Of a stretch of DNA of 64,000 nt, positions 1 through 64,000 are shown piece after piece. The stretch's first letter is position 1, and each line of letters begins with the position of its first letter. Position numbers and translations under genes: made by a program. This DNA comes from Thiothrix unzii. GTDB taxonomy: Bacteria; Pseudomonadota; Gammaproteobacteria; Thiotrichales; Thiotrichaceae. The notes beneath the pieces are model-generated. The model saw nothing but the letters and a program-made list of their open reading frames with translations. It was not told the DNA's origin and ran no database searches. Location: positions 3,472,001-3,536,000 of the forward strand of contig NZ_CP072793.1 in NCBI RefSeq assembly GCF_017901175.1. Direction: 5' to 3'.

Positions 1-1
1 A

Positions 2-916
2 TTGCACGCACTGGTGCGTTACTTGGGCGTGTGCGACGGTAATATGCAGGAAGGCTCATTCCGCTGTGATGCGAACGTGTCGGTACGTCGCCCCGGTGCG
101 GAATTTGGCACACGCGCGGAAATCAAAAACCTGAACTCATTCAAGTTCATTGAACGCGCCATCAATCACGAAGTTGAACGCCAAATCGACATTATCGAAT
201 CCGGCGGCAAAGTGGTACAGGAAACCCGTTTGTACGACCCTGACCGCAACGAAACCCGCTCGATGCGCAGCAAGGAAGATGCGAACGACTACCGCTATTT
301 CCCCGACCCGGATTTGCTGCCGGTGGAGTTAACCCCGGAATTCATCGAATCGGTGCGGGCAACCTTGCCAGAATTGCCGAATGCGAAAAAAGTACGTTTC
401 ATGGATGCGTACAAGCTCAGTGCTTATGACGCGGATATGCTGACCCAAAGCCGCGATGTGGCGGATTACTTTGAAGCTGTGGCTCAAGCCTGCGGCGATG
501 CCAAACTTGCCGCCAACTGGGTAAATGGTGAATTGGCAGCCGCTTTGAATCGCGCAGGTATCGAATTAGCTGACGTGCCAGTCACGGCGGATGCTTTCGC
601 AGGTTTACTCAAACGCATTCTGGACAACACCATTTCTGGCAAAATTGCCAAAGAAGTGTTCGACGCAATGTGGAATGGCGAAGGCGATGCCGACACCGTT
701 ATCGACAAAAAAGGCTTGAAGCAAATCACCGACACGGGCGCGATTGAAGCCATGATCGACGATATTATCGCCGCTAACCCTAAGCAAACCGAAGAATACC
801 GTGCGGGTAAAGACAAGCTGTTCGGTTTCTTTGTCGGCGCGGCAATGAAAGCATCCAAAGGCAAGGCGAACCCTGATCAGGTCAACGCCATCCTCAAACA
901 GAAATTGGCAGGTTAA
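2..916 (+). CDS. gatB: Aspartyl/glutamyl-tRNA amidotransferase subunit B (C-terminal part)
   Basis: The window opens inside this gene, so the true start lies to the left and only about the last 304 residues are seen. GatB binds the misacylated Glu-tRNA(Gln) or Asp-tRNA(Asn) and activates it with ATP; ammonia from GatA then completes the amidation. The visible part holds the end of the catalytic cradle domain ([31 protein letters not shown] are family hallmarks), followed by the helical linker and the C-terminal YqeY-like tRNA-binding tail ending [15 protein letters not shown]. It overlaps gatC by one base, so the two are translationally coupled. Identification is firm. Confidence 0.96.
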
Positions 917-1206
917 TGATGGCTATTACTGAAACTGAAGTTCGTAAAGTCGCACATTTGGCGCGTTTGGCAATGCCTGATGAATATATCGACGCTTACA
1001 CCAAAAACTTGTCCAATATTTTGGATTTAGTGGCGCAAATGGAAGCGGTGGATACCGATGGTGTGGCTCCGATGGCGCACCCGCTGGACATGGTACAACG
1101 CTTGCGTGCCGACGTGGTGACAGAAACCAATCAGCGCGATTATTACCAAGGTATTGCCCCCGAAACGGAAGACGGATTGTATTTAGTCCCGAAGGTGCTT
1201 GAATAA
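916..1206 (+). CDS. gatC: Aspartyl/glutamyl-tRNA amidotransferase subunit C
   Basis: GatC is the small subunit that wraps around and stabilises the GatA-GatB interface of the tRNA-dependent amidotransferase. The 96-residue length is normal for the family, and the motifs [10 protein letters not shown] near the N-terminus and the proline-rich APMAHPLD stretch around residue 58 are typical. The start codon overlaps the gatB stop (TAATG); a second ATG directly after it at 919 could also be used. The order gatB then gatC is unusual, because gatC commonly opens the gatCAB operon; gatA is not in the window. Confidence 0.95.
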
Positions 1207-1240
1207 GTTATCCGTGCGATACGCCGTTTAATCTGGATTT

Positions 1241-1265
1241 GCCTGCCCTGTAACGCTGGGCAGGC
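1241..1265. repeat. Inverted repeat between gatC and the next gene
   Basis: GCCTGCCC at 1241-1248 and GGGCAGGC at 1258-1265 form a perfect 8 bp stem with a 9-base loop. No T-run follows, and a TATACT hexamer at 1266-1271 could be the -10 element of the downstream gene. It may be a weak terminator for gatBC or an operator; the sequence does not decide. Confidence 0.4.
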
Positions 1266-1308
1266 TATACTGCTGGCTTGATTCCTCAAATTATCAGGAT
1301 AGCCTGCT

Positions 1309-2160
1309 ATGAATGACAATAATCCTTACTCTCCGCCTCAGTCCGATGTTACCCCGCCGCCTTTACCAAGCTCCAATGGTGAGTTGTTAGCTGAACCACG
1401 TTCTTTACCTGCGAGTGCCGCGTTTCAGTGGTTAGCGCAAAGCTGGGCGTTGGTTAAAACGAATTTGGGCTTGTGGGTGTTAATGACACTGGCGTTGTTT
1501 GCCATTCAGGCCGTGATGGGATTTGTGCCGGTGTTAGGTGATATTGCCACGTCTTTATTAAATCCGGTTTTCACAGGCGGTCTGTTGCTGGGAATGCGAG
1601 CCGTTGAGCGTGGCGAAGCGTTGCGCTTTGACTATTTATTTGAAGGTTTTAAACAAAAATTTGCGCCTTTATTGGGTGTGGGTGCGTTAACCTTTGGCGT
1701 GTTGATTTTGTTTATGATCATCATCGGTGGTTTGCTGGTCGGAATGAATCTGGATGCCATTCAAGAAGGTGGTTTTGATCCAACAAAAATGCTGAATGGC
1801 CTGAGCGTTGGTTTGCTGGCGGTGAGCGTCATTATCGGGATTTTGGTGATGATGCTGTTTTGGTTTACCACGCAATTAATCACGCTCAACGATGTGCCCG
1901 TGTTTGAGTCATTGAGCCGCAGTTTTCAGGGGTGCTTGCGCAACCCGTTATCGCTGTTGGTTTATGTGTTGGTCGTTATGGTCATTATGTTGGCACTGAT
2001 GTTGCCTCCCGGTCTGTTGTTTTTTGCGCAAGTGGCAACGGAAGGTAGCATGGTGCTGTTAGTGGTAGCAGCTTTGGTGCTGTTTGCGGAGTTGTTATTG
2101 TTGGCTCCTTGGTTGTTTGGCACGATGTACGTTTCTTACAAAGCCATCTTCCTCAAGTAA
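1309..2160 (+). CDS. BPSS1780-family integral membrane protein
   Basis: A 283-residue polytopic membrane protein of unknown function. Residues 1-45 are a proline-rich cytoplasmic tail beginning NPYSPPQSD. After that come about five to six hydrophobic segments (roughly residues 57-80, 123-147, 165-190, 216-240, 245-270). The pattern of a Trp near the first segment, a polar VPVLGDIATSLLNPVF stretch and MRAVERGE matches the BPSS1780 family of bacterial membrane proteins as I recall it. It stands alone between gatC and two lipoprotein genes, with a hairpin after its stop. The sequence gives no enzymatic motif. Confidence 0.75.
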   Translation: MNDNNPYSPPQSDVTPPPLPSSNGELLAEPRSLPASAAFQWLAQSWALVKTNLGLWVLMTLALFAIQAVMGFVPVLGDIATSLLNPVFTGGLLLGMRAVERGEALRFDYLFEGFKQKFAPLLGVGALTFGVLILFMIIIGGLLVGMNLDAIQEGGFDPTKMLNGLSVGLLAVSVIIGILVMMLFWFTTQLITLNDVPVFESLSRSFQGCLRNPLSLLVYVLVVMVIMLALMLPPGLLFFAQVATEGSMVLLVVAALVLFAELLLLAPWLFGTMYVSYKAIFLK

Positions 2161-2179
2161 GCACGCATTACGCAACGAT

Positions 2180-2214
2180 AGCCACAGAAACCGCTTTAAA
2201 CGGTATCTGTGGCT
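2180..2214 (+). terminator. Hairpin after the membrane protein gene
   Basis: AGCCACAGA (2180-2188) pairs with TCTGTGGCT (2206-2214), and an inner ACCG/CGGT pairing continues the stem past a single A-A mismatch, closing on a 7-base loop. It lies 20 bases after the stop codon. There is no clean T-run, only an AT-rich stretch further on, so it may be an imperfect terminator. Confidence 0.5.
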
Positions 2215-2331
2215 CATGCTGAAATTTTATCGGCACAATCCATTTTATTAAGGATGGGTTTGGCTGATTTCCGGTATTTCTACGCTCATACGGATGTTCG
2301 TGTTTTGGGCTTGTGATACGGGGATAGTGGC

Positions 2332-3249
2332 ATGTTGCGTGCAAAGTTTTTGAGTGTCTTTTGTGTAATTTTCATGCTATTTGCCGTGTCGGGGTGTAGC
2401 CAGCAGGCGGTTCACGACGATGACGATGATTCCCCTAAAAAGCCTTCCACCGCAGCAAAAACACCTGCTAAAAAGCCCGCCTCCGTTAAAGTCCCTAAAG
2501 CCAGCACCGGAATGCCGCAGCTTTCGCAAAATGAATTGAATTTGATTGCTGCGAAAATCTTCCAAAATGAAGGCGGTGGTGATTACAGCAACCTCGTGCA
2601 TTGGAATGACGGCGAAGATTTTGCGTCAATGGGTATTGGGCACTTTACTTGGTATCCCGCTGGGCGTTCCGCCCGCTTTGGCAATACCTTCCCTGATTTA
2701 CTCACCTATTTACACAGCAACGGGGTGCAATTGCCCGCATGGTTACAGCAAGCCCGTAATACCGGCGCACCTTGGCGTACTAAAGCCGAATTAATTCAAG
2801 CCAAACAGACCGGGCAAATTCAGGAATTACAAAATTTATTGAGCCAGACTCGCTTGTTGCAAGCCGCTTACATTGTGGAGCGTGCGCGTCGTGCAATGCC
2901 GCAATTGGTGAATGCAGCTCCGGCAGCTTCGCGTTCACGAGTGGCGCAAAATTTAAATGCGGTGGCAAATACCCCCGGCGGCTGGTACGCGCTGGTAGAT
3001 TACGTCAACTTCAAAGGGGAAGGCTTGCAGTATTACGGCGGTTACAAAGGGCAAAACTGGGGGCTGTTACAGGTGTTGGATGAAATGACACCCAGTAAGC
3101 CGGGGCAAGTCGCTTTGCACGAATTTGCGAATGCTGCCAGTCGCGTATTACAGCGGCGTGTGCGTAATTCTCCGCCCGCCCGTAACGAAGCCCGTTGGCT
3201 TGCCGGTTGGTCTAATCGGATTGATACGTATCGTAATCCGGGTGTTTAA
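2332..3249 (+). CDS. Secreted lipoprotein of unknown function, paralogue 1
   Basis: A 305-residue predicted lipoprotein: hydrophobic signal at residues 1-20 followed by lipobox VSGC, so Cys at about residue 22 would be lipidated. Residues 25-60 are a low-complexity linker rich in Lys, Pro, Thr and Asp. The rest is a globular domain with the conserved stretches IFQNEGGG, WNDGEDFASMGIGHFTWYP and, near the C-terminus, GWYALVDYVNFKGEG. The invariant Glu in NEGG and the GIGH motif recall lysozyme-like folds, but that is inference; no family function is known to me. It has a close tandem copy immediately downstream (3403-4374). A GGGGAT element 6 bases before the ATG can serve as ribosome site. Confidence 0.8.
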   Translation: MLRAKFLSVFCVIFMLFAVSGCSQQAVHDDDDDSPKKPSTAAKTPAKKPASVKVPKASTGMPQLSQNELNLIAAKIFQNEGGGDYSNLVHWNDGEDFASMGIGHFTWYPAGRSARFGNTFPDLLTYLHSNGVQLPAWLQQARNTGAPWRTKAELIQAKQTGQIQELQNLLSQTRLLQAAYIVERARRAMPQLVNAAPAASRSRVAQNLNAVANTPGGWYALVDYVNFKGEGLQYYGGYKGQNWGLLQVLDEMTPSKPGQVALHEFANAASRVLQRRVRNSPPARNEARWLAGWSNRIDTYRNPGV

Positions 3250-3402
3250 TCAGCAACTTGCATAAGCTTCATACAAACCCGCGCTGACCCGCCGCGCTTG
3301 TCGGGTAAAGTTAGGCAATACGCCGATTTCCATTATAGTTTCCGAAATAATTCAGAACGGCATCCCTTTAGTGGGAAATAATAAAAATAAGAGGGTGACT
3401 CA

Positions 3403-4374
3403 ATGAAAACAAAAGCTGTAATGGCTTTGGCAGCTATTGCCAGCGTTGGCCTGTCTGCTTGCAGCCCAAGCTCACAGATGGTCAAAGGCAATCGTGCAAC
3501 GTATCCTTCCCAGCCTGCTACACCTCACGCTTACACCGTAAGTGATGGTGGGTATTTACCGAATCCGGCGGGGCAGAACGCTTCACCTTATCCCTCGCAA
3601 AATCTCGGTTCCGCCAGTGCCCCCGATAACAGCGGAATGCCGATGCTTTCTACGGCGGAGTTACGTGTCATTGGTGATCAAATCTTCAAAAACGAAGGTG
3701 GCGGTAGCGTCGATAAGTTGGTGCACTGGAATGACGGTGAAGATTTTGCGTCGATGGGGATTGGGCATTTCACTTGGTATCCGGCAGGGCGTTCCGCCCG
3801 TTTCGGCAATACATTTCCAGAGTTGCTGACCTATATGCAAACCAAGGGTGTGCGCTTGCCGGGTTGGTTGGAGCAAGCTAAAAACAGCGGTGCGCCTTGG
3901 AGTTCTAAAGCTCAATTGATGCAGGCTAAGCACACCCCACAAGTGCAAGAGTTACAAAATTTGTTGTACCAAACGCGGATGTTGCAAGCGCAATACATTG
4001 TGGATCGCACTCGCCGCGCTATGCCTAAGTTGGTTAACAATACCCCCGGTCAATTGCGTCCACACATCAGCAATAACTTGAATGCGGTTGCTAATACACC
4101 GGGCGGTTGGTACGCCTTGATTGATTACACCAACTTCAAGGGTGAAGGCTTAAATCGCAGCGGCGGTTATAACGGGCAGAACTGGGGTTTATTGCAGGTT
4201 TTAGAGGAAATGCGTCCTTCCCGCCCCGGCGAACCTGCGTTACATGAGTTCGCCAATGCAGCAATGCGCGTTTTAGAACGGCGTGTCAGAAACTCCCCGC
4301 CAGCACGTAACGAAAATCGCTGGTTGGCTGGTTGGTCAAATCGTGTGAATACCTACCGCCGGATTCCAGTTTAA
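3403..4374 (+). CDS. Secreted lipoprotein of unknown function, paralogue 2
   Basis: A 323-residue lipoprotein and tandem paralogue of 2332-3249. The signal sequence ends in lipobox LSAC (Cys about residue 20). A Pro/Ser/Gln-rich linker to about residue 85 differs completely from the first copy, while the C-terminal globular domain of about 235 residues is nearly collinear with it (KNEGGG, WNDGEDFASMGIGHFTWYP, GWYALIDYTNFKGEG, and the ending ERRVRNSPPARNE..WLAGWSNR). A good ribosome site (GAGGGTG) precedes the ATG. The gene ends four bases inside the convergent esterase gene. The duplication with a diverged linker suggests the domain is the functional part and the linker only sets distance from the membrane. 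Confidence 0.8.
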   Translation: MKTKAVMALAAIASVGLSACSPSSQMVKGNRATYPSQPATPHAYTVSDGGYLPNPAGQNASPYPSQNLGSASAPDNSGMPMLSTAELRVIGDQIFKNEGGGSVDKLVHWNDGEDFASMGIGHFTWYPAGRSARFGNTFPELLTYMQTKGVRLPGWLEQAKNSGAPWSSKAQLMQAKHTPQVQELQNLLYQTRMLQAQYIVDRTRRAMPKLVNNTPGQLRPHISNNLNAVANTPGGWYALIDYTNFKGEGLNRSGGYNGQNWGLLQVLEEMRPSRPGEPALHEFANAAMRVLERRVRNSPPARNENRWLAGWSNRVNTYRRIPV

Positions 4375-5141
4375 GCGAGAAACTCGGCTACCGCTGTGGT
4401 AAATGCAGCGGGTGTTTGCACGTGTGGCAAATGCCCTGCGTCCGCTATCGTGATCAATTGCGCTTGCGGAAACTGCGCTTGCAGCAGCGGCATATCCTCG
4501 GTGGCAATGTAATCCGATTGTCCGCCACGCACGAATAATGTTGGTGCGGCGTATTGCAGGGTCAGTGCGGGAAAAGCGGAAATAGTCAGGTAATGGCGGA
4601 CAATTTCTGCCAGATTGCACTGCCAATAAAACGCACCGTTGGCATCACGGCCTAAGTTTTTGAGCAAGAAGCCGCGCTCCATCGGGTGTTTCACCACCGC
4701 GCTTAACCATTCATCTGCTTGTTTACGGCTACGTAACGTCGCTACCGGCATTGATACCATCGTTTGTAACAATGCCTGATGGCGTGGTGGGTAAGCTTTG
4801 GGGGTAATGTCCACCACAATCAGTCGCCGTACCCGCGCAGGGTGGTGGAGTGCTAAAAACATAGCTACCTTCCCCCCCATTGAATGCCCCATTAAATCGC
4901 ACTCAGTCACTGCTAAGGCATCAAGTACCGCAACCACATCCTGAGCCATGTCGCGGTATGCCATGCCCGTGAGCGCGGGTGAATCGCCATGATTACGCAA
5001 ATCCACCGCAATCACACAGCGTTGCTCTGCTTGGCTGCGTGCAAAGGTACTCCAGTTATCCAGTGATCCCAGCAAGCCGTGCAATACCACTAACACGGGC
5101 TGGGTGTCGTTGCGTTCGCCGTGAATGCGGTAATTTAGCAC
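4371..5141 (-). CDS. ybfF: Alpha/beta hydrolase, YbfF-like esterase
   Basis: A 256-residue cytoplasmic alpha/beta hydrolase. Visible motifs are the oxyanion-hole HGLLGSLDNW near residue 22, the nucleophile elbow GHSMGGK near residue 94, the acid residue region LFVRGGQSDYI around residue 208 and the catalytic His in DAGHLPHVQ near residue 236. Length and layout match the E. coli esterase YbfF, which hydrolyses short acyl esters and acyl-CoA in vitro; the natural substrate is unknown. The start overlaps the end of the quinone reductase gene upstream by seven bases, so the two form one transcription unit. Confidence 0.85.
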   Translation of the reverse strand: MLNYRIHGERNDTQPVLVVLHGLLGSLDNWSTFARSQAEQRCVIAVDLRNHGDSPALTGMAYRDMAQDVVAVLDALAVTECDLMGHSMGGKVAMFLALHHPARVRRLIVVDITPKAYPPRHQALLQTMVSMPVATLRSRKQADEWLSAVVKHPMERGFLLKNLGRDANGAFYWQCNLAEIVRHYLTISAFPALTLQYAAPTLFVRGGQSDYIATEDMPLLQAQFPQAQLITIADAGHLPHVQTPAAFTTAVAEFLA

Positions 5142-5719
5142 GCGAAATTCCGCCCCAATTCGGCAATTTCCGCGAGAATCGCAGTGCGGCCTTCATCACT
5201 TTGCCCCGGCACATTGTAGTAAATGCGGTGATGCACATCGGCAATCCCACAAAACGCCAGCGTACCATCCGTGACTGGACGATAGATTAAATGTTCAGCA
5301 TCCGTTTTACGGAAATAATCTTCCGAGCCACCCGCAGTAATCAGCACCAAGGCACGTTGATGGGTTAATAAGCCTTTCACGCCCTCTTGGGAATATTCAA
5401 ACGCGGTGCCGTTGGTGAGTACATGATCAAACCAGCCTTTCAAAATCGCAGGACGGTCAAACCACCACAGCGGGTAAATGAAGACCAAGCCGTCAGCCCA
5501 TAACAACGCTTCTTGTTCATGAGCAATTTTTTCGGGGATTTTGCCTTGTTGCAGCACCGCCAACTCGCTGGCACGCAGCACCGGGTCAAAATCCTCTGCA
5601 TACAAGTCTTTGACCCGCACTTCATGCCCTGCTTCTTGTAAGCCAAGACTGCAATGTTCGAGCATTGCATGGTTAAAGCTACCCGGATTCGGGTGGGCGT
5701 AAACAATCAGGACACGCAT
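5135..5719 (-). CDS. NAD(P)H:quinone oxidoreductase, flavodoxin-fold
   Basis: A 194-residue flavoprotein of the NQO1/KefF/MdaB type. The N-terminal VLIVYAHPNPGSFNHA loop binds the FMN or FAD phosphate, and YPLWWFDRPAILKGWFDHVL is the conserved flavin ring-binding stretch around residues 82-101. Such enzymes reduce quinones by two electrons using NAD(P)H in the cytoplasm and protect against semiquinone stress; some act as ancillary subunits of potassium efflux systems. No Kef gene is nearby, so a free-standing reductase is more likely. It is co-transcribed with the downstream YbfF-like esterase. Confidence 0.85.
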   Translation of the reverse strand: MRVLIVYAHPNPGSFNHAMLEHCSLGLQEAGHEVRVKDLYAEDFDPVLRASELAVLQQGKIPEKIAHEQEALLWADGLVFIYPLWWFDRPAILKGWFDHVLTNGTAFEYSQEGVKGLLTHQRALVLITAGGSEDYFRKTDAEHLIYRPVTDGTLAFCGIADVHHRIYYNVPGQSDEGRTAILAEIAELGRNFAC

Positions 5720-5754
5720 AGGATTTCCAAAAGTTAATTAATGTTCTAAGTAGG

Positions 5755-6639
5755 TTAGTGAACGCTATCGCTGCCCGGAACGGTTTCCCGGTACAACTGC
5801 TCCACGTCAATGGCATCTAGCGTATAACTGGCGTTACAAAATTCGCAAGTAATCTGGATTTTTCCCTGTTCTTCCAGAATCGTAGTGGCTTCGTCTTGCC
5901 CCAGTGATTGCACCAGTTTTTCCACCCGTTCTAGGCTGCAATCGCAATGAAAATGAATCGGGGAAGGGTCAAATAAACGCGGTTCTTCCTCGTGAAATAA
6001 ACGGTACAACAAGGTTTCGGCTTCCAAATCCACCAATTCATCCGTTGTCAGGGTGTTTAGCAATAACGACGCACGTTGCCAGTTTTCATCATCAGCGTTT
6101 TCGTGCGGTAAACGTTGCAACAAAAGACCGGCGGTGGTGTGGGCGTTGGCAGTTAACCACAAGCGCGTCGGGAGCTGTTCTGAACGGGTAAAATACGCCT
6201 CTAATGCTTGCGCGAGGGTATCGCCTTCCAGTGGAATCAAGCTTTGGTAGCGTTCCCGGCGATTCGGGGCTTCAAGGGTAATCGCCATTTGCGCGTCGCC
6301 AAACACGCCACTTAAGGTGGTGTCACTGGGTTCGCGGCTCCATTGGGCAAGGCCGCGCACCGTACCTTGTGGTGTGGCCTGCACCACCAATAAATGAATC
6401 GGGCCTTCACCGCGAATTTGCAGGATTAACGAGCCACTGTGTTTGATGGTGGCGGAGAGTAACACCGCTGCCGTGAGTGCTTCACCCAAGACTTGTTTAA
6501 CAAACAGTGGGTAGTCGGCACGGCCTAACATTTCCTGCCAGCTTGTATCCAAATGTACCCATTCACCGCGCACTTGTGCACGTTCTAACATAAACCGTCT
6601 TAATGTATCCACAGCCATCATGTCCACAAAATTATTCAT
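5755..6639 (-). CDS. hslO: Redox-regulated holdase chaperone Hsp33
   Basis: Hsp33 is a cytoplasmic chaperone switched on by oxidation: reduced protein binds Zn through four cysteines, and oxidation to two disulfides unfolds the linker and exposes the client-binding surface. All four Cys are present near the C-terminus as CDC (about residue 231) and CEFC (about residue 264). The N-terminal domain shows the usual VLLSATIKHSGSLILQIRG stretch. Length 294 is normal. The first codon overlaps a possible 61-residue upstream ORF. E. coli has the S4-domain protein HslR upstream of hslO; here no such domain is seen. Confidence 0.95.
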   Translation of the reverse strand: MNNFVDMMAVDTLRRFMLERAQVRGEWVHLDTSWQEMLGRADYPLFVKQVLGEALTAAVLLSATIKHSGSLILQIRGEGPIHLLVVQATPQGTVRGLAQWSREPSDTTLSGVFGDAQMAITLEAPNRRERYQSLIPLEGDTLAQALEAYFTRSEQLPTRLWLTANAHTTAGLLLQRLPHENADDENWQRASLLLNTLTTDELVDLEAETLLYRLFHEEEPRLFDPSPIHFHCDCSLERVEKLVQSLGQDEATTILEEQGKIQITCEFCNASYTLDAIDVEQLYRETVPGSDSVH

Positions 6640-6817
6640 CTGATCCAGAATTACTTTCTAAATGCCGGTCAATCTGGTAAAAAGGCCAGCGTTTTAACCG
6701 CAGCGTGAACTTACCACACAAGTTGGCTTGCCCAAAGCGGTCGTGGTTGCTACATTTAGCAGATTCTTTCCGGGGTATCCAGCGATGTCCCCGCTGGCGG
6801 AATAATGACAACCACAC
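6632..6817 (-). CDS. Possible small basic protein upstream of hslO
   Basis: A 61-codon frame beginning with GTG that runs into the first three codons of hslO (overlap of eight bases). The product would be strongly basic, with two Cys (KCSNHDRF and NLCGKF) and an aromatic/basic segment RLKRWPFYQIDRHL. No family is recognised. Arguments for reality: it fills the gap upstream of hslO and overlaps it in the manner of a coupled gene. Arguments against: GTG start, no convincing ribosome site, and no ATG alternative before the in-frame stop. Confidence 0.3.
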   Translation of the reverse strand: MWLSLFRQRGHRWIPRKESAKCSNHDRFGQANLCGKFTLRLKRWPFYQIDRHLESNSGSDE

Positions 6818-6865
6818 AGGATGTGTTCAAGCATTCCCTTTTTTAGCTTAAGCCGGATTAATTAG

Positions 6866-7915
<1,050 letters not shown>

Positions 7916-7938
7916 TTAGCATAGCCAGACAGCGCGGC

Positions 7939-7951
7939 GGAGGCAGCCATT
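7939..7951 (+). promoter_or_regulatory. Strong ribosome site before an ATT codon (mreC start)
   Basis: GGAGG at 7939-7943 followed after CAGCC by ATT at 7949-7951. No ATG, GTG or TTG lies at a proper distance in the mreC frame. The next ATG in frame is 54 bases downstream of the GGAGG and lacks a ribosome site of its own. This is what decides the mreC start in favour of AUU. Confidence 0.6.
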
Positions 7952-8929
7952 AACGACGTAAACTACCATTCCACGCCGGGATTTTCTTTCCGGTTTATGG
8001 TGCTCCTGTTGGGGGCACTTACGTTAATGGCTGTCGATTACCGCCATTCCGATGTGCTGCGTCCAATCCGCACCGCTTCGTTGATGTTGGTTTATCCGTT
8101 GCTGGTCAGCGTCGATTCTCCCCACCGTTTTTACAACCGCACTGCCGGTTTCTTCTCTGCACAAACACAGTTGGCGTTGGAAAATGCCGCTTTGAAAGAA
8201 CAAATCCAAACTTACGCCGCGCAACAGCGGGTGTTGAGTTCGGTGCAGCAGGAAAATAGTCATTTACGCGCGATGTTAAATGCGGCTCCTTCCGCCAGTT
8301 ATACCTTCAGTTTGGCAGAAATTCTGGAAGCGGCTAATGACCGTGTACGTGGTTTAATGCTGTTAAATAAAGGTACGAATGACGGTGTTCACGAAAACCA
8401 AGTGGTGTTGTCCGGCGAAAATATTTACGGGCAAATCGTTGAAGTCACACCATTTAGTTCCAAAGTGCTGCAATTAATTGACCGCAATCACACCATTCCA
8501 GTGCGCAGTCAACGCACGGGTGAACGTGCCTTAGCCAGTGGCGCGGGGCGTGGGCAGCCGCTAGAAATCAAGAATTTACCCAGTAATAGCGATATTAAAG
8601 AAGGCGATATTTTCGTGTCTTCCGGTTTGGGTGGCTTGTATCCGCCGGGTTTTCCGGTAGCGAAAGTGGTTCCGCAAGGGGTGGAGTTTAAGCAGGGCGC
8701 ACCATCGGCAACGGTGAAAGCAGCACCCTTGGTGAATTATGAGGCCACCCGTGATGTCTTATTGATCTGGCGTAAACCGGGTGTGCCTGAGCCGCAGCCA
8801 CTGCCTGCACCTGAGCCGAAAAGGTCTAGCAAGCCCGTGACCGACGAAGACAAAGACGCGAAAGATACTAAGCAGGCTGATGACCGCAAACCCGAAGCAC
8901 CTGCACGCCAGCAGGGAGGCACTCGCTAA
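7949..8929 (+). CDS. mreC: Rod shape-determining protein MreC (probable AUU start)
   Basis: MreC is a bitopic inner-membrane protein whose periplasmic coiled coil and beta domain scaffold the elongation machinery. The first ATG (7997) would begin inside the transmembrane segment (MVLLLGALTLMAVD) and has no ribosome site. The frame stays open upstream to a TAG at 7922, and a GGAGG at 7939-7943 stands five bases before ATT at 7949. Starting there adds 16 residues (NDVNYHSTPGFSFRF) resembling the usual short cytoplasmic MreC N-terminus with its Phe-x-x-x-Pro and Arg pattern. I therefore place the start at ATT 7949; automated annotation would probably use 7997. A coiled coil follows (about residues 65-105). 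The last 45 or so residues are a charged, Pro-rich tail. It overlaps mreD by one base. Confidence 0.9.
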   Translation: MNDVNYHSTPGFSFRFMVLLLGALTLMAVDYRHSDVLRPIRTASLMLVYPLLVSVDSPHRFYNRTAGFFSAQTQLALENAALKEQIQTYAAQQRVLSSVQQENSHLRAMLNAAPSASYTFSLAEILEAANDRVRGLMLLNKGTNDGVHENQVVLSGENIYGQIVEVTPFSSKVLQLIDRNHTIPVRSQRTGERALASGAGRGQPLEIKNLPSNSDIKEGDIFVSSGLGGLYPPGFPVAKVVPQGVEFKQGAPSATVKAAPLVNYEATRDVLLIWRKPGVPEPQPLPAPEPKRSSKPVTDEDKDAKDTKQADDRKPEAPARQQGGTR

Positions 8930-9417
8930 TGAATAAAGAGCCACGCTTCCCCGGAGCCGTGTTAGTCACGCTGTTGCTGGCGATTGTTTTAACCATTATT
9001 CCCCTGAGCGAAGAGATTGCCGCGTGGCGACCTGAGTGGATTGCTTTGACCCTGATTCATTGGGGTTTGGTGATTAAAGATCGGGTGAGCTTGGTGGTGG
9101 CGTTTGCCGTGGGGTTAATTATTGATACCTTGTACGGTTCAATTTTAGGGCAGCACGCGCTGGGCTTCGTTTTAGTCACTTATTTGGCAGTGCGGCTGGG
9201 TTTACGCATGAACCCGGAAGCCTTTTTGCAACAAATGACCTTGCTGACGGCTGTTTTGTTTTTGTATTTGCTCATCAGTCTGTGGATACAGGGCTTTACC
9301 GGCAATAGCGTCAGTGGCGGCTTATTCTATTGGGCATCGTTGTTGAGTAGTGTCGTTATCTGGCCTGTCTATCATACGCTGCTAGGGTATTTCCATGTGC
9401 AGCGTAAAGTCATCTAG
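8929..9417 (+). CDS. mreD: Rod shape-determining protein MreD
   Basis: A 162-residue integral membrane protein with five or so hydrophobic helices, the third member of the mreBCD operon. Typical features are the early segment VTLLLAIVLTIIPL, the PEWIALTLIHWGL stretch and the FAVGLIIDTLYGSILGQHALGF motif around residues 55-80. MreD interacts with MreC in the inner membrane as part of the elongasome. Its ATG overlaps the mreC stop (TAATG). The gene ends about 100 bases before folE2. Confidence 0.95.
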   Translation: MNKEPRFPGAVLVTLLLAIVLTIIPLSEEIAAWRPEWIALTLIHWGLVIKDRVSLVVAFAVGLIIDTLYGSILGQHALGFVLVTYLAVRLGLRMNPEAFLQQMTLLTAVLFLYLLISLWIQGFTGNSVSGGLFYWASLLSSVVIWPVYHTLLGYFHVQRKVI

Positions 9418-9517
9418 GATAAAACGCGGCAGATAAGCAGGTGAATTACCGTAAACCTTGCAGTTTTGTTACCGTGACCCCACATAAATACCTGCCCTGA
9501 TCAATGAGGAATGACAC

Positions 9518-10501
9518 ATGACTTCGACCAATGCCTGTAAGGAACTGCCTTGTGCAATGCCGGACGTTGCCAAGCAGCCGCATACAGGCCCTAAAGGAAC
9601 CCTCAATTGGGTCGGAATGAGCCAGATTGAATTGCCCGTGTTTGTGCAAAACTTACAAGGTGGGCGGATTCAAATGCTGGCGCGGGTACAGGCGTATGTG
9701 AATTTAACTGACCCCGACAGCAAAGGTATTCACATGTCGCGTTTGTACGTGGCACTGGACAATATGCTGGCGATGAATGATCTGACTCCCGAAGTGTTGG
9801 GTGCGACGATTCAGCAGTTTGTTGATTCCCATCAGGGTTTGAGCAATGCCGCGTATCTGGAATGCCGTTTTGATTATTTTGAACGCCGCAATTCCCTGTT
9901 AAGTGATAACAGTGGTTGGAAAAACTATCCGGTGCGGGTTGCTGCAAGTTTGCGTGATGGTCAACTCGAAACAGAAATCAGCGTGGATGTGCCGTATTCC
10001 TCCACCTGTCCGTGTTCGGCGGCATTAGCGCGTCAATTGATCCAAGAAGGCTTTCGTGAAACCTTTGGTGCGGACACCGTGACGGTGGATGCGCAACAGG
10101 TTTACGCTTGGTTAGGTACGACGCAGGGTATCCGTGCGACCCCGCACAGCCAACGCAGTATTGCCCAAGTGAAAGTGAAATTGGTGGATGTGGTTAATCA
10201 TTTGCCGATTACTCAGTTGATTGATTGCATTGAAAACGCGCTGCAAACCCCGGTACAAGCCACCGTAAAGCGCGAAGATGAACAGGAATTCGCTCGTCTC
10301 AATGCGGCTAATCTCATGTTCTGTGAAGATGCCGCCCGCCGTTTGAAACAAGCGTTGAGCGATGATGCTTCGGTGCGCGATTTCTGGGTGCGCGTCAATC
10401 ATATGGAAAGTTTACACGCCCACGATGCGGTGTCGATTGTGGTCAAGGGTGTCGAAAACGGCTATCGCGATGACCCGCACGAGTACGTTCACCCAACCTG
10501 A
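9518..10501 (+). CDS. folE2: GTP cyclohydrolase IB (FolE2)
   Basis: FolE2 converts GTP to 7,8-dihydroneopterin triphosphate, the first step of folate (and queuosine precursor) synthesis, as a T-fold enzyme that can work with metals other than zinc. The key metal/active-site Cys is in the conserved PYSSTCPCSAALARQL around residues 160-176, and other family markers are SRLYVALDN and HMESLHAHDAV near the C-terminus. Length 327. An ATGACTTCG start with upstream GAGGA supports 9518. In many bacteria folE2 is a Zur-regulated stand-by copy of folE, but I see no clear Zur palindrome in the 100 bases upstream. No folE copy is in this window. Confidence 0.94.
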   Translation: MTSTNACKELPCAMPDVAKQPHTGPKGTLNWVGMSQIELPVFVQNLQGGRIQMLARVQAYVNLTDPDSKGIHMSRLYVALDNMLAMNDLTPEVLGATIQQFVDSHQGLSNAAYLECRFDYFERRNSLLSDNSGWKNYPVRVAASLRDGQLETEISVDVPYSSTCPCSAALARQLIQEGFRETFGADTVTVDAQQVYAWLGTTQGIRATPHSQRSIAQVKVKLVDVVNHLPITQLIDCIENALQTPVQATVKREDEQEFARLNAANLMFCEDAARRLKQALSDDASVRDFWVRVNHMESLHAHDAVSIVVKGVENGYRDDPHEYVHPT

Positions 10502-10610
10502 TAGTGAATAACCCCAGCTTCGTCTGGAAATATTAGCTCCTTGGCAGGATCGGGACTAAACTTGGTTATGCTTACAATAATCAAGCGGATGACCACGCCA
10601 AGGAGTTAAC

Positions 10611-11486
10611 ATGACCTCGTTTGCCATTGCAATTTTAGTTTTCATCGTCGCGCTCATTTTCATGGGTGTGAAGATGGTTCCTCAGGGCTTCGCCTACACG
10701 GTCGAGCGTTTTGGACGTTACGTGTACACCTTGCAGCCCGGTTTGGGTTTATTGGTTCCTGTCATCTATCAGGTAGGCCGTAAGGTTAATATGATGGAAC
10801 AGGTGCTTGATATTCTGCCACAACAAGTCATTACCGCTGATAACGCTAACGTTAATATCGACGGGGTGGTGTTTTATCAGGTGTTTGATCCCGCCAAAGC
10901 ATCGTATGAAGTCGCTAACTTGCAACACGCTATCCTGAATCTGATTATGACTAACTTGCGCTCAGTGTGTGGCGGCTTGGAGCTTGACCACTTGCTGAGT
11001 AAGCGTGATGAAATCGGGGTACGGGTACTCACCATCGTGGATGAAGCTACCAGCGCATGGGGCGTAAAAGTATTGCGTGTCGAAATTAAAGACATTGAGC
11101 CGCCACAAGAGTTGGTGCGTGCGATGAACTTGCAAATGACGGCTGAACGCCAAAAACGCGCCCAAATCACCGAAGCCGAAGGTAAAAAACAATCCCAGAT
11201 TCTTGAAGCCGAAGGTGCAAAATCGGCGGCATTCCTGCGTGCGGAAGCGCGGGAACGTGAGGCACTGGCAGAAGCCAAAGCGACGCAAATGGTGTCTCAA
11301 GCGGTAGCGCAAGGTGACGTGCAGGCATTGAATTATTTCGTCGCCCAGAAATACGTGGAAGCCCTGGGTAAGTTTGCCGATTCCAATCAACAGAAAACCA
11401 TTTTCATGCCATTGGATACCAGCGGTTTGATGGGGTCGATTGGCAGTATCAATGAATTGTGGAAGGCGATGAAGGATAAAACCTGA
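10611..11486 (+). CDS. qmcA: SPFH/stomatin-like membrane protease-associated protein (QmcA type)
   Basis: A 291-residue band-7/stomatin protein: one N-terminal membrane helix (residues 3-22), an SPFH domain with the hallmarks VPQGFAYTVERFGRY and PQQVITADNANVNIDGVVFYQV, and a C-terminal Ala/Glu-rich coiled coil (about residues 180-235: QMTAERQKRAQITEAEGKK and repeats). These proteins oligomerise into membrane cages that organise lipid microdomains and interact with proteases such as FtsH. It overlaps the following NfeD-family gene by one base, the standard stomatin-NfeD pairing. A GCCAAGGAG ribosome site precedes the ATG. Confidence 0.92.
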   Translation: MTSFAIAILVFIVALIFMGVKMVPQGFAYTVERFGRYVYTLQPGLGLLVPVIYQVGRKVNMMEQVLDILPQQVITADNANVNIDGVVFYQVFDPAKASYEVANLQHAILNLIMTNLRSVCGGLELDHLLSKRDEIGVRVLTIVDEATSAWGVKVLRVEIKDIEPPQELVRAMNLQMTAERQKRAQITEAEGKKQSQILEAEGAKSAAFLRAEAREREALAEAKATQMVSQAVAQGDVQALNYFVAQKYVEALGKFADSNQQKTIFMPLDTSGLMGSIGSINELWKAMKDKT

Positions 11487-11938
11487 TGGATATACAACAC
11501 CTTGCCTTTTGGCACTGGTTGGTTTTCGGTGTATTACTGATGGCTTTGGAAGTGTTTGTGCCTGCCATGTTGGTTATGTGGTTCGGTTTCGGCGCGATTG
11601 TGACTGGCCTGTTGCTGTGGCTCATCCCTGATATGGGATTGAGCTGGCAACTGCTGATTTTTGCGGTGGTTTCCGGGGTCAGTGTGTTGGGTTGGCGCAA
11701 ATCGCGGTTTCGTGAGGAAAACATTAGCAGTGATTCCCCTGATTTAAACAACCGCTTGCACAGTCACATCGGTAAGGAATACGTGCTGACGGAAGCGATT
11801 ATCAACGGACGCGGAACCATGCGTGTCGGCGATACCGCATGGCGGGTGACGGGTGAAGATTTACCATCGGGAACACGTGTGCGGGTAACGGGCGTAGATG
11901 GCGTGTTGTTTACCGTGGAAAAAGCCGGTTCCGTGTAG
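11486..11938 (+). CDS. NfeD-family membrane protein, partner of the SPFH protein
   Basis: A 150-residue protein with three hydrophobic segments in the first 75 residues (HWLVFGVLLMALEVFVPAML, FGAIVTGLLLWLIP, LLIFAVVSGVSVLGW) and a C-terminal soluble OB-fold beta-barrel (GKEYVLTEAIINGRGTM to the end). This is the short NfeD form lacking the ClpP-like protease domain, equivalent to E. coli YbbJ. It is coupled to the stomatin gene by an ATGA-type overlap and probably anchors or regulates the SPFH oligomer. The stop lies five bases from the convergent cpdA stop. Confidence 0.9.
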   Translation: MDIQHLAFWHWLVFGVLLMALEVFVPAMLVMWFGFGAIVTGLLLWLIPDMGLSWQLLIFAVVSGVSVLGWRKSRFREENISSDSPDLNNRLHSHIGKEYVLTEAIINGRGTMRVGDTAWRVTGEDLPSGTRVRVTGVDGVLFTVEKAGSV

Positions 11939-11943
11939 TTGGC

Positions 11944-12744
11944 CTAGCTCAGTGTCAGGTAATGCACCTCGGTTTCCAACGTGCCATCAGGATGCAGCGC
12001 GATTTCGCGCCATGCCGGACGTAAGTGGTCAAACGCAAACACCGGATGCGTGGGTTTGAGTTGAATGCAGGTGGCAGGTGTGCCAAACACCGGAATCACG
12101 CGCCCGCTGGCAGTGCGGTATTCGCCGTTAAACGCTTGATGGATATGTCCGTTAAACACCGCTTTGACGCTGTTAAACGCGCTGACGATTTCCCAAAAGC
12201 GTTGTTTTTGTTGTAGCCCCATGCGATCCATCCACTCGCTGCCAATGTCGATGGGGTGATGATGCATGAGGATAATGGCGAATGCCTGCTCAGGAAGAGC
12301 GCGTAATTGCTGTTCCAGTTGGGTAAATTGCGCTTCATCCAGATGCCCGTCGGGTTTGCCCGGTGAATGGGTATCCAGCAACAGCACGTGCCATTGCCCA
12401 AACGCTACGTGCGTGGGGAGTGTCACCTTGCCGCTTAAATTTGCCTGCATGAGTTCGGGGATGTCGTGATTGCCGGGTAAAACGTATACCGGGCGCGGAA
12501 AGTCAGCCAGTAACTCATTGGTGCGTTGGTAGGTTTGCGCGGTTTCCTCTTGCGCTAAATCCCCGGTGATAAACAGTGCCGCATGATCCGCTGCTGTCGT
12601 TTGCAGGTGGTCTAATACTGCGCGTAACGATTGGTTCGGGTACACCGTTTCCTTTGACCATTCCAGCGCAGTGGAATCATCAGGGTAACAATGGCTGTCG
12701 GAAATTTGCCAAAGGCGCACGGTCGAGGATGCAGCGGTCGTCAT
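11944..12744 (-). CDS. cpdA: 3',5'-cyclic-AMP phosphodiesterase CpdA
   Basis: A 266-residue class III cyclic-nucleotide phosphodiesterase of the calcineurin-like metallophosphoesterase superfamily. The full metal-site set is visible in order: D-x-H in ISDSHCYPDD (about residue 16), GDLAQEE (about residue 61), PGNHD (about residue 91), HHHP (about residue 162) and GHIHQ (about residue 202). The C-terminal GTPATCIQLKP and WREIALHPDGTL blocks align closely with E. coli CpdA. It hydrolyses cAMP to AMP and so tunes CRP-type regulation. The ATG sits at the edge of a 380-base stretch without coding capacity that it shares with a divergent structured RNA. Confidence 0.92.
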   Translation of the reverse strand: MTTAASSTVRLWQISDSHCYPDDSTALEWSKETVYPNQSLRAVLDHLQTTAADHAALFITGDLAQEETAQTYQRTNELLADFPRPVYVLPGNHDIPELMQANLSGKVTLPTHVAFGQWHVLLLDTHSPGKPDGHLDEAQFTQLEQQLRALPEQAFAIILMHHHPIDIGSEWMDRMGLQQKQRFWEIVSAFNSVKAVFNGHIHQAFNGEYRTASGRVIPVFGTPATCIQLKPTHPVFAFDHLRPAWREIALHPDGTLETEVHYLTLS

Positions 12745-12832
12745 GGTTGGATAACGCTATCTTGATGGATAAGCACCTAGCGTAAAACAAAATTTTTAAA
12801 CGCGCCATTAACGTCATGTCATCTAACCGTTT

Positions 12833-12861
12833 GAGTGCTAAATCCGACCGTTAATGCACTC
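12833..12861. repeat. Inverted repeat upstream of the candidate RNA promoter
   Basis: GAGTGC at 12833-12838 and GCACTC at 12856-12861 are perfect inverted repeats with centres 23 bp apart, immediately upstream of a predicted -35 element (12865). This is a possible binding site for a dimeric regulator, or chance; there is no further support. Confidence 0.25.
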
Positions 12862-12864
12862 TAG

Positions 12865-12894
12865 TTGAGCGGATTGCGATTCACCGCCTATACT
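12865..12894 (+). promoter_or_regulatory. Sigma-70 promoter of the candidate structured RNA
   Basis: TTGAGC (12865-12870), an 18-base spacer and TATACT (12889-12894), close to the sigma-70 consensus. A start near 12901 is expected. It drives the non-coding segment 12901-13080 and, by read-through, the EamA transporter gene. Confidence 0.6.
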
Positions 12895-12900
12895 CTTCAG

Positions 12901-13080
12901 CAGGTAAGACGTAAGTTTTACCGTTTAGCAGCCACAGTAGGGTACAAGCATTGATGGTTACAAGGTAAGCCCTGAAACGCATGGATGCGACTGTTCGGAA
13001 CAAGCGTACCCGAAGGCGAATAAAAAAATGCAACTCTCTCCTCACTATCTCAAGCCCCGTTCCCCCTGACGGGGTTTTTT
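12901..13080 (+). ncRNA. Candidate structured small RNA or leader, no known family recognised
   Basis: A 180-base segment bounded by a sigma-70 promoter and an intrinsic terminator, with no plausible ORF. Visible helices are a 5' hairpin 12903-12922 (GGTAA/TTACC with further A-C/G-T pairs), and a closing helix GGGTAC (12940-12945) with GTACCC (13006-13011), extended by GC/GC. Inside it are three hairpins: 12957-12972 (GGTTAC with GTAAgCC), 12978-12989 (CGCAT-GG-ATGCG) and 12992-13002 (TGTT-CGG-AACA). The outline resembles a cloverleaf, but the middle arm has no 7-base loop, so it is not a tRNA. It is either an independent sRNA or an attenuating leader of the transporter gene, whose GTG lies 45 bases after the terminator. 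Confidence 0.5.
13055..13080 (+). terminator. Intrinsic terminator of the structured RNA
   Basis: CCCCGT (13055-13060) and ACGGGG (13069-13074) form a strong stem with an 8-base loop followed directly by six T (13075-13080). It lies inside the apparent N-terminal extension of the transporter reading frame, which argues that this extension is not translated. Confidence 0.9.
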
Positions 13081-13083
13081 ATT

Positions 13084-13097
13084 TGTGGTATACCACA
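13084..13097. promoter_or_regulatory. 14 bp perfect palindrome between terminator and transporter start
   Basis: TGTGGTATACCACA is a perfect 14 bp palindrome four bases past the T-run and 28 bases before the GTG start. It could be an operator for a dimeric repressor or a small hairpin on read-through mRNA near the translation start. Function is not known. Confidence 0.4.
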
Positions 13098-13124
13098 CGC
13101 CTTTATCATCACCGAAACACGCCC

Positions 13125-14006
13125 GTGCAACCATCAACGTCGGTTATTTCTGCCTATTTGGGCGTAATTCTTATCTGGTCAACCACGCCATTGGGCATCA
13201 AATGGAGTGGGGAAGAGGGTATCAGTTTTCTGTTCGGATTAACGGCGCGGATGGCGATTGGTTGCGTGTTAGCGATTGTGGCGGTGATGTTGTTGCGGAT
13301 TCCTATGGGGCTTTCGCGCAAGTCCGTAACGGCTTACGGTGCGTCGGCATTGGGTATCTATGTGGCGATGTTGTGTGCGTATTGGGGGGCGAAGTACATT
13401 CCTTCGGGGTGGGTGGCGGTCATTTGGGGCACATCGTCGGTATTTACCGGAATTTTGGCGCAGCGTTATTTGGGCGAACCGTTGGGGTTAAACCGTATCC
13501 TTGGGTTGTTATTGAGCGTGGGTGGCTTGGCAACTATTTTTTTGCGCAGCCAAGAAGCCGGTGAGCAAGCCTGGTTGGGCGTGTTGCTGGTGTTGGGCGG
13601 GGTGTTGGGGCAATCCTCAACCGCAGTGTGGTTGAAATGGTTGGATGCGAAAGAGCATGGCTTGATGATGACCGCCAGCGGTTTGCTGCTGTCATTGCCG
13701 TTTTTCACGCTGACTTGGTGGATTTTTGATGGGCAATGGCCGCAGCAGATACCGTTACGGGCTGGGTTGTCGATTGTGTATCTGGCGGTGTTTGGCTCGT
13801 TGTTGGGGTTCTCACTATACTATTTTTTAATCAACCGTATTGAGGCGTCACGGGTGGCGTTGATTACGCTGGTGACTCCGGTGACTTCGTTGTTGATTGG
13901 ACATTGGTTAAACCACGAGCCGTTGTCGCTGACGGTGTATCTGGGGACTGGCTTGATCCTTGCGGGGCTGGCGAGTTTCCAGTGGGGCGGGCGGTGGTTG
14001 CGTTAG
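13125..14006 (+). CDS. EamA-family (DMT superfamily) transporter
   Basis: A ten-helix inner-membrane transporter of the drug/metabolite superfamily made of two EamA repeats (about residues 8-140 and 148-288). Visible features are SAYLGVILIWSTTPLGIKW in helix 1, VIWGTSSVFTGILAQRYLGEP at the end of the first repeat, and LVTPVTSLLIGHWLNHEPL in the second. The substrate cannot be told; family members export amino acids, metabolites or nucleotides. The frame is open from 12981, but a terminator lies at 13055-13080, so I start at GTG 13125, giving 293 residues, normal for the family, with only eight or so residues before helix 1. Confidence 0.85.
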   Translation: MQPSTSVISAYLGVILIWSTTPLGIKWSGEEGISFLFGLTARMAIGCVLAIVAVMLLRIPMGLSRKSVTAYGASALGIYVAMLCAYWGAKYIPSGWVAVIWGTSSVFTGILAQRYLGEPLGLNRILGLLLSVGGLATIFLRSQEAGEQAWLGVLLVLGGVLGQSSTAVWLKWLDAKEHGLMMTASGLLLSLPFFTLTWWIFDGQWPQQIPLRAGLSIVYLAVFGSLLGFSLYYFLINRIEASRVALITLVTPVTSLLIGHWLNHEPLSLTVYLGTGLILAGLASFQWGGRWLR

Positions 14007-14106
14007 CTTTGGGTACTTTTTCACAGAATCACGCGCGGTTTCGCAGTACCTTTATCCCAAGCCTTAGCGAGAGGCGAAGCTAACCAAAGCAGAGGGAGAA
14101 ATCACT

Positions 14107-14553
14107 ATGAAACGTTCCAATATCATTGCAAGTCTGTTGTTTTTACTGAGTTTAACGGGGTTTTATGCTGCCCCGGCCGCCGCGCTGTGTGTAACGCCGG
14201 GTGAAGCGGGGGCATGGACAAATGTGGATGCTAATACTCGTGGCATCGTTCGGGCTAATGTGCGTTTTCAGTGTCAGGATCAGATCTTGAATGGGCAACC
14301 TTATCCACCGGGCGAACCGTTTTACATTAAATTGTACGGTTCTTGCCATCCAACCGCGTGTGAGTGGCAGGAAGTCGGCGCGAATAGCATCGCCGGTGGT
14401 TGGTTGCGTGGCACGATTGATCAGGGTTTTGCCAAACGTGACATCCGTTTCAAGCGTTTGGCTGACGGGCGGTTACGGGTGATTATTTACACCGATTTCC
14501 GCGATCCCGGTCGTCGTGACTACCGTTCAGACGAGCTGTTTAACCGCAGTTAA
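14107..14553 (+). CDS. Small secreted Cys-containing protein, unknown function
   Basis: A 148-residue exported protein with a signal peptide (residues 1-27, cleavage after AAPAAA). The mature part has four Cys (LCVTPGE, FQCQD, SCHPTAC) that could form two disulfides, and it ends in an Arg/Asp-rich beta-like segment (RVIIYTDFRDPGRRDY). I do not recognise the family. A good ribosome site (GAGGGAGAAATCACT) precedes the ATG. It stands alone, about 150 bases upstream of the ABC exporter, and need not be related to it. Confidence 0.7.
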   Translation: MKRSNIIASLLFLLSLTGFYAAPAAALCVTPGEAGAWTNVDANTRGIVRANVRFQCQDQILNGQPYPPGEPFYIKLYGSCHPTACEWQEVGANSIAGGWLRGTIDQGFAKRDIRFKRLADGRLRVIIYTDFRDPGRRDYRSDELFNRS

Positions 14554-14706
14554 CTCAAGTACCTCAAACTGAGGTGATGCCCACCGTGCCAAGGTCTTAT
14601 TTGCGTGAGAATTGCGGTAGCCTTGGCAGGGCGGGCAGTACATGCGACTGCCCCCACTTTCACTTGTGCGCTATCATGTATTCCTCTTTTCTAAAAGATA
14701 CGCAAT
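14554..14706. other. Intergenic region with several inverted repeats
   Basis: This 150-base gap holds a short hairpin after the upstream stop (ACCTCA-aac-TGAGGT, 14561-14575), a distant inverted repeat (TGCCAAGG near 14587 with CCTTGGCA near 14621), and GGGCAGT with ACTGCCC around 14634-14654. None is followed by a clear T-run. Some probably act as the terminator of the small secreted protein gene. Confidence 0.4.
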
Positions 14707-16491
14707 ATGATGGTCACACGCACCGAACGCCCCACCGATAACCGCCGTGATTGGCATAACCTGCGCTCCATGTTGCCATTTTTGTGGGAATACCGGGGAC
14801 GGGCTTTATTCGCGCTGGCCTGCCTGATTTTTTCCAAAGTGGCGAATGTCGGTGTGCCGGTGGTGCTAAAAGACATCGTGGACACATTGCAAGGTAAGCC
14901 GGAGCAGGTGTTGATTTTGCCGGTAATTTTGCTGCTGGGTTACGGTGCATTGCGGTTGGCGAGTGCGCTGTTTAACGAGTTGCGTGACACTGTGTTTGCG
15001 CGGGTGCGCTACCACGCCATGCGCAAGCTGTCGGTGCGGGTGTTTGAGCATTTACACAATTTGTCGCTGCGTTTCCACCTTGAGCGTAAAACCGGGGCAA
15101 TCAGCCGTGATCTGGAGCGTGGCACGGCTTCGGTGAGTACTTTGATGAATTTCATGGTGTTCAGCATTATTCCGATTGCGGTGGAATTTACCTTGGTGGC
15201 GTTTATTTTGTTGGGCAATTACTCGCCGGTATTTGCTTTGATTACTTTTGCGACGGTGGCGGTTTATGTGCTGTTTACCGTGAAAATTACCGAGTGGCGC
15301 ATGGATCATCGCCATCAAATGAACCGTTTGGATTCGCAGTCGAGCAACCAAGCAGTTGATAGTTTAATCAATTACGAAACCGTCAAATACTTCAATAACG
15401 AAACGCTGGAGTTGCAGCGTTACGACCGCACCCTCGGCGAGTGGGAAGAAACTGCCGTGAAAAGCCAGACTTCGATGTCGATATTGAATTTCGGGCAGTC
15501 GTCGATTATTGCGATTGGTGTGACGTTCATTATGTTTTTTGCTGCCAATGCGGTCGTGCAAGGCGAAATGAGCATTGGCGATTTGGTGATGGTGAATGCA
15601 TTTTTGCTGCAATTGTTTTTGCCGCTGGGAACGCTAGGGATTGTTTATCGGCAAGTGAAATACACGCTGGCGGATATGGATATGGTGTTTCGTTTGCTAG
15701 AAACACCGCAAGAGGTTAAAGACAGTGCGACGGCGAGCGAGTTACAAGTGACGCGCGGTGAAATCCGTTTTGAGGCGGTAGATTTTGGCTATCAACCGGA
15801 ACGCCCGATTTTGCACGGGGTATCTTTCAGCGTGCCGTCGGGGGCAAAATTGGCAGTGGTCGGGCATAGCGGTGCGGGTAAGTCCACTTTGTCGCGGTTG
15901 TTGTTCCGCTTTTATGACGTGACTGGCGGGCGTATTTTAATCGACGGGCAGGATATTGCGCAGGTCAGCCAAGCCAGTTTACGCCGTGCGATTGGAATTG
16001 TGCCGCAAGACACGGTGCTGTTTAACGACAGCATTCGTTACAACCTGCAATACGGCAACCCGCAAGCCAGCCAAGTGGATATTGAACGCGCCGCGAAAAT
16101 GGCACATATCTTTGATTTCATTGAAAGCCTGCCAGAGGGTTGGGAAACCATGGTGGGTGAGCGCGGTTTAAAACTATCAGGCGGCGAAAAACAGCGCGTG
16201 GCGATTGCGCGGGCGATTTTAAAACAACCACCAATTTTAATTTTCGACGAAGCCACATCGTCACTCGATAGCGCAACGGAGCAGGCGATTCAGCACACCC
16301 TGCACGAAGTCGCGGGGCATTACACCACGTTGATGATTGCGCACCGCTTATCCACCATTGTTGATGCAGATCAGATTTTAGTGCTGGATCAAGGCAGAGT
16401 GGTCGAGCAGGGTAATCACGCGACGTTGCTGGCTTTGCAAGGGTTGTATGCGCGAATGTGGGAACTGCAATTGCATGACGACTCACGGTAG
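14707..16491 (+). CDS. Atm1-type ABC exporter (fused permease and ATPase)
   Basis: A 594-residue half-transporter: six membrane helices in residues 30-320 and a C-terminal ATPase with Walker A GHSGAGKST (about residue 384), signature LSGGEKQRVAIARAI (about residue 488), Walker B ILIFDEATSSLDS (about residue 509) and the switch His in IAHRLSTI. The membrane part (RSMLPFLWEYRGR, ARVRYHAMRKLSVRVFEHLHNLSLRFHLERKTG, INYETVKYFNNE) matches the Atm1/HMT1 family, which exports glutathione-linked compounds and aids metal detoxification or Fe-S protein assembly. It works as a homodimer in the inner membrane. The dsbD gene follows 41 bases later on the same strand, and thiol chemistry may be the common theme. 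Confidence 0.88.
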   Translation: MMVTRTERPTDNRRDWHNLRSMLPFLWEYRGRALFALACLIFSKVANVGVPVVLKDIVDTLQGKPEQVLILPVILLLGYGALRLASALFNELRDTVFARVRYHAMRKLSVRVFEHLHNLSLRFHLERKTGAISRDLERGTASVSTLMNFMVFSIIPIAVEFTLVAFILLGNYSPVFALITFATVAVYVLFTVKITEWRMDHRHQMNRLDSQSSNQAVDSLINYETVKYFNNETLELQRYDRTLGEWEETAVKSQTSMSILNFGQSSIIAIGVTFIMFFAANAVVQGEMSIGDLVMVNAFLLQLFLPLGTLGIVYRQVKYTLADMDMVFRLLETPQEVKDSATASELQVTRGEIRFEAVDFGYQPERPILHGVSFSVPSGAKLAVVGHSGAGKSTLSRLLFRFYDVTGGRILIDGQDIAQVSQASLRRAIGIVPQDTVLFNDSIRYNLQYGNPQASQVDIERAAKMAHIFDFIESLPEGWETMVGERGLKLSGGEKQRVAIARAILKQPPILIFDEATSSLDSATEQAIQHTLHEVAGHYTTLMIAHRLSTIVDADQILVLDQGRVVEQGNHATLLALQGLYARMWELQLHDDSR

Positions 16492-16532
16492 AATGCTGAA
16501 AATGTTAGAAAAGAGCTAGGAGGAGTGACGGT

Positions 16533-18404
16533 ATGTTGAAACGAAACTGGATTCAAGGCTGGTACGTGTGGTTGTTGGCGTTATTGTTAGCCAGCAGCGT
16601 GGTAATGGCTGAACCACCGGCTGCTACCGCGCCACCAGCGACGACGGATGCCGCCGCATTCGATTTTGGTGACGAAGGTTTATCCCCGGAACAGGCGTTT
16701 GCGTTTGGAAAGCCGCGTTGGGAGGGCGATAAACTCTATCTGTCGTGGGTCGTCGCGCCCAATCATTACCTCTATAAAGACCGCTTTATCGTAAAAACCC
16801 ATCAGGTGAATGGTGTGGTGGTCGGTGAGACGCAACTGCCGGATGGCAAGAAAAAGACCGATGAATTTTTCGGTAATATCGAAGCCTTGTACGAACACGC
16901 AGAAATCGTGATTCCCCTCAAACTGACCGATGCCAATCAACCGGGTAATTTTGTGCTGGAGTTGGGGTGGCGCGGCTGTGAGGAAGGGCGGATTTGTTAC
17001 CCAGAAGAATTACAGGCATTTAAAGTGGGCGTATCTGCCCCCGCCGCGCTGACGTGGGAAACCACCAGTGTACCCGTAGCGCAAACCGCTGCCACGACGA
17101 CAGAGCCAGTGCCGGAACAAGATGCCATTGCACAACGTCTTGCCAGCGGTAATACGGTGTTGACTTTACTGGGATTTTTGGGCTTTGGGTTGTTATTGGC
17201 GTTTACCCCGTGCGTATTTCCGATGATTCCGATTTTGTCCGGGATTATTGTTGGGCAGAAAAATTTAACCCCACGTAAAGCGTTTGTGCTGTCGTTGGTT
17301 TACGTCTTGGCCATGGCGGTGACGTACACCATTGCGGGCGTATTAGCAGGTGTTTTCGGGCAGAACTTGCAGGCAACGTTCCAAAATGTTTGGGTGTTGG
17401 CGGGGTTCAGTGCGATTTTTGTGTTGTTGGCATTATCCATGTTCGGGTTTTATGAGTTGCAAATGCCCAGTGCGATTCAAAGCCGTTTGAACAACCTGAG
17501 TAATCGTCAAGAAGGCGGTAATTTAGTGGGCGTGGCGGTGATGGGGATGTTGTCGGCTTTGATTGTTGGGCCGTGTGTCGCCGCGCCGTTGGCGGGGGCT
17601 TTGATTTACATCGGCAATACTGGCGACGCGCTGTTGGGCGGCATGGCGTTATTCGCGCTAAGTATCGGCATGGGCATTCCGTTGCTCTTGGTCGGCACTT
17701 CGGCGGGTAAATGGTTGCCACGTGCGGGCGGCTGGATGGAGGCGATTAAAGCCGTCTTCGGGGTGATGTTGTTAGGCGTGGCCATTTGGTTGCTGGAACG
17801 GGTGTTGCCAAGCTCGGTCAGTTTGTTGTTGTGGGCGGCGTTGCTGGTATTGTCCGCGATTTTCTTGGGGGCGTTGACTCCATTAACCACCGAAAGTACC
17901 GGTTGGCGTAAGCTTTGGAAAGGCGTGGGTATTTTGGTGCTGGTTTACGGCTGTTTGGTGTTGGTAGGCAGCACCACCGGCAAGGGTGAATTGTGGCAAC
18001 CGTTACGCGGTTTCGGGGCAGCTAATGCCGCGACGGAATCCACTGCGCTTCCGTTTCGCACCGTCACTACGCTGGATGCCGTGAACGAAGCCTTGGCTGA
18101 TGCTAAAGGACAAACGGTGATGCTGGACTTTTACGCGGACTGGTGTGTTACCTGCAAAGAGATGGAGAAATACACGTTCTCTGATCCCGCAGTGCAGGCG
18201 CAATTACGCACGGCGGTATTGTTGAAAGCGGATGTGAGTAAAACCACCCCGGAATCCAAAGCGTTGCTGCAACACTTTAAGATTTCCGGCCCGCCTGCGA
18301 TTGTGTTCTTCAGCAAGGACGGGCAGGAATTGCGCCAATACCGCCAAGTCGGGTTTATGCCAGCGGCGGCCTTTGCCGCACATCTGGATAAGGCGCTGAA
18401 ATAA
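16533..18404 (+). CDS. dsbD: Thiol:disulfide interchange protein DsbD
   Basis: DsbD moves electrons from cytoplasmic thioredoxin across the inner membrane to periplasmic thiol reductases. All three parts are present: signal peptide (to about residue 26); N-terminal periplasmic domain with the Cys pair C149 and C155 (RGCEEGRICYPEE); an eight-helix membrane domain (about residues 205-490) with redox Cys in AFTPCVFPM and VGPCVAAPL; and a C-terminal thioredoxin-like domain with CVTC at 538-541 (DFYADWCVTCKEME). The 623-residue length is slightly above E. coli. The ribosome site AGGAGG is strong. It ends five bases from the convergent thioredoxin-like gene. Confidence 0.95.
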   Translation: MLKRNWIQGWYVWLLALLLASSVVMAEPPAATAPPATTDAAAFDFGDEGLSPEQAFAFGKPRWEGDKLYLSWVVAPNHYLYKDRFIVKTHQVNGVVVGETQLPDGKKKTDEFFGNIEALYEHAEIVIPLKLTDANQPGNFVLELGWRGCEEGRICYPEELQAFKVGVSAPAALTWETTSVPVAQTAATTTEPVPEQDAIAQRLASGNTVLTLLGFLGFGLLLAFTPCVFPMIPILSGIIVGQKNLTPRKAFVLSLVYVLAMAVTYTIAGVLAGVFGQNLQATFQNVWVLAGFSAIFVLLALSMFGFYELQMPSAIQSRLNNLSNRQEGGNLVGVAVMGMLSALIVGPCVAAPLAGALIYIGNTGDALLGGMALFALSIGMGIPLLLVGTSAGKWLPRAGGWMEAIKAVFGVMLLGVAIWLLERVLPSSVSLLLWAALLVLSAIFLGALTPLTTESTGWRKLWKGVGILVLVYGCLVLVGSTTGKGELWQPLRGFGAANAATESTALPFRTVTTLDAVNEALADAKGQTVMLDFYADWCVTCKEMEKYTFSDPAVQAQLRTAVLLKADVSKTTPESKALLQHFKISGPPAIVFFSKDGQELRQYRQVGFMPAAAFAAHLDKALK

Positions 18405-18409
18405 TTCGC

Positions 18410-19465
18410 TTATTTCATTAAGTCCACGGTAAAGCCGTGGGCTTCCAGCACTTCGCGACGGTGTTGCAAGTAACGTTGGAATTCCGGTTGGGCGCGATAC
18501 GCACCTGTTGCGACATAATCCAACGCCCCGTGGATGTGAAAGGCTTTTAAATACGCTTCGGTGCGAAACACTTCTTTGCCATCAGTATCGAAAAACACCA
18601 CGCTGGGGCTGTATTTTATCCCCAGCGATTTTGCCCATTCGTTGAGTTTGATGTCTTTGCCATCCGGGGTTTGAATCGCGGTGTCCGCATCCGGGTTGGC
18701 TTGCGCTACGTCGAGTCCGCCGAGTGAATACACCACATTTTCACGCTTGAAAATATCGTCGAACAATTCCGCGCAAGTGTCACATTCATCTGCCTTAGCA
18801 AATACCACCATCAAGGGGCGGCCTGTGCCTTTACGCGCCTCTTGTAAACGTAAGGGCTGCGGTAAACTGCGGGGTAGGGTGTATTCTTTGCTGGACGGGT
18901 TAATTTTGCCATCTGCTTTGAGTTTGGCGAAATAGTCGCGGAAGCTGCCTGCCTGATCGTGTTTACCCGCGACAAAATCCAGCGCGAGGTTGAATTTATC
19001 GGGGGCGTAATAGCCATTGACGCGCAATACCACTTTGCCGGACTCATCCAAAAACAGCAGTGTTGGGGTGTATTGCACTTGCTGGGCGGCAGCAAAAGTT
19101 TTTTCAGTGACGGATTTGCCATCGAGATCGGTTACGTCGCGATCCCCCCACATATTAATGGCTATCACTTCAAAATGCTTACGGGTTTTATCAGCGATGT
19201 CGGCTTTACCAAAATTGTCTTGCAGCAGTTTGGTGCAATACGGGCAGCCGTCTTGGTAAAAATACAAAATGACACGCTTGTTAGCAGCCTTGGCTTCGCT
19301 GAGGTCGTCGCGTAAATCGAGAAACGATTCTTTAAACCACGCTGGTTTTTCTTGATAACCGGGGTTATTGAGTCCGGCTTCCAGTTGGGTGGGGTGTGCG
19401 GGCGGTGATGCCGCGTGTGCTGCGCCAAACAGCATTAGGCTGAGCGCGATTAACAGGGTTTTCAT
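18410..19465 (-). CDS. Exported protein with two thioredoxin-like domains
   Basis: A 351-residue periplasmic protein with signal peptide MKTLLIALSLMLFGAAHAA. The first thioredoxin-fold domain has CPYC at 74-77 (LYFYQDGCPYCTKLL) and a cis-Pro region VQYTPTLLFLDESG. The second has a CDTC at 228-231 (FAKADECDTCAELFDDIF) and YSPSVVFFDTDG. Both domains resemble the SoxW/thioredoxin-like family that keeps periplasmic Cys reduced. It is a likely electron acceptor of the convergently encoded DsbD. A longer frame starts at 19516, but a GAGGAGG six bases before ATG 19465 and the signal peptide fix the start there. Confidence 0.82.
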   Translation of the reverse strand: MKTLLIALSLMLFGAAHAASPPAHPTQLEAGLNNPGYQEKPAWFKESFLDLRDDLSEAKAANKRVILYFYQDGCPYCTKLLQDNFGKADIADKTRKHFEVIAINMWGDRDVTDLDGKSVTEKTFAAAQQVQYTPTLLFLDESGKVVLRVNGYYAPDKFNLALDFVAGKHDQAGSFRDYFAKLKADGKINPSSKEYTLPRSLPQPLRLQEARKGTGRPLMVVFAKADECDTCAELFDDIFKRENVVYSLGGLDVAQANPDADTAIQTPDGKDIKLNEWAKSLGIKYSPSVVFFDTDGKEVFRTEAYLKAFHIHGALDYVATGAYRAQPEFQRYLQHRREVLEAHGFTVDLMK

Positions 19466-19550
19466 TGCCATCCTCCTCGTCGTTGTGCTTATCAACAGAA
19501 AATACAAGGGTAACAAGGCGTTGGCAATTAACTGTGTGAAAGCAAGGAAA

Positions 19551-19576
19551 GGGGTTGCCGTGGATGGGGCAACCCC
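19551..19576 (-). terminator. Terminator of the EF-hand protein gene
   Basis: Read on the reverse strand, GGGGTTGCC (19576-19568) and GGCAACCCC (19559-19551) form a perfect 9 bp stem with an 8-base loop followed by TTTCCTT. It lies directly after the stop codon of the Cys-rich EF-hand gene and separates it from the thioredoxin-like gene. Confidence 0.8.
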
Positions 19577-19584
19577 ATACGCGC

Positions 19585-20088
19585 TTATTTCGCGCTTTCA
19601 GCCGGTTTGTCAGCCGCAGGTGCAGCCGGAGTAGCTGGCGCAGCCGCTGCTGGTGCTGCTTGCGTTTTCGCGCCGCAAGAGCCTTGCTTGCCGCCGCATT
19701 TGCCTTCAGCCATCTTAGCGTGCAATGCCTTGCGCTCATCAGCACTCAAAGAGCCGTCTTTGTCAGCATCGGCTTCTGTGAACATTTTTTCGTGGTGAGT
19801 CATGAATTCGTCTTTAGTGACTTTGCCGTCTTTGTCAGTATCGGCTGGGCATTCGTCACCTTTCGCACCGCCGCATTTACCTTCCGCGTCTTTTTTCATG
19901 TTCGCGCCGCACATGCCAGCACCGCATTTCATTTCGCCGCCTGCTTTATTCTCAGCCAATTGCATGTAACCGCTGCTGAGTTTGTCGGCGGAGAACGGAT
20001 TTTCTGCTAAAGCTTGGGTCGCACCGAATGCGATACCTGCTGCGAAAGTCGTGCCTAAAGCTAATTTCAGTGATGATTTTGCATTCAT
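19585..20088 (-). CDS. Exported Cys-rich EF-hand protein, bufferin/HvfA-like precursor
   Basis: A 167-residue exported protein. After the signal peptide (MNAKSSLKLALGTTFAAG.., cleavage near residue 28) comes FSADKLSSGYMQLAE and then KCGAGMCG (54-61), EGKCGG (69-74) and EGKCGGKQGSCG (128-139). The SSGYMQLA block plus EGKCG repeats is, as I recall, the hallmark of HvfA-type bufferins, whose Cys are converted to copper-binding heterocycles by DUF692 (MNIO) enzymes. Between the repeats lie two canonical EF-hand loops, D83-E94 and D107-E118. The tail is Ala/Pro-rich. No DUF692 or DUF2063 partner is encoded nearby. ATG 20088 is chosen over 20103 because GGAGAG lies eight bases upstream and the signal begins there. 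Confidence 0.72.
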   Translation of the reverse strand: MNAKSSLKLALGTTFAAGIAFGATQALAENPFSADKLSSGYMQLAENKAGGEMKCGAGMCGANMKKDAEGKCGGAKGDECPADTDKDGKVTKDEFMTHHEKMFTEADADKDGSLSADERKALHAKMAEGKCGGKQGSCGAKTQAAPAAAAPATPAAPAADKPAESAK

Positions 20089-20100
20089 GAGAGTACTCTC
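20089..20100. promoter_or_regulatory. 12 bp palindrome overlapping the ribosome site of the EF-hand gene
   Basis: GAGAGTACTCTC is a perfect palindrome touching the ATG (20086-20088) and containing the GGAGAG ribosome site. In the mRNA it could fold and hide the ribosome site; as DNA it could bind a dimeric regulator. Confidence 0.4.
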
Positions 20101-20246
20101 CATACATCTAATAAGGTTGTTTTGTAATCAGTCGTGCTGATTCATTGCATTGTACGCAAGCTATCGAAACTTGGATGCAACAAATCGTGATTTTTTCATG
20201 ATCCAACGTAACGATGCAACACCGTACCGGTACAGGCTTGCAAGAG

Positions 20247-20255
20247 TTATCCACA
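20247..20255 (+). promoter_or_regulatory. DnaA box upstream of nrdA
   Basis: TTATCCACA, an exact match to the strong DnaA box, about 150 bases upstream of the nrdA start. In E. coli the nrdAB promoter is controlled by DnaA through upstream boxes, so the same coupling of nucleotide supply to replication is plausible. Only one perfect box is seen. Confidence 0.6.
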
Positions 20256-20272
20256 GGCTTTACACACGTTTT

Positions 20273-20320
20273 TGACAATATGTTGTGCTTGACCACCGAT
20301 ATAGACACATCCTATAGTAT
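20273..20320 (+). promoter_or_regulatory. Tandem NrdR-like boxes upstream of nrdA
   Basis: Two 16-base elements, TGACAATATGTTGTGC (20273-20288) and ACACATCCTATAGTAT (20305-20320), each match about 12 of 16 positions of the NrdR consensus (ACACTATATATAGTGT, with A/T tolerated at two positions). They are separated by 16 bases, so start-to-start is 32, about three helical turns, as is usual for NrdR box pairs. The second overlaps a TATAGT that may be the -10 element. NrdR represses ribonucleotide reductase genes when dATP is abundant. Confidence 0.62.
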
Positions 20321-20400
20321 TTACCCAAAAGAAATCCACTATTGGGCTAAATCAAAATTCAACTGTATTGTCAAGCCGTTTTCTGACACCGAGGATCACC

Positions 20401-23277
20401 ATGCAAGCTGCCAGCGCACCTGAAATAACATCAAAAAGTTCATTCACCACGGCTCTTTCACCCGTGCAATTGCAGCTTCACTGCAAAGTCGTGCGCCGCA
20501 ACGGGCAGGTTACGGACTTTGATGGCAGTAAAATTCAGATTGCGATGGCAAAAGCGTTTCTCGATGTGGAAGGCAGCCAGGCTTCCGGTTCGGCACGCAT
20601 TCACGACACGGTGCGCAAGCTGACCGAACAAGTGATTGAAGCCCTGCTGCGCCGCACCCCCGATGGTGGCATGGTGCACATTGAAGACATCCAGGATCAA
20701 GTGGAATTAGCGTTAATGCGGGCTGGTGAACACAAAGTCGCCCGCAGCTACGTGCTGTATCGTGCCGAACGGGCGCGGTTACGTGCTGAAAAAGAGTCAA
20801 AATCCAAGAAAAAAGGCAAAAAATCCGAAAACGTGATCCACGTAAAATCTGCTACCGGCGATTTGAAACCGTTGGATGAAGATCGGTTACGCAAGATCAT
20901 TGCAGAAGCGGTTGACGGTTTGGAAGGTGTCAGTGCTGAACAAGTCATGACCGCCACCATGCGCAATTTGTACGATGGCATTTCCGAAAAAGAAGTTGCC
21001 ACCGCGTTGATTATCAGCACCCGCGTAATGATTGACCGCGAACCCAACTATTCCCAAGCAGCCGCGCGGATGTTGATGGACAGCTTGCGCCGCGAAGCCT
21101 TGAGTTTCCTCGAAGGCCAGCACACCGAAGCCACCCAGCACGAAATGGTTGAGCTTTATGCGGAAGTCTTGAAAAAAACCATTCAGATCGGGGTAAAGGT
21201 CGAGCGTTTGGCGGATGATTTAGGGCGTTACGATCTGGCGAAACTGGGCGCGGCAATCAAGCCGGAACGCGATTTGCAGTTTACTTACCTCGGTTTGCAA
21301 ACGCTGTATGACCGTTATTTCCTGCATCACGATGGGGTGCGTTTTGAATTGCCGCAGGTGTTTTTCATGCGCGTGGCAATGGGCTTGGCAATTAACGAAG
21401 TCGAGCGCGAAGATCGGGCGATTGAGTTTTACAACCTGCTGTCCAGCTTTGATTTCATGAGCAGCACGCCGACGCTGTTTAACGCCGGGACATTGCGCCC
21501 GCAATTGTCGTCTTGCTATTTGACTACCGTGCCTGACCATTTGGAAGGGATTTACGACGCGATTAAAGACAATGCCTTGCTATCGAAATACGCGGGTGGC
21601 TTGGGCAATGACTGGTCACGGGTGCGCGGCATGGGGGCGCATATCAAAGGCACGAATGGCAAATCGCAAGGTGTTGTGCCGTTTTTGAAGGTGGCGAATG
21701 ATACGGCGGTCGCGGTGAATCAGGGTGGCAAACGCAAGGGGGCAGTCTGTGCTTACCTTGAAACATGGCACATCGACATCGAAGATTTCCTCGAACTGCG
21801 CAAAAACACGGGCGACGAACGCCGCCGTACCCACGACATGAATACCGCGAACTGGATTCCCGACCTGTTTATGAAACGGGTGGCGGCAGAAGCCGAGTGG
21901 ACGCTGTTTTCTCCCGACGATGCGCCCGATTTGCACGATTTGACGGGCAAAGCGTTTGAAGCGCGTTACGTTGAATACGAAGCCAAAGCAGCACGTGGTG
22001 ACATCAAATTGTTCCGTAAAGTACCAGCGGTGCAATTGTGGCGAAAAATGTTGGGGATGATCTTTGAAACTGGGCATCCGTGGATTACCTTCAAAGACCC
22101 GTGCAATGTGCGCTATACCAATCAGCACATGGGTGTGGTGCATTCCAGCAACCTGTGTACTGAAATTACCTTGCACACCAATGACAGTGAAATTGCGGTA
22201 TGTAATCTTGGTTCAGTCAACCTGACCGCGCACGTCAACGATGGTAAACTGGATGTGGCAAAACTGGAACGCACCGTGACCACCGCGATGCGGATGCTGG
22301 ATAACGTGATTGACTACAATTACTACAGCGTGCCGCAAGCGCGGAAATCCAACCTGCGCCATCGTCCGGTTGGCATGGGGATCATGGGTTTCCAAGACGC
22401 GCTGTACAAAATGAACCTCGCTTACGCTTCGGCGGAGGCGGTGGAGTTTGCCGACCAAAGTATGGAAGCGGTGTCTTATTTCGCCATCCGTGCCTCTAGC
22501 AACATGGCGGTTGAGCGTGGGAAGTACCCCAGTTACAACGGCTCATTGTGGAGCAAAGGCATCCTGCCGATCGACTCGCTGGAATTGCTGGGCGAAGAGC
22601 GCGGCGAATATTTCATCGTTGACCATACCCAAACGCTGGATTGGGATGCACTGCGCAACCAAGTCAAAGCCCAAGGAATGCGCAATTCCAACGTGATGGC
22701 GATTGCCCCGACCGCGACCATTTCCAATGTTTGCGGCGTGTCGCAATCCATCGAGCCGACTTACCAGAACCTGTTTGTCAAATCCAATTTGTCGGGCGAA
22801 TTCACCGTCATCAACCCGTATCTGGTGCAGGATTTGAAAGCACTCGGCATGTGGGATGAGGTGATGATCAACGACCTCAAATACTTCGACGGCTCCTTGC
22901 AACCACTGGATCGTGTGCCGGACGCGCTCAAAGCCAAGTACGCTACCGCGTTTGAAATCGACGCACGTTGGTTGGTTGAAGCTGCCAGCCGCCGCCAGAA
23001 ATGGATTGATCAGGGGCAATCGCTCAACCTGTACATGAAAGAGCCGAATGGCACGAAGCTGGACAATTTGTACAAACTGGCGTGGGTACGTGGGCTGAAA
23101 ACCACCTATTACCTGCGTACTTTGGGGGCGACAGGCGCGGAAAAGACCAGCTCGGATGATTCGTCGGCAGCGAATAGCGTGGCAGGGATTAAGCGGGCGG
23201 CGAATTTGGTATCGGTGGGGTCGGAAGCACCGAAGGCGTGTTCGTTGCTGGATCCAGAGTGTGAGGCTTGCCAGTAA
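20401..23277 (+). CDS. nrdA: Class Ia ribonucleotide reductase, large subunit
   Basis: NrdA reduces ribonucleoside diphosphates to deoxyribonucleotides and, with NrdB, supplies DNA precursors. Of 958 residues, the first 240 or so hold two tandem ATP-cone domains (starting near residues 29 and 146), an arrangement known from Pseudomonas aeruginosa. The second is preceded by a Lys-rich linker. Catalytic cysteines are visible in LSSCYL, SSNLCTEI and AVCNLGSVNL, and the C-terminal redox pair in PECEACQ. ATG 20401 is preceded by GAGGATC; the upstream ATG 20368 has no ribosome site. The stop codon overlaps the ATG of a restriction enzyme gene that, with its methyltransferase, separates nrdA from nrdB. 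Confidence 0.95.
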   Translation: MQAASAPEITSKSSFTTALSPVQLQLHCKVVRRNGQVTDFDGSKIQIAMAKAFLDVEGSQASGSARIHDTVRKLTEQVIEALLRRTPDGGMVHIEDIQDQVELALMRAGEHKVARSYVLYRAERARLRAEKESKSKKKGKKSENVIHVKSATGDLKPLDEDRLRKIIAEAVDGLEGVSAEQVMTATMRNLYDGISEKEVATALIISTRVMIDREPNYSQAAARMLMDSLRREALSFLEGQHTEATQHEMVELYAEVLKKTIQIGVKVERLADDLGRYDLAKLGAAIKPERDLQFTYLGLQTLYDRYFLHHDGVRFELPQVFFMRVAMGLAINEVEREDRAIEFYNLLSSFDFMSSTPTLFNAGTLRPQLSSCYLTTVPDHLEGIYDAIKDNALLSKYAGGLGNDWSRVRGMGAHIKGTNGKSQGVVPFLKVANDTAVAVNQGGKRKGAVCAYLETWHIDIEDFLELRKNTGDERRRTHDMNTANWIPDLFMKRVAAEAEWTLFSPDDAPDLHDLTGKAFEARYVEYEAKAARGDIKLFRKVPAVQLWRKMLGMIFETGHPWITFKDPCNVRYTNQHMGVVHSSNLCTEITLHTNDSEIAVCNLGSVNLTAHVNDGKLDVAKLERTVTTAMRMLDNVIDYNYYSVPQARKSNLRHRPVGMGIMGFQDALYKMNLAYASAEAVEFADQSMEAVSYFAIRASSNMAVERGKYPSYNGSLWSKGILPIDSLELLGEERGEYFIVDHTQTLDWDALRNQVKAQGMRNSNVMAIAPTATISNVCGVSQSIEPTYQNLFVKSNLSGEFTVINPYLVQDLKALGMWDEVMINDLKYFDGSLQPLDRVPDALKAKYATAFEIDARWLVEAASRRQKWIDQGQSLNLYMKEPNGTKLDNLYKLAWVRGLKTTYYLRTLGATGAEKTSSDDSSAANSVAGIKRAANLVSVGSEAPKACSLLDPECEACQ

Positions 23278-23942
23278 TGCAATTGAGCATTGAATCACTT
23301 TGCTCCGAAGCTGCACGATTTGCTGCTCTCGAAAGTCAACATCCTGAGCCATCGCTGTTCGGCGTGACGGACGGTAAGGCTGTCGGTACATATCTCGAGC
23401 ACAAATTCAGTGCCTTTCTGCGTGGGCGAGGGTATCAATTCGAGGAGGGGAATTCTGCCAATGGCATCGACTTCCCCAGTTTGCTGGTCGATATGAAAGT
23501 CACCAGCATTCGTCAGCCGCAGTCATCATGCCCGTTCAGATCAGCACGGCAAAAAGTGTATGGACTAGGTTATTCGTTAATCATTTTCGTGTACGGCAAA
23601 ACGGATGATGAGTTTGCCCGTACAGCTAATCTGAATATTTCTGATACGATTTTTGTGGAAGCAGAAAATACGGCTGATTTCCAAATGACCAAGGGCATCC
23701 GTGACATTCTGGAGAATGATGGTAACAGGGATGATCTAGTCGCTTTTCTGTCAGAGAAAAATCTGCCTGTGGATGACGTTGGTTTGGATAATCTGGTGGC
23801 AGAAATTCTGCAAAATAAACCCAAGCAAGGCTATTTAACGATTTCCAATGCTCTGCAATGGAGGTTGCAATACTCTCGTGTTATTGAAAAAGCAGGAAAT
23901 GTTGACGGTGTTCGAGCTGTGTATCGGGGGCAGCAAGTATGA
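23277..23942 (+). CDS. Putative type II restriction endonuclease
   Basis: A 221-residue protein encoded directly before a DNA adenine methyltransferase. It has a PD-(D/E)xK-like nuclease core: Glu41 in GTYLEHKF, Asp65 in NGIDFPS, and DMK at 72-74 in LLVDMKVTS, where Asp takes the place of the usual Glu. The next strand, YSLIIFVYGKTDDE, also fits. The specific family and recognition sequence are not recognised. Its ATG overlaps the nrdA stop (TAATG) with a GAGG ten bases before, and its end overlaps the methyltransferase start by four bases (ATGA). All three genes are therefore probably translated from one mRNA. Confidence 0.75.
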   Translation: MQLSIESLCSEAARFAALESQHPEPSLFGVTDGKAVGTYLEHKFSAFLRGRGYQFEEGNSANGIDFPSLLVDMKVTSIRQPQSSCPFRSARQKVYGLGYSLIIFVYGKTDDEFARTANLNISDTIFVEAENTADFQMTKGIRDILENDGNRDDLVAFLSEKNLPVDDVGLDNLVAEILQNKPKQGYLTISNALQWRLQYSRVIEKAGNVDGVRAVYRGQQV

Positions 23943-25426
23943 CTACCGCTGCTGCACGCAAACAACGTATTGAATTCGGTGACTTCCAAACACCTGATTC
24001 GTTGGCATTGGCTGTGTGTAAGCGTTTGACTGCGTTGGGTATTTGTCCTGACGTAGTGATTGAGCCAACTTGTGGTGTTGGTGCTTTTGTTGTTGCTGCC
24101 GTTCAGTCCTTCCCAACAGCAAAAAAAATCATGGGTTTTGAGGTTAATAGCGACTATTTGGAAACCTCGCGTTTACGTTTGCAGCATGAACTGGAATCAG
24201 GGCGTGTTTATTTGGCTCAAGCTGATTTTTTTGCAACCCGCTGGCAAGCTATTTTGGAACAAGCTTCAGGTGCTTTGCTGGTATTGGGAAATTTTCCTTG
24301 GGTAACAAACTCAGTCCAAAGTGGCATCGGTGGGGTCAACTTGCCGCGTAAAGCCAATTTCCAACACCATAACGGGCTTGATGCTATTACGGGCAAAGCC
24401 AATTTCGATATTTCGGAATGGATGCTGCTGGAGGTGTTCCGTTGGATGGAAGGGCGGCAAGGTGATGTGGCAATGCTGGTGAAAACTGCTGTTGCCCGTA
24501 AAGTACTTGCCCATGCCCAACGGCAGGGCTTGGCATTAGCTAGTAGTTGCATCATTAAAATAGACGCGAAGAAGGCTTTTGATGTGTCGGTCGACGCTTG
24601 TTTGCTGGTGGTGCGTTTCAACAATGCCGTGGTAGCAACAGATGAGTACCAAGTATTTGATAATTTAGAATCGACACAGGGGCAGCGTGTCGGGCATCGG
24701 TTGGGGTTGAGTATTGCTGATTTGGATGCGTTCGATGCTCATGTTGCGTTGGTGGGGAAAAGCCCTGAAAAGTGGCGTTCTGGTGTCAAGCATGATGCGG
24801 CTGCGGTAATGGAACTGACTCGTCATGGGCAAACATTGCAAAACGGCTATGGTGAAACAGTTGATCTGGAATCGGATTATCTTTACCCCCTGATGAAAGG
24901 TTCTGATATTGGTAGTGGTAAAGGTTGGAGGAAGAAATACCTGCTGGTTACTCAGCGGTATGTCGGTGAATCAACAGATAGTATCCGTACACGTACACCA
25001 AAAACATGGAGATACTTGCAAAAACATGCGGATATTTTAGGAGCGCGTGCCAGCTCTATTTATATAAAAAACCCGCAATTTTCGGTCTTTGGCGTTGGCA
25101 CTTATTCTTTTCGACCGTGGCGTATCGCCATTTGTGGGTTGTATAAGTCACTGGATTTTAGGTTGATTGCGCCCATAGAGGGAAAGCCTGTCATGTTTGA
25201 TGACACGGTATATTACTTGTCATTTGATGAAGAGGCGGTAGCGCAAAAGGTTTTTGCACTATTGCATTCTGATGCAGCAAAAGAATTATTGTCTTCACTC
25301 ATTTTTTGGGATGAAAAAAGACCTGTGAAAGCTAGTATCTTGAATATGTTGGATTGGTCATTGATGCAAGAGGGGAAGATTAAATCACCTCAGCAAAGTC
25401 AGCTTCCCTTGGGTATTTGTGCATAA
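23939..25426 (+). CDS. Type II DNA adenine-N6 methyltransferase
   Basis: A 495-residue S-adenosylmethionine-dependent methyltransferase of the gamma N6-adenine class. Motif I is IEPTCGVGAF (41-50), the acidic residue of motif II is in MGFEVNSDYLE, and motif IV is NFPW (118-121), a variant of NPPY. The C-terminal half is the target-recognition region, with blocks such as LYPLMKGSDIG, IYIKNPQFSVFGVG, FRPWRIAICGLYKSLDF and LIFWDEKRPVKASIL that recur in type II enzymes of this type. It protects host DNA from the preceding endonuclease. Base composition is somewhat more AT-rich than nrdA and nrdB. Confidence 0.85.
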   Translation: MTTAAARKQRIEFGDFQTPDSLALAVCKRLTALGICPDVVIEPTCGVGAFVVAAVQSFPTAKKIMGFEVNSDYLETSRLRLQHELESGRVYLAQADFFATRWQAILEQASGALLVLGNFPWVTNSVQSGIGGVNLPRKANFQHHNGLDAITGKANFDISEWMLLEVFRWMEGRQGDVAMLVKTAVARKVLAHAQRQGLALASSCIIKIDAKKAFDVSVDACLLVVRFNNAVVATDEYQVFDNLESTQGQRVGHRLGLSIADLDAFDAHVALVGKSPEKWRSGVKHDAAAVMELTRHGQTLQNGYGETVDLESDYLYPLMKGSDIGSGKGWRKKYLLVTQRYVGESTDSIRTRTPKTWRYLQKHADILGARASSIYIKNPQFSVFGVGTYSFRPWRIAICGLYKSLDFRLIAPIEGKPVMFDDTVYYLSFDEEAVAQKVFALLHSDAAKELLSSLIFWDEKRPVKASILNMLDWSLMQEGKIKSPQQSQLPLGICA

Positions 25427-25451
25427 ATAACCCGTACAAAATTACTATTTG

Positions 25452-25480
25452 TTGACACTAAACCATGGTTTAGTTGGCAT
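25452..25480 (+). promoter_or_regulatory. Promoter with 18 bp palindromic operator before nrdB
   Basis: A consensus -35 TTGACA (25452-25457) is followed by a perfect 18 bp palindrome ACTAAACCATGGTTTAGT (25457-25474) filling the spacer, then a weak -10 TGGCAT (25475-25480). A dimeric protein on the palindrome would block this promoter. It gives nrdB its own controllable transcription after the inserted cassette. No T-run follows, so it is not a terminator. Confidence 0.55.
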
Positions 25481-25504
25481 TAAGCATTCAGGAGAGTAAA
25501 ATAC

Positions 25505-26797
25505 ATGTTGAACTGGGACAACCCCCTTGCCGCTTCCGTGCCGCGCACGAACGGCTACAGACCGTCATTGAATTTAGTTGATGAATCGTTTGTTGATGAA
25601 CCTACTGTGGAGGTAGTTGAAAGTGAGCGCAGTGCAAAAACCCAAGTTGCAATTGAATCGCCAACGGAGTCGGCGACGCTTGCAGCGTCGGTAATTGGTG
25701 CGGCTTCCGGCTCGGAGTCAATGGAAGCCGCTTCAACAGCACATGCCTTGCGTACCGAACGTAAAACGTTTACGCAAGAACCTTTCAAACCTCAGCAGCC
25801 GGTTCGTGCCGAAGACAAGCGCGTTATTAACGGCAGTGGCGACATTAATCAGCTCGCACCCTTCAAATACCCTTGGGCATGGGAATTTTTCCTCAATGCC
25901 AACAAAAACCATTGGACACCGCTCGACATCAATATGGCGCAGGATGTGCATGACTACCATCACAACCTCAGCACCGCCGAACGCCATGTTTACGAAAACG
26001 TGCTTGCTTACTTAACCACATCTGACATTCTGGCGATGCGTAATATCGGTTTGGCTGTCATGGAAAAAATGACCGCGCCGGAGTTGCAAATCTACCAAGC
26101 CCGCCAAGTGTACGAAGAAGCATTGCATACTTGGACATACCAGCATTGCATCGAAACCATCGGTCTGGATCAGGCGGAAATCTATAACCGTTACCGCGTT
26201 GTGCCGGAAATCAACGGTAAAATCCAGCTTGCTAACCGCCGTTTAAACGATGCCTTGCGCCATGATATTGACCTGAAAAACCGTGATGATCTGCATAATT
26301 TCGTGATGTCGTACACGTTTTTTGCGGGCATTTTTGAGGGTTGCTGGTTCTACAACGGTTTCTCGCCGATTTTTGCGTTGCAGCGTCGTGGTTTGATGAA
26401 AGGTACGGGTGAGCAATTGCAATACATTATGCGTGACGAAGTGTTGCACTGCTCATTTGGCATTCGTGTGGTGCGCCAGATTATGCAGGAAGAGAACGTC
26501 AAGCTCGACCCGCAAGCGGTGCGTGACATGTGGGATGAGGCAGAGGCGGCGGAAGTAAATTACGCTAAATTCTTATTGCCTACGCCAATTCTGGGTTACA
26601 GCCAGCAAGATCACCACGAGCAATTCCGCTTTACTGCGAATCGTCGGGCGCGTCAGTTAGGCATGGATGAACCGTTCCCCGGTGCGCAAAACGCTCTACC
26701 TTGGTTGGACGAGCAATCCAATATGCGTAAGGAAAAGAACTTCTTTGAAACCCGCGTGACCGAATATCAAACGGGCGGAGCGTTGAACTGGGACTAA
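25505..26797 (+). CDS. nrdB: Class Ia ribonucleotide reductase, small subunit
   Basis: NrdB holds the di-iron site and tyrosyl radical that start catalysis in NrdA. In this 430-residue protein the iron-ligand stretches are visible: LTTSDILAMRNI (Asp), EEALHTWTY (Glu-x-x-His, with the radical Tyr four residues after His), FEGCWFYNGF (Glu) and MRDEVLHCSFGI (Glu-x-x-His). The C-terminal YQTGGALNWD is the tail that docks into NrdA. Residues 1-105 are an acidic, low-complexity extension opening with MLNWD, as in Pseudomonas NrdB (MLSWD). AGGAG lies ten bases before the ATG. Confidence 0.95.
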   Translation: MLNWDNPLAASVPRTNGYRPSLNLVDESFVDEPTVEVVESERSAKTQVAIESPTESATLAASVIGAASGSESMEAASTAHALRTERKTFTQEPFKPQQPVRAEDKRVINGSGDINQLAPFKYPWAWEFFLNANKNHWTPLDINMAQDVHDYHHNLSTAERHVYENVLAYLTTSDILAMRNIGLAVMEKMTAPELQIYQARQVYEEALHTWTYQHCIETIGLDQAEIYNRYRVVPEINGKIQLANRRLNDALRHDIDLKNRDDLHNFVMSYTFFAGIFEGCWFYNGFSPIFALQRRGLMKGTGEQLQYIMRDEVLHCSFGIRVVRQIMQEENVKLDPQAVRDMWDEAEAAEVNYAKFLLPTPILGYSQQDHHEQFRFTANRRARQLGMDEPFPGAQNALPWLDEQSNMRKEKNFFETRVTEYQTGGALNWD

Positions 26798-26818
26798 CCC
26801 ACTAACTTTCCTCTTGCT

Positions 26819-26841
26819 CCCCTCCTTTGAAAAAGGAGGGG
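26819..26841 (+). terminator. Hairpin after nrdB (dispersed repeat type)
   Basis: CCCCTCCTTT (26819-26828) and AAAGGAGGGG (26832-26841) form a perfect 10 bp stem, followed by CTGGGGGAGG. This CCTCC/GGAGG hairpin resembles intergenic elements scattered in many proteobacterial genomes. It lies between the convergent nrdB and tolC and can end transcription from both sides. Confidence 0.7.
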
Positions 26842-26872
26842 CTGGGGGAGGATTTCTTCCACAGTGAGAGAC

Positions 26873-28378
26873 TTACTTAGGCGTTCCCGGCATCACGTAA
26901 TAATCAAAACTTTCCGCACCTGTTTCTGACGCAGGTTCCGCCACTGCTTGGGCTTGCTCTGCGGGTTCGGGCATCACTTTAGATTGCTTTGGCGTTACCG
27001 CGATGTTATCCGCTGCGGGCGCACTGGCTGCATCGGCTTGCGGTTCGCTCACTAGGGCTTTGGGGCTTTCGGTTAAGAACGCATTGATGGCCACCACGTC
27101 TTTTTCACTCAAAGTACCCGCTGCTTGGCGCAACGCTAAGTTGTTTTGCAGGTAACTGTAACGCGCACTGGCATAGTCGCGCCGCGCCCGGAACACACTC
27201 CGCAAGGAGTTCAGCACGTCTACAGCAGTACGTGTGCCGACTTCAAATCCGGCTTGGGTAGCTTCTGCGGCGGTTTCAGCCGAAGACAAGGCTTGTTGAT
27301 TGGCTTTGACTTGGCTAATGCTGGATTGCACGCTGAGGAATGCTGAACGTGCTTGTTGCTCAGTCATACGTGCTTGCAAATCGCCTTCTTGCTGCGACTG
27401 CTGTAATTTGTGGCGGGCTTCGCGGATTTTAGAGGAGGTTGCACCACCCGTGTACAGCGGTAAACTCATGCTCAAGCCGACTGCTGCGTCGTTGGTTTTA
27501 CGACTGTTAAAGGTGTCGTTATCCAGATACGAGCCAGTGTGATTGGCGTATAAGCCGACACGCGGGAATTTTTCGGCACGTTGTGCTTCGACTTCTTTTT
27601 GCGCTGCTGTGACCGCATGTTTACTGGCACGTAACAAGTGGTTGTTTTGTTTGGCAGTATTTACCCATGCTTCGATGCTGCTAGGGGTAGGCATTGCCAG
27701 CGGCATATTGCTGCGCGGCGCGTTTAAACTTGGATAAAAGCCGCCGGTAATAACCCGCAATTGTTCGCGTGCCACGTCTAATTGTTGTGTTGCAGTTATT
27801 TCTTGAGCAATCGCAGCAGCATAGCTGGATTCAGCTTCTTTGACATCGGTAATCGCCGAGCGTCCGGCTTCAAAGTAAGCGGTGGTTTGTTCCAATTGGC
27901 GGCTGATCGCTGCCTTTTCGGCGTTGGCAAAATTGAGGCTGTCTTGTGCTATGAGTGCAGCAAAATAAGCATCTGCGACGCGCATAATCAAGTCTTGGCG
28001 ATAAGACTCTAATGCCGCGTTCGATTGCCCAACGAGCGCGTCAGTTTTTGCAATCGAGGCATTAATGCCTTTATTGTACAGGGATTTTTCCAGTTGCAGC
28101 GTGTAGTTGGCATTTTCGCCATCGACGGTGTTATTGGTGATGCTGTCCCGTGAGGCACTGTAACCCGCTTTGCCGGACAAGTTGACTTGCGGTTTACTGG
28201 CGGCGAGAGCTTGCTGCTTCTTCTCTAAAATGGCCAAGTGGCTGCTTTCTTGCGCTTTGAACTGGGCATCATAGCCTTTCGCGCGTTGGTAAACTTGCAG
28301 CAGGTTTTCCGCTGCTGCGTTATGGCTAATGCCTGCCAAAGAAGCGGCAATCAGCATGGCCAGAATCTGCTTTTTCAT
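26873..28378 (-). CDS. tolC: TolC-family outer membrane channel protein
   Basis: A 501-residue outer membrane efflux channel with a signal peptide (cleavage near AAAEN). It forms the trimeric barrel-tunnel of type I secretion and RND/MFS/ABC efflux. Typical blocks are ENLLQVYQRAKGYDAQFKAQ at the mature N-terminus, the long helices with Ala/Gln/Glu-rich coiled coils, GLSMSLPLYTGGATSSKI, and GFEVGTRTAVDVLNSLRSVF. The last 80 residues are an Ala/Pro/Glu-rich tail beyond the TolC domain. The ATG at 28378 (MKKQ) is chosen over 28390. It lies 38 bases downstream of pcm in the same direction, a common pairing. Confidence 0.92.
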   Translation of the reverse strand: MKKQILAMLIAASLAGISHNAAAENLLQVYQRAKGYDAQFKAQESSHLAILEKKQQALAASKPQVNLSGKAGYSASRDSITNNTVDGENANYTLQLEKSLYNKGINASIAKTDALVGQSNAALESYRQDLIMRVADAYFAALIAQDSLNFANAEKAAISRQLEQTTAYFEAGRSAITDVKEAESSYAAAIAQEITATQQLDVAREQLRVITGGFYPSLNAPRSNMPLAMPTPSSIEAWVNTAKQNNHLLRASKHAVTAAQKEVEAQRAEKFPRVGLYANHTGSYLDNDTFNSRKTNDAAVGLSMSLPLYTGGATSSKIREARHKLQQSQQEGDLQARMTEQQARSAFLSVQSSISQVKANQQALSSAETAAEATQAGFEVGTRTAVDVLNSLRSVFRARRDYASARYSYLQNNLALRQAAGTLSEKDVVAINAFLTESPKALVSEPQADAASAPAADNIAVTPKQSKVMPEPAEQAQAVAEPASETGAESFDYYVMPGTPK

Positions 28379-28416
28379 AAGTCGTTCCATAAGTTAATAA
28401 AAAGCCATGACGCATC

Positions 28417-29070
28417 TTAAAACACGAAGCGGCTTTCGGTAACTGCACCCAGTAATGGCTTTAAGCCGGTCTCAAATAGCATCTGGCGGGTAAACTCGCC
28501 CTCTGCTTGGCGCGTTACCAGCATCGCGTGCTGCGCAGGCGCAGTGCCGATGACAATAAATAAGCGTCCACCCACCGCGAGTTGCTCTTCAAAGCGCGGT
28601 AAGTAGTTGGGTAATGCGCCTGTCACTGCGATGACATTATACAACTGCCCCGAACTCCAACTACGCAGCGCATCGCCGGTATGCAGGCTGTAGTTTTTAA
28701 GACCACTATCCAGCAGGCGTTGTTCCGCTTGTCGGGTAAAGTCTTCGTGAATGTCTACGCTGTCCACATGTTTGCTAAGATGCGCTAAACACGCGGTCAC
28801 AAACCCGCTGCCCGTGCCGATTTCCAGACAATTATCGTCAGGTGTCACATTGAGTGCCTGCAATAAACGTGCCTCTACTTTGGGGTGCATCATGGTTTCA
28901 TCGTGACCCAGTGGGATTTCCACATCGGCGAAAGCGAGGTTTTTCCAGGCATCTGGCACAAAGGCTTCACGTGGAATAAAACCAAAAGTCGTTAGCACGG
29001 TCTGATCAAGTACGTCCCACGGACGTATCTGTTGTTCGATCATGTTAAAACGGGCTTGTTCAATATTCAT
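28417..29070 (-). CDS. pcm: Protein-L-isoaspartate O-methyltransferase family protein
   Basis: A 217-residue class I methyltransferase of the Pcm family, which methylates isoaspartyl residues in aged proteins to start their repair. The AdoMet site is EIGTGSGFVTACLAHL (about residues 82-97), the acidic loop is VDIHEDF, and the substrate-region block PLGHDETMMHP matches the family's G-x-x-Q/E-T-I/M-S/M-x-P motif in degenerate form, as in the tolC-linked Pcm branch. Enzymatic isoaspartate activity of this branch is less certain than for classic Pcm. It is upstream of tolC and divergent from a small lipoprotein gene. Confidence 0.85.
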   Translation of the reverse strand: MNIEQARFNMIEQQIRPWDVLDQTVLTTFGFIPREAFVPDAWKNLAFADVEIPLGHDETMMHPKVEARLLQALNVTPDDNCLEIGTGSGFVTACLAHLSKHVDSVDIHEDFTRQAEQRLLDSGLKNYSLHTGDALRSWSSGQLYNVIAVTGALPNYLPRFEEQLAVGGRLFIVIGTAPAQHAMLVTRQAEGEFTRQMLFETGLKPLLGAVTESRFVF

Positions 29071-29178
29071 GTGCAGGCTCCAGATTCCAGACGAAAGGTT
29101 GTGACAAGGGTACGGATAACGGTGAGTTGTTGCAAGCTATTGAGTGTTATCAAAACAAAACCTTTGCGAGGTCGTTTT

Positions 29179-29484
29179 ATGAAAGTGTCAAAAATGCTGC
29201 TGTTTGGCAGTCTTCTGAGTCTGTTTGCCCTGTCGGGGTGCAGCCGTTCTGATGCGCAAGAAGCCATTGCTACACCCGTCATTGCTGGTGCATTTACCTC
29301 ATGTCGTGAACCGCGCCCGGAAATTTGTTACGAGGTGTACGCCCCGGTGTGCGCTACCCGTGACAGCGGCATTCGGTGTGTAACCACGCCCTGCCCATCG
29401 CAAGAGCAGGCGGTGTATTCCAATGATTGCACGGCGTGTGCGGATTCGCGGGTGATGGGCTACGTTGCCGGGGAGTGCCGCTGA
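29179..29484 (+). CDS. Small lipoprotein with Kazal-like domain
   Basis: A 101-residue predicted lipoprotein: signal residues 1-20 with lipobox LSGC. The mature part is Cys-rich (CREPRPEICYEVYAPVCA.., CVTTPCPSQ, YSNDCTACAD, GEC). The spacing and the YAPVCA/YSNDC/GEC pattern resemble Kazal-type protease inhibitor domains, with an extra CVTTPC insert. A protease-inhibitor role in the periplasm is plausible but inferred. GAGG stands eight bases before ATG 29179; the longer open frame from 29032 overlaps the pcm promoter and is not favoured. Confidence 0.7.
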   Translation: MKVSKMLLFGSLLSLFALSGCSRSDAQEAIATPVIAGAFTSCREPRPEICYEVYAPVCATRDSGIRCVTTPCPSQEQAVYSNDCTACADSRVMGYVAGECR

Positions 29485-29491
29485 AAACTTT

Positions 29492-29887
29492 TCAGGGTTT
29501 CAGGTAGGCAAATTTCCAGCGACACGCCGTAGCCGTTTCCAGCAAGCTCAATAAAGTTGCGTCGGGAACGGCCTCGGCTTCGTGGACATTACCAATGACC
29601 AGCCATTGTTTGAGGTTTAATGCCGGTTTACGAATCGGCTGAAACGTGGTTTCCGTATTATCCGCAGGTAATTGCACGTAACAAAATACCCGGTCAGTGC
29701 ACGGTTCCAGCTCAATGTGTGGTGAACACCCCAAAAAACACAGGTGATCAAGAAAAGTTTCACCCGTGGCGAATACGCCTGCCGCTAACGGTGCGCCTAA
29801 CAGCCCACAGGTTTGCAACGCGGGCAAAATCGCGGCTTCCGTAGGTTGCAGCGGGTAGAGCAGTAAACGATAGGCTGATAGCTGCAT
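29492..29887 (-). CDS. Conserved protein of unknown function
   Basis: A 131-residue, probably cytoplasmic protein without signal peptide or membrane helix. The sequence (YRLLLYPLQPTEAAILPAL, GEHF-like GETFLDHLCFLGCSPHIEL, LKQWLVIGNVHEAEAVPDATLLSLLE, ending CRWKFAYLKP) is typical of a folded small domain found in related bacteria; I cannot assign a family. It follows the IalB-family gene by three bases on the same strand and is probably co-transcribed with it. Confidence 0.65.
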   Translation of the reverse strand: MQLSAYRLLLYPLQPTEAAILPALQTCGLLGAPLAAGVFATGETFLDHLCFLGCSPHIELEPCTDRVFCYVQLPADNTETTFQPIRKPALNLKQWLVIGNVHEAEAVPDATLLSLLETATACRWKFAYLKP

Positions 29888-29890
29888 GAT

Positions 29891-30364
29891 TTAGCGCAAC
29901 ATACTCAAACCTTTGGTCACACCGATAAGGGATAACGGTAAGACTGTCGGTTTTTTCTTCGGTGCTGGGGTAAAGCTCAAACTGGCTTTGCGCCCGCTTT
30001 GGAATTGCTGAATGATGGTTTGATCCAGTGCGAAACCTGCGCGGCAATAATCTTTGTCGCAACTGCCAGTGAATTTCACCGGCGGGTTATTGTCCACCTG
30101 CAACTGCACCCCAGCTTTGATGTGGATGCCCGCTGGTAATTCAAAAATCACCGTGGGATCAGGTTTGCCGGGGGCGTAGCCAATGACGGTGATCATTAAC
30201 GGCGCGTCGCCTTGACTAAGCACCTGTTGGATATAGCACACTTGTGCGTCGCAATTACCGCCCCAGTCACCAAAGCGCATTCCCTGAATGTTGCCTGCGG
30301 CGTGGGTGGGCAATGTGCCGCACAACAAGCCTGCCAATACCAGCCCTTTTATGCCAAGATGCAT
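29891..30364 (-). CDS. Invasion-associated locus B (IalB) family exported protein
   Basis: A 157-residue periplasmic protein with signal peptide (MHLGIKGLVLAGLLCGTLPTHAA). The core has FGDWGGNC..QVCYIQQ, the FELPAGIHIKAGVQLQVD strand and the Cys pair GSCDKDYCRAGF, all typical of the IalB family. The name comes from Bartonella; in free-living bacteria the function is unknown and probably unrelated to invasion. A GAGGAT six bases before ATG 30364 decides the start; eight extra residues upstream in frame are unlikely to be translated. Confidence 0.85.
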   Translation of the reverse strand: MHLGIKGLVLAGLLCGTLPTHAAGNIQGMRFGDWGGNCDAQVCYIQQVLSQGDAPLMITVIGYAPGKPDPTVIFELPAGIHIKAGVQLQVDNNPPVKFTGSCDKDYCRAGFALDQTIIQQFQSGRKASLSFTPAPKKKPTVLPLSLIGVTKGLSMLR

Positions 30365-30402
30365 CTTGAAATCCTCTTTTGTACCCATTAGATCAGTTTA
30401 CC

Positions 30403-30972
30403 ATGAAATACAACAATGCTACTTATATTGCCCAGACTCGCTGCTGGCTAGAAAATGTCGTCCTGAAACACAATTTATGCCCGTTTGCGCATAAGCCGTT
30501 TAACGGTGGGCAAGTCCGCTATGTTGTGACCGACTCCGCACGGGTAGAGTTCCTGTTAGAAGATTTACAGCAGGAATTAGCCTATCTGCGCTCTGTGCCG
30601 GTGGCTGAAGTGGAAACAACTTTGTTAATTCACCCCGGTGTATTGGAAGATTTTTACGATTACAACGACTTTTTCGATTTGGTGGAAGGTTTGTTGGTGC
30701 AGGAAGGTTACGAAGGTGAGTTTCAGGTGGCAAGTTTTCACCCGGATTATCAGTTTGAGGGGACGCGCCCCGAAGACGCAGAAAACTATACCAATCGCTC
30801 GCCTTATCCGATGCTGCATTTGATTCGTGAAGATTCTCTGGAACAGGCAGTGACGCATTACCCGGATGTGGATGCGATTCCGCAACGTAATATCGACACC
30901 ATGAACGCGCTGGGTGCACCACACCATCAGGCGGTATTGGCGGGGTGTTTACAGCAGACAGATGAGGCGTAA
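30403..30972 (+). CDS. DUF1415 family protein
   Basis: A 189-residue cytoplasmic protein of the DUF1415 family, function unknown. Conserved blocks are CWLENVVLKHNLCPFAHKPF near the N-terminus (with a Cys and His of possible metal binding), TTLLIHPGVLEDFYDYNDF, VASFHPDYQFEGTRPEDAENYTNRSPYPMLHLIRE and NIDTMNALG. The start at 30403 (MKYNN) is chosen because the conserved region begins there; eight upstream codons are also open. It is followed after two bases by a rhomboid protease gene. Confidence 0.9.
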   Translation: MKYNNATYIAQTRCWLENVVLKHNLCPFAHKPFNGGQVRYVVTDSARVEFLLEDLQQELAYLRSVPVAEVETTLLIHPGVLEDFYDYNDFFDLVEGLLVQEGYEGEFQVASFHPDYQFEGTRPEDAENYTNRSPYPMLHLIREDSLEQAVTHYPDVDAIPQRNIDTMNALGAPHHQAVLAGCLQQTDEA

Positions 30973-30974
30973 TT

Positions 30975-31538
30975 ATGCAAAGTCATGTGCATCGTATTCG
31001 TGAAGAGTTACCAGCGGTAGCGTTATTTTTGCTGGCAATCTGGGGCGTGTTTTTACTGGACTTGATTTTGCCGCTGGAGCGTTTTGGTTTGGTGCCGCGT
31101 GATTTTGGCGGTTTACTGGGCGTGGTAACAATGCCGTTTTTGCACGCTGACTTTTCGCATTTGTTGAATAACAGTGTGCCATTAGCGGTGTTATTAACCT
31201 TGCTGGCAGGGTCGCGGGCGGATTCGCGCTTGGTAGTCGTGGCAGTGACAGTGTTGGGAGGCGTGTTGCTGTGGTTGTTTGGGCGTGGTCACGCGTTGCA
31301 TATTGGTGCCAGCGGCTTGGTGTTCGGGCTGGCGGTGTTTTTGATCGTGTCGGGTCTTCGGGAGCAGCGGATCATGCCACTATTTATCAGTGTGCTGGTC
31401 GCGTTTGTTTATGGTGGGACATTGTTAGGTGGAATATTGCCTTGGCAATCGGGTGTATCGTGGGACGGGCATTTGCTCGGTGGTATCGCTGGTGCTTTGG
31501 TAGCATGGTTGTTAGTGCGCAAATCCCCCGTGCCTTGA
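30975..31538 (+). CDS. Rhomboid-family intramembrane serine protease
   Basis: A 187-residue inner-membrane protein with about six helices. The catalytic Ser lies in HIGASGLVFGL (GASG, about residue 115) and the His in SWDGHLLGGIAGAL (about residue 160). The first part has the HADFSHLLNNSVPL stretch, typical of the rhomboid helix 2 entry. Rhomboids cut membrane proteins within or near their transmembrane segments; the substrate here is unknown. It is tightly linked to the DUF1415 gene. A short GC-rich hairpin at the end may serve as terminator against the convergent opgH. Confidence 0.9.
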   Translation: MQSHVHRIREELPAVALFLLAIWGVFLLDLILPLERFGLVPRDFGGLLGVVTMPFLHADFSHLLNNSVPLAVLLTLLAGSRADSRLVVVAVTVLGGVLLWLFGRGHALHIGASGLVFGLAVFLIVSGLREQRIMPLFISVLVAFVYGGTLLGGILPWQSGVSWDGHLLGGIAGALVAWLLVRKSPVP

Positions 31539-31553
31539 CACAGGGGTTGAATG

Positions 31554-33575
31554 TTAAATCTGTGACATCCACTGCTCATTAAATTGTGCTTCCGGCAATT
31601 GCCACACTTGTGCGTGCAATTGCGTCAACATTTCCGCATCTTCCAAAATCACCAGACGTTCGCTGTTAGAAATCGCCGTCGGGCCTTGGGTGAGCAAGCG
31701 TTCCAACCATTCAGCGCGTTGTTGGCGCGTGGAGGCGGGTACATTGGTACGCTGCGGGATGTAACTCATGTGCTGGCGGAAAGCCAATGGGTCAACCGCG
31801 ATCCGAATAAACAAGTCACGGGTGGAAATGCATGGATGAGTTTGCAATTCGGCGTAGTTTTGCTCGAATTTTTGCAAAATGAAATCCGGTGCGGCTTCAT
31901 CTGGGGTGCGGAACAGCGGATTTTCCAAACTGGTTTGCACACTGGTGAGCATTCCCAACGGTACTGCCAGTAACAGCCCCGCCAACACGGGCGACATCCA
32001 CCAAAACGCCATTGGATTGAGGATTAACAGCAGCAAGCCCCAGCCGAAGCCAGTCAAGCTAACCCAGCCAAATTCACGGATAGCATCCATCCACTGCAAG
32101 CCGCCGCCGGTACGTTGTTGCGTACCCCACACCGCACGTTTGCCGCGTAAAATTTCCACCACGAACTTGCTGTAGTACATCATGCGCACGGGGGCGGTCA
32201 GCATCGACAAAAACGTTTCCGTCAAAATACTGGCGGTGAGTGCCGTTTTACCGCCGAAGTGCGCGACATTGGCGCGGCGTGCTGATAACGCAACCCCAAA
32301 GCTTTTGTAGAAAAACAGCAGAATCAATGTCATTACCAACAGCGCGGTATTCCCCGCCGTTAACGGAATCAACGTCAGTTTTGGGTAAAAAACTGCGATG
32401 ATGGTTAATATCAACAACCAACCGAACCAAATCAGCGAACTGAGGTAGGACATAATGCCCCCCAGCAATAAAAACCGATGCAGGTTGGAAATGCCGTGTG
32501 ACCAAATGATCATCCAGTGCTGCAAGTTGCCCTGACACCAGCGGCGGTCACGTTTTAATGCGTCGGTTAACGTCGGTGGCGGGCGTTCAAAGCTGCCTTC
32601 CAGATCGTAAGCCAGCCAAGTTTCCCAGCCTGCACGATTTAAGAGTGCTGCTTCTACGAAGTCATGGCTGAGAATTTCCCCGCCTAACGAGCCACCTTCT
32701 TTCAGTTTCGGTAGGTGGCAGTGCGCCATAAACGCTTGGGTGCGGATAATGACGTTATGCCCCCAATATTGGCTTTCGCCTAACCACCAGAAATGCAGCC
32801 CTGCGAAAAATATTGGCCCGTACAAGCGGTTAACAAATTGTTGCCCACGTGCATACAAGGTGTCTAAACCAATGGTGTACAGCGGTGCTTGCACCAAGCC
32901 CACACGCGGGTTGCGATCCATTGCATCGACCATGCGCACTAAAGCATCGCCGGTAATTAAACTGTCAGCATCCAGCACCACCATGTAAGGGTGACGACGA
33001 CCCCAGCGGCGGCAGAAATCCATGACATTGCCGCTTTTTTTCTTGGTGCGGTGTTTGCGGCGACGGTAATGAATGCGGGTGGTTTGCCCAAGATCGCGAC
33101 ATAAGGCCGACCACGCGGCTTCCTCACGTAACCAATTACTTGCATCATCCGAGTCGGACAGAATGTAAAACTCGAAATGTTGCAGATTACCGCTGCGTTC
33201 CAGCGATTGATAAATGCTCTTTAAGCCCGCGTAAACGTAGGCAATGTCTTCGTTATAGATCGGCAATAAAATCGCCGTGGTATCTACCGTACACAGTTCT
33301 GGTAACGGTGTGCCGGGGGCACTGGCGATCCGATAACGGTCGCCGCGCCGTAATACCCACCACCCCGCTAATGCCGTGACGAAACCCAATGCCAACCAAA
33401 AGAACAGCACCGCAAACGGTACTGTTACCAAGATTTTCCAGATCAATGGCAAGCCATTGGGCAGGTTAACACCTAACCAAAAGCTGGCTAATCCAGTCAG
33501 CAGGGCGATGACGGCAAAGAAACCCTGCCGTCGTTGTTTGGCTGCATCACGCCACAGGGATGGCTTTTCTTCCAT
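31554..33575 (-). CDS. opgH: Glucans biosynthesis glucosyltransferase H
   Basis: OpgH (MdoH) is the inner-membrane beta-1,2 glucosyltransferase that makes the backbone of osmoregulated periplasmic glucans from UDP-glucose. The GT2 core carries YILSDSDD (about residue 138), VLDADSLI (about residue 197), SHDFVEAALLNRAGW and the DRRWCQGN (Q-x-x-RW type) motif near residue 345. Membrane helices flank it. The protein has 673 residues against 847 in E. coli: it lacks most of the cytoplasmic N-terminal extension, which in E. coli also contacts FtsZ. A small gene (33581-33928) lies between it and opgG. Confidence 0.94.
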   Translation of the reverse strand: MEEKPSLWRDAAKQRRQGFFAVIALLTGLASFWLGVNLPNGLPLIWKILVTVPFAVLFFWLALGFVTALAGWWVLRRGDRYRIASAPGTPLPELCTVDTTAILLPIYNEDIAYVYAGLKSIYQSLERSGNLQHFEFYILSDSDDASNWLREEAAWSALCRDLGQTTRIHYRRRKHRTKKKSGNVMDFCRRWGRRHPYMVVLDADSLITGDALVRMVDAMDRNPRVGLVQAPLYTIGLDTLYARGQQFVNRLYGPIFFAGLHFWWLGESQYWGHNVIIRTQAFMAHCHLPKLKEGGSLGGEILSHDFVEAALLNRAGWETWLAYDLEGSFERPPPTLTDALKRDRRWCQGNLQHWMIIWSHGISNLHRFLLLGGIMSYLSSLIWFGWLLILTIIAVFYPKLTLIPLTAGNTALLVMTLILLFFYKSFGVALSARRANVAHFGGKTALTASILTETFLSMLTAPVRMMYYSKFVVEILRGKRAVWGTQQRTGGGLQWMDAIREFGWVSLTGFGWGLLLLILNPMAFWWMSPVLAGLLLAVPLGMLTSVQTSLENPLFRTPDEAAPDFILQKFEQNYAELQTHPCISTRDLFIRIAVDPLAFRQHMSYIPQRTNVPASTRQQRAEWLERLLTQGPTAISNSERLVILEDAEMLTQLHAQVWQLPEAQFNEQWMSQI

Positions 33576-33580
33576 TACGC

Positions 33581-33928
33581 TTAAGCTTGGAGTGAACGTG
33601 GCAACAAGGTAATCGCTCGCAACGGTGCAACCCGGATACTGCTGCGCTCAAAGCGCGGGCCAGTCTGAGTGCGTGCTTGCGCTTGTTGGGCAACGAGTTC
33701 TTGCTGTACGGTGCTAATAAACAGTTGAATCAACGCTTGATCATCACATGGCGCAGCACGAGTTAATTTTTGCGCTACTTGCGTCAGTAATTGCTCGTGT
33801 TCTGCGCTAGGTAAGCGATGCAGCTTCAAATAATCGTCTGCGCGTTTGCGAGCGTGCGCCCACGCCTCGCTGCGCAGGCCAGTATCGGTAACGTATTGGG
33901 AGGATACGGAAGTCATTGTGTCTTTCAT
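33581..33928 (-). CDS. Small protein of unknown function between opgG and opgH
   Basis: About 115 residues from ATG 33928 (MKDTMTSVSS). The frame is open up to 34003, with other possible starts at 33979 and TTG 34003, none having a clear ribosome site. It is mostly helical and soluble (EAWAHARKRADDYLKLHRLP, EHEQLLTQVAQKLTRA, LIQLFISTVQQELVAQQAQA), ending with a basic, Pro-containing segment. No family is recognised. It sits within the glucan operon, six bases before opgH, whose own N-terminal extension is missing. It could be a regulatory partner of OpgH, but that is inference from position only. Confidence 0.6.
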   Translation of the reverse strand: MKDTMTSVSSQYVTDTGLRSEAWAHARKRADDYLKLHRLPSAEHEQLLTQVAQKLTRAAPCDDQALIQLFISTVQQELVAQQAQARTQTGPRFERSSIRVAPLRAITLLPRSLQA

Positions 33929-34003
33929 TGCTTTGTATTTCTGTCTAAGTAGAGATCGTAAAAGTGAGGCAATTACCATGCCAGTGTTTGGGGTTCCTTG
34001 CAA

Positions 34004-35545
34004 TCATGGTGCAATGCACAATGACTGTGGTATCGGGTAAGACCATGTTTCGCTCACTGGGGTTCCACCGTTTGTCAGCTTAATGTCCAATTCTAGCGGT
34101 GTTTCACAGTTTTGCGGGAAAACTTGAGCGATGACGCGCCAACCTTTGATGTAAGGGTTTTCCTGAACAACCGGTTCTTTGACCTTGCCAGCACCCTGCA
34201 AGCTCGCTTCTGCCTTGGGTGCTTTGCTCAATTTAGGTAAGTCATGGAAGTCGATAATAAAACGAATACTACCCTTGTGTCCCGGTAAAGAATCCACCGC
34301 GCGGTTAGTAATGCGCGTCGCATAGACCTTACCGAGTTGGTGTGCGCTGGGGTCTTCACTGCGCCAGGACAAGCGGTAGTGCAGGCGTTGCGGAATTTTG
34401 CCGGTTTCGCCTTTCCAGTAGGCCACCATATTATCCACAGTGTCGGACTCGGTGTGTAAACGCATGAGCTGAACATGACCATCGCCCCACGCATTCAACG
34501 GCTCGACCCACACACTGGGGCGTGCGTGATACCAAGCTTCCAAATCTTGGTAGCTGTTAAAATTACGGTCACGTTGCATCAGGCCAAACCCTTGCAGCGC
34601 GTTGGTGGGAATCGACTTCACATTGAAATAAGGTACTTCCGCCAGCGGCTGCCACCGCCAAGTGTCATCATTGTGAATCAATAAACCATCAGAATCGTGC
34701 ACTTCCGGGCGATAATCACCGTATTGGTGCGGCGAATTTTCACCGTGGAAGAACATACTGGTCAACGGTGCGACGCCGACTTCGCTGATACTGTCTTTAC
34801 GCGGGTACAATTGTGTTTCGATTTCAATGTCGGTGCTTTTGCCCGGTTTGATGACGAAACGGGTTGCGCCGCTGAGTGATGGGCTGTCTAGCAGGGCGCA
34901 TATTACCAACTCTTCTGCGTCTTTTTCCGGTTTTTCCATCCAAAACTGGGTGTAATCGGGGAATTCTTCCTGGCCTTCTAATGAGGTATTAATACCGAGT
35001 CCGCGTGCCGATAAACCGTAACGCTGGTCTTGCCCTAATGCTCGGAAATAACTCGCACCTTGGAAAACCACGGTTTCATTGTAAGGTGCGCTGGCTCCAG
35101 GCTGTCCGAGTTTGGACAGAATACGGAATCCAGTGAAACCCATATTGGCTTCGTCGTTTTCGAGGTGTAAATCTTTAACTTCGGTGTAGTCGAAGTATTT
35201 TTTGGAAAACGTAATGGGTTTTTCTGCGTTATCTTCCCACGTGAACAGCTTGACCGGGCGGATGAAGTGCATTCCCGGATGCATGAATTCCAGTTGGAAC
35301 GGTAGGTTTTCGCTGCGCCAGAAGGTTTGATTACCAAGGAACTTGATGTGCTGGTAATGGTCGTAGGTGATGCGTCCGGTATCCACCTTCATCATGGGTG
35401 TTTTGACGAAGGCTTCGCTCGCTTTTTGTGCGGCGATCTGTTGGACATGCGGGAAACAGCCTGTATCCTTGGCGTTTGCAGGCAATGCCAGCACCAGTAG
35501 CGCGAAGGTGAAACTGAGTGAAATGGAATGGATGGCTGATTTCAT
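34004..35545 (-). CDS. opgG: Periplasmic glucan biosynthesis protein G
   Basis: OpgG (MdoG) is the periplasmic partner of OpgH, needed for processing or branching of osmoregulated glucans. The 513-residue protein has a signal peptide (cleavage after PANA) and family blocks FRPVKLF-like HFIRPVKLFTWEDN, GFRILSKLGQPG, FQGASYFRALGQ, YGLSARGLGINT, FWMEKPEKDA, and LMQRDRNFNSYQDLEAWYHARPSVWVEP in the C-terminal half. The start at 35545 (MKSAIHS) is chosen from the signal peptide; an extra 14 codons upstream are open. First gene of the opgG-small gene-opgH unit, divergent from opgC. Confidence 0.94.
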   Translation of the reverse strand: MKSAIHSISLSFTFALLVLALPANAKDTGCFPHVQQIAAQKASEAFVKTPMMKVDTGRITYDHYQHIKFLGNQTFWRSENLPFQLEFMHPGMHFIRPVKLFTWEDNAEKPITFSKKYFDYTEVKDLHLENDEANMGFTGFRILSKLGQPGASAPYNETVVFQGASYFRALGQDQRYGLSARGLGINTSLEGQEEFPDYTQFWMEKPEKDAEELVICALLDSPSLSGATRFVIKPGKSTDIEIETQLYPRKDSISEVGVAPLTSMFFHGENSPHQYGDYRPEVHDSDGLLIHNDDTWRWQPLAEVPYFNVKSIPTNALQGFGLMQRDRNFNSYQDLEAWYHARPSVWVEPLNAWGDGHVQLMRLHTESDTVDNMVAYWKGETGKIPQRLHYRLSWRSEDPSAHQLGKVYATRITNRAVDSLPGHKGSIRFIIDFHDLPKLSKAPKAEASLQGAGKVKEPVVQENPYIKGWRVIAQVFPQNCETPLELDIKLTNGGTPVSETWSYPIPQSLCIAP

Positions 35546-35685
35546 GCTGTCGGGAGTCCGAAACGGTTGAATACCGAAATAGGCCAAGGATATGGCGCGG
35601 GAATTGTAGAGTAGAATGCGCTACACGTACAGCGTTACGTGCAGATTATTAATAAAACAGCGTTAGGCAAGGAAAAAATATTTCG

Positions 35686-36864
35686 ATGAACCGTGATCTG
35701 TCGTTGGATGTGTTGAGAGGCATCATGCTAATAATTATGGCGGCTGACCATTTTGGTGAGCCGCTTTTCCAGCACTTGTACGAATTTGCCGGTTACGTGA
35801 GTGCGGCAGAAGGGTTTGTATTCTTGTCGGGAATGCTGGTGGCATTGGTGTATAGCCGCTATCACAGCGCGGGTGGTTACGTGCTGGAGCAGCGGGTGTG
35901 GCATCGTGCCGGGGTGATTTACTTGTATCACTTAATGGTGCTGCTGGCGGTGTTTGTGTTCACGGTGGCGACGGATTTGTCGGGGGCGTATTGGAAAAGT
36001 TTTGCCACGGAAATGCAGGCTGAGCCGATTCGGGGTTTACTGTCGGGCATGGCACTGGGTTATAAACCGCCGATGCTGGATGTGTTGCCGTTATACGTTA
36101 TCTTGATGTTATCCGCGCCCTTTGCGTTGCGCTGGATGACGCAATACCGCACGGTCGGGGTGGCAATGGTCTTGGCTGGCAGCGTGGGTTTGTGGTGGTG
36201 GGCGCAATACGGTTTGGGGAATGCGTTTGAGCGTTTGTTACCGGACGCGCTGATGTTGCGTAATGGTGCGTTCCATGTATTCGCCTGGCAATTGGTTTTT
36301 GTGCTGGGTATGGTGCTGGGCTTTTTACGCTTTGACAGCAAAGATGCTACGCCGCGTGTTAATCCGTGGTTGTTTAGTGCGAGTGTTGCGATTGTGGCGT
36401 ATTTGTTTTTGCAACGTCACGGTTATATTCATGGCTGGATAGGTGATGCGGCGGCGGTGTCGTGGTTGCAGGAATACCGTCATATTGCCCGCGACAATAT
36501 GGCATGGATGCGCTTGTTGAATTTCCTCGCGATGGTGTATGTGGTGGCAGGTTTGATTGCATGGCATAAACGCTTTGGGGTGTTCAAGCTGCTGGCATTG
36601 CCGGGGCGGTGGCTGGCGTTTTTAGGGCAGCATTCCTTGCAGGTGTTTGCGTTTCATTTGGTGGTTTTGTATTGCTATATCCCGTTCCGTTGGGGCGATT
36701 GGGCGTTGAGTGATAATCAGAAATGGGTGGCGTTGGTGTTTTTCTTAGCCAGTTTAAGCTTGCCCGCGCTGTGGCATAAGGCGTATTTACAGCGCAAGAA
36801 ACAACAGCAAAACCGCCGGTCGGAGTTTAGCCCGACCATGCCAGTAGCGTTGGTGTCGGGCTGA
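35686..36864 (+). CDS. opgC: OpgC family membrane protein
   Basis: A 392-residue integral membrane protein with about ten helices, in the acyltransferase-like OpgC family. OpgC transfers succinyl groups onto periplasmic glucans in Rhodobacter and E. coli. Typical features are RDLSLDVLRGIMLIIMAADHFG at the N-terminus, AEGFVFLSGMLVALVY, and the terminal FLGQHSLQVFAFHLVVLYCY block. It is divergent from opgG with 140 bases between starts, so both directions can share regulation. This completes a glucan backbone-and-modification locus. Confidence 0.88.
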   Translation: MNRDLSLDVLRGIMLIIMAADHFGEPLFQHLYEFAGYVSAAEGFVFLSGMLVALVYSRYHSAGGYVLEQRVWHRAGVIYLYHLMVLLAVFVFTVATDLSGAYWKSFATEMQAEPIRGLLSGMALGYKPPMLDVLPLYVILMLSAPFALRWMTQYRTVGVAMVLAGSVGLWWWAQYGLGNAFERLLPDALMLRNGAFHVFAWQLVFVLGMVLGFLRFDSKDATPRVNPWLFSASVAIVAYLFLQRHGYIHGWIGDAAAVSWLQEYRHIARDNMAWMRLLNFLAMVYVVAGLIAWHKRFGVFKLLALPGRWLAFLGQHSLQVFAFHLVVLYCYIPFRWGDWALSDNQKWVALVFFLASLSLPALWHKAYLQRKKQQQNRRSEFSPTMPVALVSG

Positions 36865-36883
36865 TAAGCCACGACCTGTCAAG

Positions 36884-37636
36884 TTAGAGCTTGTAGCCTT
36901 TGTGTAAGGCTACAATGCCGCCCGTCATATTGGTGTAAGTAACGCGCTCGAATCCCGCTGCCTCCATCATACCTTTGAGGGTCGGCTGATCGGGGTGCAT
37001 CCGAATGGATTCCGCCAGATAACGGTAGCTTTCTGCATCATTGGCAATCAATTTGCCCATCATCGGCAGGAATTTAAACGAGTATTGGTCGTAAATCGGC
37101 GATAAGCCGGGTACGACAGGCTTGGAAAATTCCAGCACTAACAAGCGTCCGCCCGGTTTCAGCACGCGGTACATGGAGCGCAACGCAGCATCTTTATCAG
37201 TCACGTTACGCAACCCGAATGCCATTGTAATAATGTCAAAATGGTTGTCCGTAAACGGCAGACACTCTGCGTTCGCCTGCACGTAACGCACATTACCGCC
37301 AATGCCTTTATCGGTGAGGCGTTCCCGCCCGTTTTCCAGCATCGACGCATTAATGTCGGAAAGGATCACTTCGCCGTCATCACCAACGATACGGGCGAAT
37401 TTTGCTGCTAAGTCACCTGTGCCGCCCGCAAGGTCGAGTACCCGATTACCGCGTTTCGCTCCGGCGGCATCAATTGTGTAACGTTTCCACAAGCGGTGTA
37501 CCCCGAATGACATTACGTCGTTCATTATGTCGTACTTGTCGGCTACTGAGTGAAATACCTCGGCAACCCGATTAGCTTTTTCAGTAACGGGTACTTGTTG
37601 AAACCCGAAATGAGTGGTTTTTTCCTGTTCTGTCAT
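36884..37636 (-). CDS. ubiE: Ubiquinone/menaquinone C-methyltransferase UbiE
   Basis: UbiE methylates the ring of ubiquinone and menaquinone precursors using S-adenosylmethionine. The 250-residue protein begins [20 protein letters not shown], as in E. coli, and contains [21 protein letters not shown], motif [48 protein letters not shown] and the terminal [13 protein letters not shown]. Identification is firm. The open frame extends 71 codons further upstream, but the family alignment places the start at 37636. Confidence 0.96.
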
Positions 37637-37712
37637 GCGGCATGGTTTCCGAAAGTAGTGGGCATTGTCAGCATTGTAACAGGGTGTCGTTATTTCTTCA
37701 TGGAGTTGAATT

Positions 37713-38132
37713 ATGAAAAAGTTAATCGCGGGTTTTGCCTTAGCATTTTTAGCATCCCCGGCAGCACAGGCATGGACAGGTGGTATTGAGGATATGCGCA
37801 CGATGGAAGCCAACCAAAGTGGCCCGATTTTGCGCATTAAAGGCACCAATATTGCGTCTAATGGTTGCTGTGGAGTCAGCCATCAACGGGTACGTTGCCA
37901 CGCACCACGTCATGCGGCAGGACACCGCCCGCAGCCAGTAGCGCGTTGCCCGCAACCAGCAATGCACCGCTCCGTGCGTTCATCCGCGCATCGTGAACAA
38001 GTGGTTTATCATCATGCTGCTCCCGTGAGTCGCCCATCACCTGTTTATCAGCGTACTCAGGGCGTGGTCAGCGAAAAAACCTATACGCAACGGGTGTATC
38101 GTCGTCCGGCTAACACCTGCCCATTGCGTTAA
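37713..38132 (+). CDS. Small exported His/Arg/Pro-rich protein, unknown function
   Basis: A 139-residue protein with a signal peptide ([20 protein letters not shown]). The mature part begins [22 protein letters not shown], then [18 protein letters not shown], and becomes a low-complexity stretch of His, Arg, Pro and Gln to the end (four to five Cys in total, the last near CPLR). It may bind metal or envelope polymers, but no family is recognised. It is divergent from ubiE, and a strong terminator follows the stop codon. Confidence 0.65.
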
Positions 38133-38139
38133 TGGCAGA

Positions 38140-38175
38140 AAAACGGGGTAAATATCACCCGATTTACCCCGTTTT
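38140..38175 (+). terminator. Strong terminator after the His/Arg-rich protein gene
   Basis: AAAACGGGGTAAAT (38140-38153) and ATTTACCCCGTTTT (38162-38175) form a perfect 14 bp stem with an 8-base loop. The A-run/T-run ends mean it can work in both directions. Confidence 0.9.
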
Positions 38176-38229
38176 CCGTCGGATGTGCTATCAACACAGG
38201 ATGTATTGTTACGTACAAGGAGTACTGTT

Positions 38230-38529
38230 ATGAAATCACCCACACTATTGACTACCATTTTGTTTGTGGCCAGTTTCAGCGGAGCCAGCATTGCACTCGC
38301 CGAAGGTACGGCTGTTGACCCGATGGCAGCTTACAGTTATCAAGCTCCGGCTAATTCGTGGTATGCCGCGAAGATCAAACCAAAATTTGCGATACGTGCC
38401 AAAGTGCGTGAGGAGCAACCAGCCGTAGCAGTCGTTACGCCGCCGGTTGATCCGATGAATACGCCAGTGGCACGTAATATTGATCCGCCACGTGCGCTAC
38501 CGTTTTGGCATGAAATTCCCGCGAAATAA
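38230..38529 (+). CDS. Small exported protein, unknown function
   Basis: A 99-residue protein with signal peptide (MKSPTLLTTILFVASFSGASIALA). The mature part has two DPM repeats in similar context (TAVDPMAAYSYQAP and PPVDPMNTPVARN), is proline-rich and contains no Cys. Function unknown. AAGGAG seven bases before ATG 38230 fixes the start; an in-frame ATG at 38185 lies upstream of the ribosome site. It is convergent with pilD. Confidence 0.6.
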   Translation: MKSPTLLTTILFVASFSGASIALAEGTAVDPMAAYSYQAPANSWYAAKIKPKFAIRAKVREEQPAVAVVTPPVDPMNTPVARNIDPPRALPFWHEIPAK

Positions 38530-38550
38530 GTCCTCAGCGGTGGTTATCCG

Positions 38551-39426
38551 TTAAAACGGCATAAACATTTGGGTCATGTAGCGCAAAATCTCAGCGTGCC
38601 AAATCAGCGCGATGAATCCGGCAATGGCTAACCAAGGTCCGAATGGCATGGGTACGCTGTGCTTTTCACGTTTGATAATCATCCAAGCGATGCCGAACAC
38701 TGCGCCGAGTAATGAGCCTGCGAAAATCACAAACGGTAAGATTTGCCAGCCACCCCACGCACCGAGTGCCGCGAGTAGCTTGAAGTCACCGTAACCCATG
38801 CCTTCTTTGCCCGTTAGTAAGCGGAATAAATGAAACACCAGCCACAGCGATAAATAGCCCCATACCGCACCCAAGACCGCGTTGGGCAGGCTGGTAAATA
38901 AGCTATCCATGTTCAGCAGCAAGCCCGCCCATAATAACGGGTAAGTCAGTACATCAGGGAGCAACATGGTTTTTGCGTCAATCATGGCTAACGCCACCAG
39001 CACCCAGGTAAAACCGAGTAATGCGGGCAATGTTGCCCCGTAGCCGGTTTTCCAAGCGACTAATACCGACAATAATGCCGTTGTCAGCTCAATCAGTGGG
39101 TACTGGATGGAAATAGGGGTTTGGCACCCTGCGCATTTCCCCCGCAAAAACAGGTAACTGATCACCGGAATGTTTTCCCACGCACTGATGCGATGACCGC
39201 AGGTCGGGCATTCGGAGCGCGGCACGACTAAATTAAAGTCGCTGGTGGGAACTTCTGTCGGTGCGTCATTTTGCCATTCCTGACAATCTTGTTTCCATTG
39301 GCGTTCCAGCATGATTGGTAGGCGGTAGATGACCACGTTTAAAAAACTGCCAATCAGTAAAGAAAATAGCCCGACCATGACCAACAGCCAAGTTTGGCTG
39401 GTGCTTAATAAATTTATCAGTTCCAT
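38551..39426 (-). CDS. pilD: Type IV prepilin peptidase PilD
   Basis: PilD is an inner-membrane aspartyl protease that cuts prepilins after Gly and methylates the new N-terminal Phe. The 291-residue protein has the cytoplasmic four-Cys Zn loop CPTCGH...CAGCQTP (about residues 72-103) and the two catalytic Asp motifs, DAKTMLLPD (about residue 149) and GYGDFK (about residue 215). It is the last gene of pilB-pilC-pilD and is expected to process PilA encoded at 57853-58287. Confidence 0.95.
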   Translation of the reverse strand: MELINLLSTSQTWLLVMVGLFSLLIGSFLNVVIYRLPIMLERQWKQDCQEWQNDAPTEVPTSDFNLVVPRSECPTCGHRISAWENIPVISYLFLRGKCAGCQTPISIQYPLIELTTALLSVLVAWKTGYGATLPALLGFTWVLVALAMIDAKTMLLPDVLTYPLLWAGLLLNMDSLFTSLPNAVLGAVWGYLSLWLVFHLFRLLTGKEGMGYGDFKLLAALGAWGGWQILPFVIFAGSLLGAVFGIAWMIIKREKHSVPMPFGPWLAIAGFIALIWHAEILRYMTQMFMPF

Positions 39427-39445
39427 CGTTATCGCTTGTTATGGG

Positions 39446-40705
39446 TTAAACCACAGCACCCAGTTTGAAAATCGGCAGGTACATGGCAATGACCAACCCC
39501 CCAACAATGACCCCAAGTACCGCCATAATCAGCGGTTCAATTTGCTTGGATAAGGTGTCCACCAACGTGTCCACTTGCTCTTCGTAATAATCCGCTACTT
39601 TACTGAGCATGTCTTCCACCCGCCCGGATTCTTCACCAATGCGAGTCATTTGAATAATGAAATTGGGGAATGCCTGCGTGGTTTGCATTGCCGTGTTTAA
39701 TTGTACACCACGCGAGATGTCTTCTTGCATCCGTAACGTCGCTTCTTCATACACCGCATTGCCGGTTGCCCCAGCGACCGAATCCATTGACTCGACCAAG
39801 GGCACACCTGCGGCAAACATGGTGGCTAAGGTGCGGGCAAAGCGTGCAATTGCTGACAAGTTCAGGATATTGCCAATAATCGGCAGACTCAGTGATACCC
39901 GATCCACAAAACGGTCAAAGGCTTTGGATTTGCGGCGTGCAGTGCTGAAACTGTAGCCAACCACAATCATGCCGAGCAGCGGTATCCACCAGTTCGCTTT
40001 GAGCCAGTCTGACATGCCAATGACCATTAAGGTGAAGGCGGGCAAATCGGCACCGAAACTGCTGAAAACTTCCTTAAATTGTGGAATAACCCAAATCAGC
40101 AAAATACTCGATACCACCAACGCCGCGATAATAACAATCAGCGGATACATCATGGCACTTTTGACTTTGGCTTTGAGCGACTCGCTCTTTTCTTTGTAAG
40201 TCGCCACCTTGTCGAGCATGGTTTCCAGTGTACCGGCTTGTTCCCCGGCTTTTACCAGATTGACGAATAATTTATCGAAATAACGCGGATGACGCGCCAA
40301 GGCATCACCGAAACTTGCGCCGCTTTCAATATCACCCGCAATGCGTTTCACTAAATCGCGTACCGAAGGGTTGTCCCCACTACTGGCAATCATGTGCAAT
40401 GATTGCACCATTGGTACGCCGGAACGCATCATGGTGGTAACTTGCCGCGCAAAATGGGCAATGTCTGCGGGTTTGATGGCAGGTTTAAACAAAGTACGCG
40501 GTTTGCGATATACCCGACCGGGATTGATCCCTTTACGGCGCAATTCAGCGCGTAACCAGTTGGGATTGACGGCTTGGGTTTCTCCACGAATTTTTACGCC
40601 ATTACGGTTAACACCTTCCCAGATGTAGGTGGGCTGGGCAGCGGGCTTTGGTGCTGGTACAGCAGCACGCGGCAAGGGCTTACGGCTTGGATTAACGCTT
40701 TGCAT
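39446..40705 (-). CDS. pilC: Type IV pilus inner-membrane platform protein PilC
   Basis: PilC is the polytopic membrane protein on which PilB and PilT act to build or retract the pilus. This 419-residue protein has two GspF/PilC repeats (about residues 85-210 and 285-410), with FARQVTTMMRSGVPMVQSL and FARTLATMFAAGVPLVESM as the corresponding blocks, each followed by hydrophobic helices. Pro-rich residues 1-25 precede the N-terminal YIWEGVNRNGVKIRGE domain. It lies 89 bases downstream of pilB. Confidence 0.95.
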   Translation of the reverse strand: MQSVNPSRKPLPRAAVPAPKPAAQPTYIWEGVNRNGVKIRGETQAVNPNWLRAELRRKGINPGRVYRKPRTLFKPAIKPADIAHFARQVTTMMRSGVPMVQSLHMIASSGDNPSVRDLVKRIAGDIESGASFGDALARHPRYFDKLFVNLVKAGEQAGTLETMLDKVATYKEKSESLKAKVKSAMMYPLIVIIAALVVSSILLIWVIPQFKEVFSSFGADLPAFTLMVIGMSDWLKANWWIPLLGMIVVGYSFSTARRKSKAFDRFVDRVSLSLPIIGNILNLSAIARFARTLATMFAAGVPLVESMDSVAGATGNAVYEEATLRMQEDISRGVQLNTAMQTTQAFPNFIIQMTRIGEESGRVEDMLSKVADYYEEQVDTLVDTLSKQIEPLIMAVLGVIVGGLVIAMYLPIFKLGAVV

Positions 40706-40794
40706 GGGTTGTTTTCTGCATTATTTTTATAATCTTAGCCCCAGTCTAGCATGAGCATGATGACCCGTGGATTCTTTATGGATAACTGGTGGGC

Positions 40795-42504
40795 TTAATC
40801 GGTGGTGACGCGCGACAGTTCCGCTAACGAGGTAATGCCGAGGCGTACTTTTTCCAAACCCGATTGACGTAAATCGAAAATGCCTTCTTTGAGGGATTGG
40901 TCTGCCAATTCCATTGAGTTACAGCCATTCATTACCATGCGCCCCATTTCCGCCGAGATTGGCATGACTTGGTAAAGCCCGACCCGACCTTTGTAACCGT
41001 GGGAACATTCCTCGCAGCCGCAGGGTTCGTAAACCGTGAGGCTGGGGATTTCTTCGGCTTTAAATCCCAGATCCAGTAACGCTTCGGGCGGAATATTGGT
41101 AGCAGGGCGTTTGCATTTTTCACACAACCGCCGTGCAAGGCGTTGCGCCACAATCAAGTGTACTGACGAAGCAATGTTAAACGGTGGTACGCCCATGTTT
41201 AGTAAGCGCGTCAGAGTTTCCGGTGCGCTGTTGGTGTGCAAAGTGGATAGCACCAAGTGTCCGGTTTGCGCGGCTTTGATGGCGATTTCAGCGGTTTCAA
41301 GGTCACGGATTTCTCCGACCATGATTACATCCGGGTCTTGGCGCAAGAATGAGCGCAGTGCGTCCGCAAAAGTTAACCCGACTTTGGCGTTGACGTTGAC
41401 TTGGTTAACACCGGGCATATTGATTTCAGCGGGGTCTTCGGCAGTGGAAATATTACGCTCAGGGGTATTGAGAATACCAAGCCCAGTGTACAGGGTTACT
41501 GTTTTACCACTTCCCGTTGGCCCCGTGACCAAAATCATCCCATCCGGCTTTTGCAAGGCTTTGAGGAAATCCTGTTGTTGGCGTGGGCTAAACCCTAACT
41601 TTTCCACGCCGAGGGTGGCGTTGGAGGAATCAAGAATCCGCATGACCACTTTTTCGCCGTAAAGTGTGGGCAGGGTGTTGACCCGGAAGTCGATTTTTTT
41701 CTTGGCATTGAGGGTAAAGCGAATGCGCCCGTCTTGTGGTACACGCCGCTCGGAAATGTCCATACGCGCTAATACCTTGATCCGTGAAATCAATTGTTGG
41801 GCGGAATCGTTCGGTGGGGTTGCCACAACCTGCAAAATACCGTCAATGCGGTAGCGGATGCGCAGGCTTTTCTCAAAAATTTCAATATGAATATCGGAGG
41901 CTTTGGCGTTGATCGCGTGTGCCAGCAGCTTATCGACAAACTCAACGACGGAAGATTCTTCGTTGTCGTTTTTACCTTTGAGGTCGCGCGTGTCCAGCAC
42001 AATCGACGGTGCGGAATTGTATTGCTGCGCAGCGACTACCGGGTTGGGTTGGGTGATTTCGCCGCTGTCGGCATTTAAATAACGTTGTAATTTATCGTAT
42101 TCGACAAAAACCGGTTCGGGGGTTAGCCCGGTCGCAAATTTCACGTCATCCAAGTGCGTGAGGTATGCCGGGTCTGCCAGCCCGACCATCAGTGTTTTTG
42201 CACCACGATACAGCGGAATCAGATGCAATTTTTGCATTTGTTCGGCATTCAACAAGTTGGCGATAGCCGGGGTGATGTTTACTTGGTCAATATCAACAAA
42301 ACTTAGGCCGTATTCCACACTTGCTGCGTAAGCAATATCCGCTGTGCTGGCAAGGCGTGACCTTGCCAACCAGGACACCAGCGGCATTTTATCAATCCGT
42401 GCTTTTTGCAGGGCTTGACTGGCTTGCTCATTGCTGAGAATTTCCTGAGCAACCAACTGCCGTAGCAAACCGGGTAATGGAATCGATGCATTGAGAGGAA
42501 TCAT
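40795..42504 (-). CDS. pilB: Type IV pilus assembly ATPase PilB
   Basis: PilB is the hexameric cytoplasmic motor ATPase for pilus extension. The 569-residue protein has an N-terminal GspE/MshEN domain (residues 10-150), Walker A GPTGSGKT (about residue 330), the Asp box STAEDPAEIN, Walker B LRQDPDVIMVGEIRD, the His box STLHTNSAPET, and the four-Cys Zn motif CEKCKRP..CGCEEC near residues 465-505. First gene of the pilBCD unit. Confidence 0.96.
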   Translation of the reverse strand: MIPLNASIPLPGLLRQLVAQEILSNEQASQALQKARIDKMPLVSWLARSRLASTADIAYAASVEYGLSFVDIDQVNITPAIANLLNAEQMQKLHLIPLYRGAKTLMVGLADPAYLTHLDDVKFATGLTPEPVFVEYDKLQRYLNADSGEITQPNPVVAAQQYNSAPSIVLDTRDLKGKNDNEESSVVEFVDKLLAHAINAKASDIHIEIFEKSLRIRYRIDGILQVVATPPNDSAQQLISRIKVLARMDISERRVPQDGRIRFTLNAKKKIDFRVNTLPTLYGEKVVMRILDSSNATLGVEKLGFSPRQQQDFLKALQKPDGMILVTGPTGSGKTVTLYTGLGILNTPERNISTAEDPAEINMPGVNQVNVNAKVGLTFADALRSFLRQDPDVIMVGEIRDLETAEIAIKAAQTGHLVLSTLHTNSAPETLTRLLNMGVPPFNIASSVHLIVAQRLARRLCEKCKRPATNIPPEALLDLGFKAEEIPSLTVYEPCGCEECSHGYKGRVGLYQVMPISAEMGRMVMNGCNSMELADQSLKEGIFDLRQSGLEKVRLGITSLAELSRVTTD

Positions 42505-42610
42505 GGCTCACTTGTTAGAATATTTATGGTGTTACGGTGATGATACCTTGCTGAAAATGGCTATGAAATGAATTTATGGTGTTGGTGGTGGTTTTAGGAT
42601 AAACGGTGGT

Positions 42611-43888
42611 TTATAGCCGTAAGGTAGTTTCATGAGCGGCAAACAGGTATTTCAGGTCATAAATGACGTGTGCTGGTTTGCCAAGGGCTTGTATTTTTGC
42701 CACACCGATGTCGCGAAACTGTTGGTGAGCTACCGCGAGAATAATGGCATCGTATTGACTGTCTTCTAGTACTTGCACGGGGGTAATGCCGTATTCGCGC
42801 TGCGCATCTTCTGTCGAAGCCCAAGGATCGTAAACTTCTGTTTGAATCCGATAGCCGCGCAATTCCTTGAGAATATCGACCACGCGGGTGTTGCGTAAAT
42901 CCGGGCAGTTTTCCTTAAACGCCAGTCCCATAATCAGCACTTTAGCCCCAGCAACGGGAATGTCTTTTTGCACCATGGCTTTGATCAGTTGGGAAGCGAC
43001 ATACGCGCCCATGCCATCGTTAATGCGTCGCCCAGCGAGAATAATATCCGGGTGATAGCCCAACGATTCTGCTTTGTGGGTCAAATAATACGGGTCAATG
43101 CCGATGCAATGCCCGCCGACTAAACCGGGTCGAAACGGCAGGAAGTTCCACTTGGTTCCGGCAGCTTGCAACACCGCTTCGGTGTCGATTCCCATGCGAT
43201 TAAAGATCAGGGCTAATTCATTGACGAGTGCGATATTTAAGTCACGTTGGGTATTTTCAATGACTTTTGAGGCTTCCGCTACTTTGATACTGGGGGCTTT
43301 GTGCGTGCCTGCGGTAATGATGCTGCGGTACAGTTGGTCAACAAATTCCGCCACTTCTGGGGTAGAGCCAGAGGTCACTTTTTTGATAGTGGTGACGCGG
43401 TGTTCTTTGTCACCGGGATTGATACGCTCCGGGGAGTAGCCTGCAAAAAAGTCGACATTGAATGTCAGTCCCGATATTTTTTCCACCACGGGCAGGCAGT
43501 CTTCTTCAGTCGCACCGGGATACACTGTGGATTCATAGATAACGATGTCACCGGCCTTAATCACCTTGCCTACGCTTTCACTGGCTTTGATAAGCGGAGT
43601 CAGATCCGGGCGTTTGTGTCGGTCTATCGGGGTTGGCACGGTGACGATAAACACATTGGCATCACGTAAATCGTTTAAGTGACTGGTGTAATGCAGGTGT
43701 TGCGCTGCCTGTAGCTCGGCGGGTGTGGTTTCTAGGGTATGATCGTTGCCGCTTTGCAATTCCGCAACACGGGCGGGGTTAATGTCGTAACCAATGGTGG
43801 GGTAGTGTTTACCGAATTCGACCGCGAGGGGCAGGCCGACGTAGCCGAGGCCAATGATGGCGATGGTGGTGTGTTGTAGTGGTTTCAT
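42611..43888 (-). CDS. tviB: UDP-N-acetylhexosamine 6-dehydrogenase (TviB/WbpO type)
   Basis: A 425-residue nucleotide sugar dehydrogenase that oxidises C6 of UDP-GlcNAc or UDP-GalNAc to the uronic acid in two NAD-dependent steps. The N-terminal Rossmann loop is [34 protein letters not shown] is the second conserved block, and the catalytic Cys lies in [17 protein letters not shown] (about residue 265). The resemblance is closest to the TviB/WbpO group used in capsular or O-antigen polymers, but GlcNAc versus GalNAc use cannot be told. The start at 43888 (MKPLQ) is preferred over 43948. It is divergent from a glycosyltransferase gene. Confidence 0.85.
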
Positions 43889-43961
43889 TTTATTTTTCTC
43901 ATTATACTCATTAGCTGATGCTATCACTACATTAACGAGTGATGCCATGTAGATACGACGA

Positions 43962-44960
43962 ATGACGAGATGGGCAATAATTATGATTCTAAGTCCAGTA
44001 CCAAGGGGTAATGGTGCGTTTGTAGTGCATTCACAATTGGCTCAGCGGTTGCCTAACTATCAGTTGTTGCCATATTCACCGAAACGTAGCTATTTTCCAC
44101 CGTCATACTATCCCTTGGGGCGTAAGCTACCTGCGCGACTTATTCATGCCGTGCCGGAATCAGCAATTTTCCATCAGCGTAAAGGTGCGCCCTTAGTGGT
44201 TACGGCGCACGGTTTTACCTTGGATAAAGCGGTTTATCCATACAGCAGTCTATTGCAAAATCTCCATGCTAAGACTGATTTGTGGTGGTTGTATCAGCAA
44301 GCTGCGCGGCGAGCAGATGTTTTGACGACTGTCAGCCATGCTACTGCTGAAGCTTTGGGAGAGGCTTTCGGCATTACCCAACCGATAAAAGTCATTTACA
44401 ACGGGGTAGATGAAACCCTGTTTGTGCCGGTTGAGCCGCGCGAAGATGGGGAAATCCGGGTGCTGTTCAGTGGTAATGCGAAACGCCGCAAAGGGGTGCA
44501 GTGGCTGTTGCCGATATTGGCGGGTTTGGATGAATCCATCAGCGTCCATTATACCGCAGGGTTACAAGAGCAAGCGGCGGTGGGTTCTCATCCCCGTTTG
44601 CGGGCATTGGGGCGTGTGGCGCACTCAGCGATGCCCAAGCTTTACCAAAGCATGGACATTTTATTATTACCCAGTGTGACTGAAGGGCACAGCATTGCGG
44701 TGTTAGAGGCAATGGCGAGTGGTTTGCCCGTAGTGGCATCGGATTTGCCCGCGTTGCGTGAGCAAATTGTCCACGGTGAGGGTGGTTTTTTGTGTCCGGT
44801 GGGGGATGTGGGAGCCTTTGCCGCAGCGATCCAGACACTGGCAGAAGATGCAGCTTTACGTTTACGCATGGGGGCATTCAATCGCGCCCAAGTGGAAACA
44901 CGGTTTAGGTTGACAACTACTGTAGCGGCGTACCAAGCGTTGTTTAATGAAATAGGTTAA
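43962..44960 (+). CDS. Glycosyltransferase family 4
   Basis: A 332-residue GT-B glycosyltransferase. The C-terminal GT4 domain has [31 protein letters not shown] and the E-x7-E nucleotide-sugar motif [29 protein letters not shown] (about residues 240-270). The N-terminal acceptor domain includes [17 protein letters not shown]. It likely adds a sugar to an envelope polysaccharide or lipid-linked glycan. It is followed after 13 bases by a methyltransferase gene on the same strand, so both probably belong to one small forward unit inside the otherwise reverse-strand glycan region. Confidence 0.85.
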
Positions 44961-44973
44961 TCAGGACAATAAA

Positions 44974-45660
44974 ATGTTGACCGAACAAGAATTAAAAGAG
45001 CTATACGGCAAGACCTATGTGGAAGCCTTTGGGGCGCAACAGTCCCAGCAGCGTTTGGCACGCCTAGTTCCACTCATGAAATTGCAACCCATTGATCATG
45101 TGGTGGATTTTGCGTGTGGAAATGGGATGTTGCTACCGATGGTGGCGGGGCGGGTGCAATCCTATACTGGGGTGGATTTTTCCCAAGATTTCATCGCCGC
45201 GGCACAAGCACGTCAAGCCGCTAGCGGTGTGGCAGGGGCGTATTTTGTGTGTGCCGACATTATCGACTTTTGTGCTGAAAATCCTGCAAAGTTTGACGTG
45301 GCATTTGCGATGGATTTTTCTGAACACGTGTATGACGAAGCCTGGGTAATGCTATTAAAGGCAATAAAAACCAGTCTGAAACCGGGCGGTCGGTTGTATT
45401 TGCATACTCCCAATGCCACGTTTTTTTTGGAGCAAATGAAAGCACGGAATTTTATCGTCAAGCAGTTCCCTGAGCATATTGCGGTGCGAACGCCGGAACA
45501 CAATGTCCGCTTGGTCGAGAAAAGCGGTTTCCACGCCCGTGCGGTACACCTGTTGCCCCACTACAATATCTTGCGTTTTTTACACGGGTTGTCAGGGCTG
45601 CCTTGGGTGGGGAAGTATTTCCAAGCCCGCATTTTTATGGAGGCAGTGTTACCTTGCTGA
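44974..45660 (+). CDS. Class I SAM-dependent methyltransferase
   Basis: A 228-residue methyltransferase with motif I VVDFACGNGMLLPMVAG (about residues 46-62), motif II YTGVDFSQDFI, the post-motif ADIIDFC and the LKPGGRLYLHTPNATF block (about residue 135). It resembles methyltransferases of polysaccharide clusters that act on sugars or lipid carriers. It shares a short unit with the GT4 gene upstream. Its 3' end overlaps a methyltransferase remnant on the opposite strand (45635-45889). Confidence 0.82.
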   Translation: MLTEQELKELYGKTYVEAFGAQQSQQRLARLVPLMKLQPIDHVVDFACGNGMLLPMVAGRVQSYTGVDFSQDFIAAAQARQAASGVAGAYFVCADIIDFCAENPAKFDVAFAMDFSEHVYDEAWVMLLKAIKTSLKPGGRLYLHTPNATFFLEQMKARNFIVKQFPEHIAVRTPEHNVRLVEKSGFHARAVHLLPHYNILRFLHGLSGLPWVGKYFQARIFMEAVLPC

Positions 45661-45889
45661 ATGCCATGAAAGGCTCGTCACGATTTACCCCGTAAGTTGT
45701 GGGGCAATGATCGGGCAGCAGCTCAGCGTGGGCGCGGCATTGGGAGGCAAAGCCCGCAGCCTCAAATATCGCGAAAATATCCTGTCCAAACAACCGTACA
45801 TGGTCGTCTTGCCCGTAAGCGGCAAGACGTTGTGTGGCGGATTGGATGCCAGCATCTTCCCATGTGTGTTGCAAGTTGGTGAACGGTTA
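45635..45889 (-). pseudogene. C-terminal remnant of another methyltransferase
   Basis: An open stretch of about 84 codons on the reverse strand without a proper start. It reads HTWEDAGIQSATQRL, then AYGQDDHVRLFGQDIFAIFE, AAGF, and CPTTYGVNRDEPFMAFSK. The order T-x-ED, R, GQ-DHVR-x-YG-D, AGF is the C-terminal end of a known type of SAM-dependent methyltransferase found in polysaccharide loci. The AdoMet-binding N-terminal part is missing; asnB begins to be encoded three bases away. This looks like debris left when the neighbouring block was exchanged. Confidence 0.6.
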
Positions 45890-45892
45890 CAT

Positions 45893-47815
45893 TTATAATT
45901 GGCGTTGTTCAATTACCTTTTTCCACCACAATAAAGTGGAAAATATACGCCACAGTAAAATAGGAGCATCTCTTACGAGTATATCATAACGAGAGTATAG
46001 GCTTTTGATGTCAATAAATGGACAATCAATGTCTTTTGTTTTTTCGAGGAAAATTGTTTTATTTTGTGTTAACCATGTTTTATATGGAAAGGGAAATCCC
46101 ATTTTAATTTTACGCCAAGCTATACTTGACGGCAGCAATGGTTCTACGGCTAAACGTAATATATGCTTCTGCCAACCTTGATGAATCAAGTATTCAGGCG
46201 GAAGTTGCATACAGTATTCAATGATATGGTAATCAAGAAATGGTGAGCGGGTTTCAATAGGTATTCCATAATCAGATTTGGAGCTGGAACGTAACCAATA
46301 GTTCATCATGCGGTATGTCATGTTTGCCATAACACGTTGATTAAAAGTATTTCCAGCCATAGGGAAACGGGTTGCTGATGTGGTATTTCTTAAAATATGT
46401 CTGGCAGGTGAAAGCAGTGTAGTTACTTGATTAATGGTATTATCGTTAAATTGACTCATGACTAATTTTTTTAATCCATATGTCATGGTTGACTCATTGT
46501 TATGCATTAATGCTTGATAAAAATTTTGATACTCCTGGTTTTTCAATAAATATTTTAAATATACGCCTTGGTATTCACTGGCATAGCCTGCTAGTAATTC
46601 ATCGCTGGCAGCTCCTGTGATAACCACATGAATACCCTGTTTTTTTAAATGCCTTCTTAATGTTTGATTGGTGTGCAGGTTAGGGGAGTGAAAGGGTTCT
46701 TCTTGCAAATCAACAAAATAATTAGCTTCCTCCCAAAAATCCGTGTTTTGTGGTTCAATTACGTGGTAGTTTAGTTGCTTTGGATAATGTTGAGCGACCT
46801 GTCTGGCATAGCCTTCTTCATTTGCGGATGGGTCATTAAATTTGATTGTATAAGCATCAATGGTTTGTCCCATCATGCCACAAGCAATACCAACTAGAGC
46901 TGAGGAGTCTAAACCACCACTCAGTTCAAAGCCAACTTTTACATCGGCTCTCATCCGCAGAGTTAATGCGTTTTGTAGTAGATGCCTTAATTCTTCACTT
47001 GCTTCTTGTCTTCCTATCTCATTGGATGTTTGACGCTGTTCAGGTAATTGCCAATAGCGAATAGGCTGGAAAGGTTGGTCATGTTGAATCCATGAATAAT
47101 GAGCTGGAGGGAAATCATAAATACCTTGCCAGAAAGTTCCATTGGTATCACGCTGCCCATGTATGACAAAATCCTGAATGGCTTCTTGACGTATGGCATC
47201 TCGACTAATGATATTTATCCCTAATAATGATTTTATTTCTGATGACCAATAATAATGATTATTTTTTTTTACGTAATATAGATGAGCCTTGCCAATTCTG
47301 TCACGCGCTAGTAATATGGAATTTTTTTTCTTGTCATAAAGTGCGATAGCAAAAAAACCATTTATACGTTCAAAAACGTGCTCTTTCCATATTAAATAGC
47401 CAGCAAGCAAGACTTCAGTATCAGTTTTTGTTAGAAAAACATACCCTTTGTTGCTTAGCTCTTGGCGTAACTCAATATAATTATAAATTTCTCCATTAAA
47501 AGTAAGGCAAACGGATTGGCATTGACTCCACATGGGTTGATGTCCATCAGTCGATAGATCAATAATTGAGTAACGCACATGACTCATACCAATATTGTGT
47601 GGAGGACAATCTGATGGTGGACACTCTTGTAGGATATTTTTTATAGTGGATGGACTACGAGATGAAGCATAACTGAAATGTTCTTGTCGTGTACGGTCGA
47701 TTAGCACAAAGCCTTCATCATCTGGACCTCGATGTGCAATAAGATGAGATAGCGTTTTAAGGTCAAAAACCGTATTTTTCATGGTTGAAAGGCTGTAACC
47801 TGCTATGCCACACAT
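45893..47815 (-). CDS. asnB: Asparagine synthase (glutamine-hydrolysing), AsnB family
   Basis: A 640-residue amidotransferase. The N-terminal class II glutaminase starts with the nucleophile Cys2 (MCGIAGY), with LIAHRGPDDEG and FNGEIYNYIELR. The C-terminal synthetase domain has the PP-loop ELSGGLDSSALVG (about residue 300). AsnB homologues inside glycan clusters often amidate a sugar carboxylate (for example a uronic acid) rather than aspartate; a UDP-sugar dehydrogenase that would make a uronate is encoded 2 kb away. This sugar role is inference. The gene is AT-rich, and its start overlaps the flippase end by 13 bases. Confidence 0.85.
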   Translation of the reverse strand: MCGIAGYSLSTMKNTVFDLKTLSHLIAHRGPDDEGFVLIDRTRQEHFSYASSRSPSTIKNILQECPPSDCPPHNIGMSHVRYSIIDLSTDGHQPMWSQCQSVCLTFNGEIYNYIELRQELSNKGYVFLTKTDTEVLLAGYLIWKEHVFERINGFFAIALYDKKKNSILLARDRIGKAHLYYVKKNNHYYWSSEIKSLLGINIISRDAIRQEAIQDFVIHGQRDTNGTFWQGIYDFPPAHYSWIQHDQPFQPIRYWQLPEQRQTSNEIGRQEASEELRHLLQNALTLRMRADVKVGFELSGGLDSSALVGIACGMMGQTIDAYTIKFNDPSANEEGYARQVAQHYPKQLNYHVIEPQNTDFWEEANYFVDLQEEPFHSPNLHTNQTLRRHLKKQGIHVVITGAASDELLAGYASEYQGVYLKYLLKNQEYQNFYQALMHNNESTMTYGLKKLVMSQFNDNTINQVTTLLSPARHILRNTTSATRFPMAGNTFNQRVMANMTYRMMNYWLRSSSKSDYGIPIETRSPFLDYHIIEYCMQLPPEYLIHQGWQKHILRLAVEPLLPSSIAWRKIKMGFPFPYKTWLTQNKTIFLEKTKDIDCPFIDIKSLYSRYDILVRDAPILLWRIFSTLLWWKKVIEQRQL

Positions 47816-49260
47816 ATTTTTTTTCCTTTATGGTGAATAATAAAGTCTCGTGCTATATGTAGCCAGTAAGAATTATAGCGATAACTAAGCATTATGTAGG
47901 TTGTTCCGAAAATTAATATTCCAACTATTAAATGGATGATTTCTGCTTTAATGTCAAAGGTCAGTGTGTGGCTAATAAATCCACTAATTATAGCTAAGAC
48001 TAGGGGGGTAAATAATGCTTTGGTGAAATTCATGAAGCTTAGACCACATAACGGTTTTACTAGAAAATACCAGCTTGGGATGTAGCTTAATGAAAATAGT
48101 AAAGTAATGGCTAAGGCTAGTTGAAATACATTAAAGCTTGCGCCAATAGCTACCATGATGATAGTGAAAAATGCCAAGCCAATATTCCACTTTACCGCTA
48201 GTAGTGTTTCGCCTTTTGCAATTAATAAATTGCCGATCGGATTGCCTATGGCATTTAACATTCCCCATAAACTTAGTATTTTTAGGAGTGGCAACATGGC
48301 AAGCCAATTTTCTCCAAATAAGAGCGTTATAATGTCATGTCCATGAAGGAAAACTATCCCATAAATTGGAATGCTAATAGAACTGGTCAATTGTAAAGTT
48401 CGATAGTATAAAGATTGTAACGCTAATGGGTTGTTCTGAAGTATTGCCATTACAGGTAATGTGGTTTGCGTTACAATTGGGTTTATAATGCTAGAAATGC
48501 GCAAATTAATATCTTTGGCAAGGCTATATAGCCCAATTCCTACATGGTTTAGTAATATTCCTCCTAGTAACACATCCAATCTTGAGTTTAACGTATCTAT
48601 TAGATTGCTTATTAAAATGTTCTTGCCAAAATAAATTGGTTCTTGAATGGATTTGAAATTTATTTGTCCTCGAAGTTTCCATTCGGGCTTTATGAAAATC
48701 CAAGAAGAAACAGAGGTGCATATTCCTGTTGTTAACAATCCAACTATAGGTGAATAAATGCCTAGGTTTAAAGATAATCCAATGTAGGTTGATAGTAAAC
48801 CGCTAGTGTTGCTAAAAATTTCTATTTTTGCCAGTATGGAGAAGTTTAAGTTTTTTTGGGCTAATATTTTAAGTTGTTGTGATGATGCGTTGATAATCAG
48901 AATGACAGCCAAGATGGTTATTAAACTCGATAGTTCAGGTGATTGGTACAGTAATGCAGCAAGTGGTGATAGGAGTATCAAGCAGGCGGCTAGTAATGCA
49001 GCAATCAGTAAATTAAACCAGTATAATTGGCGAAGTTGTTCATTGCGGAGTTGTTGATAGTGAAAAATAGCTTGACTTACTCCTCCATCTGAAAAGCTTT
49101 GAATAAAAGAAAATAGTGCAAAAGCTATGGCTAGTACTCCCATATCTCTCGGCAATAAATAATGGGTTATCAATAATAACTGAAAAATCTGATTACTTGC
49201 ACGACTTGTGAATGCAAGGGTATTCCATTTGATTCCGGTAAAAATGCGTTGTTTCAACAT
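47803..49260 (-). CDS. Wzx-like oligosaccharide flippase
   Basis: A 485-residue polytopic membrane protein (about 12-14 helices) of the MATE/MVF polysaccharide transporter group. Typical early features are GIKWNTLAFTSRASNQIFQLLLI and PRDMGVLAIAFALFSFIQSFSDGGVSQAIFHY. It would flip an undecaprenyl-linked oligosaccharide across the inner membrane. The frame extends to 49359, but the conserved region starts at MLKQRIFTGIKW (49260). It belongs to the AT-rich block. Confidence 0.82.
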   Translation of the reverse strand: MLKQRIFTGIKWNTLAFTSRASNQIFQLLLITHYLLPRDMGVLAIAFALFSFIQSFSDGGVSQAIFHYQQLRNEQLRQLYWFNLLIAALLAACLILLSPLAALLYQSPELSSLITILAVILIINASSQQLKILAQKNLNFSILAKIEIFSNTSGLLSTYIGLSLNLGIYSPIVGLLTTGICTSVSSWIFIKPEWKLRGQINFKSIQEPIYFGKNILISNLIDTLNSRLDVLLGGILLNHVGIGLYSLAKDINLRISSIINPIVTQTTLPVMAILQNNPLALQSLYYRTLQLTSSISIPIYGIVFLHGHDIITLLFGENWLAMLPLLKILSLWGMLNAIGNPIGNLLIAKGETLLAVKWNIGLAFFTIIMVAIGASFNVFQLALAITLLFSLSYIPSWYFLVKPLCGLSFMNFTKALFTPLVLAIISGFISHTLTFDIKAEIIHLIVGILIFGTTYIMLSYRYNSYWLHIARDFIIHHKGKKICVA

Positions 49261-49264
49261 TTTG

Positions 49265-49960
49265 TTAGCTATTTTTTGTTGCAGTAAGATAATACCCGGA
49301 ACTCTCATAACTCCATTTTCTATCCAATTTATCCAGTAAAGGAGCAAGGTGTTGCCCAAAAAACCAAAATGGAAGAAAAGTGTAATGTATAAGTTGACTT
49401 GAATACTTTCCCTTAGGGATAAAACGTTTAATAAAGTAGTTTATTTTTAATATAATCGTTGTAAAAATTCCTGACTGGGCAGTAATTTTTATTTCTGAAA
49501 ATCCAGATTTTTGCAATAGGTAATATAGGCCAGATGGCGTGTAACGAAAGTAATCATGAGGCATCTCATGCAGTGACCATTGCCAAGGTACTTGAATGAT
49601 TAAGTTGCCTTCATTTTTTAATAAACGGAACATTTCATCGATTAATTGTTGAGGCTCTTTAATGTGTTCAAGTACTGAAAGAGATACTATTGTATCAACA
49701 CAATGGTCGGTTAGTGGTAAAGTCTTATTTAAATCAGCTACTATATCTATGTTTTCAATGGGTGCTTGTTGCCAATCCATGCCTATGTATGTTGCTGCAT
49801 ACTTCATAAAAAAAGATTTATAGGGCGTTTTTTTGCCACACCCCAAGTCTAATAGTACCCCTTTTATAATTGAGGTGTTTTTTAATAATAGAGCATCACT
49901 AATGTTATAGATTAGCCAATTATGTGCTTGACGATTAGGATGTTGTTGCGATGGCATCAT
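49265..49960 (-). CDS. Class I SAM-dependent methyltransferase, glycan cluster
   Basis: A 231-residue methyltransferase: motif I LLDLGCGKKTPYKSFF (about residues 37-52), TYIGMDWQQAPIENIDIVADL, VSLSVLEHIKEPQQLIDEMFRLLKNEGNLIIQVP and a YRYTPSGLYYLLQKSGF block typical of glycan-cluster methyltransferases. The acceptor sugar is unknown. Start and end overlap neighbours: its start lies 26 bases inside the wecE-type gene's end. Confidence 0.8.
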   Translation of the reverse strand: MMPSQQHPNRQAHNWLIYNISDALLLKNTSIIKGVLLDLGCGKKTPYKSFFMKYAATYIGMDWQQAPIENIDIVADLNKTLPLTDHCVDTIVSLSVLEHIKEPQQLIDEMFRLLKNEGNLIIQVPWQWSLHEMPHDYFRYTPSGLYYLLQKSGFSEIKITAQSGIFTTIILKINYFIKRFIPKGKYSSQLIHYTFLPFWFFGQHLAPLLDKLDRKWSYESSGYYLTATKNS

Positions 49961-51086
49961 GATAAAAATTTACAATAGTTGAGGTTATTTTATTTAGTTG
50001 ATTTTTCTGTAAGCCATAAAACAAGGGTAAGCGAATGATGCACTGACTTGCTTTTGTTGTGTATTGGTCTTCGCCATTAAATCGACCATATTTTATACCA
50101 GCCATTGTGCTATGTAGAGGAATGTAATGAAAAATAGCTAAAATGGATTGTTCCTTGAACTTTTCCAATAATTTTGTGCGTGTTTCTCTATGTTCTGTCT
50201 GAATATAAAACATATGGGCATTATGCTTACATTCTTTGGGAACTGAAGGAAGGCGAAGATAACCATCTTCTTCTAGCTCAGATAAAGCACTATGGTAACT
50301 ATTCCATGTTTTCATGCGGTTTGATAAGATGTTTTCACATTCTTCCAATTGCCCCCATAGGTAAGCAGCTTGTAATTCGCTAGGTAAGAGGCTGCTTCCA
50401 ATATCTACCCAAGTATATTTGTCTACTATTCCTTGAAAAAATTGTTTACGGTTCGTGCCTTTTTCACGAATAATTTCTGCACGACTAACAAATTCAGGAT
50501 CGTTGATTATAAGTAATCCACCTTCGCCACCACTAGTGTAGTTTTTGGTTTCATGGAAGCTGTAAGTTGCCATGTTCCCAAATGTTCCTAATGGTTTTCC
50601 ATCATAAGTAGACATCATGCCTTGGGCAGCATCTTCAATGACGAACAATTTATACTTTATGGCAATAGACATAATAGTATTCATTTCACAGCTTATGCCA
50701 GCATAATGGACTACGACGATAGCTTTTGTTCGTGATGTGATCGCTTGCTCAATGAGGTTCTCATTAATGTTTAATGTATCAGGTCGAATATCAACAAATA
50801 CAATAGTCGCTCCCCGTAAAGCAAAGGCATTGGCAGTACTGACAAATGTGTAACTAGGCATGATAATTTCATCGCCGGGTTTGACATCAAGCAATAATGC
50901 TGCCATTTCTAACGCATGAGTGCAAGAAGGTGTGAGCAATGCTTTGGCACAACTTAGCTTTTCTTCAAACCATGCATGGCACTTTAAAGTAAACTGCCCA
51001 TCTCCTGATATTTTTTCACTTTGTATCGCTTGCAAAACATATTTTGCTTCATTACCAGTTAATGGTGGTCTATTGAATGGAATCAT
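49935..51086 (-). CDS. wecE: dTDP-4-amino-4,6-dideoxygalactose transaminase (WecE/RffA)
   Basis: A 383-residue PLP-dependent aminotransferase of the DegT/DnrJ family that makes dTDP-4-amino-4,6-dideoxygalactose from the 4-keto sugar. It aligns along its length with E. coli WecE: MIPFNRPPLTGNE, LTPSCTHALEMAALLLDVKPGDEIIMPSY, VIEDAAQGMMSTYDGKPLG, the PLP Lys in SFHETKNYTSGGEGG (about residue 181), and IREKGTNRKQFFQGIVDKYTWVDIG. It is unusually well conserved for an AT-rich imported block. It overlaps both neighbours and pairs logically with the WecF-like transferase. Confidence 0.92.
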   Translation of the reverse strand: MIPFNRPPLTGNEAKYVLQAIQSEKISGDGQFTLKCHAWFEEKLSCAKALLTPSCTHALEMAALLLDVKPGDEIIMPSYTFVSTANAFALRGATIVFVDIRPDTLNINENLIEQAITSRTKAIVVVHYAGISCEMNTIMSIAIKYKLFVIEDAAQGMMSTYDGKPLGTFGNMATYSFHETKNYTSGGEGGLLIINDPEFVSRAEIIREKGTNRKQFFQGIVDKYTWVDIGSSLLPSELQAAYLWGQLEECENILSNRMKTWNSYHSALSELEEDGYLRLPSVPKECKHNAHMFYIQTEHRETRTKLLEKFKEQSILAIFHYIPLHSTMAGIKYGRFNGEDQYTTKASQCIIRLPLFYGLQKNQLNKITSTIVNFYHDAIATTS

Positions 51087-51648
51087 GTTGATTTATCTCA
51101 AATAAAAATTCTTTTTCTAGTTTTAGTAGATCTTTTTTTCTTGCTTTTAGAGGTTTTGCTGGAGTGCCTGTGTATATTTTCCAAGGTTGTGTATTATTTA
51201 ATACGAGTGCCATTGCCCCAATAGATGTTCCTTCCTCTAAGGTGACACCTGGCATAATAGTTGCGCCAGTTCCAATAATGCTATGGCGTTTAATATATGT
51301 AATGGCTTTAAATTCTTTTTTATATTTTTTTGGAATGGTAGAGTTGGTCATGGTGACTCCACTATAATCATCCGATTGTGTAAAGACTTTTACGCCGTAA
51401 GCAAGTGTGCAAAAGTCCTCTATTGTAATTCCTTTTTCTCCTCCAGCCAATAGGCAGTAGGGTGTAATATGTACAAAATTGCCGATTTTAATTTTTCCTG
51501 AAAGCAAGCAAAAATCATCAATTCGGCTATTGTCGCCAAGTATTATTTGTTCATGGTTGTAGATGCTGGCTAATGTACTGACTTTGATATTTTTACCTAG
51601 TGACTTAAATCCGAGATTCTCTAGTTCTGGTTGGGTATAGTAGGGCAT
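51070..51648 (-). CDS. Hexapeptide-repeat acyltransferase
   Basis: A 192-residue left-handed beta-helix transferase. Hexapeptide repeats run through ILGDNSRIDDFCLLSGKIKIGNFVHI and again through HSIIGTGATIMPGVTLEEGTSIGAMALV, ending with the common TGTPAKPLK. The probable catalytic His lies in the central loop region. Lying between wecE and a WecF-like gene, it may N-acetylate dTDP-4-amino-4,6-dideoxygalactose, a job done in E. coli by the unrelated GNAT enzyme WecD. That is inference from position. It overlaps wecE by 17 bases. Confidence 0.85.
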   Translation of the reverse strand: MPYYTQPELENLGFKSLGKNIKVSTLASIYNHEQIILGDNSRIDDFCLLSGKIKIGNFVHITPYCLLAGGEKGITIEDFCTLAYGVKVFTQSDDYSGVTMTNSTIPKKYKKEFKAITYIKRHSIIGTGATIMPGVTLEEGTSIGAMALVLNNTQPWKIYTGTPAKPLKARKKDLLKLEKEFLFEINQHDSIQ

Positions 51649-51652
51649 AAGT

Positions 51653-52702
51653 TTACCTATCAAATAATTGACTTAGTTGTAAGGATAGATTTTTGCTGCT
51701 AAAAATATTTACTGCCAGTTGTTGATTATGTTCGGCTTGAGCTTGTGTGATTTTTTCAAAGTTGAAAGCTTCAAATGTTTTTATATAAAATCCCATTTGA
51801 TTGAGAAATGCCCATGATGATGTATTTTCTCTCAAAAATACTGTTTTTCCTGCGCCGATAAGATTTATTATGTTGCCCATGGCTTGTTGCCTCGCATGAG
51901 CAAAAATTGCGACATCAATGCTCCCTAATAGTTTTAGGTAGCTATTGAAGTCCATGAAACTTAATAGGGCATTAAAGTTATCGCCGAAATGCTTTCTTCC
52001 TTGCTCTGCAATATGAAGGGCATAGTGCTGGTTTCCATAGGATAATGGGCAATGTAAAATTAAATTATTTTGCCTCAGAGTCTTTATTTTCTCAAAAATC
52101 TCAAGGTGGTTATTAGATGTGGTGGCGGAGTTTCCAATAAGAATATGTGTATTGAGATCTTCTTTTTTTGGTAGCTCATATGCGTTACAAATGTTGCTAG
52201 GATAGAGCAAGCATTCGTGGTAAATGCCTTTAGCTTGATAGTGTTGACGAGCCAATGCAATATCGCCGGGTAAATAAGAAACGAGATGGCCTATTTTAGG
52301 TATGGTACAGCGGCGTAGAAAATCATCTACTTTATTGCGCCAAGTATGATCTTTTGTCTGAAATGCATATAGATCAGCTCCCCATATAAACCAATAACTT
52401 CTCTTCAGCAACCAAGGCATAAGCGAAATCAACAGAATCAGCCTTTTATTGTGTAAGCCATGCAAAATAATTTTATTGGCTATAAGTCCTTTGCTGGCAA
52501 TAGAAAAAAGTAAGCGCAATGTTTGCTGCATTCCATGAATGGTGGTCAGGTTTTTTCGAGCGCGTAGTGTGGAGTGTGGATTCTTTCCAGAAATAATGAA
52601 GTGATGAACTTGTGGTTTGTGATGATCCTCAACAAACCGAATAAATGGCTCGATGAATTTATCATCCTCCATGATATGTAAGATAGTGGAATTAGACATC
52701 AT
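51653..52702 (-). CDS. WecF-like 4-acetamido-4,6-dideoxygalactose transferase (GT56)
   Basis: A 349-residue protein resembling WecF/RffT, which moves Fuc4NAc from dTDP to a lipid carrier in enterobacterial common antigen. Aligned features are the N-terminal LHIMEDDKFIEPFIRF, WFIWGADLYAFQT, ILIGNSATTSNNHLEI, LSFMDFNSYLKLLGSIDVAIFAHARQQAMGNIINLI and GKTVFLRENTSSW. The family assignment explains the presence of wecE upstream. The acceptor may differ, since other common-antigen genes (wecB, wecC, wecG) are not in the window. Confidence 0.75.
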   Translation of the reverse strand: MMSNSTILHIMEDDKFIEPFIRFVEDHHKPQVHHFIISGKNPHSTLRARKNLTTIHGMQQTLRLLFSIASKGLIANKIILHGLHNKRLILLISLMPWLLKRSYWFIWGADLYAFQTKDHTWRNKVDDFLRRCTIPKIGHLVSYLPGDIALARQHYQAKGIYHECLLYPSNICNAYELPKKEDLNTHILIGNSATTSNNHLEIFEKIKTLRQNNLILHCPLSYGNQHYALHIAEQGRKHFGDNFNALLSFMDFNSYLKLLGSIDVAIFAHARQQAMGNIINLIGAGKTVFLRENTSSWAFLNQMGFYIKTFEAFNFEKITQAQAEHNQQLAVNIFSSKNLSLQLSQLFDR

Positions 52703-52708
52703 GTTCCC

Positions 52709-53596
52709 CTAACAACGTTCGGGCATTGTGCCCAGTCGGAGGCGTAAGGTTTCGATCGTGTGGGTCAATTTCAACAAGGATGCCAGGCCCAGTAGCTTTA
52801 TGCGTTGGAATATACTCAGTTGTGGTCGTGTCAGTAGCCAGTGTGTGGCTTCCCATACGCTCCGACGGGGCGATAAGCGACTGATAGATTCAACTGACTC
52901 CATTAGACGAAGCTGTTTAATTTGGTAACGACCTCCCGCAACCCGGCGGGTCTGTTTAATTGCTCCCTGTAACGTCGTGCGCGGATGGGTATGCACCAAT
53001 ACGGTTGGGCAATAAATTAGCTGAAAACCATACTGTTGTGCCCGCCATGACCATTCTCTGTCCCCACCAGATAGCAGCCGTTCATCAAAAAAGCCAATTT
53101 CTTCAATTGATTCCCGTCTTACCAATATATTGGCAGTGGCTGCAAAATAGCTAGTTGAAATATTTTCCCTTTGACCAAAGCCTGTTAGCAATTGGTATTG
53201 TTCGGTAGTGCTTGGGTTTGATGAGGGGGAAAAATAGATCTCTCCACCGATAATGGCTTTTGAGGGGGCATTATTTAAAGCATCAACACCCTGTGTTAGC
53301 CATTCAGCTATAGGTTTGCAATCGGCATCCAGCAAAGCGAGGATTTCTCCACGCGCTACAGTAATGCCTGCATTGCGAGCGGCATATGAACCCTTGGTGT
53401 TACAAACAATTAGCACAGTTTTTAAATCAGGGTGATGCTTTGTGTGTAAGGCTGGCATTGAACCATTATCAACGATAATGATTTCAAAATCAGTGCATGG
53501 AAAGGTCTGATTTTTTAACCCGTCTAAACAATAATCCAAACCTGTTTGGTCGTTATAGGCTGGAATAATAACGGAAACAATAGGAGCTGTTGTCAT
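52709..53596 (-). CDS. Glycosyltransferase family 2
   Basis: A 295-residue GT-A glycosyltransferase: VSVIIPAYNDQTGLDYCLDGL at the N-terminus, IIVDNGSMPA, the metal-binding ALLDADCKP (DxD type, about residue 90), and SGGDREWSWRAQQYG (ED/DxEW, about residue 173). The C-terminal 60 residues contain amphipathic helices (FQRIKLLGLASLLKLTHTIETLRL) and no clear membrane span. It follows the WecF-like gene by six bases and belongs to the same reverse-strand run. Confidence 0.85.
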   Translation of the reverse strand: MTTAPIVSVIIPAYNDQTGLDYCLDGLKNQTFPCTDFEIIIVDNGSMPALHTKHHPDLKTVLIVCNTKGSYAARNAGITVARGEILALLDADCKPIAEWLTQGVDALNNAPSKAIIGGEIYFSPSSNPSTTEQYQLLTGFGQRENISTSYFAATANILVRRESIEEIGFFDERLLSGGDREWSWRAQQYGFQLIYCPTVLVHTHPRTTLQGAIKQTRRVAGGRYQIKQLRLMESVESISRLSPRRSVWEATHWLLTRPQLSIFQRIKLLGLASLLKLTHTIETLRLRLGTMPERC

Positions 53597-53600
53597 GGGT

Positions 53601-54812
53601 TTACCTGCCAGTAGATGAGGTTAAAAGTAAAGTATAAGATTGTATTGAATTTGCCCAGTCGAATTGATGTACTGTTTGGTATAATGCATTTCTACTGTAT
53701 TGTTTGCCTCGTTCTGGTTCATTTAACAATGCCTTTATGCTACCAGCCAGAAGGTTACTGTTATTAGCTTCCACCAGCAATCCCGTTTCCGCGTGGCGTA
53801 TCACATCCCGCACCGCAGGCAAATCACTGGCAATCACCGGGCAACCGCAGCCCATCGCTTCCACCATCACCAAACCCAGCCCTTCCATATCGCCATCCGC
53901 TGCTTGGATGAACGGGAACACCGCCAGCGTTGAGGTTTGGTATAGCCGCACGAGGCTAGAGTGTTCCAATCTGCCTAAAAAGGTCACGTGTTGGCTGATG
54001 CCGAGCGTTTCGCTTAACTGCATAAGGTCGACAAGTGCCGTGCCGCTGCCTGCTACCACCAATTGTAAATCGGGGTGAGTCGGTAATAATTGCTGCAAAG
54101 CGTGTAGCAAATACGGCAAGCCCTTTTTTTCCACTAATCGCCCGACAAACAGCAATTGATTAGCTGCGCGACTCACTTGTGGGTTGGGGATAAAGGTTTG
54201 CTGTAAATCTGTCCCCATTGGAATGACGCTGACTGGTGGTGGATTTGCACCAGCTAATGCCTGAATGGGGGCGAGCATGGCATGGCTGACCACTGTGACG
54301 GCTTGGCAACGTTGCACCACCCAGCGTTTCAAACGGGTACTGATGGCATCCTGCAACCCAAATAAATCGCCACCGTGTGAGGTGCAAATCAATGTTGGTT
54401 TGGTGGTTTTCCCCCATAACGCTAAAGCCGCGACCAAACCTTGTGGAATCAGCCAATGCGCATGTAGGGTGTCAACAGGATAAGTTTTTAGTAGCTTACG
54501 CAATGCCCACCATTGTCCGATAAAAAACAGCGGTAACAACAAGGTGTTCCAGCGGTTTTGTTTCAGGTTGGCTGAAATCCCACCATTGTAAGCCAAGGTT
54601 TCCCACGCAGTGGGCGCGTAACGGTAGCGGTAAACCTGCATTCCGTCCCACATTTCATCCACTTTTGCACCCGCAGCATGAGGAGCAAGTACCACCACGT
54701 TAAACGTTTCCGTCAAACGGCGGCTGAGGTCATAGACGAAACGCGGCTCGCTATCGCCTTTCCAGCGCGGAAAGGTGGAGGTGGTGACGAGTAACGTAGG
54801 CTTGCTTGCCAT
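53601..54812 (-). CDS. Glycosyltransferase family 4
   Basis: A 403-residue GT-B enzyme. N-terminal part: LLVTTSTFPRWKGDSEPRFVYDLSRRL and TLHAHWLIPQGLVAALA. C-terminal part: VIPMGTDLQQTFIP, LLFVGRLVEKKGLPYLLHALQQL and the sugar-nucleotide motif EGLGLVMVEAMGCGCPVIASDLPAVRDV (about residues 310-337). Base composition returns to the genomic norm here, in contrast to the AT-rich genes before it. It is separated from the next GT2 gene by one base. Confidence 0.87.
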   Translation of the reverse strand: MASKPTLLVTTSTFPRWKGDSEPRFVYDLSRRLTETFNVVVLAPHAAGAKVDEMWDGMQVYRYRYAPTAWETLAYNGGISANLKQNRWNTLLLPLFFIGQWWALRKLLKTYPVDTLHAHWLIPQGLVAALALWGKTTKPTLICTSHGGDLFGLQDAISTRLKRWVVQRCQAVTVVSHAMLAPIQALAGANPPPVSVIPMGTDLQQTFIPNPQVSRAANQLLFVGRLVEKKGLPYLLHALQQLLPTHPDLQLVVAGSGTALVDLMQLSETLGISQHVTFLGRLEHSSLVRLYQTSTLAVFPFIQAADGDMEGLGLVMVEAMGCGCPVIASDLPAVRDVIRHAETGLLVEANNSNLLAGSIKALLNEPERGKQYSRNALYQTVHQFDWANSIQSYTLLLTSSTGR

Positions 54813-54813
54813 T

Positions 54814-55758
54814 TCAGGCTACCGGTTGAGCGGTGTGGGGTGCGCGTTCATCGCAAGCGTCTTCTGCGATTTTTCCACCCAACGGCAATGGCGTGGCGGT
54901 ATTGCCTTGGTTGTAAATTAAGCTGGTGATTTGTTCCGACACTAATCCAATCAGGAAAATCAGCACCGAGGTGGATAGGAGCAATGCACTCATATTGGTG
55001 AACCGCCCCACGCTAATCAGGGTGTTGAGGTAATACGCCATGCCCAGCGCGAAAAAGCTCAGGCTAATCGGTAAAAACAGTTTCAGCGGTGAATGTAATG
55101 TGCCGATTTTGAAAATAATCAACAGGAAACGGAAACCGTCTTTGGTAATGTTCAAATGGCTCTTGCCAATGCGTTTTGGCGCGGTGATAGGTTCATACAC
55201 CACGCTGTAGCCGGAGCGGAAAAACGCCATCGTGCAAGTGGTGGGGTAGGAAAAACCATTCGGTAGTAAATGCAGGAATTCGCGGAATTTTTCCGCCCGT
55301 GCTGCGCGGAAGCCAGAGGTCAAATCCTTCACCGTATGCCCTGTCATGTAAGACGCGAGGCGATTATACAGTGCGTTGCCAAAACCGCGTGCTTTGGAGG
55401 CTTGCGAGTCGCCATCACGCGCTCCGACCGCCATGTCGTAACCGTTGTGGATGTGAGTCAGCAAGCGCGGAATGTCTTCCGGTTGATGTTGCCCATCCGC
55501 ATCCATAAACACCAGAATTTCACCGGAAGCGTGACGCGCTCCGCTTTTGATCGCTGCACCATTACCCATGCTATAGGGGTGAGTGACGACGAAAACACCA
55601 TTGGAAAGGCAGACTTCCGCAGTGTTGTCGGTCGAGCCATCATTGACCACGATGATTTCTGCATCAGGGTATTGCTTACGCAAGCGCGGGAGAAAGCTTT
55701 TTAAGCCGTCTGCCTCATTCTTGGCGGGCAGGATAATCGACAAGTTTGGCTTGTTCAT
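54814..55758 (-). CDS. Glycosyltransferase family 2, polyprenyl-phosphate type
   Basis: A 314-residue DPM1/GtrB-like glycosyltransferase: LSIILPAKNEADGLKSFLPRL, VVNDGSTDNTAEV, VFMDADGQHQPEDIPRLL (DxD, about residue 92), DLTSGFRAARAEKF, and two C-terminal membrane helices (about residues 228-250 and 258-282). Such enzymes load a sugar onto undecaprenyl phosphate for use by a GT-C transferase on the periplasmic side. The upstream overlapping gene encodes just such a membrane protein. Overlap with that gene is 44 bases. Confidence 0.85.
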   Translation of the reverse strand: MNKPNLSIILPAKNEADGLKSFLPRLRKQYPDAEIIVVNDGSTDNTAEVCLSNGVFVVTHPYSMGNGAAIKSGARHASGEILVFMDADGQHQPEDIPRLLTHIHNGYDMAVGARDGDSQASKARGFGNALYNRLASYMTGHTVKDLTSGFRAARAEKFREFLHLLPNGFSYPTTCTMAFFRSGYSVVYEPITAPKRIGKSHLNITKDGFRFLLIIFKIGTLHSPLKLFLPISLSFFALGMAYYLNTLISVGRFTNMSALLLSTSVLIFLIGLVSEQITSLIYNQGNTATPLPLGGKIAEDACDERAPHTAQPVA

Positions 55759-57721
55759 GCTTCGTCACCTTTATTTCTTGTTGTAATCGTTGTTCGAGCA
55801 CGGCCTTCATATTATCAATGTCAGGCTGGCGGACTTTTAATATGAGGCATGAACGCCAATGGTTGCATAAGTCATGTTCTGCTTGTGCCAGTTTATTAAT
55901 GGCTTGCTCTACTAACCCAGCGGAAGCCAAGTACGTGGCCTGTAATAGCATCAAATCAACGTCCGGGCGTAGCGCGTATGCAGCCTCCATGTGTTGCATG
56001 GTTTCTTCAAGATTACCTTGAGTTAGCTGAATCTGTGCTTGCCAGTAGGCTAATAGGTAGGGCATATGACCTTTCTGTAACCCGGCAATTTGTTGCAGAT
56101 CATGGCTGAATTTCAGCATATTGTTAGCGGTCAGTTGTTGTTGACACTGATGTTCTGTCCATTGAGCGGCAAGGTTGGCATACAGTTCAGATGCTACATC
56201 GACATATCCGGCCGTTTGGAGTTCCGTTAATGCTGTTTCAAGATGTTGCGGCGTGATAGAGGCCGTTTGGCACTCATCAATGAGTTTTTTGATGATCAAG
56301 TAAGATGAGGTGTTGCTATCTAAGCTAGATTGTTTGAGTTGAGTTTGTAAGTTTTGCCGTACTTCAGGGGCGAGGTGCTCACCGACTAAGCTTTCCACCA
56401 TTTCTAAAGTGCGTTGGGAGCGTGGATGTTGTTCCAGCCAACTCAATGCCATCTCTGTTGGGTTAGTCCAACGTTGGGCATTGTGGAATGTTATGCCCGC
56501 CAACAGCAGCAAGTAAACGACAAAGGTGGCTTTGAATACCATTTGCAATTTCGGCAAGTGTTGAATGCCTAACAATAGGTAGTAAGCGATGGCAAAGGCA
56601 AAACCGTACAGCGGCAGGTAGTTGCGGTGTTCAAAGTAAAGCTCTAATGCGATGGTGGTGGACTCTAATAAATGCCCACCCAAGAACCAAGCAATCGCAA
56701 AAGCGGTAACAGGTTGTGATTTGCGGATAAGAAACGGAATTAATATCAGCAGGATAATACCCAATACGGCAGGCAGGGTGGTATGCGGTGTAAGCCAGCT
56801 CGTGGATGTCACGAAATCATCATGGAATAAGGTATTGCCATTTAAACGTGGTAGCAGGATGTTGGCGATGTAATCCCATAACACCCGCGTTTCTGACAGT
56901 AAGCGTTCTTCCAAAGTAAACGGGCGTTCCGCATAATTTTTTGTTTGTGTGACAACAAAGAGCAAGAAAAAAGCCAATGCTGCGAAGGGCAGCCATACCA
57001 TCAGCAATAAAGGTTTTATCAGGCCGGGTGCTGCGGACGCATTCAGGGGGCGTAACAAAAAGTATTCCACCACCAAGATGTAAACCACCAGCAAAATACC
57101 ATTTTCTTTACTGAGCATTGCCAGTAGTAAACTGCATCCAACTCCCAGAACTAAGCTTGCCCAAGCTTTCACAGGGGATGTGGCAAGCTGTTTACGACCG
57201 TGTAAATAAAATAACAGGCCAGTCAAAGTGAATAACGCACTGAGTTCCGTCATGCGTTGAACAACGTACAGCACGGTATTCACCTGCATGGGATGTAATA
57301 GCCATAGTGCCGTTGCACCGAATGCCAATCCTGCTTTAGCTTTGTCTGTCAGTGAAGTTAATGCTGCCAATTTCATGGAAAGCCAAAATAATAAGACTCC
57401 ATTCAGTAGATGAAGCATCAGATTGGTGTACTTGAAGTCTGCGGCAACCGCGCCGCTCCAGCTTGAGTCATTGATGTAGAAACTGGCAAGGCTGATGGGT
57501 CTTCCGGTGGGGCCTGTATTGCTGTTTAAAATATACAGGGCGAGGTCGTGCCAAATACCTAATCGCTCATGTTGTCCCATGCTGCTTAGGTTAGGGGTGT
57601 CATCAAGGATAAAGGGGCTGTGTAAACCGCTACTGTAAAGAAATAGGGTTATTGCCAGTAAGGCAAACAGTGCGATTGCTAGCAGTTTGCTGGTTGTGAG
57701 ATTCGAGTGGGTATACGTCAT
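55715..57721 (-). CDS. GT-C-like membrane protein with TPR tail, possible pilin glycosyltransferase
   Basis: A 668-residue protein with about ten to twelve membrane helices in residues 12-400 and a soluble helical tail (about residues 420-650) with TPR-like repeats. The first periplasmic loop holds FILDDTPNL with Asp40-Asp41, the acidic pair expected in GT-C transferases. TNLMLHLLNGVLLFWL and LLHPMQVNTVLYVVQRMTELSALFTL match the TMTC-type pattern. Directly downstream of pilA and overlapping a polyprenyl-sugar synthase gene, it is a candidate for attaching sugar to pilin (compare TfpW beside pilA in Pseudomonas). The function is inferred from context. Confidence 0.7.
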   Translation of the reverse strand: MTYTHSNLTTSKLLAIALFALLAITLFLYSSGLHSPFILDDTPNLSSMGQHERLGIWHDLALYILNSNTGPTGRPISLASFYINDSSWSGAVAADFKYTNLMLHLLNGVLLFWLSMKLAALTSLTDKAKAGLAFGATALWLLHPMQVNTVLYVVQRMTELSALFTLTGLLFYLHGRKQLATSPVKAWASLVLGVGCSLLLAMLSKENGILLVVYILVVEYFLLRPLNASAAPGLIKPLLLMVWLPFAALAFFLLFVVTQTKNYAERPFTLEERLLSETRVLWDYIANILLPRLNGNTLFHDDFVTSTSWLTPHTTLPAVLGIILLILIPFLIRKSQPVTAFAIAWFLGGHLLESTTIALELYFEHRNYLPLYGFAFAIAYYLLLGIQHLPKLQMVFKATFVVYLLLLAGITFHNAQRWTNPTEMALSWLEQHPRSQRTLEMVESLVGEHLAPEVRQNLQTQLKQSSLDSNTSSYLIIKKLIDECQTASITPQHLETALTELQTAGYVDVASELYANLAAQWTEHQCQQQLTANNMLKFSHDLQQIAGLQKGHMPYLLAYWQAQIQLTQGNLEETMQHMEAAYALRPDVDLMLLQATYLASAGLVEQAINKLAQAEHDLCNHWRSCLILKVRQPDIDNMKAVLEQRLQQEIKVTKHEQAKLVDYPARQE

Positions 57722-57805
57722 TTTAGTGTTTTTATAATGAGTTTAAGTGCTGAGTTTGGGTGTCGATAGGTGAATCCGTGATGAACGTGGTTAGATTGGT
57801 TAACG

Positions 57806-57832
57806 AAGAAAGCCCCCAGAGGAGGCTTTCTT
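57806..57832 (-). terminator. Terminator after pilA
   Basis: On the reverse strand AAGAAAGCCTCC (57832-57821) pairs with GGGGGCTTTCTT (57817-57806) through a 3-base loop, 12 bp with one G-T pair. It lies 21 bases after the pilA stop and separates pilA from the glycosyltransferase genes, so those need their own promoter or read-through. Confidence 0.8.
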
Positions 57833-57852
57833 GCAGCTTTACTAAGGCTGTA

Positions 57853-58287
57853 TTATGTCCGGCAGCTTGATGGACGGTATTTTTGCGCTACAGTGCCGTT
57901 TAATTTACAGCTCCAAGTGATAGAGCCACTGCTATTGGTTGGCGTGAGCAGCAGAGTTGCGCCGGGTGTTACGTTAGTGCGGTAAGTAATGGTGATAACA
58001 CCTGCGGCACCTACGGCAACAGAACGTACGGAGTTACCACCGATGTTGGTTGCGGTAGCCAAGCCTGCTTCTACGTTGCTTGTTGGGAATGCACCACGGT
58101 CTGCAAAGAATTCAGTAACACCAGATTTTGCGCTGGCAGCCAAGTTCAAACCTTCAGTAACGTGTGAACGCTTGGTGTAATCTTGGTAAGCTGGCATGGC
58201 AATCGCTGCCAGAATGCCGATGATGGCGACAACGATCATCAATTCGATCAGGGTGAAGCCTTGTTGGGCTTTTGCTTTCATGCTCAT
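57853..58287 (-). CDS. pilA: Type IV major pilin PilA
   Basis: A 144-residue prepilin: leader MSMKAKAQQG, cleavage between Gly10 and Phe11 by PilD, then the classic FTLIELMIVVAIIGILAAIA helix with Glu15 (Glu5 of mature pilin). The globular part is short and Thr/Ser-rich (TITYRTNVTPGATLLLTPTNSSG), and the C-terminal disulfide loop is C127-C142. The ribosome site AAGGAG lies eight bases before ATG 58287. Transcription is expected from the sigma-54 promoter at 58358-58373. It is followed by a terminator and by candidate glycosylation genes. Confidence 0.96.
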   Translation of the reverse strand: MSMKAKAQQGFTLIELMIVVAIIGILAAIAMPAYQDYTKRSHVTEGLNLAASAKSGVTEFFADRGAFPTSNVEAGLATATNIGGNSVRSVAVGAAGVITITYRTNVTPGATLLLTPTNSSGSITWSCKLNGTVAQKYRPSSCRT

Positions 58288-58357
58288 TGAGAAACTCCTT
58301 GTTATTAGGATTGAATTTGGATTTTGGGTCAGTCAATTTTTCTGACGGAAATACTTT

Positions 58358-58373
58358 TGCAGGAAGCGTGCCA
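58358..58373 (-). promoter_or_regulatory. Sigma-54 promoter of pilA
   Basis: On the reverse strand TGGCACGCTTCCTGCA, with GG and GC exactly ten bases apart, matches the -24/-12 consensus. Transcription should start near 58347, giving a leader of about 60 bases. In Pseudomonas pilA is likewise RpoN-dependent and activated by PilR. Confidence 0.85.
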
Positions 58374-58434
58374 AGGTAATTTCGCCTGTGAATGGCTGGA
58401 TTCTGCCGATAAATGGTAGTTGTGGACGGTGCTT

Positions 58435-58495
58435 GTGTCACAGGTGTGTCACTTTGTGACAGGCTGGCAGTCTGTGTCAGGCGTTAAAAGCTGTC
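58435..58495. promoter_or_regulatory. Cluster of GTGTC-type motifs, probable PilR enhancer
   Basis: GTGTC at 58435-58439, 58446-58450 and 58474-58478, its near-complement GTGAC at 58456-58460, and CTGTC at 58491-58495. In Pseudomonas PilR binds tandem (C/G)TGTC motifs upstream of the sigma-54 pilA promoter. Here they sit about 90-150 bases upstream of the expected start, the usual enhancer distance. The first three are spaced by 10-11 bases, placing them on one face of the helix. Confidence 0.6.
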
Positions 58496-58549
58496 ACTGC
58501 CCAGTCCGCTTGTTATACTGCAAGACATGTATCTGCCGTGAGAGTAAAA

Positions 58550-59302
58550 ATGTCGTCATCCGCTGTTGAGTTCGTCAAGCCGCCAAAATCGTTGCTGAGT
58601 AAAGTGGGCAAAGCTATTAGCGAGTACCGTTTGATCCGTGAAGGCGACCGGATTTTGCTGGGGCTGTCCGGTGGTAAGGATTCACTGGCGTTACTGCACC
58701 TTTTGCATCATTTTCAGCGGCACGCACCGATCAAGTTTGAATTTGCTGCCGTCACCATTGACCCGCAAGCCGACACGTTTGACCCGTCACCGCTGATTCC
58801 GTACATGGAGAGTTTGGGCATTCCCTACCATTATGTGCGCGAACCGATCGTGAAGTTGGCGGAAACCCACATGGATAACGATTCCTACTGTGCGTTTTGC
58901 TCGCGTATGAAGCGGGGTTTGATGTACCGCACCGCTCGCGAACACGGTTATAACGTGCTGGCACTGGCACAACATTTGGATGATTTGGCGGAAAGTTTCC
59001 TGATGTCAGCGTTTCACGGCGGCAAACTCAAAACCATGAAAGCCCATTACCGTATTGATGCGGGGGATTTACGGGTCATTCGTCCGCTGGTGATGGTGCG
59101 CGAACGTCAGACGGCGGACTTTGCCAAAGCCGCCGCGTTGCCGGTGATCGTGGAAAATTGCCCGATGTGTTTCGATATGCCAACCCAACGCCAACACATG
59201 AAAGAACTGCTGGCAGGCGAGGAGCAACAAAACACTAATTTGTTCAAAAGTCTGTTGACTGCGATGCAACCGCTGCTGCGTGATGGCTTGGAAAACACTT
59301 GA
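58550..59302 (+). CDS. ttcA: tRNA 2-thiocytidine synthetase TtcA-family protein
   Basis: A 250-residue PP-loop ATPase of the TtcA family, which thiolates cytidine 32 in tRNA with the help of an Fe-S cluster. It has SGGKDS at 40-45, the cluster Cys pair in CAFCSRMKRGLMYRTA (about residue 110) and a third Cys region ENCPMCFDMPTQRQ near residue 205. ALAQHLDDLAESFLMSAFHGGKLKTM is the family block. The His-His of E. coli TtcA (GHHRDD) is replaced by QHLDD, so it may belong to a related branch. ATG 58550 is preferred to GTG 58538. Confidence 0.82.
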   Translation: MSSSAVEFVKPPKSLLSKVGKAISEYRLIREGDRILLGLSGGKDSLALLHLLHHFQRHAPIKFEFAAVTIDPQADTFDPSPLIPYMESLGIPYHYVREPIVKLAETHMDNDSYCAFCSRMKRGLMYRTAREHGYNVLALAQHLDDLAESFLMSAFHGGKLKTMKAHYRIDAGDLRVIRPLVMVRERQTADFAKAAALPVIVENCPMCFDMPTQRQHMKELLAGEEQQNTNLFKSLLTAMQPLLRDGLENT

Positions 59303-59452
59303 ATTGTTGACAATTCCCGTCTTTTTCCTCCATTCGGCTGGACACTTGGCATAGATTGTATAAAGATAGTCGTCGACAACAATCACGGCATCAGCCACAG
59401 CACCGCACTACGTTAGAAGCTTTACCCGACTAGAGATGAGGAGTCTACAATA

Positions 59453-61402
59453 ATGTCAGAGATGAAAATCTTCCCAGTACCTGCCGAATTTGCGGCGCAA
59501 GCCAACGTCAATGCCGAGCAATACGCTGCTATGTATCAGCAATCGGTTGACGATCCGGCGGCTTTCTGGGGCGAACAAGCGGAAAAATACCTAAGCTGGT
59601 CAAAGAAGTGGGATACCGTACTCGACTGGAGCTTTGGGGCAGATGACCTGCACATTAACTGGTTCAAGGGCGGTCAACTGAACGTTTCTTATAACTGCCT
59701 TGACCGTCACCTTGACACCCGTGGCGACCAAGTAGCGATCATTTGGGAAGGCGACAGCCCGAACGAAGACCGTAAAATCACTTACCGTGAACTGCATACC
59801 GAAGTATCTAAATTTGCGAACGTGCTGAAAGGCCGTGGCGTGAAAAAAGGCGACCGCGTATCCATTTACCTGCCAATGATTCCAGAAGCAGCCGTAGCAA
59901 TGCTGGCGTGTGCACGTATCGGCGCAATGCACTCCATCGTATTCGGCGGTTTCTCACCGGATGCACTGCGTGACCGTATCCAAGATGCGGAATGCGGCGT
60001 GGTCATTACTTCTGACCAATCCATGCGCGGCGGCAAGAAAGTGCCATTGAAAGGCAATGCCGACAAAGCGATGGATCAATGCCCAACCGTTCACACTTGC
60101 ATCGTGGTACAACGCGGTGGTGATCCGGTTAAATGGAACGACGCACGTGACGTTTGGTATCACGAAGCTGTGGCTGCTGCGGATGCAAATTGCCCGCCGG
60201 AAGACATGGAAGCGGATGACCCACTCTTCATTCTCTACACTTCCGGTTCTACCGGTAAGCCTAAAGGCGCATTGCACACAACTGGCGGCTACCTGCTGCA
60301 AGCGGCAATGACCCACAAAACCGTGTTTGACTATAAAGACGGCGAAGTTTACTGGTGTACGGCTGACGTGGGCTGGGTAACAGGTCACTCTTACATCGTG
60401 TACGGCCCGCTGACCAACGGCGCAACCACGCTGATGTTTGAAGGCATCCCCACCTACCCGGATGCTGGGCGTTTCTGGGATGTGTGCGACAAGCACGACG
60501 TTTCCATTTTCTACACCGCGCCAACTGCTATCCGTATGCTGATGGGGCAAGGCGAGGAGCTGGTTAACCGTTCCAAACTCGAAAAACTACGTTTGTTAGG
60601 TACGGTCGGTGAGCCAATCAACCCAGAAGCATGGCACTGGTACAACCGTGTCGTCGGTCGTGGTCGTTGCCCGATCGTGGATACTTGGTGGCAGACTGAA
60701 ACTGGCGCACACATGCTGACCCCATTACCGGGTGCTACTGCATTGAAACCAGGTTCTGCGACTACCCCATTCTTCGGTGTACAACCTTGCCTGTTGGATG
60801 ACAAAGGTGTGGAAATCGAAGGCAATGGCGTAGAAGGTTTGCTGTGTATCAAAGCTCCGTGGCCTTCCATGATGCGCACCATTTACGGCGACCATAAGCG
60901 TTTCTATGAAACCTATTTCGCGATGTATCCGGGTTACTATTTCACTGGCGACGGCGCACGTCGTGACGAAGATGGTTACTACTGGATCACCGGGCGCGTG
61001 GATGACGTATTGAACGTTTCCGGGCATCGTCTGGGTACGGCGGAAATCGAATCTGCGTTGGTACTGCACCCGAAAGTCGCCGAAGCAGCCGTTGTTGGCT
61101 ACCCGCACGAACTGACAGGTCAAGGCATCTACGCTTACGTCACCTTGATGGCGGGCGAAGAGGGTACGGATGCGCTGAAGAAAGAACTGGGCGATTTGGT
61201 ACGTAAAGAAATCGGCCCAATTGCTAAGGTTAACCTGATTCAGTGGGCTCCGGGCTTACCGAAGACCCGTTCTGGTAAAATCATGCGCCGGATTCTGCGT
61301 AAGATTGCTGCGAATGAAATCGACGGTCTGGGCGATACCTCCACCTTGGCTGATCCAAGCGTAGTGGATAACCTGATCGACTGCCGCGAAAACAAGTCAT
61401 AA
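59453..61402 (+). CDS. acs: Acetyl-CoA synthetase
   Basis: Acs activates acetate to acetyl-CoA through acetyl-AMP in the cytoplasm. The 649-residue length is normal. Motifs: [32 protein letters not shown] (about residue 264), [54 protein letters not shown], and the acetylation-controlled Lys in [16 protein letters not shown] (about residue 609). AGGAGTC precedes the ATG. A REP-like repeat follows the stop. Confidence 0.97.
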
Positions 61403-61405
61403 GAA

Positions 61406-61522
61406 CCCTCACCCCCCAACCCCCTCTCCCGCTCAGCGGTAGAGGGGGAGTAGACGGGGTTGCGGTCATCTATTTCTGTCTAACCCCTCTCACGTTTCGC
61501 GGGAGAGGGGTTGGGGTGAGGG
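61406..61522. repeat. REP-like GC-rich palindromic repeat
   Basis: The outer arms CCCTCACCCC (from 61406) and GGGGTGAGGG (to 61522) pair. Inside are two further hairpins: CCCCTCTCCCGCT with AGCGGTAGAGGGG around 61420-61447, and CCCCTCTC with GAGAGGGG around 61484-61510. Such nested CCCTCTCCC/GGGAGAGGG elements are typical dispersed intergenic repeats and may end transcription between acs and the convergent DUF2288 gene. Confidence 0.8.
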
Positions 61523-61525
61523 ACT

Positions 61526-61828
61526 TTAAGCCCGCGCTTGTACCAATACCCAAGGGGCGACGACTACCGCCCACAGATTATCGGGTAATTGTTCCGCCCA
61601 AGTTTTCGCCGTTTCATCGGGCAGTAATTGCACTTGTTGTGCTGCCATCCATGCTTTCAGGGGCTGCACCTGATCTTCTGCCAAGCACACCGCTACATCA
61701 ATCAAATCCAACTCAGTATTTACCTGAATGACTTTGCCGCTTGCAAAATAACGTTCCAGTTCGCGCCAGTGGATGCGTGCCGTTTCTAAATTTAGGCGTT
61801 CCCGCAAGGGTAGGGATTCTTCATCCAT
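61526..61828 (-). CDS. DUF2288 family protein
   Basis: A 100-residue cytoplasmic protein of the DUF2288 family (function unknown). Typical blocks are LNLETARIHWRELERYFASGKVI, LDLIDVAVCLAEDQ and the strongly conserved C-terminal LWAVVVAPWVLVQ. No enzymatic motif is visible. It is a single gene between acs and a glycosyltransferase, with the REP-like repeat three bases after its stop. Confidence 0.85.
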   Translation of the reverse strand: MDEESLPLRERLNLETARIHWRELERYFASGKVIQVNTELDLIDVAVCLAEDQVQPLKAWMAAQQVQLLPDETAKTWAEQLPDNLWAVVVAPWVLVQARA

Positions 61829-61895
61829 GTGTTGTTCCTTTCGTCAATCGTGTGCGGCGCATTCTACCTTGGCGCAAGCTGGGCGCAAGTGCCTC

Positions 61896-62984
61896 TTAGG
61901 AACGTGCGAAGCTTAAGTTGGCTTGCAAACGCGGGCGTTCGTAAGCAGGGGTTAAAGGCGACTCCAGTAATTGATGGATGAGTTCGGCCGCCGCCGCTTT
62001 TTTGTGCGCGTATATGGCACAGATGGAGAGTTCATCTACAAACTGCCACTGATAAACGCCTTTTTCCACGAACAAAATATCTTCGCTCATCGGGGTGTGG
62101 CGTGCCTCCCAGCCCAGTTGACACCCAAGGCTGTAGTATTGGTGTTCTCTGCATAATTTTACTGCGTAATACAAAGCTTCCAAACGTTGTGGGCGGTAAC
62201 AATGTGCATCCGTATAAGCGCGAATAATACTGAAAAGGTCTTCGCCTAGCGCGTGTTTGGCATGAGCGATTTCTAATAGGGCGCGGTAAACCTCTTCTTC
62301 CCAACCGCCCATGTTGACACGCTGCTGGTAATTTTCGATGGCTTTGGGGTAATTCCCCGCATCACGATAGCTTTGTGCCAAATAAAAGCGATAGCGGGCA
62401 TTGTTGGGTTCTTCCACTAAGGCGGTTTCTAAAATGTCAGCATCGCGTTGGTATTTGTCGGGGTTTTGGCTACGCGCACCCTCAGTGGTGGAGGCAATCA
62501 GGCATTCGCCCACTAAATTTTCGCTGTCATGTGCGGTGTCGCAAGTTAAGTACTCGTGCAACACGCCTTCCCATCGCCAAGGCAAATCCGCGCGAATCAG
62601 TTTGGTATTGTAGTAATCGGTATTGCCGCGCTGCATTTTGAGCATGTAACTTCCCGCCGACAGCGGTGGCCACTGAAAATCCGGGGCTTGGATGAGGTAA
62701 TCATCCGCATCCATAATCAGAATATAACCTGCCCTACCTAAAGCCGGGTTCAGAGCACAATTGCGATTGTGTGAAAAGTTTTTCCATTCATTTTCAATCA
62801 GTAAGCCGTTAATGTCATGCTGGGCAAAATAATCGGTAATGAGTTGTTGTGTGCCATCGGTCGAGCCAGTATCGCTGATTACCCAATAATCAATCAGGTC
62901 TTTGACGCTATCCAAACACCGGGTGATGATTTGGCTTTCGTTTTTGACGATCATATTTAAGCAAACACTGGGTTTGTTATTCAT
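61896..62984 (-). CDS. Glycosyltransferase family 2 with TPR-like C-terminus
   Basis: A 362-residue protein. N-terminal GT2 domain: VCLNMIVKNESQIITRCLDSV, VISDTGSTDGTQQLI, NRNCALNPALGRAGYILIMDADDYLI (DxD, about residue 92), and RWEGVLHEYL. From about residue 185 the helical repeats YRFYLAQSYRDAGNYPKAIENYQQRV and following resemble TPRs. This domain pair is known from glycosyltransferases that act on proteins or large glycans; the substrate is unknown. It is followed upstream by a related GT2-methyltransferase gene. Confidence 0.82.
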   Translation of the reverse strand: MNNKPSVCLNMIVKNESQIITRCLDSVKDLIDYWVISDTGSTDGTQQLITDYFAQHDINGLLIENEWKNFSHNRNCALNPALGRAGYILIMDADDYLIQAPDFQWPPLSAGSYMLKMQRGNTDYYNTKLIRADLPWRWEGVLHEYLTCDTAHDSENLVGECLIASTTEGARSQNPDKYQRDADILETALVEEPNNARYRFYLAQSYRDAGNYPKAIENYQQRVNMGGWEEEVYRALLEIAHAKHALGEDLFSIIRAYTDAHCYRPQRLEALYYAVKLCREHQYYSLGCQLGWEARHTPMSEDILFVEKGVYQWQFVDELSICAIYAHKKAAAAELIHQLLESPLTPAYERPRLQANLSFARS

Positions 62985-63013
62985 TGTGGTTTACTCCGCT
63001 ACGGTTTGAAACG

Positions 63014-64000
63014 TTAAATACTGATAATGCCGGGTTGTTCTTGCCCTTTGAGAGCGACTAAATTGGCGTAAATGTGAGGGCGGTCGTTTTGTTCGTGCCA
63101 ATCCGAGGCGTAGGCTTGCCAGATCCGTGATTCTTGAAAACGGCATTGCAGACCCTGAATGTATTTGGCGTGATTTTGATCGGTGAAATGCAGGAAGCTG
63201 TGGTTATTCCATACCATTTGCGCCGGGTCGCGGGTGATTTCTGAAGCGGGAACGCCGCAAAACAGCCAGCCACCGGGAGCTAGTACGCGGTAAATTTCGT
63301 TCATGATACCGACGATGCATAAGTCTTCGCCATCCGTGCCGTGATCACAGTCATGCCCTTGGCAGGCGCGTACCTGCTGAAATACATCATAAGCCCGAAT
63401 ACAACCCACCGAATTATCCGGTAAAGGAATGCCGTGTTTGAAATCATGCGATGAGGGCAGGGTGATGAAACCCGGAATCATGGCAGTTTGGTTTAAATCC
63501 ACCATTGGGTAAGCGTTGCGTCTGCACCACTCCATTACCAGTTGGTAGATATATTTATTCGCCACTTCATGCTGCAAGGTTTGAATGTCGGCATTCATTT
63601 GCAAGTAAGAATTTTGATCATTGGCCTGTAGGCGATAAAGGTATAAGCATTGGGGAATGTGCGCGAATTCCACTCCTGCTAAATAGGTGCGGCACAGTAA
63701 GTCGTGGTCATCAACGACATGCAGCTTGGGGTCGTGCCCGCCTGTTTTTAGATAAGCTTCTCGCGACCACACCCGCACGTGATTGGGTGCGTAATAAATT
63801 TGGTGCAAGCTGCTGGGATTAGTGGCAAAGGCTCGCATCGCAGTGTATTCACGATCTGCTACTTGCACCGGATAATGTTGCCAGCCGTAAGCATTGCCAA
63901 AAACTTGGCATGTGTCATTAGGGTAAAAATTGCTGAAATCAGAGTAAATAAAACCTGCGCCGGTATTAATTGCAGTGGTGTGAATGACTGCTAGGGCATC
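63014..64000 (-). CDS. Glycosyltransferase-methyltransferase fusion, 5' part beyond window
   Basis: The frame stays open to the right edge, so the start lies outside; 328 codons are seen. The N-terminal visible part is the second half of a GT2 domain (GFIYSDFSNFYPND, HVRVWSREAYLKTGGHDPKL, VVDDHDLLCRTYLAG, CLYLYRLQANDQNS). The C-terminal half (from about codon 205) resembles a class I methyltransferase lacking an obvious motif I: HGIPLPDNSVGCIRAYDVFQQV, IMNEIYRVLAPGGWLFCGVPASE. A GT2 followed by a methyltransferase-like domain suggests a bifunctional glycan enzyme. A first ATG in view (63868) is internal. Confidence 0.75.
   Translation of the reverse strand, partial: DALAVIHTTAINTGAGFIYSDFSNFYPNDTCQVFGNAYGWQHYPVQVADREYTAMRAFATNPSSLHQIYYAPNHVRVWSREAYLKTGGHDPKLHVVDDHDLLCRTYLAGVEFAHIPQCLYLYRLQANDQNSYLQMNADIQTLQHEVANKYIYQLVMEWCRRNAYPMVDLNQTAMIPGFITLPSSHDFKHGIPLPDNSVGCIRAYDVFQQVRACQGHDCDHGTDGEDLCIVGIMNEIYRVLAPGGWLFCGVPASEITRDPAQMVWNNHSFLHFTDQNHAKYIQGLQCRFQESRIWQAYASDWHEQNDRPHIYANLVALKGQEQPGIISI

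Follow-up and report, generated by a model that had tools for sequence, protein, structure and literature searches.

The stretch of DNA analysed here, a window of 64,000 nucleotides from Thiothrix unzii (genome G000; numbers of the form 12901 are window coordinates), raises the question of whether positions 12901-13083 hold a real RNA gene and how such an RNA would act. Comparison among relatives suggests that these positions very probably represent a real, unlisted and genus-restricted family of small RNAs (sRNAs) of an ordinary kind, and that the gene is very probably free-standing and so far found in some Thiothrix only. The features of the locus are as follows.

12827 to 12833, + strand: upstream box 1, CCGTTTG (CCRTTYR), 60-62 bases before CCTAYACT in 5/5 copies.
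12848 to 12854, + strand: upstream box 2, CCGTTAA (CCGNTAA), 21 bases after box 1, in 4/5 copies.
12887 to 12894, + strand: -10 element CCTATACT (CCTAYACT), in 5/5 copies.
12901 to 13083, + strand: putative sRNA transcript of ~183 nt, its ends placed from the promoter and terminator; kept in G003.
12903 to 12922, + strand: 5' hairpin of 8 bp, with four substituted stem positions in G003, all pairing.
12931 to 13017, + strand: variable structured 5' domain, closed by GCC/GGC (12931-12933/13015-13017) and GGGTAC/GTACCC (12940-12945/13006-13011).
12948 to 12988 and 12992 to 13002, + strand: inner arms of the 5' domain in the favoured fold (predicted folds).
13015 to 13021, + strand: invariant GGCGAAT, identical in 5/5 copies, G007 included.
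13034 to 13043, + strand: C/U-rich tract CTCTCTCCTC, the proposed seed, complementary to a Shine-Dalgarno-like sequence; mean predicted unpaired probability 0.98.
13052 to 13083, + strand: intrinsic terminator with a CCCCC loop (13062-13066) and a T run; stem 13052-13077, in 5/5 copies.

The preliminary description had proposed a new sRNA, outside the known families and equipped with a promoter and terminator of its own; the comparison among relatives supports this proposal. A search against Rfam 15 found no family reaching its gathering score in the window or in the loci of four relatives, and lax thresholds yielded sub-threshold matches only, four of them up to E 10. The promoter-like site TTGAGC-18-TATACT (12865-12894) and the intrinsic terminator are both present, each as the only call of its kind when 12700-13150 was scanned; each call is weak evidence alone, since shuffles average 0.5 promoters and 0.6 terminators. 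It is because of conservation, and not of fold energy, that we judge the RNA to be more than chance.

A DNA search of 40 genomes, its own included, gave matches in the own genome and in G003 only. Between these two copies, identity is 83.4% in the neighbouring cpdA, 66.7% in the upstream spacer, 72.5% over 12901-12940, 95.8% over 12941-13011, 93.3% over 13012-13054 and 96.6% in the terminator, with the branched domain as conserved as the seed. A covariance model built from the two copies (R1) was searched on 63 genomes of the order. Six genomes had a match at E<=1 and four represent the family, including G002 (39.5 bits) and G014 (34.5 bits); G006 (22.1 bits) was rejected as terminator-like, and G005 (17.7 bits), with a C/U-rich stretch before a terminator, is a possible member. 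At the gpmI flank of all 16 genomes of the genus, R1 adds G007 (19.6 bits, E 0.0064). Over 30 gpmI loci it returned six matches up to E 10, of which four are the family (G003, G002, G014 and G007) and two were set aside as weak (L067, E 0.88; L089, E 4.4). Over 369 genomes of the class there were six matches at E<=0.1, the own genome included, and the three that were read out of the five others (L058, L059 and L060) were taken as gene-end terminators.

A second model (R2) was built from the 3' module of the five copies in G000, G003, G002, G014 and G007. It found one strong copy in each of these genomes among the 63 (E 3e-12 or better), scores that lean towards the five copies because the model was built from them. 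Matches at E<=1 occurred in 45 genomes, comprising the five of the family and 40 with weak matches only; of ten weak places inspected, seven follow closely on reading frames, as ordinary terminators do, and two fall inside a reading frame. The tenth is in a genome of another genus of the taxonomic family (G065), where locus L127 carries at ~1001-1069 an intergenic C-rich stretch and a terminator (R2 31.7 bits, E 2.7e-4), which is possibly a distant relative or a chance match. Clear copies are present in 5/16 genomes of the genus and in 0/47 others of the order; no clear copy was detected in 11/16 genomes of the genus by R1, R2 and the gpmI-flank search. Filters were stricter whenever a search covered more than 40 genomes, and absence from a genome is therefore no proof.

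Upstream of cpdA, inspection by eye of 600 bases in each of 14 other genomes of the genus showed no copy, and BLAST over 21 loci revealed none either. A near-match to the A-rich stretch of the sRNA, GAATAAAAAAATGCAATTCTC, was observed around 1501-1521 at a similar location in three genomes of the genus (L025, L026 and, one base off, L047); it was dismissed as a copy of the RNA, as no such RNA was seen around it by eye. Plasmids and phages showed no DNA similarity, and an exact 24-mer of the core had no match in genome_contigs. The pattern of the 3' module was found in four stretches of genome_contigs and in none of the viral contigs. Three of these stretches, from two Thiothrix records (UBA5583 and STA_22) and one marine-rock MAG, contain exact copies of the G014, G002 and G007 RNAs; the fourth, from Dysgonomonas, looks unrelated by eye.

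Sequence comparison identifies the conserved gene unit, present in five genomes, as the -10 element, GGCGAAT, the C/U-rich tract and the terminator with a C-rich loop, joined in 4/5 copies by the tandem upstream box. The tandem box CCRTTYR-N14-CCGNTAA lies 60-61 bases upstream of the -10 box in G000, G003, G014 and G007, and G002 presents box 1 with a poorer second box (CCGCCTG) at a spacing one base longer. The boxes stand in spacers that have diverged. In the four copies, 10/14 box columns are invariant against 6/46 other columns, but the boxes were picked after looking and therefore constitute a pattern and no proof. We assign the boxes to the promoter of the RNA because the gene on the divergent side is not constant, being cpdA in two copies and lemA in three. 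The -35-like TTGAGC (12865-12870) is by eye not common to the other copies, and the CCTAYACT box may resemble an RpoS-type -10 box. A regulon of the tandem box is not claimed: the five genomes hold eight exact matches, four of which are this promoter, and the reversed pattern gives 17.

Downstream, an A-rich stretch is common to all five copies, as is a terminator of the form CCCCG...CCCC...GGGG with a C-rich loop. Over the five copies, 40/40 cells of the terminator stem are paired and double-sided changes affect 2/8 pairs; among 500 shuffles, seven reach the covariation score, seven the paired percentage and 110 the two double-sided pairs. The C/U tract is present in 5/5 copies, but its letters differ between species. 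Its mean predicted unpaired probability is 0.98 in G000, 0.96 in G003, 0.62 in G014, and 0.74 in both G002 and G007.

The 5' part is far more variable. The distance from the assumed start to GGCG is 118 bases in G000, 117 in G003, 135 in G014 and 107 in G002, with almost nothing in G007, which has no folded 5' domain and an RNA of probably ~67 nt. Sequence conservation of the domain does not extend to the diverged copies, and G014 and G002 depart widely in both sequence and length. The long-range closing helices ahead of GGCGAAT differ as well, G002 and G014 having CCAGTGC/GCACTGG and CCGGAATG/CGTTTCGG. A closing duplex as good was found in 305, 381, 80 and 15 of 1000 shuffles for G000, G003, G014 and G002, respectively, and only that of G002 stands out, because so few shuffles match it. 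GGCGAAT is kept in G007, which lacks the domain, and therefore probably matters beyond closing it; one guess is that it serves as a second pairing site.

Several elements of the fold proposed in the preliminary description are present in the window, namely the 5' hairpin and the helix 12940-12945/13006-13011, whose ensemble probability is about 1.0. The four-helix cloverleaf built on them did not hold: over its 72 bases it reaches -12.9 kcal/mol, 8.8 kcal/mol worse than the -21.7 of the best fold. Of its three inner hairpins, 12992-13002 alone is likely (ensemble probability 0.85), the other two falling below 0.001. In the favoured fold, GCATT (12948-12952) pairs with GATGC (12984-12988), consuming the second hairpin. 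Folding alone likewise fails to bear out the statement that such a structure is unlikely by chance. The whole RNA has a z of -2.06, with 6/200 shuffles equally good; of 1500 stretches of 183 bases drawn at random from the window, 37% fold as well as the RNA, and a multiloop appears in the best fold of 34% of 3000 random stretches of 102 bases. Taken by itself, the 118-base 5' domain does better, with a z of -2.82 and 0/300 shuffles as good.

Compensatory changes give a small positive signal: one pair of the 5' hairpin has changed on both sides between the close copies, and the terminator has its two double-sided pairs over the five copies. The 5' hairpin differs between G000 and G003 at four positions in three pairs, 4/4 of which still pair, the double change being T-A to C-G. 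The letters of the three proposed inner hairpins are identical in both close copies. Of the 51 pairs of the whole fold, 43 are unchanged between G000 and G003, five changed on one side, one on both sides, one is broken and one falls in a gap; the broken pair depends on the placement of an inserted base.

The neighbour genes of the RNA unit differ among its five genomes. The RNA of G003 has cpdA on one side and, on the other, the counterpart of window gene 14107 and then gpmI; the EamA gene is missing. The window and G003 diverge immediately behind the terminator and align again beyond EamA. The EamA gene (13084-14011), with the palindrome TGTGGTATACCACA at its left edge, is thus an insertion relative to G003 or was lost there. 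This 14-bp palindrome, which had been listed with the RNA, is present at 13084-13097 but is not part of the RNA and is missing from G003. Window gene 14107-14553, whose counterpart adjoins the sRNA in G003, encodes a protein of 148 residues that matches no Pfam family at E 0.001 and, by eye, seems to carry a signal peptide. In both G002 and G014 the RNA is on the gpmI side of lemA; convergent gpmI follows it in G002, and a chalcone-isomerase-like gene separates it from gpmI in G014. In G007 it lies at the gpmI flank, followed by a chalcone-isomerase-like gene, with lemA (by eye) as the other neighbour. The gpmI gene, near the RNA in these four genomes, is at C2:2999762-3001165 in G000, ~0.48 Mb from the RNA, which indicates that the locus was rearranged.

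These arrangements bear directly on the earlier suggestion that the RNA is a riboswitch or ligand-sensing attenuator controlling EamA. The RNA does stand about 40-45 bases before the EamA reading frame in the window; however, G003 has the RNA without EamA, owing to an insertion or loss of that gene immediately behind the terminator, and three further species (G002, G014 and G007) have other downstream genes. With EamA not downstream in 4/4 other copies, the attenuator is contradicted by the relatives and scarcely credible. It is also highly improbable that the locus is a short protein-coding gene or leader peptide instead of an RNA. An ATG frame from 12981 is open into EamA in the window and a reading by hand from 13028 gives MQLSPHYLKPRSP, but indels of 1 and 2 bases shift the frame in the near-identical DNA of G003, and by eye no Shine-Dalgarno sequence precedes either ATG. 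The three indels between the close copies (2, 1 and 2 bases) speak against a frame that would span the whole RNA.

The structured domain might alternatively titrate CsrA (RsmA-like) through GGA motifs in hairpin loops, in the manner of CsrB/RsmZ. The CsrA/RsmE consensus is CANGGANG. The genome does possess a CsrA gene, and CATGGATG matches this consensus in G000, G003 and G014, giving one such site in 3/5 copies. CsrB/RsmZ sponges, in contrast, carry many GGA in hairpin loops, whereas GGA is not enriched in the Thiothrix sRNA: the counts are 2, 3, 3, 3 and 0 in G000, G003, G014, G002 and G007, against 2.8, 2.8, 3.1, 2.7 and 1.0 expected at 1 in 64, and the matching GGA of G000 is paired, not looped, in the favoured fold. 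As each copy has 0 to 3 GGA, roughly what 1 in 64 predicts, we do not place the RNA among these sponges, and we regard a CsrA-titrating function as improbable. Action through the 5' domain, by protein or ligand binding or by a fold switch exposing the seed, and not by base pairing alone, strikes us as rather unlikely. The branched domain is 95.8% identical between two species against 66.7% for the spacer, and everything up to GGCG folds better than the shuffle mean in all four copies that have it (z -2.8, -1.8, -1.5 and -1.7), which would fit such a role; yet in G014 and G002 the domain varies widely in sequence and length, and G007 lacks it but retains the 3' module.

Our preferred reading is that the gene probably encodes a trans-acting, base-pairing sRNA with its own, probably activator-controlled promoter. 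The locus behaves as the free-standing genes of Hfq-dependent trans-acting sRNAs do, as sequence comparison places a -10 box and a terminator in 5/5 copies with differing downstream genes; an Hfq gene is present in the genome. A transcription factor at the tandem box would activate synthesis of an RNA some 65 to 200 nt long, and Hfq would bind the A-rich stretch and U tail of this RNA. The tract CTCTCTCC is the proposed seed for base pairing with target mRNAs: the CUCUCUCCUC tract, perhaps aided by the C-rich terminator loop, would pair with Shine-Dalgarno regions and thereby block translation of the targets. The folded 5' domain would be an accessory, for stability or for masking and exposing the seed, that is absent in one lineage.

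Sites complementary to the tract (GAGGAGAG-N3-10-ATG) number 5 to 14 per genome vs 1 to 5 for the reversed pattern across the five genomes, an excess that is uninformative because any good ribosome-binding site would give it. One site of G014 is the antisense strand of the RNA itself. G000 has six sites and G003 five, and only two are common to both; these precede a 463/464-residue protein (sub-cut-off radical-SAM match) and a 426-residue DUF1501 protein.

By analogy, the nearest counterpart in design appears to be LhrC of Listeria, whose C/U-rich motifs, in a single-stranded stretch and the terminator loop as in the Thiothrix sRNA, are described as pairing at the Shine-Dalgarno sequence (PMC4132741). 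The likeness is one of design only: the LhrC account gives three redundant motifs and five copies (PMC4132741), whereas the Thiothrix sRNA has one copy per genome and two C/U-rich places. The best sub-threshold Rfam match, RF02278, a toxic sRNA of Betaproteobacteria, is described with a C/U-rich stretch followed by a terminator (PMC7011215), as found here. It scores 22.4 bits over 13035-13083, far under the gathering score of 50, and we do not assign the RNA to this family, whose model of 64 positions is without a counterpart of the 5' domain.

Among the papers that literature searches on small RNAs in Thiothrix returned, none, as judged by titles and the opening of abstracts, concerned small RNAs of this genus, and no paper came up for riboswitches. 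It is conceivable, though quite unlikely, that the family is modular, with lineages attaching, rewriting or dropping the folded 5' domain on a conserved promoter and seed-terminator module, and with the domain acting as a ligand- or protein-controlled cap that gates the seed. If this were true, one antisense regulator would take different inputs in different species. The naturally long and capless forms permit a direct test of what the 5' domain adds to an sRNA, and a defined sRNA gene with a candidate operator offers a handle on post-transcriptional control in Thiothrix.
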